From Candidatus Schekmanbacteria bacterium (GTDB lineage: Bacteria > CSSED10-310 > JACPHN01): a DNA stretch of 29,365 nt. This document shows, one piece after another, positions 1-29,365 of the stretch (its first letter is position 1; every line of letters starts with the position of its first letter). The notes under the pieces were generated by a model that had not been told where the DNA came from, searched no databases, and was given only the letters and a program-made list of their open reading frames with translations. The DNA is taken from assembly GCA_016188575.1 (NCBI GenBank), contig JACPHN010000107.1, positions 1 to 29,365 of the forward strand, given 5' to 3'. A program made the translations under genes and the position numbers.

Positions 1-2
1 AC

Positions 3-1925
3 CGCATCGAGATCCGCCCCCGCGACGTGCCGTTCTCCGGGGACTTTTCTTCCACCGTGTTTCGCATGACCCAGGACGGCCTCGCTTACGCCGCCTGGGC
101 GGAACCCGGCGTCGGTGGCGGGCGCTACGCGGGATCGTTCTATCGGAACCGCCCCTACGCCCTGAGCCTGACGACGCTCCCGGTCGCTCCCCAGGGGCCG
201 ACCCTGGTCTTCGCCGGGCAGGATCCGACCACGGGCGCCTGGAGCACGCGGTGCAGCTCCGGGCTCGATTTCCCGGGCAGCGGCGCCGGCGCGGTGCTGC
301 AGGCGAAGGTTTCGCTGCACGGGTTTTCGGGACAGTACCGGGAAACCAGGCACGAGGTGTTCCCCGGCGCCAACCTCTTCGACGGCTCGGACTGTAGCGC
401 GGACTGGGACCTCACCACCGCGGTGGAGATCGAGTCCCGGTGGCAGGCGCGGCTGGGCCGCGAGACGCCGCCGGATTACCTGCCGGAAGGTGACGTGGCC
501 GACCCTGGGAAGCCGGCCGGCAAGACCGTCGAATACCGGCTCGACGCCCGCCCGAACTGGGCCTTCGAGGCGGCGAAGCTCGAGCTGGGTTTCGCCACCA
601 CCCGCTACCCCGGCATCGCAACGAACGAGCCGTACTCGACCCCGGTGCCGCTGCCGGACGTGGACGACATCGCGTACTCCCCGCCGACGGGCGGGCAGGC
701 CACGGCGCCGTCCACCGCGAAATGGCCGGGTTGGATCGACCCGTTCCACGCCGGCGGCGCCGCCACCGACAACGTCCACGGCTACTTCGACACCGCGCTC
801 ACACAGTACCGGACGGTAACCTACGACCAGACGCTGGCGGCTTCGGTCGACCCGAAGATCACGGCGCGCTCCACAGACTTCGGCGCCAAAGGCTTCTTCG
901 CCGCCCGGTGGACGCCCAAGTATCAGAGCGACACCGAGTACATCACGCTTTCGGGACCCGTTGCCGCCGGGGACACGACCACGCGGAAGGTCTTTCAGAT
1001 CCCGCGCGACGACGATGGGGACGCGTTTCCGCAGGCGGCGTGGCTGTCGTTTTCCGGCAATCCGTGCCCAGGCCAAACGCTCCCGCTCACGCCCGACGCG
1101 GACGCCGATTGCCATACGGACAGGCTCAACGGCAAGCGGCCGGGCGATGGGTTGCTGGCTTACGACGAGTATCGGGGATTTGTCCTTCCGGATGTGAATG
1201 GCATTCTCAGCCATGAACGCACCGCGCCGTGGACCAAGGACGCGTTTGTCGTGTATGCGAAGGGAAAAGACTCGAATACAAACGTGTCCGCCGACCTCAA
1301 GCCCGGCGTCAACTCCTTCGCGGTCGGCGCTCAGGTCAACCTGCACGCCAGAGTCAACGACAAGATTCGCACGGAGCTGACGGGCCAGGAAGTAATTGTC
1401 AACCCGTATCGCACCCATCCGCTGGCGGGAGCGCAGCGGCTCCTACAGGTTCTGCTGCCCCTACGAATAGGGAATACGGCCTGGAGATGGGGCACGACGA
1501 CGATTGGAAACGGGGTAGCGCACATCGATGTCGAGCGCATCCGCAAGGATGTCGTCGCCACGCCGCTGAGTCCCCAGGACGCGGTGACCGTCAACCTCAC
1601 CGGCAACGAGCTGACCCACTCCGTGGGCGTTGACGACCACGACGACAGCCCCGCTCCCTGCCCGCAGACGCCCATTTGCGACCAGGTTACCCGTGGCATG
1701 CCGCTCGCATCCACGCTGCCCGAAGGCGACCTTTGCCTCTTGTGGAGAAAGGCCAGCGGTGAGCCCTGTATGCAGCGCGACGTCATCGTGTTTTTCTACT
1801 GCGCCTACCAGGACAACCCGAGCCTTCCCGACTACACGAAAGCGATGAGCCGAATCACCGACAACCTCGTCTGCAATTCGGCGCAGGACCATTGTCGCGA
1901 CGAGATCGACATCAGGAGCTGGTAA
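3..1925 (+). CDS. Large hypothetical protein with degenerate zincin-like motif (5' end outside window)
   Basis: The frame is open to the left edge, so the GTG at 27 is probably internal and the gene begins upstream. About 640 residues are visible. Numbered from that GTG, the C-terminal half has an acidic Asp-rich stretch followed by a GDGLLAYDEYRGF segment. I know this arrangement from secreted proteins that carry Ca-binding-like Asp repeats followed by a metalloprotease-like region. Near residues 527-538 it reads NELTHSVGVDDH, which resembles the zinc-protease pattern HExxHxxGxxH/D but with Asn in place of the first His. Several Cys pairs fit an exported protein. The stop is followed after one base by the GTG of the next gene, so the two are probably cotranscribed. 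The last ~64 codons are duplicated downstream at 2862-3052. Function is not known; peptidase activity is doubtful because of the missing His. Confidence 0.6.
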   Translation, partial: RIEIRPRDVPFSGDFSSTVFRMTQDGLAYAAWAEPGVGGGRYAGSFYRNRPYALSLTTLPVAPQGPTLVFAGQDPTTGAWSTRCSSGLDFPGSGAGAVLQAKVSLHGFSGQYRETRHEVFPGANLFDGSDCSADWDLTTAVEIESRWQARLGRETPPDYLPEGDVADPGKPAGKTVEYRLDARPNWAFEAAKLELGFATTRYPGIATNEPYSTPVPLPDVDDIAYSPPTGGQATAPSTAKWPGWIDPFHAGGAATDNVHGYFDTALTQYRTVTYDQTLAASVDPKITARSTDFGAKGFFAARWTPKYQSDTEYITLSGPVAAGDTTTRKVFQIPRDDDGDAFPQAAWLSFSGNPCPGQTLPLTPDADADCHTDRLNGKRPGDGLLAYDEYRGFVLPDVNGILSHERTAPWTKDAFVVYAKGKDSNTNVSADLKPGVNSFAVGAQVNLHARVNDKIRTELTGQEVIVNPYRTHPLAGAQRLLQVLLPLRIGNTAWRWGTTTIGNGVAHIDVERIRKDVVATPLSPQDAVTVNLTGNELTHSVGVDDHDDSPAPCPQTPICDQVTRGMPLASTLPEGDLCLLWRKASGEPCMQRDVIVFFYCAYQDNPSLPDYTKAMSRITDNLVCNSAQDHCRDEIDIRSW

Positions 1926-1926
1926 C

Positions 1927-2838
1927 GTGAATCGGTACAAGATTGTGGCATGGGGCATTGTCGCGAGCATCGGCATCTTCTGCTCTTTGGCGGCTGGCCA
2001 GCCCCGCCCCGCGGTGCCGCCGTTTGGGCTCGAATTCGCGATTGGCGTTCCCGGCGGCGTCGCGGACGACATCACAAACTTCACGAACAAGAAAAATAAC
2101 CCATACGTCGACATCTACGTTCGAGGGGGTCCGCTACGCTTCGTGGTCGGTGCCGGCACATATCGCTGGGCGCCCGGCCGCGTCTCCGGCGATTGGATTC
2201 GCGGGATCGAGTGTGCCATCGTCGGGCCGGCGGGCCAGACCGTGTCGCTGGGCGACTGGTCCCGCTGGACGACGCCCGCCGTCGCCGAGTCCTACCAGAT
2301 CCCACCCGATGAACCGACTTTCCGCGGATTGGTACCGCTCGAGATCGTCCGGCAGCTTCCCATTGGACCCCTGGAAGCGAGCTGTTCCGCGGAGTGGCAG
2401 GGCAAGGCAGTGACGAGCGCGCCCAGCCTCATCCCTGGACCGGACGTTCACCTCGTTGAGCCCGACACGCCGATCCACCGCGCCATCTATTATTACCAGT
2501 GGGCAGCCGATGTCGACCTGCAAGCCACTCACCTCGAGCGACCGAAGGCCAACGAAAGAGCATGGCAGCTCATGCAGGGCGCGCTCAAGGAAAACGTCTG
2601 GATCCCCTGCATCTGGGGCTGGGCGGCGGCATGGGCGCGCGACACCGGCCGCAATCGGCGCGCCGCCGAGCTGTTCACCCGCTACCTCGAGGAGCTCACC
2701 GCCGCCGTCGCCCGCGGCGAGCCCGGCTATCGGCCTGAGGACACTATCGATATTGATCCCCGAGAAAAGCTGAAAGAGGTGCGCGCCGACTTCTCGAAGC
2801 AAATCGCGCACCTGCGGTCTCTCCCGGATGAAGAATAG
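1927..2838 (+). CDS. Secreted hypothetical protein, tandem paralogue A
   Basis: This 303-residue protein starts with GTG one base after the upstream stop, so it is probably translationally coupled. The N-terminus has MNRYK, a hydrophobic core (about residues 7-23) and a likely signal-peptidase I site after SLAAG, so export is inferred. No Cys sits at a proper lipobox. The mature part is mixed, with a Trp-rich segment near CIWGWAAAWARD and a helical C-terminal ~90 residues ending in a charged EKLKEVRADFSKQIAHLR stretch. The region RNRRAAELFTRYLEEL could be one TPR-like helix pair. I do not recognise the family. Its nearest relative is the adjacent paralogue at 3054-3965, which has the same length. 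The main differences lie near residues 70-85 and 115-135. Confidence 0.75.
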   Translation: MNRYKIVAWGIVASIGIFCSLAAGQPRPAVPPFGLEFAIGVPGGVADDITNFTNKKNNPYVDIYVRGGPLRFVVGAGTYRWAPGRVSGDWIRGIECAIVGPAGQTVSLGDWSRWTTPAVAESYQIPPDEPTFRGLVPLEIVRQLPIGPLEASCSAEWQGKAVTSAPSLIPGPDVHLVEPDTPIHRAIYYYQWAADVDLQATHLERPKANERAWQLMQGALKENVWIPCIWGWAAAWARDTGRNRRAAELFTRYLEELTAAVARGEPGYRPEDTIDIDPREKLKEVRADFSKQIAHLRSLPDEE

Positions 2839-2861
2839 GCCCGCGCCGAAGACGGCCAAAT

Positions 2862-3052
2862 GCCTGCTCCGCAGAAAGGCGACTGGAGACCGCTGCATGC
2901 GGCGCGATGTCATCGTGTTTTTCTACTGCGCTTACCAGGACAACCCGAGCCTTCCCGACAACACGAAAGCGATGAGCCGCATCGCCGACAACCTCGTCTG
3001 CAATTCGGCGCAGGACCATTGTCGCGACGAGATCGACATCAGGAGCTGGTAA
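2862..3052 (+). pseudogene. Duplicated 3' fragment of the large upstream gene
   Basis: This is the second copy of the last ~64 codons of the 1-1925 gene. It shares the segments DVIVFFYCAYQDNPSLPD and the C-terminal HCRDEIDIRSW. It came with the 1127-bp tandem duplication and has no N-terminal part. An ATG at 2828, overlapping the stop of paralogue A, opens the same frame, so a 74-residue peptide could be made. It ends one base before the GTG of paralogue B, as in the parent arrangement, and may therefore still serve to couple translation into paralogue B. Confidence 0.8.
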
Positions 3053-3053
3053 C

Positions 3054-3965
3054 GTGAATCGGTACAAGATTGCGGTATGGGGCATTGTCGCGAGCATCGG
3101 CATCGTCTGCTCTTTGGCGGCTGGCCAGCCCCGCCCCGCGGTGCCGCCGTTTGGGCTCGATTTCGTCATCGGCGTTCCCGGCGGCGTCGCGGACGACATC
3201 ACAAACTTCACGAACAAGAAGAATAACCCATACGTCGGCATCTACGTTCGCGGTGGACCGCTACGTTTCGCGGTGACCGTTGGAACCTATCAGTGGGCGC
3301 CCGGCCGCGTCTCCGGCGATGGGATTCGCGCGATCGAGTGTGCCATCGTCGGGCCGGCGGGCCAGACCGTGTCGCTGGGCGACTGGTCCCGCTGGGCCAC
3401 GCCTCCTATCACGGGCTCCTACGAGATTCCACCCGCTATGCCGACCTTTTATGCGTTGGTTCCTCTCGAGATCGTCCGGCAGCTTCCCATTGGACCTCTG
3501 GAAGCGAGCTGTTCCGCAGAGTGGCAGGGCAAGGCAGTGACGAGCGCGCCCAGCCTCATCCCTGGACCGGACGTTCACCTCGTTGAGCCTGACACGCCAG
3601 TCCATCGCGCGATCTACTACTACCAGTGGGCAGCCGACGTCGACCTGCAGGCCACTCACCTCGAGCGACCGAAGGCCAACGAAGAGGCCTGGCGCCTGAT
3701 GCAGGGCGCCATCCGGGAAAACGTCTCGCTCCCCTGCATCTGGGGCTGGGCGGCGGCATGGGCGCGCGACACCGGCCGCAATCGGCGCGCCGCCGAGCTG
3801 TTCACCCGCTACCTCGAGGAGCTCACCGCCGCCGTCGAGCGTGGCGATCCCGGCTATCGGCCCGCGGACTTCACCAGCGACGATCCCAGAGAGAAGCTCA
3901 AAGAGGTGCGCGCCGACTTCTCGAAGCAAATCGCCCGCCTGCGGGCGCTCCCTGACGAGGAGTAG
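3054..3965 (+). CDS. Secreted hypothetical protein, tandem paralogue B
   Basis: This is the second copy of the 303-residue secreted protein, with the same GTG start, signal peptide (hydrophobic residues about 7-23, cleavage after SLAAG) and length as the copy at 1927. The N-terminal 70 residues and the segment around PLEIVRQLPIGPLEASCSA are nearly unchanged between copies. The part around residues 70-85 (FAVTVGTYQW against FVVGAGTYRW) and the loop before PLEIV (PPITGSYEIPPAMPTFYA) have diverged, as has the C-terminal acidic tail. Intact frames in both copies suggest both are retained as genes. Function is not known. Confidence 0.75.
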   Translation: MNRYKIAVWGIVASIGIVCSLAAGQPRPAVPPFGLDFVIGVPGGVADDITNFTNKKNNPYVGIYVRGGPLRFAVTVGTYQWAPGRVSGDGIRAIECAIVGPAGQTVSLGDWSRWATPPITGSYEIPPAMPTFYALVPLEIVRQLPIGPLEASCSAEWQGKAVTSAPSLIPGPDVHLVEPDTPVHRAIYYYQWAADVDLQATHLERPKANEEAWRLMQGAIRENVSLPCIWGWAAAWARDTGRNRRAAELFTRYLEELTAAVERGDPGYRPADFTSDDPREKLKEVRADFSKQIARLRALPDEE

Positions 3966-3971
3966 GTCGGT

Positions 3972-4009
3972 TCCGGGCAGCGACGCACCGTGAGCCGGTT
4001 GTGCCCGGA
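3972..4009. terminator. Hairpin between convergent genes
   Basis: TCCGGGCA (3972-3979) pairs with TGCCCGGA (4002-4009) around a 22-base loop. The stem can be extended by flanking CGG/CCG across a one-base bulge. It lies between the stop of paralogue B and the convergent aminotransferase remnant, where a bidirectional terminator would be expected. There is no clear T-tract. Confidence 0.4.
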
Positions 4010-4034
4010 CCGCCCCGAAGACGAGGCGCGCCGT

Positions 4035-5046
4035 TCACCACGAGCCAATCCTCGCCATCAACGCGGCGGTCCCTTCGCGAAACGCCGCTTCCTCGACGAT
4101 GAGGCTCAGGACGATGTGACCCGCGGGCAAGTCGAAGAAGTACCCCGGCTGCACCCACACGCCGGCATGGTGCGCCAGATCGGCGCACGCTTCATCCGCA
4201 TCCATGACCACGGGGACGCGGACTATGGCGGACCAGCCCCCCTCGGCATCGAGGATGCGGCACGGACCTGACGCCCCGAGCGCGGCGCGCAAGCTCTCCA
4301 GATTTGCGGTCAGGCGCCGCTGGATCGCGGCAACGACCGCGGCGCGCAGCGACAGCAACGCCGGCAACGCCACCTGCACCGGCGTGCCCACCGACAGGTA
4401 GGTGTCCGCGACGAGCTCCAGGCCCTCGCGCACCCGCGCGCGCGCCGCCGGATCCCCGGACATGACGAATCCCATGCGCACCGGCGAGCCGATCCAGCGC
4501 GCCCACCTCCGCCGCCTTGAGGTAGCTTCCCGTGGGGTTGTTGGGCCCCACGGCGATGATCGCGCGCGCGCCGCCGGACGCCCCGTGCTCTACGGCGTCC
4601 AGGTCGATGCACCAGCGATCCAGGTCATACACGAGCCCATAGCTGCTCGCGCAGGCGCCGTCCAACTGCAGCAGGTGCGTAAACAACGGATAGCTCGGCG
4701 TCGGAATCAGCACCCGGTCACCGGGATCCGTCAGCAGCTTGAGCAGGAAGCTGTACGCCTCGCTCGTGCTCGCGGTCAGCGCGACGTCGCGCGGCTCCAC
4801 CGCGACCCCGTGCACACCAGCGTAGTAAGCGCAGACCGCCTCGCGGGCATCGCGGCGCCCGAACGGTTCGGGCTCGTACGCGGCCAGCCGCGGGTCGTCC
4901 AGCGCCGCGCGAATCTCCGCCGCCGGCAGCGCCAACCCGACCTTCGTCGGATTGCTGACCGTCAGGTCGATCACCCGCTCGCCCAGGCCGGCGCGTAGGC
5001 CCGCGAGAGTGTTCGGCACCAGCCGCGGAATGCGGTGGGAAAGCAT
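4035..5046 (-). pseudogene. PLP-dependent class I/II aminotransferase, internally deleted and frameshifted
   Basis: The N-terminal part (5046 down to about 4475) has the usual start (MLSHRIPRLVPNTLAGL), the TASTSEAYSFLLKLL helix and the PLP-binding VGPNNPTGSY segment, up to LDRLAGAHG. The C-terminal part continues in another frame from about 4475 to 4035 (MGFVMSGDPAARARVREGLE to the stop). Family members normally carry about 50-60 residues between these points. That stretch contains the Asp that holds the PLP pyridine nitrogen and the Schiff-base lysine (an S-G-L-S-K type loop). It is absent here. The two parts together make about 333 residues, against about 390 for the family. The product would be inactive even if the frame were restored. 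The junction lies at ATGGG (rc of 4471-4475). Confidence 0.8.
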
Positions 5047-5161
5047 GTTGAGCTACCGTCCTCGAAGGGTGCGCCAGCTCCCCGCGGTGCTCCGGAGCTA
5101 CCGGGGGCCGAGCTCTGTTCATCCGTATCATGGCACCGATTCGCCGGAGCGCGGGCGCGGC

Positions 5162-8100
5162 TCAGTCTGTCATGAAGCACGACACCAGGCGCGAGATCTC
5201 ACCAACCAACCCACCTTGCCCGGTCAGCTCCGCGCTCGACGCAGCGCCATCGAGCGTGGGAAACAGCGGGCTTCCGGGCGAAAACAGCTCCGTGCTCCCC
5301 GGATGGGCGTCGAAGTACTCGGGATCCGTCGTGACCCGCAGCGGCCGCTGCATCCCCGGCATCGAAAGCTCATACTCCATACGCCCCAGCGGTCTGGCTT
5401 CCACGCCGGGCGGGAGCAGCTTCGCGCTGCGAATGATCTGATCGAGGGTCTTCAGGTCATACAGCGGCGCCGGCCGCGCGGGCATGTCCAGATCTGCCGC
5501 AGCGGCCCCGTCGAGATCGAACCCTCCCTCTTCGGCTTCTCTCACCTTTTCAGCCAGGCCGCTGGCCAGCTCTGCGCGCACCCGGTCACGGTGCTCGAGC
5601 GGGGCCAAGGTTGCCCCCGTAAGCACGTTCGTCACCGCCGAAAGAATCGGCTGCAGCTTGCCGACGAACTGGCTGAACAGGCCAATACGCTCCCGCAGCA
5701 CCATGTAGACGTCGGTTTCCACCGTGTCGCGATAGTGCAGATTGACGATGCGAATCTCCGAAAAGGCGGATCCCAGGCGATCGATGCGACCGATGCGCTG
5801 CTCTCCTTTCATCGGGTTCCACGGCATCGAGTAGTTGACCAGCGCCCCGCAGAACTGGAAGTTGAGACCTTCCGCGGCCGCGTCGGTGCAGAGCAACACA
5901 TCGGCGGCCTTCTCCCGGAAGATTCGCTTGGTCTCGTCGCGCGTGATCACCCGCCAGGTGCCGTCGGGCGCCGGAAGCTCGCCGCCGCGCCCCGAATAGC
6001 AGAGCACCGACATGCCGTGCTTCTTCACGAGGTGCTTGCGGAGAAAATCCATGGTGTCGGTAAATTCCGTGAAGATCATCACCTGCTTGTAGCCGCCCTC
6101 ACGGAGCTCGCGGATTTTCGCGACGAGGACCGTGACTTTCGTATCCGCGGGCAGCACCTTGACCGCATCGAGGAGAACCTGGATTTCGCTCTGCTCCTCG
6201 CGCAGGAGAGCTTCCGCCGCGAGCTCCGCCGCCTCCTCGGCATCCAGGACCTCCTCCTGCAGATCGTCCTCGAGGATGTCGTCGTCTTCGAACGGCGCGG
6301 GTGGGCGACCCGAGCGCAGCGCCTCGAGCCGCTTCTTGAGCGTGGCCTGGAGCGCGTAGAAGCTCGACGCCAGGCGGCGGCGGTAAATGGTCATGACAAA
6401 GCCGATGGCGGTGCGTTGGTCCACGGCGGCAGCGTTGTAGGTCGAAGAAATATAGGTCTCCAGCGCCTCGTACAGGGCGCGCTCCGGCGCCGACAAGTCG
6501 ATGAACACGTCTTCGACCTGGCGCCGAGGCACCGGCGTGTCGATCTTTCCGGCAGCAAAGTACGCGCGCAGGAGCTCGCGGGTGTGCCGTGACACCAGCC
6601 GCGCGATCGGCGTGTTTGCCTTCATGATCTTCAGCGCCGCCCGGCGGCGATCCGTGTCGAGTTGCCGGCGGCCCGTCCTGGCCTCGTCGCGCAGCGCCTG
6701 GAGAATCTTCTTCGCCGCGAGCTTGCTGTTCTTGGGCACGTGGCGCAGCGCCAGGTCGATCGGCGTTTCGCCAAAGAAGGCTTCGACCTCGCGAAACATG
6801 CGGGCCAGGTACTCGAAGTCGTCGTGGGAGGGGTTGCCGGTGCCGAGCTTGTCGAAAAACGCGACGAAGTCCTGGGCGGTCCACGCCGGAGGCAGCCCGA
6901 GCAGGTGCAAGAGATCCCAGACCTCGACGGGATCGACCTGCATCGGGGTCGCGGTCAGCAAGATCAGCCCCTGCGTCCGTTCCCTGAGACCTTCCATGAG
7001 CCGGAGCAACTGATTCGGGCGCAGCTCCTCGGCGCAACCGCCCCGGCGGCGCGCGTGGTGAGCCTCGTCGAGGATGATCAGGTCCCACGGATCGGCCTGC
7101 TCGAGCAGCTCCTTGCGGCGCTCGGCGCGGCGCATGAGCTGGCTGCCGGCGAGCACGCAGGGTTCTCGATGCCATTCGCTGCGGCTGACCTGACGCTCGG
7201 CGCGGCCGTCGAGCGCGGGGCAAGGATACCACCGCAGCGCCCCGCCATCGTAGATCGGCCAGTTGAGGTTGAATTTTTCTCTGAGCTCGATCTGCCACTG
7301 AATGAGCACTGCCTTGGGAGCGAGGATGAGAATACGGCGAGCGCGCCCCGAGAGCCAGGCCTGTCTCAGCACCATCGACGCCTGAATCGTTTTCCCCAGC
7401 CCCACTTCGTCCGCCACGAGGCACCGCGGCGGCCATCTGTCGTACATGCGGTGAAAAGCGCGGATCTGGTGGGGCCAGGGAGCAACCGCGCTCGTGGCCT
7501 CGCCCACGCGCTCGCCGCCGTTCGCGAACGCCGCCGCGTGGGTGATCCAGCCCCACAGGAGCCGTCTGATGTCGACCGGTGCAGGCTCCGGCGGGGGATC
7601 GGCGGCCGGCGCAGGCTCTTCATCCGGCGTTTCTCCTGCCGCCGCATCCTGGAGCCGACCCGGCAACCGGTCGCTCTCCGGCAGGAAACGCAGGAGCTGA
7701 TCCCGCGCGGCGTCGGGCACAGCGATGGTGAGACAGCGACGCATCCTGTCATTCCACAGCTTCGCGAAGCCGGCGTCTTCCGTGTCGACGTGCTCCCGGT
7801 CGCCGCCCCAGGCGGTGAATACGTGAAAGCTCTCCCAGTTGCCGCGCCAGCCTTGGCGGGTCTCGTTGACCGAGCCGTTGAATGCCAGTCGATCGCCGGT
7901 CTTGTCTTCGACGATGCCGGCCTTTTCGTGGAAAATCCCGTCGGACGGGCACGGGTGGCGCGTTTCCGGGTGGCACGGTACTGCTACCCTGACCTCGAGG
8001 TAACCCCGGCCCACCATCCAGGCGAGCAGCTCCAGGGCGTCCGCCTGCACCGCGCTCTCGGCACTCAGCGGTACGCGCGCGAGCCGCGCACCGGCGACGT

Positions 8101-8362
8101 CCTTCAACGCCTCCCCGCGCTCGATCGCCTGAACCTCCGGCTCATCGAGGGTGCAACCGACCACGAGGCGCATGCGGCCGTTGTTGCGCACGATGCCTTC
8201 GATGCCCCGCGCCGCGAGGGTCAGCACGCCCGCGGAAAAGTAGCCCGTCGACCGGTCATATCGCAGCGCGCATGCGAGCACCGGATCATAGAAATCGTCG
8301 AGCAGGTTATCCTCGTCGGAGTCGTATTTGGTCTTCCAGGTGTAGTCTGTGAGCAGGGGCAT
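5162..8362 (-). CDS. PLD-like nuclease + SNF2 helicase of an Hma/DISARM-like defence system
   Basis: 1066 residues, ATG start three bases after the stop of the DUF1156 methylase, so clearly the same operon. Residues about 15-215 form a phospholipase-D-like domain with one H-x-K motif (H145, K147) and the following GSVNET. After a Pro/Ala/Glu linker (240-265) comes the SNF2 ATPase: motif I DEVGLGKT (318-325), DEAH (432-435), TATP (470-473). The second RecA lobe has IFTEFTDT (763-770), CTDAAAEGLN and QRIGRIDR (855-862). An acidic helical insert lies at 693-730. The protein is inferred to translocate on or remodel DNA as the helicase part of a helicase-methylase-ATPase defence system, with DUF499 and DUF1156 partners in this island. 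A truncated second copy lies at the right edge of the window. It looks intact. The PLD part could be nuclease or only DNA-binding, since a single HKD usually works as a dimer. Confidence 0.85.
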   Translation of the reverse strand: MPLLTDYTWKTKYDSDEDNLLDDFYDPVLACALRYDRSTGYFSAGVLTLAARGIEGIVRNNGRMRLVVGCTLDEPEVQAIERGEALKDVAGARLARVPLSAESAVQADALELLAWMVGRGYLEVRVAVPCHPETRHPCPSDGIFHEKAGIVEDKTGDRLAFNGSVNETRQGWRGNWESFHVFTAWGGDREHVDTEDAGFAKLWNDRMRRCLTIAVPDAARDQLLRFLPESDRLPGRLQDAAAGETPDEEPAPAADPPPEPAPVDIRRLLWGWITHAAAFANGGERVGEATSAVAPWPHQIRAFHRMYDRWPPRCLVADEVGLGKTIQASMVLRQAWLSGRARRILILAPKAVLIQWQIELREKFNLNWPIYDGGALRWYPCPALDGRAERQVSRSEWHREPCVLAGSQLMRRAERRKELLEQADPWDLIILDEAHHARRRGGCAEELRPNQLLRLMEGLRERTQGLILLTATPMQVDPVEVWDLLHLLGLPPAWTAQDFVAFFDKLGTGNPSHDDFEYLARMFREVEAFFGETPIDLALRHVPKNSKLAAKKILQALRDEARTGRRQLDTDRRRAALKIMKANTPIARLVSRHTRELLRAYFAAGKIDTPVPRRQVEDVFIDLSAPERALYEALETYISSTYNAAAVDQRTAIGFVMTIYRRRLASSFYALQATLKKRLEALRSGRPPAPFEDDDILEDDLQEEVLDAEEAAELAAEALLREEQSEIQVLLDAVKVLPADTKVTVLVAKIRELREGGYKQVMIFTEFTDTMDFLRKHLVKKHGMSVLCYSGRGGELPAPDGTWRVITRDETKRIFREKAADVLLCTDAAAEGLNFQFCGALVNYSMPWNPMKGEQRIGRIDRLGSAFSEIRIVNLHYRDTVETDVYMVLRERIGLFSQFVGKLQPILSAVTNVLTGATLAPLEHRDRVRAELASGLAEKVREAEEGGFDLDGAAAADLDMPARPAPLYDLKTLDQIIRSAKLLPPGVEARPLGRMEYELSMPGMQRPLRVTTDPEYFDAHPGSTELFSPGSPLFPTLDGAASSAELTGQGGLVGEISRLVSCFMTD

Positions 8363-8365
8363 GAC

Positions 8366-11333
8366 CTACTCTGTGGGGGCTCCCGCTACCGTGCCAACGT
8401 CTTGCCAGCCTTGCGATTCGGTGCTCTCCCACAAGCCAAGCTGCCGCGGCCGGCATACGCGCTCGGTGTACGCCAGCCGGCGCAGGTGCTCGAGCGCATC
8501 GAAATCGCCGGCGGCATCGGCGATGGGACCTTTCTCGTCCGGGATGCGGGTGAAGGTCGACGAGATCGGCAGCACCTCGAGAATGGCGGCGAGAGCAATC
8601 GGAAAGGTCGGGTTCTTGTCGGCGCCGCTGCGCTCGAGCAGCTCGCGCGCGGCCTGCAGCCCCGCGGCGTGGACGCGCTGGGCGGCGTGGTGGAGCGCGT
8701 CGATCATGCCGCGGCTGCCGTCGGGCGCGCCGAGAGCGCCCTTGGCGGCGCGCTTCTTGCTGTCCCAGAGCACGACACTGCTGGCTTTCTTCTCGGCCAT
8801 GCGGCCGATGATCTCCCGGTCGAGGTCGACACCCACGACGCGCGCCAGGCGCAGCGCTTCGTCGTAGGGAAACTCGGGCGCGCGAAAGGCATCCCAGGCG
8901 AGCACGAACCACTCGGTCGCGCCGTCGAGATCGGTGCGGCGCGTGGTCTGGAGGATCTGCTCCATGCGCCACTGTTTCACCTCGCGCCGCGCGGCCTCGA
9001 TGGCGTCCTCGGGAGTGACGGCGTACGGGTCCTCGCCGGCGCTCGCGCCGCGCTTCGGCTGTCCCCGCTTGAGCGGCCAGTGCCGCGCGAGCTCCTCCAG
9101 CGCCGGGCCGAAGCACGACAGGTAGAGGTCGACCCCCGCGATGCCCGCGGCCTGAAACTCGGCGACGCGGGTCCGCACCGCCTGGGCCACGCGCGGCTCG
9201 ACGTCTTCCCAGTAGGCAGCGGCGTCCGCGGCCGCGCGCGGCGGGCGGGGGCGGCAGACGAGAAAGATCGTGCTGGAGGCCGCGGCTTTGTCCCTGATGT
9301 GCATGCTGCCCGCGGCTTCCGTGTTGATGGGCCACGACGCGGAAATCGTAAACCCGGCTTCGAGCAAGCCCGAGGCCAGTGCGTCCCAGGCATCGGCGGA
9401 CTTGTGGGTGAACATGACGGTCATGAGGCCGTCTGGCTTGAGCACCCGGCGGCATTCGGCGAAGATCGCCGCCATGCGGTGGTTGTAATCCGCCAGGGCG
9501 AGGTCGCGGGCGCCTTTCTTGCCCTTGAACTTGGCGACATTGGCAACCGCCTCGTTTTCCTTGTCGGTGAGTTGCCGGCGGAAGAGCTCGGGGTAGAGGT
9601 AGCCGGACATCCGTTTCTGCCAGACGTAGAAGAAGTCGGACAATTCCGCATACATGACGTTGTCGGCATAGGGTGGGTCCATCACGACCAGATCGACGCT
9701 CTTGTCGTCCAGGTGGTCGAGCTCATCCCCGGAGCCGGCCGTGATCGTCACCAATGGCGCGTAGAACGACACCGCCGGCGCAATCGTGCGTTGGCGAGCG
9801 GTCTTGATCGTGGCCTTCACGTCAATGTCGGGTCGGGTGAGCTCGATGAGCTCCTCGAGGGCTTTTCCCGTGGCATGCAAAGCCCAATCGTACCCAAGTC
9901 CAACAATGAGCGCGGCCATTTCCGCATACGACCAAACAAATGCGAAGTCGTGACGATCAAATAGACTCCTTACACGCGAGGTAGTCGTATCCCACCGGCA
10001 TAATCGACAGCCGTAGTAGATAGTCTTGCTAGTGGCCAGCGACAGATACGCCAACGCCGCCCGCGTGACGTCGCTCAGCGCGCCTTTTGCTTCTTCTTCC
10101 CGCAGGAGCTCGCGAAAGACCTCGACGCTGGTGCCGTGGCAGAGGAGTTGGCGGGGGGAGAAGAGGTCGCGCCAACGGTACATGCCGTACAGGCGATGCC
10201 CGCGGTCGTAGTTGCAGGGGTCTCCGATTGCCTCCGTCGGCACGAGGTCAAACGCCTCCCACTCGGGCATTTTCTCCGCGAGCCGTGCCTGGATCGCGGC
10301 GGCGTTGTCGTCCTCGGGCCGCGGGGCGCGGGGCGCGGTAGCCGCGGTTCCATTTCTCGCTGGTGCGTCCGGTTGCGGTCGTCGTGATGACCCGCTGTTT
10401 GTAGACGACGGCAAAGAGCTGCTCGCCCATGCCGCCCGCCTGCGCCTGGCGCTTGATCTCGTCGCCGTCGACGGTGCGTCCGCAGTCCGGGAACGGGCAA
10501 CTGGCGATGCCGCGCGCCACGGTGCCCGCGGAGTGCTCCTTGGCCTTCGCCACGATCGCGAAGCAACAGCGCCGATGGCCGGTGACGGTGTTGGGGATCA
10601 ACCGCACCCCGGTCCCGTCCGGAGCCAACCGCCAGTTCGGACTGAGCGGAATGAGCCCGTCGCAGTAGGGGCAGGTGATCGTGCGGGACCAGAGGTAGTT
10701 GGTGGAAATCGCATTTGCGCCCGGTTCGAGTGGGTAATACGGCGCAAGCCTTTCTTCGCGTCGCTTGACGAAGTCCTTGGTGGTGCGCTCATACTCCCGG
10801 AGCACCTTGAGCCCGAACGTCATGGGGAGCTCGACCGTTGCCCGCAGAATGAGCGCGGCAACGGAGTTTAGATCATTGGCAAACGTGTCCAACCCCAGAC
10901 GGAGACCTTCAAATGGGATACTGCCGCCACCGGCCGTAGGATCGAGCAGCGTGGGTTTCGCGATTCCTATCCGCGACATCTCGAACCTGTACCACTCCCG
11001 GTCGTTTTTCGTCGGCAGATACTTGAATGCTCGATCGTACGGGTAGGCCTGCCCCGCAAAGCGCTCTCCGGTGCGGCGCGCCTGATCGATTCGCTGCCGG
11101 CAGGCCACCGGATCCCCATGAATCCCCAGGACGTGCAGAAACCTCTCGCGATCCGCGTCCTCGGGCAACAGCGACGCCAGGATCGCCGCCCGCGACGCCA
11201 CCAGCGGCCGGCGCGCCCACCAGACGTGAAGGCGGTTCGGCGCCGGAAACGGCGTCATGGGCGTTCGTTCGCGCTCGCCTTCCACGCCCAACGCCGCCAC
11301 GGGCATCCAGGTTTCGATCAGGCGTTTCTTCAT
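8366..11333 (-). pseudogene. DUF1156 adenine-specific DNA methylase, one frameshift
   Basis: The N-terminal frame runs from 11333 to about 10320 and the rest from about 10335 to 8366, together ~980-990 residues, the usual size. Residues 30-60 are the DUF1156 signature ([20 protein letters not shown]). DPTAGGGS (131-138) is the SAM-binding motif. Two Cys pairs (C221/C224 and C279/C284) make a zinc ribbon. After the frameshift comes the catalytic motif VVMDPPYADNVMY, and the C-terminus ends in YTERVCRPRQLGLWES. Family knowledge: this is N6-adenine DNA methylation, here presumably marking self DNA for the PLD-SNF2 system. The frame change falls inside a GC-only repeat (about 10314-10340), consistent with a 7-base insertion or a one-base loss. 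A sequencing or assembly error there is quite possible, in which case the gene is whole. It is coupled to the SNF2 gene downstream. Confidence 0.85.
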
Positions 11334-11515
11334 GATGGTAGGACTCCCGGTTCAGACTGGACCGTCACCGGCCCGCACCTTGCGGAAGGTTGCGGTGGCG
11401 TACGGCACGCAATTCGATCTTTCCGCGCACGGTCACGAAGCTCGAAGTCCGTAGTTGCGGCGGACTGTCTCCTGGGCGTCGATCGCATCGGTGATGACGA
11501 GCGTTTTCATCCCGT

Positions 11516-11743
11516 TCAAGCCGCCTGGTAGTCGAGGACCGCCACGGCCGCTCCCGATCGTGCTGCCTGATCGATCTGCCGGAGAATCTGTTCGGTCTCG
11601 GTTTCGCCGAAGTACGGTTCGCCACACTGGCCACAGACCTGAGCGGGGACGTGTCGAAGCACAAAGGTGTGGTCTTCGCGTTCGGCGACAAAGGTCGCCT
11701 TGCCGGATACAGTATTTCCTGTTTTGCAAATCACGCATGTCAT
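11516..11743 (-). CDS. YgiT-type zinc-finger protein (MqsA-family antitoxin-like)
   Basis: 75 residues. I chose the ATG at 11743 because it overlaps the stop of the upstream DUF4258 gene (ATGA) and gives the typical MTCVICKTG N-terminus. Two CxxC pairs (CVIC near the start, CGQC around residue 36) form the zinc-binding head typical of YgiT/MqsA N-terminal domains. The C-terminal part is a short helix rather than a full HTH domain. In the family this protein pairs with a small RNase-like toxin and neutralises or represses it. The partner here is the DUF4258 protein directly upstream. Confidence 0.8.
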   Translation of the reverse strand: MTCVICKTGNTVSGKATFVAEREDHTFVLRHVPAQVCGQCGEPYFGETETEQILRQIDQAARSGAAVAVLDYQAA

Positions 11744-12024
11744 GGTCGTTTCCTTCTCCGAAGGGTTGAATCCCATTGGTTGGGATCGGGTTCATAGAGA
11801 CTGATGACGATCGTTTCATTCGTGGAGGGGTTGTTCGCTGCAACGACATGCAGAGGCCGATGAGCGACAAAGCCGAGCACCAGACGACTCGGATAGGGGG
11901 TATCGTTGGGATAGCTTTCGATTTCCTCGCCATGCACGAGCACATGGCGCACATCGAGCGTCGCGATTCGTCGCTGTGCCATGCGTAGAATCGCATGGCC
12001 TGAAAAGATCAACGGCCTCTCCAC
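11740..12024 (-). CDS. DUF4258 protein (probable toxin partner of the YgiT-like gene)
   Basis: 94 residues with a GTG start. The N-terminus (FSGHAILRMAQRRI) carries the His/Arg-rich helix of DUF4258 proteins, whose common motif is HAxxRMxxRxI. The centre has GEEIESYPNDTPYPSRLVLG and the C-terminus VISLYEPDPNQW, both characteristic of the family. DUF4258 proteins are small, related to RelE/MqsR-like folds, and often sit before YgiT-type zinc-finger genes as toxin-antitoxin pairs. The four-base overlap with the next gene supports that here. RNase activity is inferred, not shown. Confidence 0.8.
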   Translation of the reverse strand: MERPLIFSGHAILRMAQRRIATLDVRHVLVHGEEIESYPNDTPYPSRLVLGFVAHRPLHVVAANNPSTNETIVISLYEPDPNQWDSTLRRRKRP

Positions 12025-12201
12025 GGCAACTCTCCCATGCTCAGAAAATGAACGGCTCGTTTGTCAATATGGCGAACCTCAATGTCCAGCCCATAGCGCG
12101 TCCTTCCAGCCTTCAGGAACGTACCCACCGAGCGCAGGTGGTAGCTTGAGCGCCGGCTTCGGCCTCGGAGGGATCTCGTGGCCGTCACTGAGAACGGTAT
12201 C

Positions 12202-12250
12202 GGCCCCACGTTTGTCAGATCAGGTACTCTACCATACTGGGTTTCAATTC
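12202..12250 (-). pseudogene. Remnant of a Septu-like ATPase start
   Basis: Read on the minus strand, this stretch (GAAACCCAG, ATGGTAGAGTACCTG, then CTGACAAACGTGGGGCCG) aligns with the start of the ATPase gene at 17010 (TGAAACCCAACAGC, ATGTTAGAGTATCTG, then CTGACAAACGTCGGGCCG). The encoded peptide would be MVEYL...LTNVGP, with a one-base deletion in between. Homology fades after about 16 codons. It lies directly behind the stop of the DUF3226 gene, so a second ATPase gene once followed it. The rest of the gap to 12025 shows nothing recognisable. Confidence 0.55.
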
Positions 12251-13055
12251 TCCGCGTTTTCGTCTTCAATAGCGATGGCGAGTAAGTTGGCCAGAAAAGT
12301 CGTCAGCGCGCCCAATGCTGGTATGGATTCCGGCAAGACAGGCAACCAACCCTGATCCTCAAGCGACGCGGCCAGTGGCTTGCCAGGCTTGAGTAGCGCA
12401 ACCATGGCAGACAGGCGCGCCTTTTTCGGGCCAGCAGGTTTCGAGAGCTCCTTGTGATCGGCATGGCTTGCTGGGGCACACGGTTGCCAATCCTTTACGA
12501 AGTTCTGTGCATGCTGGTGCAAAGCCGGAAAGCGCCTTTCGCCGATTGGCAGCAACAAATCTTCTAACGTGCCCGGCTGCTGGAGTCCCGGTAGCGCATA
12601 AACACCCGCACGCCGGTTTCCGGAGGTTGCAACCGTGTCAAGGCCGTCGGGACAAGGATAGCCGCTTTCCGCCAGCAGCGCCGCGAATCCATCAAAGCGT
12701 TGTGACAACGGCTCCTCATCGGAATCGAGCACAATGCCACGGCCTCTGGCTGGCACTCCGTCCGGATAAACGCTTCGCTGTCCATCAGCAACTGGCGTCG
12801 GATGTTTGTCAAGCCCGAGGCATTTCGCAACGCGACGAGCAAGCCAGCGCGTTGGACGAAAACAGGCGCCGGCACCGCCAACCGAGAAATGTCGTCTGCA
12901 ACCGGCCACTTGAACGAAGCGAGCCACTGTTGGGCTGCTTCCGGAAACAGGGACTTGGCCTTCACCTTGTTGAAGCGGAAGCGCTTGCAGAGAACCTGAA
13001 TGAGAAAGGCGACATCGAGCACGCCCTCGATGATGACATAAACGAATGAATTCAT
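12244..13055 (-). pseudogene. DUF3226-like TOPRIM protein, frameshifted
   Basis: The ATG at 13055 overlaps the ATPase stop (ATGA), so it belongs to the same two-gene operon. The first ~90 residues (MNSFVYVIIEGVLDVAFLIQVL) have the TOPRIM-type Glu segment (V/I-E-G-x-x-D-x-x-F-L) and run to ALRNASGLTNIRRQLL. The downstream frame, ending at 12244, has GIVLDSDEEPLSQRFDGFAAL, the TOPRIM Asp motif (D-S-D-E), and continues to IAIEDENAEN. The frame changes somewhere around 12720-12790. Together about 235-240 residues, normal for DUF3226/DUF4435-type proteins. Such proteins are the nuclease-like partners of AAA ATPases in PARIS- and OLD-like defence pairs. As it stands the product is broken unless the shift is a sequencing error. 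Confidence 0.65.
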
Positions 13056-14080
13056 CGCAGATCGAGCCCCGCTTCGCGCATCTCGATTATCCGCTCCTTG
13101 CCATAGCGACGAAGCTCATGCCCATGATCGGGGCCGAGTCCAAGGTAGTACGCTGCCGCGTCTACGACCTGCTCGCGCGTCGCTTCCATCATGGCATCGC
13201 AGGCCTCGAGACTGTGTGTGCTGGCGAGAATCTGCACATCGGCTTCGGCGGCACCTTCCACAAGTCTGGTCATCACGCGGGGGAGAATACGTGGATGAAT
13301 TCCTGCTTCCAGCTCGTCAATCAGGAGCAAACCGCCGGACGCTCGAGTCAAGGCCAGCGCCAATGCCGCCGAACGGCGCATACCGTCGCCAAAAGAAGCG
13401 AGATCTACGACGCCACGGCTGGCATGGGTGACGCGGACGCCGTCGCGACCGCGAACCGCGCTGACATCGAGTCCTTGCACCTCCGGGTCGAAGAGTTGGA
13501 GCAAGTCGACTGCCAACTGCTTTCGACCCTCGTCGACAACCTTGCTCAGGTGCTCCAGAAGCGCCCGGGTGGATCGATGCGTTGCGGGTGTAACGGTGAA
13601 GCAACGATACGACTCGACATCCCTGCCATACGCCGCGGGCGCTTCTCGGCGAAAGACCATGTCATGTACCGTCTGGCGGTTTATCCGCGCTTCGATGCGT
13701 AACGTCACATCACCCGATTCCTCGGCATCCCAGCTCAAGGTGGCAAGGCCCGACGCTTGCAGGTCTCGGCTTGCCAACGCGACCTGTCCCGTGAGCCTGA
13801 GCGCACGAGACTGCTTCGGACCGTCATCGAGATCCAATGGGACACCTGAAGGGAACAATGACCAGAGCCCGTCGGCGAGTGGCATATCCATGTCGCGCTG
13901 GCGCGCCACCTGTACCCACTGCGCGGGGTCAAGCGGACGCAGCAGGAGCGAGGCAGCTTCCAGTACGCTGCTCTTGCCCGCGTTGTTCGCCCCCACGACC
14001 AGTGTTATCGGTGCCAGGTCATCGAGGACGACATCCATCATGCCTCGAAAGCGCTGGATCACAAGTTGTTTCAGGATCAT
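13052..14080 (-). CDS. AAA (AAA_21/AAA_15-type) ATPase of an ATPase-TOPRIM defence pair
   Basis: 342 residues from the ATG at 14080, which has GAGGA a few bases upstream. The N-terminus is the usual LKQLVIQRFRGMMDVVLDDL of ABC-like single-gene ATPases. Walker A is GANNAGKS (30-37), an SFGDGMRR signature follows around two thirds along, Walker B is LLLIDELEAGIHP, and the switch His is in ASTHSLEA. The frame is intact. The following gene is a DUF3226-like TOPRIM protein with overlapping stop/start. Such ATPase+TOPRIM pairs (OLD class 2, PARIS AriA/AriB) sense phage proteins or DNA ends and release a nuclease. The exact subtype here is inferred. Confidence 0.8.
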   Translation of the reverse strand: MILKQLVIQRFRGMMDVVLDDLAPITLVVGANNAGKSSVLEAASLLLRPLDPAQWVQVARQRDMDMPLADGLWSLFPSGVPLDLDDGPKQSRALRLTGQVALASRDLQASGLATLSWDAEESGDVTLRIEARINRQTVHDMVFRREAPAAYGRDVESYRCFTVTPATHRSTRALLEHLSKVVDEGRKQLAVDLLQLFDPEVQGLDVSAVRGRDGVRVTHASRGVVDLASFGDGMRRSAALALALTRASGGLLLIDELEAGIHPRILPRVMTRLVEGAAEADVQILASTHSLEACDAMMEATREQVVDAAAYYLGLGPDHGHELRRYGKERIIEMREAGLDLR

Positions 14081-14327
14081 CGGAATTCCTCGGCGCGGGG
14101 TGCCGGGCTGGCACCTTGTCTGTAGGTTTGTTGCGCACCCATGAACATCAAGAAACTTCCTTCGTTGGATGGGGTGTTTGAGCGCGTGCTCGATAATGCC
14201 CGAAGCGAACGCCTCGGTCAAGAGCATTTCGCCCTGTTCATCTGCGGCTCGCTCGGTTCACCGCGGCGTCTCTTGGATGGCGCTACCGGTGCCGCAACCA
14301 AACACGTGCAACCTGCAAGAAAAGGTG
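14081..14327. other. Intergenic region between the ATPase gene and the 21-bp array
   Basis: These 247 bases separate the ATPase start from the repeat array. Short frames cross them on both strands (for example a plus-strand ATG at 14141), but none has a recognisable product. The ATPase operon promoter presumably lies here. I see no convincing -35/-10 pair. Confidence 0.4.
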
Positions 14328-14537
14328 ATCGATCGAGAAATGGACGCGGGCGAACGGCACGTGAGCGGGGCCGACCGAGCCAAACGCTCCATCGATCGCG
14401 TTCGGAGCGGCATCGATCGCGTGTGTTGCTCGCTTGATCGCGAACGAAACTGGCTGGATCGAGCATGGAGCTCGATCCAGCGAGCCATTGGCTCGATCCG
14501 CGGCGCAAAAAAGTCCATGGGTCGACCTTCGATCTCG
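14328..14537. repeat. Ten degenerate 21-bp tandem repeats (heptad-coding, hairpin-forming)
   Basis: Ten consecutive units of exactly 21 bp start at 14328, 14349, 14370, 14391, 14412, 14433, 14454, 14475, 14496 and 14517. On the plus strand most read ATCGATCGAGC, then about five free bases, then GCTCG. Translated in plus frame 14328 this is a seven-residue repeat of the form (I/L)-D-R-A/V-x-x-S. The minus strand is also open, with a repeat ending in R-S. Because GCTCG of one unit meets ATCGATCGAGC of the next, the array is full of inverted repeats. The best is CTGGATCGAGC (14454-14464) with GCTCGATCCAG (14470-14480). The array begins 53 bases beyond the stop of the 158-aa gene, on the downstream side of that gene. 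Confidence 0.85.
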
Positions 14538-14589
14538 ATAGCAGGCCGGCAGCAGCCGTGCGCCGCCGCAGCGCGACGCTCAGCCGCGG

Positions 14590-15066
14590 TCAAGGCGAGG
14601 TGCGCGGGGTGCGCTTGCGGCGCTGCGCGGCGAAGCGCTCGCCCAGCTCGGTGACCATGGCCGAGACGCCTGGGTCGCTGTCCTGCTGCTTCTGCAAGTA
14701 GCCGTAGACCAGGAGGGCCGCCTGGAAGGCCTCGCTGCCGGCCTGCATTGTCGCGTCGTCAAGGGCTCGCTGCAAGGCGACGAGTCGCAGGGACAGGGAC
14801 TCACCTTGCTGATAGAGCGTGACATCGCGCCGGAAATCCGCAATGTCGAAGTTACGCGCAAGCAGGTCGGCATGGGTTTCGGCGGCCTCGAGCGCCTTGG
14901 TCACGAAGGCAAGGGACTTGTCGCCGAGTTTCGGCAGCGACCGCCGCTCCTCGTCGGTGAGCGCGATGTCGAAACCGGAACAAAGAGCGTCGAGCGCCTG
15001 CAAGTGGCCGACGGCCTCCGCGAGCTGCTCGGGCGAAAGAACCAGATCGATGCGATTCTCTACCAT
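14590..15066 (-). CDS. Conserved 158-aa helical protein next to the 21-bp array
   Basis: 158 residues, ATG preceded by AGGAG at good spacing. The product is all-helical, with LSPEQLAEAVGHLQAL, a central LTDEERRSLPKLGDKSLAFVTKALE block, RNFDIADFRRDV, and a C-terminal helix followed by a basic RRKRTP tail. I recall a widespread but uncharacterised family with the pattern L-T-x-E-E-R-R-x-x-P-K-x-G-D-K-S-x-x-F-V in Verrucomicrobiota, Planctomycetota and others, but cannot check that here. It has no enzyme motif, signal peptide or membrane segment. It has its own likely promoter upstream (15180-15208), unlike the coupled neighbours, and is followed directly by the 21-bp array. The array and the gene may be one unit. 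Confidence 0.65.
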   Translation of the reverse strand: MVENRIDLVLSPEQLAEAVGHLQALDALCSGFDIALTDEERRSLPKLGDKSLAFVTKALEAAETHADLLARNFDIADFRRDVTLYQQGESLSLRLVALQRALDDATMQAGSEAFQAALLVYGYLQKQQDSDPGVSAMVTELGERFAAQRRKRTPRTSP

Positions 15067-15179
15067 TCCGCGTCTCCTGTAGCGAGTGATCGGATACGGC
15101 CCACTGCCATATCTCGGTGGGGACCAGGGGGGCCGACGGCAGGCATCTCGGAGGAACCGTCGTCACGCGATTGCCCATC

Positions 15180-15208
15180 AACCTAGGCTGGGTGCGCACG
15201 CGCGTCAA
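15180..15208 (-). promoter_or_regulatory. Candidate sigma70-type promoter for the 158-aa gene
   Basis: On the minus strand TTGACG (15208-15203) and TAGGTT (15185-15180) are separated by exactly 17 bases, facing the 158-aa gene. This would give a leader of about 105 bases. The -35 is close to consensus and the -10 moderate. Confidence 0.4.
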
Positions 15209-15246
15209 GCGTAGACGCCAACTGCTGATCGCGTCATCTGACCAAT

Positions 15247-15789
15247 TCAGGTGTCTCCTGGCCGCAATCTGCCCTGTCGCCGCAACTCTCTCGCCACGAA
15301 GGGTGCGTGGCGGGTGAGGTGTGCCAGCGAAATCTCCCCATCCCAATACGCCTCCGCATATTCGGCCCGTGCATCGCAGCAGATATCATCACGGAGCCCC
15401 AGGCGCGTAATCGTGGTCTCGACGGCATGCGCAACCCCATCCGGCGAGCACGCCAGTCGGTAGTTGTTCCACTCGTACACCCGATCCCATCTCAGGGACT
15501 TGGCAATGACGTGGTCCACGCTCGGTGCACCTGTGCCACGGGGAATGTACAGGCAAAGGTAGGCACAAAGCCTGTGGTAGCTGGAAAGCAGGTCATGGAG
15601 CGCATCTCGCCAATACGGAGGAAACGCGGCGGCCGGAATCTCATCCCTCGCCTGGGCAATCTGCTTGTGGCGTCTGCCGGCGGTCCTCAATGGTTTCTCG
15701 CCGACCATCTCGGCAATTGACCGAAGACCTGGCGCTCGCACTTCGATATCGAAGGTCGGGGGTTCGTCGGCGCGATCCACGTGCATCAT
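15247..15789 (-). pseudogene. HNH endonuclease (PtuB-like) lacking its third motif
   Basis: The ATG at 15789 overlaps the stop of the upstream ATPase (ATGA), giving 180 residues. The N-terminal part has FDIEVRAPGL and RDALHDLLSSYHRLCAYLC. The core has GAPSVDHVIAKS (the first His of the HNH fold) and YEWNNYRLACS. In relatives I know, ACS is followed by an L-M-N-x-R-K stretch and a DVLDPF segment, which bring the last Asn/His of the motif. Here the sequence jumps to PDGVAHAVETTITRLGL, which belongs about 50-60 residues further on. The C-terminus (ARELRRQGRLRPGDT) is normal. The frame is open, so a shortened protein may be made, but nuclease activity is unlikely. The ATPase+HNH order matches Septu (PtuA-PtuB)-like pairs. 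Confidence 0.65.
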
Positions 15790-17010
15790 GGCTGTCCTCC
15801 GCTCCGCTCCACGAACGCGTTCCAGCGCACCCAAAAGCGGTCCCCATCGGCAAGGACCGCACGAAGATCCTGGTGGGCTGCCATGACCCGCGCAAGGCTC
15901 GGGTTGGTCTGCCGCAAGATCTCTCTTGCCCGAAGGATGGCGTTTTCAGCCTCGATGCTGCCGCGATCCGTGGGAAGGTCAAATGCTTCGCTCGTAAGCC
16001 AATAGCCCGCCGTTCCATGCAGCGTGTAGGTCCGCTTGCGCAGATGAGCTCGGGGTGGGTGTCCATCGAGGTCGAGATCGAACCAGGCGTCCTTCGCCGG
16101 GTCAAACCAGGGTTCGGCCGATGCCAGGATGAGCGGCGAGTGCGTCGCGACGATAAGCTGAACGTCCGCCCGATCGTGCAGGACGGCGGAAAGATCCCGA
16201 AGCGCCCGCAAGATGAACCGCTGCCAACGTGGATGAAGATGGCTCTCGATTTCGTCAAACAGCAAGATCACCTGGGCAGCGCGCTTCTCCCCCAAACGCT
16301 CCGCCGCGACAGCATGCTCGTTCCAGGACCACATGAGCATATAGGCCAGTCCGGCGATGCGACGCACGCCTGACGATGCGTGCACGATCGGAACAACCTG
16401 CTCATAGCCTGTGCGAATGGTGGGGATGTCTTGAGCGTCATTTACCGACAGCCGCGTCACTGGCCCCACCAGGATGGGCTCAGTGCCGCGAGCCAGGACG
16501 TCAAGGATCTCGGCCATCTTGCGGGCGTTGTCGCCGTTCTCGCGAATCCAAAGAGACCAATCATCGAGCAGGCCCTTACAGACCTTGGTGGGCTTGCCAT
16601 CGACCTCCACGACAAGCCCTTTCCAGACGTCCTCGGGAGCGAAGACATATCCAGGAAGTCGCTCCTGGATGTCGACATTGCCTTTTCGCTTCCAGTAGTT
16701 GCGAGCCGGATCCCACACCGAGAATCCTCCGTCGGCATGGGCATAGATGACCAGTCCAGGATTCCATGGACGACCCGCCTTTCCCCTCCAGGCTTCGTCG
16801 CGCGCCGCATACGTGCTCTCGTAGGTGACGCTTCCTGTCTTCGAGGCAAGACGGAATTCGATGGCCGCGCGTGCTTTCGGGTCAGTCGGTTGGGCCGAAT
16901 ACCCTGAGGTTAGCTTCGTTGTCCCCCGTGATCAGGTTGAGCCGCGGGGCGAGCTCCATCTCCATCTCGGGCGCCGGCCCGACGTTTGTCAGCTTCAGAT
17001 ACTCTAACAT
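15786..17010 (-). pseudogene. Septu-like AAA ATPase with the P-loop deleted
   Basis: The start (ATG 17010, MLEYLKLTNVGPAPEMEMELAP) runs to RLNLITGDN. In this family the next residues are GLGKS, the Walker A lysine loop. Instead the frame reads EANLRVFGPTD and stops. The remaining protein continues in another frame from about 16905 (QPTDPKARAAIEFRLASKTG) through IYAHADGGFSVWDPARNYW and a long middle domain. Walker B LLFDEIESHLHPRW and VATHSPLILASAEPW are both intact, and the end is at 15786. So the deletion removes the nucleotide-binding loop and shifts the frame. The open part from 16718 could still be made from an internal GTG. The downstream HNH gene overlaps its stop. Normal length would be about 420-430 residues. 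Confidence 0.75.
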
Positions 17011-17021
17011 GCTGTTGGGTT

Positions 17022-17168
17022 TCAGACGTGCGGGTTTTCGCTTTCGATCGGAACGAAGTGGCGGCGTTTCCGAGTCGCGACGATGCGTTGATCGCCAAAA
17101 GCGAGTACCTCAGCAGCGGAAACGGCCTGCCCGGTCCTGGCGCTCTTGTTGTCGAATGACAGAATCAT
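17022..17168 (-). CDS. Small ORF before the Septu-like ATPase (48 aa)
   Basis: An ATG at 17168 opens 48 codons (MILSFDNKSARTG... ending IESENPHV), stopping 11 bases before the ATPase ATG. There is no known domain. It is too short for confident coding prediction, but spacing and orientation fit a leader gene of the ATPase/HNH operon. A perfect 10-bp dyad lies 8 bases upstream of its ATG. Confidence 0.35.
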   Translation of the reverse strand: MILSFDNKSARTGQAVSAAEVLAFGDQRIVATRKRRHFVPIESENPHV

Positions 17169-17176
17169 GGCAACAC

Positions 17177-17199
17177 GGTAGCATGGGCACCATGCTACC
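17177..17199. promoter_or_regulatory. Perfect 10-bp dyad with 3-base spacer
   Basis: GGTAGCATGG (17177-17186), GCA, CCATGCTACC (17190-17199). It sits just upstream of the small ORF/ATPase operon on the minus strand and just beyond the end of the DUF1156 fragment. It could be an operator for an operon-specific repressor, a hairpin sequestering the ribosome site, or a terminator of the upstream transcript. No T-tract follows. Confidence 0.45.
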
Positions 17200-17240
17200 T
17201 CAAGCGAAACCTGGCCTTCTCGGCTCGATTCTCGTCGCGA

Positions 17241-17492
17241 TCAGCTTTTCCACAACGCGAGCTGGCGCGATTCCGTCACGCGCTCGGTGTAAGCGAGGCG
17301 GCGAAAATGTTCCAGCGCATCGCGGTCGCTGGCGGCGCTGGCGAGGGGTGCGGCCTCGTCCTCGATCCTGGTGAAGGTGGACGAGACGGGGGGCACTTCG
17401 AGCACCGCGGTCAGCGCGAGGGGAAACGGGGGCAACTTGTCGACGCCGTTCTTTTCGAGGAGCTCCCGCGCCGCCTCTCGCAGCGGTTGGCA
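17241..17492 (-). pseudogene. C-terminal fragment of a second DUF1156 methylase
   Basis: Eighty-odd residues (LREAARELLEKNGVDK ... VPPVSSTFTRIEDEA ... LAYTERVTESRQLALWKS, stop at 17241) match the last part of the methylase at 8366-11333 (LQAARELLERSGADK ... ISSTFTRIPDEK ... LAYTERVCRPRQLGLWES). The N-terminal nine tenths, including the SAM and DPPY motifs, are absent. Between this fragment and the ATPase stop at 17592 about 100 bases hold an unrecognised short frame (CPADLRREALRIEQETG). Confidence 0.85.
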
Positions 17493-17591
17493 CAGGCCAT
17501 GGAATCCCAATCGGCGCTGCGCGGGGCTTTCCCAGTCTCCTGCTCGATGCGTAAGGCTTCCCGTCGCAAATCTGCCGGACACTGCGGCTCG

Positions 17592-18812
17592 TTAGTGATC
17601 CGGCGCCTTGTTGACCTCCAAATCATGGATCTCCCACTCCCGCCGCACGACCTCATGATCGTGCTCGCCGAGATCGCTCCTGATCGCCTCGAGAAGCGCC
17701 TTTGCTTCGTCAACCTTGGCATCTTCGATGAGCTCCTCGAGGCGGTCGAGCTTCTTCTCCATCCATTCCGGGCGCGGGCGGACCCCCATGATTTCCCGCA
17801 GAACGGCATTGCTGTCCTTTCCGTAAACCGCCTCGGTCGACAGGGCCTCAGATGCGTCGGCAACGAGCAACCGCATCCACTCTCGCCTTGCCGTGGCAAT
17901 GACTTGGGGAGAGTGGGTCGTGACGAAGAGCTGAATCTTCGGAAACGCCCGTCGTAGGTCATCCAGCACCTGGTGTTGCCAGGAGGGATGGAGATGCAGG
18001 TCGATCTCGTCGATGAGGACAACGCCTTCGGCCTTCGTTCCAGCCTCGCCGCCGTGGTGCGGATTCAGTTGCACGGCCCGCCATGCAATGTCGGCAACCA
18101 TGCCCAGTATGTTCCGATATCCGTCCGACAAACAGGAGAAAGGCAATACTCGTCCATCTTCAAAGGTCAGTCGGAGCTCCTCATGAGCCACGTCGTACGA
18201 GAAACGGGTGGCCCCCTCGATGCAGCACAGCACCGCACTCTGGACCGCCTCGACATCGATCAGTCGAATGGTCGATGGATCTTCGCCCTGTTCCATGGCG
18301 GCGGCGATTTTCTGCAGCCGTGCTTGCTCTCGCCAGCGCATCCAGGCTTCGAATAGATTCTGGTTGGATGCCGGATCGAGGCAATCGGTGTAGCCGCTGA
18401 AGCGCGATCCAAGCCCAGACAGCTTTAGCAAGCTCTTTGATTTCTGGCTCCAAAGTCGTCCGGTCCCATAGTAGGCGAAAACGGGAAGATCGATGGAGGC
18501 GCTCGTCGCTACCGCCTTCTGTGCCTCTGCTGCCCACGATCGCAGCGCAGAGGTCTGGCCGTACGTAGTCTTCCCGCCTTTCTTGCGGAGCTCGCGAGAC
18601 CAGGAGAGCCGTCGATCATGGACGCGGCCCTCGACTTCGATTTCGACGGGATAGGCTGGCTCGAGTCGAACCGCACCATGGCCGAGCTTCGGCCGTACAA
18701 GGCGAATATCTTCGTGCTCAATTGAACGTGCCGGCACCTCGGCGAGATTGATGAACCAACTGCCGATGGCGATGGCCAACGCGTCGAGAATCGCCGATTT
18801 TCCCGCCCCGTT
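17592..18812 (-). CDS. AAA ATPase (PtuA/RecF-like), frameshifted just before the P-loop
   Basis: The frame from 18812 begins at NGAGKSAILDALAIAIGSW, the Walker A loop, and stays open for ~406 residues. A middle domain has VFAYYGTGRLW. Then come PFSCLSDGYRNILGMV (signature), GVVLIDEIDLHLHPSWQ (Walker B) and VTTHSPQVIATA (switch His). The C-terminal helical tail (KKLDRLEELIEDAKVDEAKALLEAI) is the type seen in Septu PtuA-like ATPases, after which an HNH partner would be expected. Instead a DUF1156 fragment follows. The N-terminal strand (FRIDRLVVRNFRGFQTFDARFHP) is encoded in the frame of the PIN-like gene upstream. The two frames part around 18812-18825, probably through loss of about 10-13 bases before the P-loop. 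Without that N-terminus the ATPase is probably not functional. Confidence 0.7.
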   Translation of the reverse strand, partial: NGAGKSAILDALAIAIGSWFINLAEVPARSIEHEDIRLVRPKLGHGAVRLEPAYPVEIEVEGRVHDRRLSWSRELRKKGGKTTYGQTSALRSWAAEAQKAVATSASIDLPVFAYYGTGRLWSQKSKSLLKLSGLGSRFSGYTDCLDPASNQNLFEAWMRWREQARLQKIAAAMEQGEDPSTIRLIDVEAVQSAVLCCIEGATRFSYDVAHEELRLTFEDGRVLPFSCLSDGYRNILGMVADIAWRAVQLNPHHGGEAGTKAEGVVLIDEIDLHLHPSWQHQVLDDLRRAFPKIQLFVTTHSPQVIATARREWMRLLVADASEALSTEAVYGKDSNAVLREIMGVRPRPEWMEKKLDRLEELIEDAKVDEAKALLEAIRSDLGEHDHEVVRREWEIHDLEVNKAPDH

Positions 18813-19417
18813 TGCACCGTTGTTTGGGGATGGAAGCGAGCGTCAAATGTCTGGAAGCCGCGAAAATTCCTGACGACGAGTCGATCGATCCGAAACAGGC
18901 AGCCGCCATGATCCAGGTAGTCGAGAAACTCGAGCGGAGTCATGGCCTTGATTCGATGCCGCAGCCACAAGGCGGCACTGCCGGCAAGGATTTTGCGATT
19001 CCGGGTCAGAAAGACGTCGCGTCCACGGCGGCAATGGCCGAGGAGCGCATCGACGTCGCTGATCCGGCGCCGATTCGCCTGGGTATCGGCCTGTCGGTCA
19101 ATGCCCAGGTAGAGGAGCTCGATGAGCTCGTTTGCAAGGTCGACCTTTTCCGCAGAAACAACGTAGTCGTCTCCGAGGCGTGAAAAGCCGAGTCGAAGGG
19201 GCGCAGAGACGGGCGTGTCGACAATGCTCAGCGCCTCGATGCGCGCCCGCAATGGCCCATCTGGAATGTCCATCTTGTAGCGGGAGCTCACGCCGACATC
19301 GAGTGTTCCCGCTTCGTGGCGTCGCAGCAGCTCCAGCGCTGCCTCGTGGTCAGGACGCCCTGCTTCCTGCATGTCGCGCAGGACGCTGGTGTCGGCGGTG
19401 ACGCGTAGCCGGGACAT
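18813..19417 (-). CDS. PIN-like nuclease domain running in frame into the ATPase N-terminus
   Basis: ATG 19417 (a GTG at 19426 overlapping the upstream stop is an alternative). The first ~170 residues look PIN-like. An Asp near the start (RVTADTSVL) is followed by alpha/beta segments and then DVDALLGHCRRGRDVFLTRNRKIL, resembling the D-x-x-L ... D-x-F-(L/I)-T-x-D PIN core but with Asn where the last Asp is usual. After FLDYLDHGG the same frame gives FRIDRLVVRNFRGFQTFD, the standard first strand of a RecF-like ATPase. This is either a genuine fusion or the result of a lost stop/start. The frame then diverges just ahead of the P-loop and the out-of-frame tail runs on to 18509. It is probably cotranscribed with the DUF7680-like gene, whose stop lies 5 bases upstream. 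Confidence 0.6.
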
Positions 19418-19422
19418 CGCGA

Positions 19423-19908
19423 TCACCTACCCATCTTCGGATCGATGAGCAGGTGTCGCAGCGACATGAGCACTCGCCTGGGGTACTTGCGGTGCATGGC
19501 CATCCCGAGCCAGTAGGCCGCTTCTTCCTTCTCCATCGCTTCTATGCCCTCGGCGACTTGCTGCATGTTGAAGCGATCGCGCATCGGGGCCAGCGAGCGA
19601 AACATGAGGCCAAGCTGCAGCGCGAGGAGCTCGTTTACGGCGAAGCAGCGCTCGGCCCCTGGCCCCATGCCCCCCAGATCGATGTCCGCTCTCTTCAGCC
19701 GTGGCAACACCCGCGGCTCGAGCAGCGCCAGGTTGCGACCGTGCAGTCCCGCGATGCGCTTCGCTTTCTTCAGATGCGGCGACGCCGCGCTCGGAAGCTG
19801 CCACACTTCGAGCTGGGTGTCGCTCGAGCTGATCAGCTTCGCGCGCAGCTCGTACTGCGGTTGCGCTCCGTTCACGGGACTGCAGTGCTTACCGTTACTC
19901 GCTCCCAT
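19423..19908 (-). CDS. DUF7680-like protein of the DUF499/DUF1156 system
   Basis: 161 residues from the ATG at 19908, which shares one base with the DUF499 stop (TGATG). Recognisable segments are YELRAKLISSSDTQLEVWQLP, KKAKRIAGLHGRNLALLEPRVLPRL, and the helical C-terminus MRDRFNMQQVAEGIEAM followed by EEAAYWLGMAMHR and PRRVLMSLRHLL. I recall this as the small protein family (DUF7680) that accompanies DUF499 ATPases and DUF1156 methylases. There is no catalytic motif. A structural or adaptor role within the ATPase-methylase-helicase complex is an inference from constant gene neighbourhood only. Confidence 0.65.
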   Translation of the reverse strand: MGASNGKHCSPVNGAQPQYELRAKLISSSDTQLEVWQLPSAASPHLKKAKRIAGLHGRNLALLEPRVLPRLKRADIDLGGMGPGAERCFAVNELLALQLGLMFRSLAPMRDRFNMQQVAEGIEAMEKEEAAYWLGMAMHRKYPRRVLMSLRHLLIDPKMGR

Positions 19909-22900
19909 CACTTCGCTTCCGCTTCCGCCTCGACGAAGGCCGCGCCCGTGGCGAAGCGCGTCAGCCGCGCCGACAGCTTTTCAGGCTCATCGCCGGCAAG
20001 CGGGAAACCCTGGTTCCAGCTCACCGTGTAGTTGCAAGTCAGGTGCGTCTCTGCCGCCGCCCGAAACTGAGGCTCGAGGAAATCCTTCAGCGGCTGTGCG
20101 TCGTTGGGCGGTCCGTCAAAGTCGAGTGCGAGCGTGCTGCCGGCGGCGGTCTCGTACTCGGCGTGCAGCCGCACCGTTTTTTCGGCGCCGCTCATGGCGG
20201 AAATCACGCTGAGCAAGCGAAAAGCGTCGGCAACTTCGAAGACGCGAAGCCGCAACCTGGCCAGACGCTCGACCCTGGCTGCCCGAGCGTCCTCCCAAAT
20301 TCGTGTCAGCGCTTCCTTGAGCGGTGCCTCGGCCTTGAAGACTTTCGTCTGCGATTGGGGCGGTGCCGTCCCGCTGCCGCCGGCGCCGGAATGTGCGGGT
20401 CCAGGTCCCTGGCCTGGTGGGGTCGGACGCGGCCCTGGCGGCGGGGAACCCGTGCTCGCGCCAGTCGGCGGTGCGCCAGCGGCGGCGGGCCGCGGCCACA
20501 GACCCTTCTGGGTGGCGTACGCCATGGTGAAAACGAAGGACTGCTCGTCGATCTTGATCTCCGCGAAAGGGTCGCCGGGACCGAACAGGAGCTCGCCGCT
20601 CCTGTACACGTACACCGCGTCCTTCACGCCATTGTGGATCATCTTCACCAGGTTGCCGTTTCCGAGCATGATCGGCAGACGCGGATCGCTTCGGAATTCC
20701 CCCCGCAGATCCGCCGTGCTGATCTGACCCTTCTTGAGCGGGGTCTGGTCGCGCACGTAGGTAGCGGCGAGCGGACGGTCCTCGTCGCGCAACAGCTTGT
20801 TGTTATCGCCCAGCGCGCGAAGCACCTGCTGCTGGCCGGCCCCGGGTTTTTCGGATGCCGAGTGGACATCGAAGGCGGTGTGGCCGAGGTCGACACTGGC
20901 GCCGCTGACGCGGTTGCCGCGCGACGGGTAGAACATCTGGCGATAACACTGCTGAATGGCGAGTGCCAGCTCCTGCTCCGCGCGCTGATGGAGCTCCTTG
21001 ACCTTGTTCTGTTGGTGCTCGGCGAGATCCCTCAGACGTTCCGGCTGCCGCATCGCCTCGAGCGCAAGTCGGCGGCGAATTCTGGCTTTCATCTCGCCGC
21101 ACATCGCCTCGTCGGCCAACAGAAACACGAGATTGTTTTGAAGCTGGCGAAAGGCCCCCTGAGACCCCTGGGTGCGAAAGATCTTTTCGACCAGCGGCGG
21201 AATGGACACCGTGTCGCTTTTGACGGTCTCCGCGTCATAGCCGATCAAGACGAGATACGGACGACCGTCACCGACGTTGTCATCGACGTCGTAGGGAGCG
21301 CCGGCGAAGGGGATCAGATTGAGCTCCTGGCCGGCGAAGATGGTGCGGATGCGGTCGTTGAGCTGGGCGCGCACCTCGTTGGGATCGATCTGGTTCTCCT
21401 GGCGCCGGATAATCTGGGTCAAGTTGGCTTCGGTGAGAAACCGGAGCGGCACGGCAGGGCGATCGTCGAGGAAGGCGGATTCCGCCATGAACCGCTGGCG
21501 CGCATCGTTGATGAAGCTCGGATCGAGCCCGGGCGCGAGGATGGCGAAGCGGAGCTCCGGGGCGGTGACGCCGCGGATCTGCTCGTTGAACGCAAAGGTG
21601 TGCCAGAGAATGTTGCGCGCGACGAAGGACGTGTAGGGTGCCAGCCCGAGGTAATGCTTGACGTCGATCTGTTTCGCGAGCGAGGCGCCGCTGTCACTGG
21701 CCGAGACGTCGTTGCGGATGGCGGGGTCGAAGGCCGACAGCTCCAGCCGCGTGACGATCTCGTTGTGAATTGGACCGTGTCCGGGATCGATCTGGTGGGT
21801 GTGGACGGCGTACGTACCCGCCGGCCGATCGCGCCAGAGCTTGGCGACGGTCCGGGTGAGGAGCCGAAGCATGCCGCGGACTCTTTGGAAGTTGCTCAAC
21901 GTGGAGAGCTTGTTCGTCAGCATCGACATGAGCGCCGGGTGAAAGGGATAGTCCCGGCGAAAGTGGGCAACCGGGTCCTCACCCATCCGCGGCGCCGGCA
22001 GATCAGCGGCGTGTTGGCTCCACAGTCTGCCGTACTCGCCGACGACCAGGGCCGCGGCCGAATCATCGATGGCCTTGAACAGCCGGCGCCGCAGCACCTG
22101 AGCGGTCTCGGGTTCGGAGGTAGGATCGAGCACGGTGGCCTTGCGGGCGGCGACGCTTTCGATCTCTTCGAGCTTTCTGGCGATGAATTCGTTTTCGCTG
22201 GAATAGGCATCGGTAGACTTGAAGGTCTTGCCGATGGCCAGCGTGAACACGAGCGCCGCGCCCGGAGAGCTTTCCACCGCCTTACAGAGCCCGGTGAGAA
22301 AGGGCGTGAGCTGATCGCCTTCCGCGCGGCCACGCACCTTGCGCAGGTAGACTGCGAGCTCGTCGAGCAGGATCAGCGTTGGTTGACCGCCGAACAGGTT
22401 GCGCAGCGTTTCCGCTCCGGGCGCGACGCGCTGCTGGTCGCTGGCCGCTACCGACCGATACCCGGCGGCACCGGCGAGCGCGTAGGCGAGCTCTCCCCAC
22501 GGCGTGTAGGCGCACACGTCGTCGCCGAGCCGCCGGCCGTTCAGCGGATCCGCGTTCTCGCCGTCCCACGCCGCCAGGCGAGCTCCCGCTCGCGGGATAA
22601 TCGTCGGGTCGAGGAATTCGGCAGCGTTTGCGACGCCGGGCATGCCCTTGGCGAGGTGGCTGAGCGCGATCAGCGCGTGGGTTTTGCCGCCCCCATACTG
22701 GGTGTCGAGCCGAAAGATCGACGCCGCCTCGCCACCCACGCCGCGGAGCCGCAGCGCAACGTTTTGGAGCACGGCCCGGAGCCCCTGCGTGGGGTGGGTG
22801 TTGGCAAAGAAAGTGGCGGGGTCCGCGTATTCGCTCGGCGCGGCTCCGGGCCGCAGAACCTGCGCGAGGTCGGCCGCATAGTCGGATTCCTTGATGCCGC

Positions 22901-22949
22901 CGCTCAACACGTCGTCACGCGGCTCGCAGATCTCAAACAGCGTCTTCAT
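19908..22949 (-). CDS. DUF499 P-loop ATPase of an Hma/BREX-like defence system
   Basis: 1013 residues from the ATG at 22949 (MKTLFEICEPRDDVLSGGIKESD, the typical family start). The open frame continues upstream, but that part looks like remnant DNA. The P-loop is RLDTQYGGGKTH (80-91) and Walker B is LILLDELAVYL (192-202). SSENEFIARKLEEI, YPFHPALM and LSNFQRVRGMLRLLTRTV are further family landmarks. A long Pro/Gly/Ala/Ser linker (about 815-869) separates the ATPase from a ~145-residue C-terminal domain. DUF499 ATPases are related to the BREX PglY/BrxC class and occur with DUF1156 methylases and SNF2 helicases in anti-phage islands. Here it is the first gene of the island and is coupled to the DUF7680-like gene. 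Frame and motifs are intact. Confidence 0.85.
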   Translation of the reverse strand: MKTLFEICEPRDDVLSGGIKESDYAADLAQVLRPGAAPSEYADPATFFANTHPTQGLRAVLQNVALRLRGVGGEAASIFRLDTQYGGGKTHALIALSHLAKGMPGVANAAEFLDPTIIPRAGARLAAWDGENADPLNGRRLGDDVCAYTPWGELAYALAGAAGYRSVAASDQQRVAPGAETLRNLFGGQPTLILLDELAVYLRKVRGRAEGDQLTPFLTGLCKAVESSPGAALVFTLAIGKTFKSTDAYSSENEFIARKLEEIESVAARKATVLDPTSEPETAQVLRRRLFKAIDDSAAALVVGEYGRLWSQHAADLPAPRMGEDPVAHFRRDYPFHPALMSMLTNKLSTLSNFQRVRGMLRLLTRTVAKLWRDRPAGTYAVHTHQIDPGHGPIHNEIVTRLELSAFDPAIRNDVSASDSGASLAKQIDVKHYLGLAPYTSFVARNILWHTFAFNEQIRGVTAPELRFAILAPGLDPSFINDARQRFMAESAFLDDRPAVPLRFLTEANLTQIIRRQENQIDPNEVRAQLNDRIRTIFAGQELNLIPFAGAPYDVDDNVGDGRPYLVLIGYDAETVKSDTVSIPPLVEKIFRTQGSQGAFRQLQNNLVFLLADEAMCGEMKARIRRRLALEAMRQPERLRDLAEHQQNKVKELHQRAEQELALAIQQCYRQMFYPSRGNRVSGASVDLGHTAFDVHSASEKPGAGQQQVLRALGDNNKLLRDEDRPLAATYVRDQTPLKKGQISTADLRGEFRSDPRLPIMLGNGNLVKMIHNGVKDAVYVYRSGELLFGPGDPFAEIKIDEQSFVFTMAYATQKGLWPRPAAAGAPPTGASTGSPPPGPRPTPPGQGPGPAHSGAGGSGTAPPQSQTKVFKAEAPLKEALTRIWEDARAARVERLARLRLRVFEVADAFRLLSVISAMSGAEKTVRLHAEYETAAGSTLALDFDGPPNDAQPLKDFLEPQFRAAAETHLTCNYTVSWNQGFPLAGDEPEKLSARLTRFATGAAFVEAEAEAK

Positions 22950-23015
22950 CGGCACTTGCCCCCACTTTTTCGTCTTCGGCAGCCTCTGGTCGCTGGCATC
23001 TCGCCCCGGCCTGTG

Positions 23016-23135
23016 CTCACACCGGAATCGCCGCGAGCTGCCGGCCGTCAACCCCGGGATCCGGCGTGGCGCGGCCATGCGGAACAAACTGCGCCCGGTC
23101 ACCTCGCGGTAGGCCGCCACGTCTTTGCTCGTGAG
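23016..23135 (-). pseudogene. Degenerate excisionase-type HTH (HTH_17) segment
   Basis: Upstream of and in frame with the DUF499 gene the sequence reads LTSKDVAAYREVTGRSLFRM, then RRIPGLTAGSSRRFRCE. This closely follows the HTH_17 pattern (L-T-S-K-D-V-A-A-Y-L-x-V-T-x-R-T-L-F-R-M ... I-P-G-x-K-V-G-x-x-W-R-F). The conserved Leu and Trp are replaced and the recognition end is lost. Short HTH genes of this kind often precede methylase/helicase defence operons. No start codon of its own is obvious. Confidence 0.5.
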
Positions 23136-23227
23136 GGTATCTTCCAGCGCGCCCTGGCTCGGGTTGCCGCGTCTTCTCGGCACGCTAGTGCAGCGATGGC
23201 AAGGAAGCAAGAGTCTCCGCCTCGATC

Positions 23228-23443
23228 TCAGCCGGCGCCGCTCGCGCCTTTCCCCAAGGGCTCGCGCCGCCCCGGTTCCAGCCATCTCGTCCGCGCCCCC
23301 AAACCGCTCTCGGCAAGGGCGCGGCGCAGCGACTCATCCGGCTCGCGGAAGTGCAACCAGCCGCTGTGGTGTAGCGGCACAATAGTGGCCGGGTCGAGCG
23401 CGCGACACACCGTAGGGCAAAGGATCGCAGCAGAATCAACCTT
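23228..23443 (-). pseudogene. C-terminal fragment of an MBL-fold metal-dependent hydrolase
   Basis: The minus frame gives CRALDPATIVPLHHSGWLHF, then REPDESLRRALAESGLGARTRWLEPG and a stop at 23228. The I-V-P-x-H-x-x-G-W-x-H-F block and the final R-x-L-x-P-G are the C-terminal end of UlaG/metallo-beta-lactamase-fold hydrolases, including one metal His. The H-x-H-x-D-H region and everything before it are missing. It lies between the HTH remnant and the divergent kinase gene. Confidence 0.6.
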
Positions 23444-23529
23444 CCCTCGCCGGCGGGGACCGCGCGACCCACCGGCTCCGCGCCACCCGCGCCTGGACGC
23501 GCCCGGTGCGACATTCTAGAATCGCCGCC

Positions 23530-26500
23530 ATGCAACCAGATGCGTCCCGGATCATGGGTTCCTACCGCCTGCTCGGCGAGCTCGGCAAGGGCGGCATGGG
23601 CGTGGTCTGGCTCGCGGAGCACGTGCAGAGCCGAGACCGCGTCGCGCTAAAGACGATCCGCGTCCCCAACGAGTCACTCCTCCGGAGCATTCGACGCGAG
23701 GTCCTCTCGCTCGCACGCACGCGCCACCCCGGCGTCGTGCGCATCCTCGACGAAGGTCTCGAGGACGGCATTCCCTGGTATTCCATGGAGCTGCTCGAGG
23801 GATTGTCGTTGCGCCACTGGGCGCAGCGTGTGCACATCGAGGCCGCTACCGCCGGCGACACCCCGGCAGGCGAGAGGCACACGTTTGCCGGTGCTGCCAC
23901 GGTGCTGAGCCCGGCGGCTCTGCCGATCGCCGCGACTCAAGCCACCTCGCTGGAACGTAGTCCCGGCGCGGCGACCACCGCTCTCCCCGTCGCCCCTGTT
24001 CTGACCCTCGTGCGCCGTCTGTGCGGGCCGCTTTCCTACCTCCACGGCGAGGGCATCGTCCATCGCGACCTCAAGCCTGAGAACATTCTCGTGAGACCCG
24101 ACGGCAGACCCGTCATCGTGGATTTCGGGCTCGCGGTCTTCTTTGGAGGTACCGAAAACCGGGAAACGCTGTCGATCGAGGCTGGAGTCTGGGGAACGGC
24201 CACCTACATGGCCCCCGAGCAAATCCGCGGAGAGCTCGTCGATGCGCGTGCGGATCTGTACGCGCTGGGCTGTATTCTGTACGAGCTGCTTACGGGGCGA
24301 CCTCCGTTCCTGGGAGGTAGCGCGCGAGATGTTTTTCACGCGCACCTGTCTCGCCCACCCGTCCCTCCATCCCGGGCTGCCGGCGGCATACCGCCGGCGC
24401 TTGATGACCTGGTGCTGCGCCTGCTGGCGAAGGAGCCCAGGCAACGTCTCGGCTATGCGGACGTCGCCGCGGCCGCTCTTGCCGATCTCGGCGCGGAGGT
24501 TTGCCCCGCCGATGCCACGGGGTCACCTTCCCGCGCCTATCTATACCGGCCGGGATTCGCGGGGCGAGCGCACGAGATGGCGTTGCTGCGAAAGCGCCTT
24601 GACGACTTGGATTGCGGCCGGGGTGGGCTCGTGCTGCTCGGAGGCGCAAGCGGAGTCGGAAAGACCCGCCTCGCGATGGAAGTCGCTCGCGAGGCGCTTG
24701 CACGGGAGGCTCTCGTGCTTGCGGGCGAATGTCTGGACGGGGACCGGGAGCCGTTTCGCGCCTTCCGAAAGCCGCTTCAGGCGATCGCCGATCGCTGTAG
24801 AGAGCTGGGGCCTGAGGAGGCGGAGCGGTTGCTCGGCGCACGGGCAAGGTTGCTCGCGGCGATCGAGCCCACTCTTGCGGGGCTCCCGGGATTGGAAGCG
24901 TACCCGAAACCCACCGAGCTCACCGGCGAGGCCGCGCGGAGGCGCATGGTCATCGCTGTCGCGGACACCCTGTGGGCGCTGGCGGCGCACGACGCGACAC
25001 TGCTCGTACTGGATGATCTGCAGTGGGTGGATCCACTCTCGGTCGAGGTGCTCACGTTTTTGTTGCGGAGCAAGCGGTTCGCGCGCTCTAGTTTGCTTGT
25101 TCTCGGTACGTACCGCAGCGAAGAGGTAGGCGATGCTCTCAAGCCACTTCTTCAAGGTGCGGGTACCCCGCCCGTAAAGGTCGGCCCCTTGGAGGAACGC
25201 ACAGTTTCGGCGATCGCGGCCGACATGCTCGCACTGGATCGACCTCCAGAGCGCCTCGCACGATATCTGGCCGAAAACTCCGAGGGGAACCCCTTTTTTG
25301 CGGCGGAATACGTGCGTTTGGCGATCCAGGAAGGCCTCGTGTTCCGCAGCGGTTGGGGCGCATGGACGGTCGCGGCGGCCGGCACGCCGGACGCGGAGAG
25401 GGGCTACGCGGCGTTGCCGATGCCCAAGTCGCTGCGAGATCTCGTGGCGCGGCGGCTCGGGGGTCTGCCACTGGCGGCGAGCAGACTGGCGGACGCGGCC
25501 GCGGTCCTCGGCAGAGAGTCCGACGCCTTGCTCCTGTGGGAAGTCACGAGCCTGGAGGAAGTGACGTTTGTGGAAGCGTCGGACGAGCTGAATCAGCGCG
25601 GGGTGCTCGAGGACGGCGGTGCCGGGAAGCTCCGCTTTGCGCACGACACGATTCGCGAGGTCGCCTATTCACGCCTGGCGGACGCGGAACGGGTGGCGCT
25701 GCATCGCCGCGCAGCGGAGGGCATTGCGCGGCTCTACCGGCGCGACAGCGAAGCCCATCTTGCGGACCTCGGTCGCCACTGGCGCGGGTGTGGCGAGACC
25801 GAAAAGGCCAAGACGTGCATGCTGGCGGCGGCTCGGAGGGCGAAGGCCCTCGGTGCGCTTGCGGCCGCCGCGCCTCTCTATGCAGATTTCCTCGCGCTCG
25901 CCGGCGGGCCATCGGCCGAGAGCTCCGCGGTGCGCTGCGAGCACGCCCATGAGGTCCTGCGCACGCTCGGACGTCTGGACGAGGCGGAGGCCGAGCTCCG
26001 GCGCGCGCTCGAGGAGGCACGGGCGGTGGCGAATCGAACCTGTGAGGCGATGGCCGTCGGCCGTCTTGCCACCATTGCCGCGGATCGTGGGCGGCCCGCG
26101 GAGGCTCGGACGCTCTATCTGCTGGCGATCGCGGCTTTTCGCGATCTCGGTGATCGCTGGGGCGAAGGTCTTATGTTGGGGAATCAGGGAGCCCTGCTCC
26201 TGCGGCAGGGGGCATTCGATGAGGCGCGCGCTCTTTACGAGCAGGCTCTCGCCATCAAACGCGAGATAGGCGACCGGCGCGGCGAAGGGATCATAGTCGG
26301 CGAAGTCGGCAGCGTCTGCGAGAGTCAGGGATGTCTGGAAGAGGCACGGGACCACCACACGAGGGCGATCGCGATCTTTCGTGAGCTCGGTGACAAACAA
26401 GACGAAGGGGTCTATCTGGGCAATCTCGCGGTCGTCGACGCCCAGCGTGGGCAGGTTGACGACGCGCGGGCGGGATTCGAGCGAGTGCTCGCCATCGCTC

Positions 26501-27159
26501 GCGAGACCGGCGACCGGAGCAGCGAGGCGATCGATCTTTTTAATCTCGCTGACCTGTGCGCGGAGGAAGGCCGCACCGAAGCGGGGCTGCGCTCCGCGGA
26601 ACAGGCGCTAGCAATCTACTGCGAGCTAGGCGATCACCAGAGAGAGGGCCAGGCGCTGTCGACCCTGGCAACGCTGCGCAGGGACAACGGCGATCTCGAC
26701 GAGGCGCGGGCGCTGTGCGAGCGGGCCATCACGCTCCACCGCGAAGCTGGTGACCGCACCTGCGAAGGAGATACGCTTGGAAAGCTCGCCGGACTGCACC
26801 GCCTGGCGCATGGAGATCTCGCGGTGGCGCGGTCGCTCACGCTCACCGGCGAGACCATTCTGCGCGAGGTGGGCGACAGGATCTCATTGGCTGCATTGCT
26901 GTGCGAGGCAGGCCACCTGCGGCTTGCCGTGCGCGAATCCGCTCGACCTCTGATCGCGGAGGCGCGGGAGCTGGCGGCAGCCAGCAACGTCGGACCGGCG
27001 AGCTTTTGCCTTCGCAAGATCGACAAGCTCGAGCGCGCCCAGGCCGCCTTCGAGGCCGGCGAGCACGACCGCCTATTTCGCGGCCAGCTCACGTCGGATC
27101 TCACCGCGGGCCAGCGCCGCCGACTGATCGCTGGCGGCAATCTACAGCCTGCGCCGTAG
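23530..27159 (+). CDS. Ser/Thr protein kinase with AAA ATPase and TPR domains
   Basis: 1209 residues from the ATG at 23530 (a GTG at 23506 is less likely). Kinase domain residues 12-325: glycine loop [12 protein letters not shown]41 in [12 protein letters not shown] (178-185), DFG (198-200), APE (228-230). An Ala/Thr/Pro-rich insert of about 55 residues (103-158) sits between the hinge and helix E. A signalling-type AAA ATPase follows: Walker [10 protein letters not shown] (371-379), Walker [12 protein letters not shown] (491-501). The C-terminal ~400 residues are tetratricopeptide repeats of the G-D-x-x-x-E-G-x-x-L-x-N-L-(A/G) / A-R-x-x-x-E-x-A-L-x-I type. This is a cytoplasmic signalling protein common in Myxococcota, with no membrane segment. 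It is transcribed divergently from the defence island and I see no direct link to it. Confidence 0.9.
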
Positions 27160-27173
27160 GCTTTGGTGAGATA

Positions 27174-27195
27174 GGGGCGCGATAGGTCGCGCCCC
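27174..27195 (+). terminator. Hairpin after the kinase gene
   Basis: GGGGCGCGA (27174-27182), four-base loop TAGG, TCGCGCCCC (27187-27195). This is a perfect 9-bp GC stem 14 bases after the kinase stop. No T-tract follows, so it may act as a weak or RNA-stabilising terminator. Confidence 0.6.
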
Positions 27196-27239
27196 AGCGT
27201 GGCGGCCTCAGGTGCAAACCAGATTCGGGCGACGCCCTT

Positions 27240-27281
27240 GATTGAAGATTGCGGATTGCGGATTGCGGATTGAGGATTGAG
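27240..27281 (+). repeat. Left array: six 7-bp GATTGNN repeats
   Basis: Six direct 7-bp units: GATTGAA, GATTGCG three times, GATTGAG twice. It lies 23 bases before the ATG of the four-helix-bundle gene. The same repeat type occurs in the opposite orientation at the other end of that gene. Confidence 0.9.
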
Positions 27282-27304
27282 TGAAGTTGACATGTGCTGC
27301 CTCC

Positions 27305-27658
27305 ATGAACGCGGATGAATTCAAGAACAGAACCAAATCCTTCGCCATCAGGGTTATTCGGCTGGTGGAAGCGTTACCGAAAAACCAGACCGCGAAAGTG
27401 ATCGGAAACCAGATGCTCCGATGCGGCACCTCGGTTGGTGCGAACTATCGCTCCGCCTGCCGCGCCAAATCTCCCACCGACTTCGTCGCCAAGATGGCCA
27501 TTGTCGAAGAGGAATGCGATGAATCCATCTACTGGATGGAACTGATCGTCGAAGCCGGATTGGTGGACCAAAAGCGCCTGCTCGATCTGAAAAACGAGGC
27601 AAACGAAATCCTTTCCATGGTCGTAGCCTCCATAGGAACCGCACGATCCCGCAAGTAA
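27305..27658 (+). CDS. Four-helix-bundle protein (S23/Avd-like family)
   Basis: 117 residues from ATG 27305 (a GTG at 27281 would add eight residues and start within the last repeat). The sequence has KNRTKSFAIRVIRLVEALP, VIGNQMLRCGTSVGANYRSACRAKS, DFVAKMAIVEEECDESIYWMELI, and a final helix ending in IGTARSRK. This is the pattern of the four-helix-bundle family (TIGR02436), which includes the proteins encoded in 23S rRNA intervening sequences and is related to the Avd protein of diversity-generating retroelements. It is basic and probably binds nucleic acid. No reverse transcriptase or rRNA is nearby, so the biochemical role is open. Confidence 0.85.
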   Translation: MNADEFKNRTKSFAIRVIRLVEALPKNQTAKVIGNQMLRCGTSVGANYRSACRAKSPTDFVAKMAIVEEECDESIYWMELIVEAGLVDQKRLLDLKNEANEILSMVVASIGTARSRK

Positions 27659-27688
27659 TCCGCAATCCCCAATCCGAAATCAGCAATC
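27654..27688 (-). repeat. Right array: five 7-bp repeats in inverted orientation
   Basis: Five 7-bp units ending in AATC or AAATC: AGTAATC, CGCAATC, CCCAATC, CGAAATC, AGCAATC. Their reverse complement begins GATT, as in the left array. The first unit overlaps the stop codon of the four-helix-bundle gene. The array ends within the transposase remnant, so the insertion boundary of the element is probably here. Confidence 0.85.
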
Positions 27689-28640
27689 AACGGCGACCAC
27701 CAGTTGGGCGCGGCCGGCGTCGAAGGGGCCGAAGGTGTCGAAGGTCGCGGCGAGGCTGGCCCAGTAGCGCTCGATCTTGCCTTTGCTTTGGGGATGGTAA
27801 GGAGCGGCATGGGCCAGAGCCACGCCGAGCTCGGCGCAGATGCGCCCGCGCTGCCGGCTGACGTAGACCTTGCCGTTGTCGGCATGGACGAGGTGAGGGC
27901 AGCCCCAGATGGCGACGGCGCGCCGCAAGGTGCGCTCGAGGTTGATCTCGGTGCCGTCGACAAAGGCCTCGATGCCGGAGCAAAGCCGACTGTGATCATC
28001 GAGGAAGGCAAAAATCCGGGTGCGCGTGGAGGTGCCGCCGGGGTAGAGGTAGGGGCCGCTGACGTTTTTTCGTCCGACTGCCAGACGTCACCGGGGTGTT
28101 TGGCGACGAATCGCCGCACCGGCTCGTCGGTGCGGCGCACGCGTCGTCCCGTGAGGCCGGCGGCGGCGAGATGGCGTTGTAGCGTCAAACGCGCCAGCTC
28201 GCCGGGCTTTGCCGACCCGCGCTGGACCATCAGCTCGATGACGTGCCCGACGGTGCGCTGGGGAAGCTCCCGCTTCAGCGCCATGGCCTCGGCGAGCAAC
28301 TCCGGGATGATCGCCTCGGGCGTACCGCGATCGCAACGATGGCGAGGGCGCAGACCGTCGAGCCTGCCGTCGGCGAACTGTCGATACCAGCGCTGCATGG
28401 TGCGCAGGCTCAGAGGCCGCGGCCCGAGCACGGGATGCTCCCAGCCGCGTTCGGCAATGGCCGCGGCGACGACACGGCGGCTCGCCCGTGGGCAGCGCAG
28501 AAGGCGTTCAGCGCGTCGACGCGAACCAAGACCGCGGCGAGGTCCCGCCATCGACTCTCCGGCACCTCGAGTGACCCAGTCTCGGCAAAGCTCCGCTCGG
28601 TGTCCGCAGTCCAGACGCGAATGGCGCACCGGCCGCGTTG
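27680..28640 (-). pseudogene. DDE transposase (rve/IS481-like), several frameshifts
   Basis: Read right to left. One frame gives SRWRDLAAVLVRVDALNAFCAAHGRA (about 28560-28485). A second gives an HTH section with AIAERGWEHPVLGPRPLSL, MQRWYRQFADGRLDGL and RRTDEPVRRFVAKHPGDVWQSD (to about 28070). A third gives the catalytic core with FAFLDDHSR (first Asp), VHADNGKVY (second Asp) and HPQSKGKIERYW (Glu, exactly 35 residues after the second Asp). The C-terminus is cut at 27680, at the repeat array. The shift at 28065-28070 is in a run of six A on the coding strand. The element is a decayed insertion sequence. Its terminal inverted repeats are not evident. Confidence 0.75.
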
Positions 28641-28643
28641 CGC

Positions 28644-29009
28644 CTATCTGGCAGCCGCCCGCAGCAGCGCGGAGAACGCGCGCGCCGAGATCGTCGGCGC
28701 CTGCTGCCACGCCGCGGCGATGGTGCTCGCCTCGAGCGCGACCATGCGCATCGCTTCGGCGAAGATATCGAGGACCCAGGGCCGGCGGCGCAGCAGGAAG
28801 GGGGGTAGAAAGGAGCAGGTGCGCTTACAGACGACGCAGCGCTTGCGGGGCACAGGAATGCGCAGAGTTTCACCCGCCGCGGTCATGGCGTTGCGCCAGT
28901 ACCGTCCCCAATGAATGAGGCGGCCGGAGCAGCCGGGATGAGGGCACTGCGCGTCGTCGGCCAGCGCCTTCACCTGGGCGGGCGATAGTACGAGGTAGGC
29001 TTGCGCCAC
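28644..29009 (-). CDS. DUF6431 zinc-binding protein of the insertion sequence
   Basis: GTG 29009 gives about 121 residues. The sequence has YLVLSPAQ, CPHPGCSGRLIHWGRYWR, a CVVCKRTCSFLPPFLLRRR zinc-ribbon-like block, and WVLDIFAEAMRMVALEAST, the pattern of DUF6431 proteins encoded next to DDE transposases. Its function is probably DNA binding or transposition accessory. The C-terminus (ISARAFSALLRAAAR) then meets the next frame and may be shifted relative to full-length relatives. It abuts the truncated SNF2 copy about 29 bases upstream of its start, so the element probably ends or inserted there. Confidence 0.65.
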   Translation of the reverse strand: MAQAYLVLSPAQVKALADDAQCPHPGCSGRLIHWGRYWRNAMTAAGETLRIPVPRKRCVVCKRTCSFLPPFLLRRRPWVLDIFAEAMRMVALEASTIAAAWQQAPTISARAFSALLRAAAR

Positions 29010-29037
29010 ACCGAAAAACAGCGGCAAAAGAGTCAGG

Positions 29038-29365
29038 TTCAGCCAGGCCACTGACCAACCCTGCGCGCACCTGGTCACGGTGCTCGAGCGGGGCCAGGGT
29101 TGCCGCGGTAATCCTGTTCGCGACCGCCGAGAGAATCGGCTGCGGCTTGCCGACGAACTGGTTGAACAGGCCAAGGCGATCGATGCGGCCGATGCGCTGC
29201 TCGCCTTTCATCGGATTCCACGGCATCGAGTAGTTGACCAGCGCACCGCGGAACTGGAAGTTGAGACCTTCCGCGGCCGCGTCGGTGCAAAGCAACACCT
29301 CGGCGGCCTGCTCCCGGAAGATTCGCTTGGTCTCGTCGCGCGTGATCACCCGCCAGGTGCCGTCA
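29038..29365 (-). pseudogene. Second copy of the SNF2 helicase, truncated by the insertion sequence (continues beyond right edge)
   Basis: The minus frame from the edge reads DGTWRVITRDETKRIFRE, CTDAAAEGLNFQF, SMPWNPMKGEQRIGRIDRLG, then LFNQFVGKPQPILSAV and SGLAE. This matches residues about 800-938 of the helicase at 5162-8362, also at nucleotide level. Thirty residues following RIDRLG (865-894 of the full copy) are deleted in frame. After GLAE (29038) similarity stops and insertion-sequence DNA begins, so the ~130 C-terminal residues are lost. The N-terminal part may lie outside the window. Confidence 0.85.

Follow-up and report, generated by a model that had tools for sequence, protein, structure and literature searches.

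A gene for a small all-helical protein and a tandem array of DNA units repeated every 21 or 22 bp were found next to each other at many bacterial loci, and this points to an undescribed protein-and-DNA-array unit. The pair was studied in a stretch of 29,365 nucleotides from Candidatus Schekmanbacteria (contig JACPHN010000107.1), referred to here as the window. That the protein and the array belong together is well supported. When homologues were gathered by protein similarity alone, with arrays ignored, the periodicity that the preliminary description had proposed to look for was detected: a period-21 or -22 tandem array lay within 700 bp of 63 of the 95 distinct homologue genes. The proposal that protein and array form one functional unit was thus supported, as most homologues adjoin such an array, and both its period and its sequence track the protein. 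DNA arrays in phase with the helix are a regular companion of this family, which the main family libraries do not recognise. No description of the unit was found in the open-access literature searched; one may exist elsewhere or under another name.

The gene and its array in the window

The unit in the window comprises the following features:

14590..15066, minus strand: gene for a 158-aa protein, predicted to be all-helical (open reading frame, homologues, AlphaFold2 model)
14327..14536, no strand assigned: array core of ten diverged 21-bp units (autocorrelation, shuffles, Kadane segment, dyad)
14453..14481, no strand assigned: inverted repeat GCTGGATCGAGC-TCCAT-GCTCGATCCAGC within the array, with a 12-pair stem

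In gene orientation, the array lies 3′ of the 158-aa gene. Both the reading frame and the diverged 21-bp repeats following it, as first described, were confirmed, the ten units at 14327–14536 being far above chance. Self-similarity at lag 21 was 0.52–0.54 at 14291–14545, the strongest of the window, and values of 0.50–0.51 were found at lags 42 and 63 as well. The observed value was not matched by any of 2000 first-order Markov resamples, whose best at any lag was 0.44. A weaker 21-bp periodicity surrounded the core, from about 14292 to 14589, and the Kadane segment over the array measured 298 bp. The units can be recognised by eye; as they are only ~50% alike, the array was missed by Tandem Repeats Finder. 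Compared with column-permuted units, the array had a dyad z of 4.9. A search of the same genome for a matching array elsewhere gave weak matches only. The gene had been credited with its own promoter; a narrow sigma-70 scan upstream of 15066 found none.

A chance repeat was ruled out by the shuffles for the window and by control intergenic gaps (see below) for the family. The array might otherwise encode a heptad-repeat peptide, since 21 bp equal seven codons and, in the window, both strands of the array contain open frames. The seven-residue repeat seen on translation is a trivial consequence of the same arithmetic. About one-third of the arrays (19 of 63) repeat every 22 bp, and 33 of 54 arrays contain no open frame in any of the six frames. 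Period 22 and the stop codons exclude the heptad peptide, so that the ‘variable coiled-coil peptide’ suggested earlier had to be abandoned. For the family as a whole, the reading as a coding peptide or as chance is refuted, and its probability is negligible.

The protein family and the period of its arrays

The window protein showed nothing above noise against Pfam, NCBIfam, PHROGs and PDB, and no PADLOC match. Searches with 54 members of the family against Pfam, PADLOC and NCBIfam yielded no supported match, and a profile built from these members retrieved no convincing chain from PDB. When the window protein alone was used as the query, a first contig scan of genomes gave no match. The first homologue, 37% identical, came from a plasmid of Candidatus Thiodictyon syntrophicum. 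Profile searches then placed members in Bacteroidota-type genomes and in the phylum of genome G253; genome G855 had 16 copies. The 95 distinct homologues belong to Bacteroidota and two other phyla, plus one gammaproteobacterium. Named genomes with members include Algoriphagus, Aquiflexum, Marinoscillum, Aquimarina, Capnocytophaga, Ignavibacteria and a verrucomicrobium, so the overall spread found covers Bacteroidota (including Ignavibacteria), a gammaproteobacterium, Verrucomicrobia and two further phyla. Among eight genomes of the window's own phylum, only that of the window has the gene. In one genus the family occurs in 36 of 199 species, in a patchy, multi-copy pattern with pseudogenes. 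Carriage by phages was ruled out, as no homologue was found in three scans of viral contigs or in phage records.

Family proteins are about 155–180 aa long. AlphaFold2 predicted the window protein (pLDDT 95) to form helices at residues 12–29, 38–43, 49–64, 75–127 and 132–150. The model of a period-22 member (pLDDT 93) agrees with it in having four main predicted helices, one of them of 53–55 residues. Foldseek gave no match under E 0.001 for the two models, and the best VIA-align Z, a middling 5.2, is uninformative for long helices. As for the conserved core of the preliminary description, R41 is indeed nearly invariant in the family, but the PKLGDKS part is common to some subfamilies only.

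Among the 63 arrays, 44 have period 21 and 19 have period 22; 50 lie downstream of the gene and 13 upstream. Only periods 21 and 22 were enriched, not 20 or 23. Tandem islands in the flanks of homologues had one of these two periods in 66 of 76 cases, compared with 14 of 58 in 460 kb of control DNA lacking the gene. Arrays occupied 36 of 107 intergenic gaps beside family genes and 3 of 141 control gaps (Fisher p = 3.7e-12), although the array-enrichment tests count more independent cases than there are, because paralogues, and loci within one genus, are interrelated. In a separate set of 31 loci from named genomes, a few of which overlap the first 95, an array was present at 20 loci, always downstream (20 of 20), and 21 of 23 islands near the gene had period 21 or 22. 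About one-third of the homologues have no detectable array. It may be noted that the detector is conservative: locus L012, with a visible 42/43-bp array, was scored negative.

Two further observations concern the arrays. In G855, 21/22-bp arrays also occur without a close family gene (L085:8008-8241, L085:17743-18033, L081:4761-5022 and L081:18608-18830). In genome G800, a different helical-looking protein of 257 aa directly adjoins a 21-bp array (L141:16337-17412), and may represent a second family with phased arrays.

The array period follows the protein subfamily. When it was mapped on the protein tree, 5 changes were needed, compared with 11.7 for shuffled labels (0 of 500). All members of one flavobacterial clade have period 22. 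Genome G581 holds paralogues of period 21 and of period 22, and hence the host does not set the period. Similarity of the units also climbed with protein identity, from a mean z of 0.02 at <20% to 5.65 at an identity of at least 70%. The consensus unit differs between loci, and distant homologues have unrelated units. Array drift between close species is nearly as rapid as that of third codon positions, and in the closest species pairs the array alignment was either gapless or had one gap of 88 bp, that is, 4 x 22. A bias of unit changes towards complementary bases, seen by eye in a few arrays, proved not to be general.

Symmetry of the units and their possible mode of action

Dyad symmetry was detected at p<0.05 in 42 of 54 arrays (mean z 3.06). 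The columns of the unit vary in their rate of change (overdispersion 2.4), and conservation on one side of the dyad mirrors that on the other (Stouffer 8.3; mean z 1.29, compared with 0.22 for the column-permuted control). The dyad and this mirror-symmetric conservation imply selection on the units. Mirrored positions within units showed no covariation, and the units had no excess of G-U over A-C. These results favour two-fold DNA sites over RNA hairpins; selection for an RNA hairpin or a cruciform stem was ruled out on the same grounds.

The same tests bear on a unit acting through RNA, whose array transcript would be cut into 21–22-nt RNAs bound by the protein, either in the style of a type III antitoxin or as guides. 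Such a unit would resemble ToxIN and TIGR-Tas, where a protein gene also adjoins an array, its unit length here being fixed by clade, and TIGR arrays likewise occur on either side of the gene. Folded as RNA, the window array surpassed shuffles (z −2.96), and a hairpin with a T-rich tail is conserved at the array end in the period-22 clade. However, the fold is explained by the dyad, there was no Rfam match, and neither compensatory changes nor a G-U over A-C asymmetry was seen. The arrays are mostly downstream of the gene and, in the period-22 clade, lie past a terminator-like hairpin relative to the helical gene. The repeat-derived RNA proposed earlier was therefore weakened, and we consider it unlikely. 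Among the three options offered, ‘DNA target sites’ fits best, and would entail binding of the array.

In the period-22 clade, about 1.37 kb is conserved between loci with differing flanks, and consists of the helical gene, the array and a 120-aa gene whose product has a weak helix-turn-helix (HTH) match and a coiled coil. This HTH gene directly follows the array (10 copies in 9 loci). At L132:4028-4500, a period-22 array is followed by a 69%-identical HTH gene and the helical family gene is absent; this is probably a degraded unit that has lost it.

The array might then be a regulatory site only, that is, an operator or intrinsically bent DNA for its own or a neighbouring gene, to which the HTH partner or a host factor would bind while the helical protein serves as a co-factor. 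In keeping with this, the array of the period-22 clade immediately precedes the HTH gene, one genome retains array and HTH gene alone, and 13 of 63 arrays are upstream of the family gene. Against it, 50 of the 63 are downstream, and no recurrent second gene was found outside that one clade, so that most arrays have no HTH partner. On balance, a purely regulatory site appears improbable.

A proposed DNA lattice and its relation to known systems

A length of 21 or 22 bp corresponds to about two turns of B-DNA. Taken with the dyad sites and the indels of whole units, this spacing is most simply read as a row of symmetric sites on one helix face. Our best explanation, to which we give slightly less than an even chance, is a DNA lattice in which symmetric sites, phased with the helix, are bound by the helical protein or, possibly, in one clade by the HTH partner. 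Gene and array would form one genetic unit in which the array acts as DNA, offering typically 6–20 two-fold symmetric sites, 21 or 22 bp apart on the same helix face. A dimer of the helical protein may fill successive sites side by side and thereby produce a regular nucleoprotein lattice; in the flavobacterial clade, the array-adjacent HTH protein would perhaps occupy the sites instead. The protein subfamily would set the spacing, and the site sequence, being locus-specific, could drift. Paralogues in one genome would be largely orthogonal, as their site sequences differ. The lattice might serve silencing or autoregulation, act as a segregation- or synapsis-like site, or belong to a selfish unit. 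If true, it would give bacteria a new means of organising or marking their DNA, the conserved signal being spacing and not sequence.

The main weaknesses of the lattice are the acidity of the protein and the drifting sequence. The pI is 4.9 for the window protein, of which only the tail is basic, and the family median is 5.5; some members have lysine-rich N-terminal tails. No recognisable DNA-binding domain was found in the helical protein. Drift near the third-codon rate, and unrelated arrays in distant homologues, are unlike a usual operator. The one-third of homologues that are array-less and the arrays far from family genes in some multi-copy genomes also count against it. We also put forward, with more doubt than confidence, that the pair represents a new class of bacterial protein-DNA-array unit: a small helical protein of unrecognised fold would set and read the 21-/22-bp spacing as a ruler, with geometry (spacing and dyad) inherited and selected, sequence left to drift and many arrays of a genome orthogonal to one another.

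A protein acting as a length ruler in replication or recombination could also leave 21/22-bp duplications as a purposeless by-product, possibly of a selfish element. The arbitrary unit sequence with its length fixed per clade would be expected of such a process, as would the patchy, multi-copy spread with pseudogenes in the one genus (36 of 199 species) and the 16 copies in a single genome. However, the dyad and the mirrored conservation imply selected units. No nuclease or recombinase family was matched by the 54 members in Pfam, PADLOC or NCBIfam, and neither element ends nor target duplications were found. A by-product is thus a poor candidate, with a distinctly low probability.

The proposed lattice was compared with known systems. 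In iteron-type replication origins and in the centromere-like partition sites of parC/ParR, tandem DNA sites about 20–22 bp apart are bound side by side by an adjacently encoded small protein. The present unit is similar in its direct repeats at helical spacing and in their pairing with a gene, whose product would bind them. It differs in that the 54 members have no Rep, ParR or ParB match, the loci are chromosomal and multi-copy with unit sequences unrelated between them, and there is no ATPase or polymerase partner. REP/BIME elements, which are linked to RAYT transposase genes, are palindromic repeats dispersed in the genome. They too tie palindromic repeats to a protein gene, but here no transposase match was found, the spacing is a regular tandem one of 21/22 bp, and the unit sequence is locus-specific.

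Type III toxin–antitoxin systems (ToxIN, CptIN, TenpIN) likewise combine a small protein gene with a cognate tandem-repeat array, and there too the protein determines how long the unit is. In them, the array is upstream and a terminator stands between array and gene (PMC8860590), and the array acts as RNA. In contrast, the arrays here are downstream in 50 of 63 cases (20 of 20 in the named set), their symmetry is of the DNA type, with neither covariation nor a G-U excess, and the all-helical family has no ToxN, CptN or TenpN match (54 members; Pfam, NCBIfam, PADLOC). TIGR-Tas also has a single protein with an adjacent array, upstream or downstream. The TIGR unit is about 36 nt long and is built of two alternating repeats plus two 9-nt spacers, and the proteins carry a Nop domain (PMC12045711); here the period is 21 or 22, and no Nop-domain Pfam match occurs in the 54 members. 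The unit has parts of its layout in common with type III toxin–antitoxin systems, TIGR-Tas, iterons or partition sites and REP/RAYT, but differs from each in its protein family and from the first two also in the layout of the array.

The preliminary description placed the pair in a defence island, and the window does contain such an island, with Hma and Septu genes. This setting is not general, since other members lie mostly among unrelated or housekeeping genes. The setting of the window unit is incidental, and the family as a whole does not suggest a defence role. A conserved neighbour or defence link was ruled out, the only recurrent second gene being that of the period-22 clade. The Hma-type locus (5162–11333 and 19908–23285, both minus strand) has a helicase/PLD gene, a DUF1156 methylase and HmaC/DUF499; the methylase is split over overlapping frames (8366–10414 and 10248–11333), possibly by a frameshift. 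Septu PtuB and PtuA genes, plus a second PtuA-like gene, occupy 15247–16718 and 17592–18779 (minus strand). A large Ser/Thr kinase with AAA and TPR repeats is encoded at 23506–27159 (plus strand), and a short tandem repeat of period 7 (GATTGCG/GATTGAG) lies apart from the array at 27240–27281.
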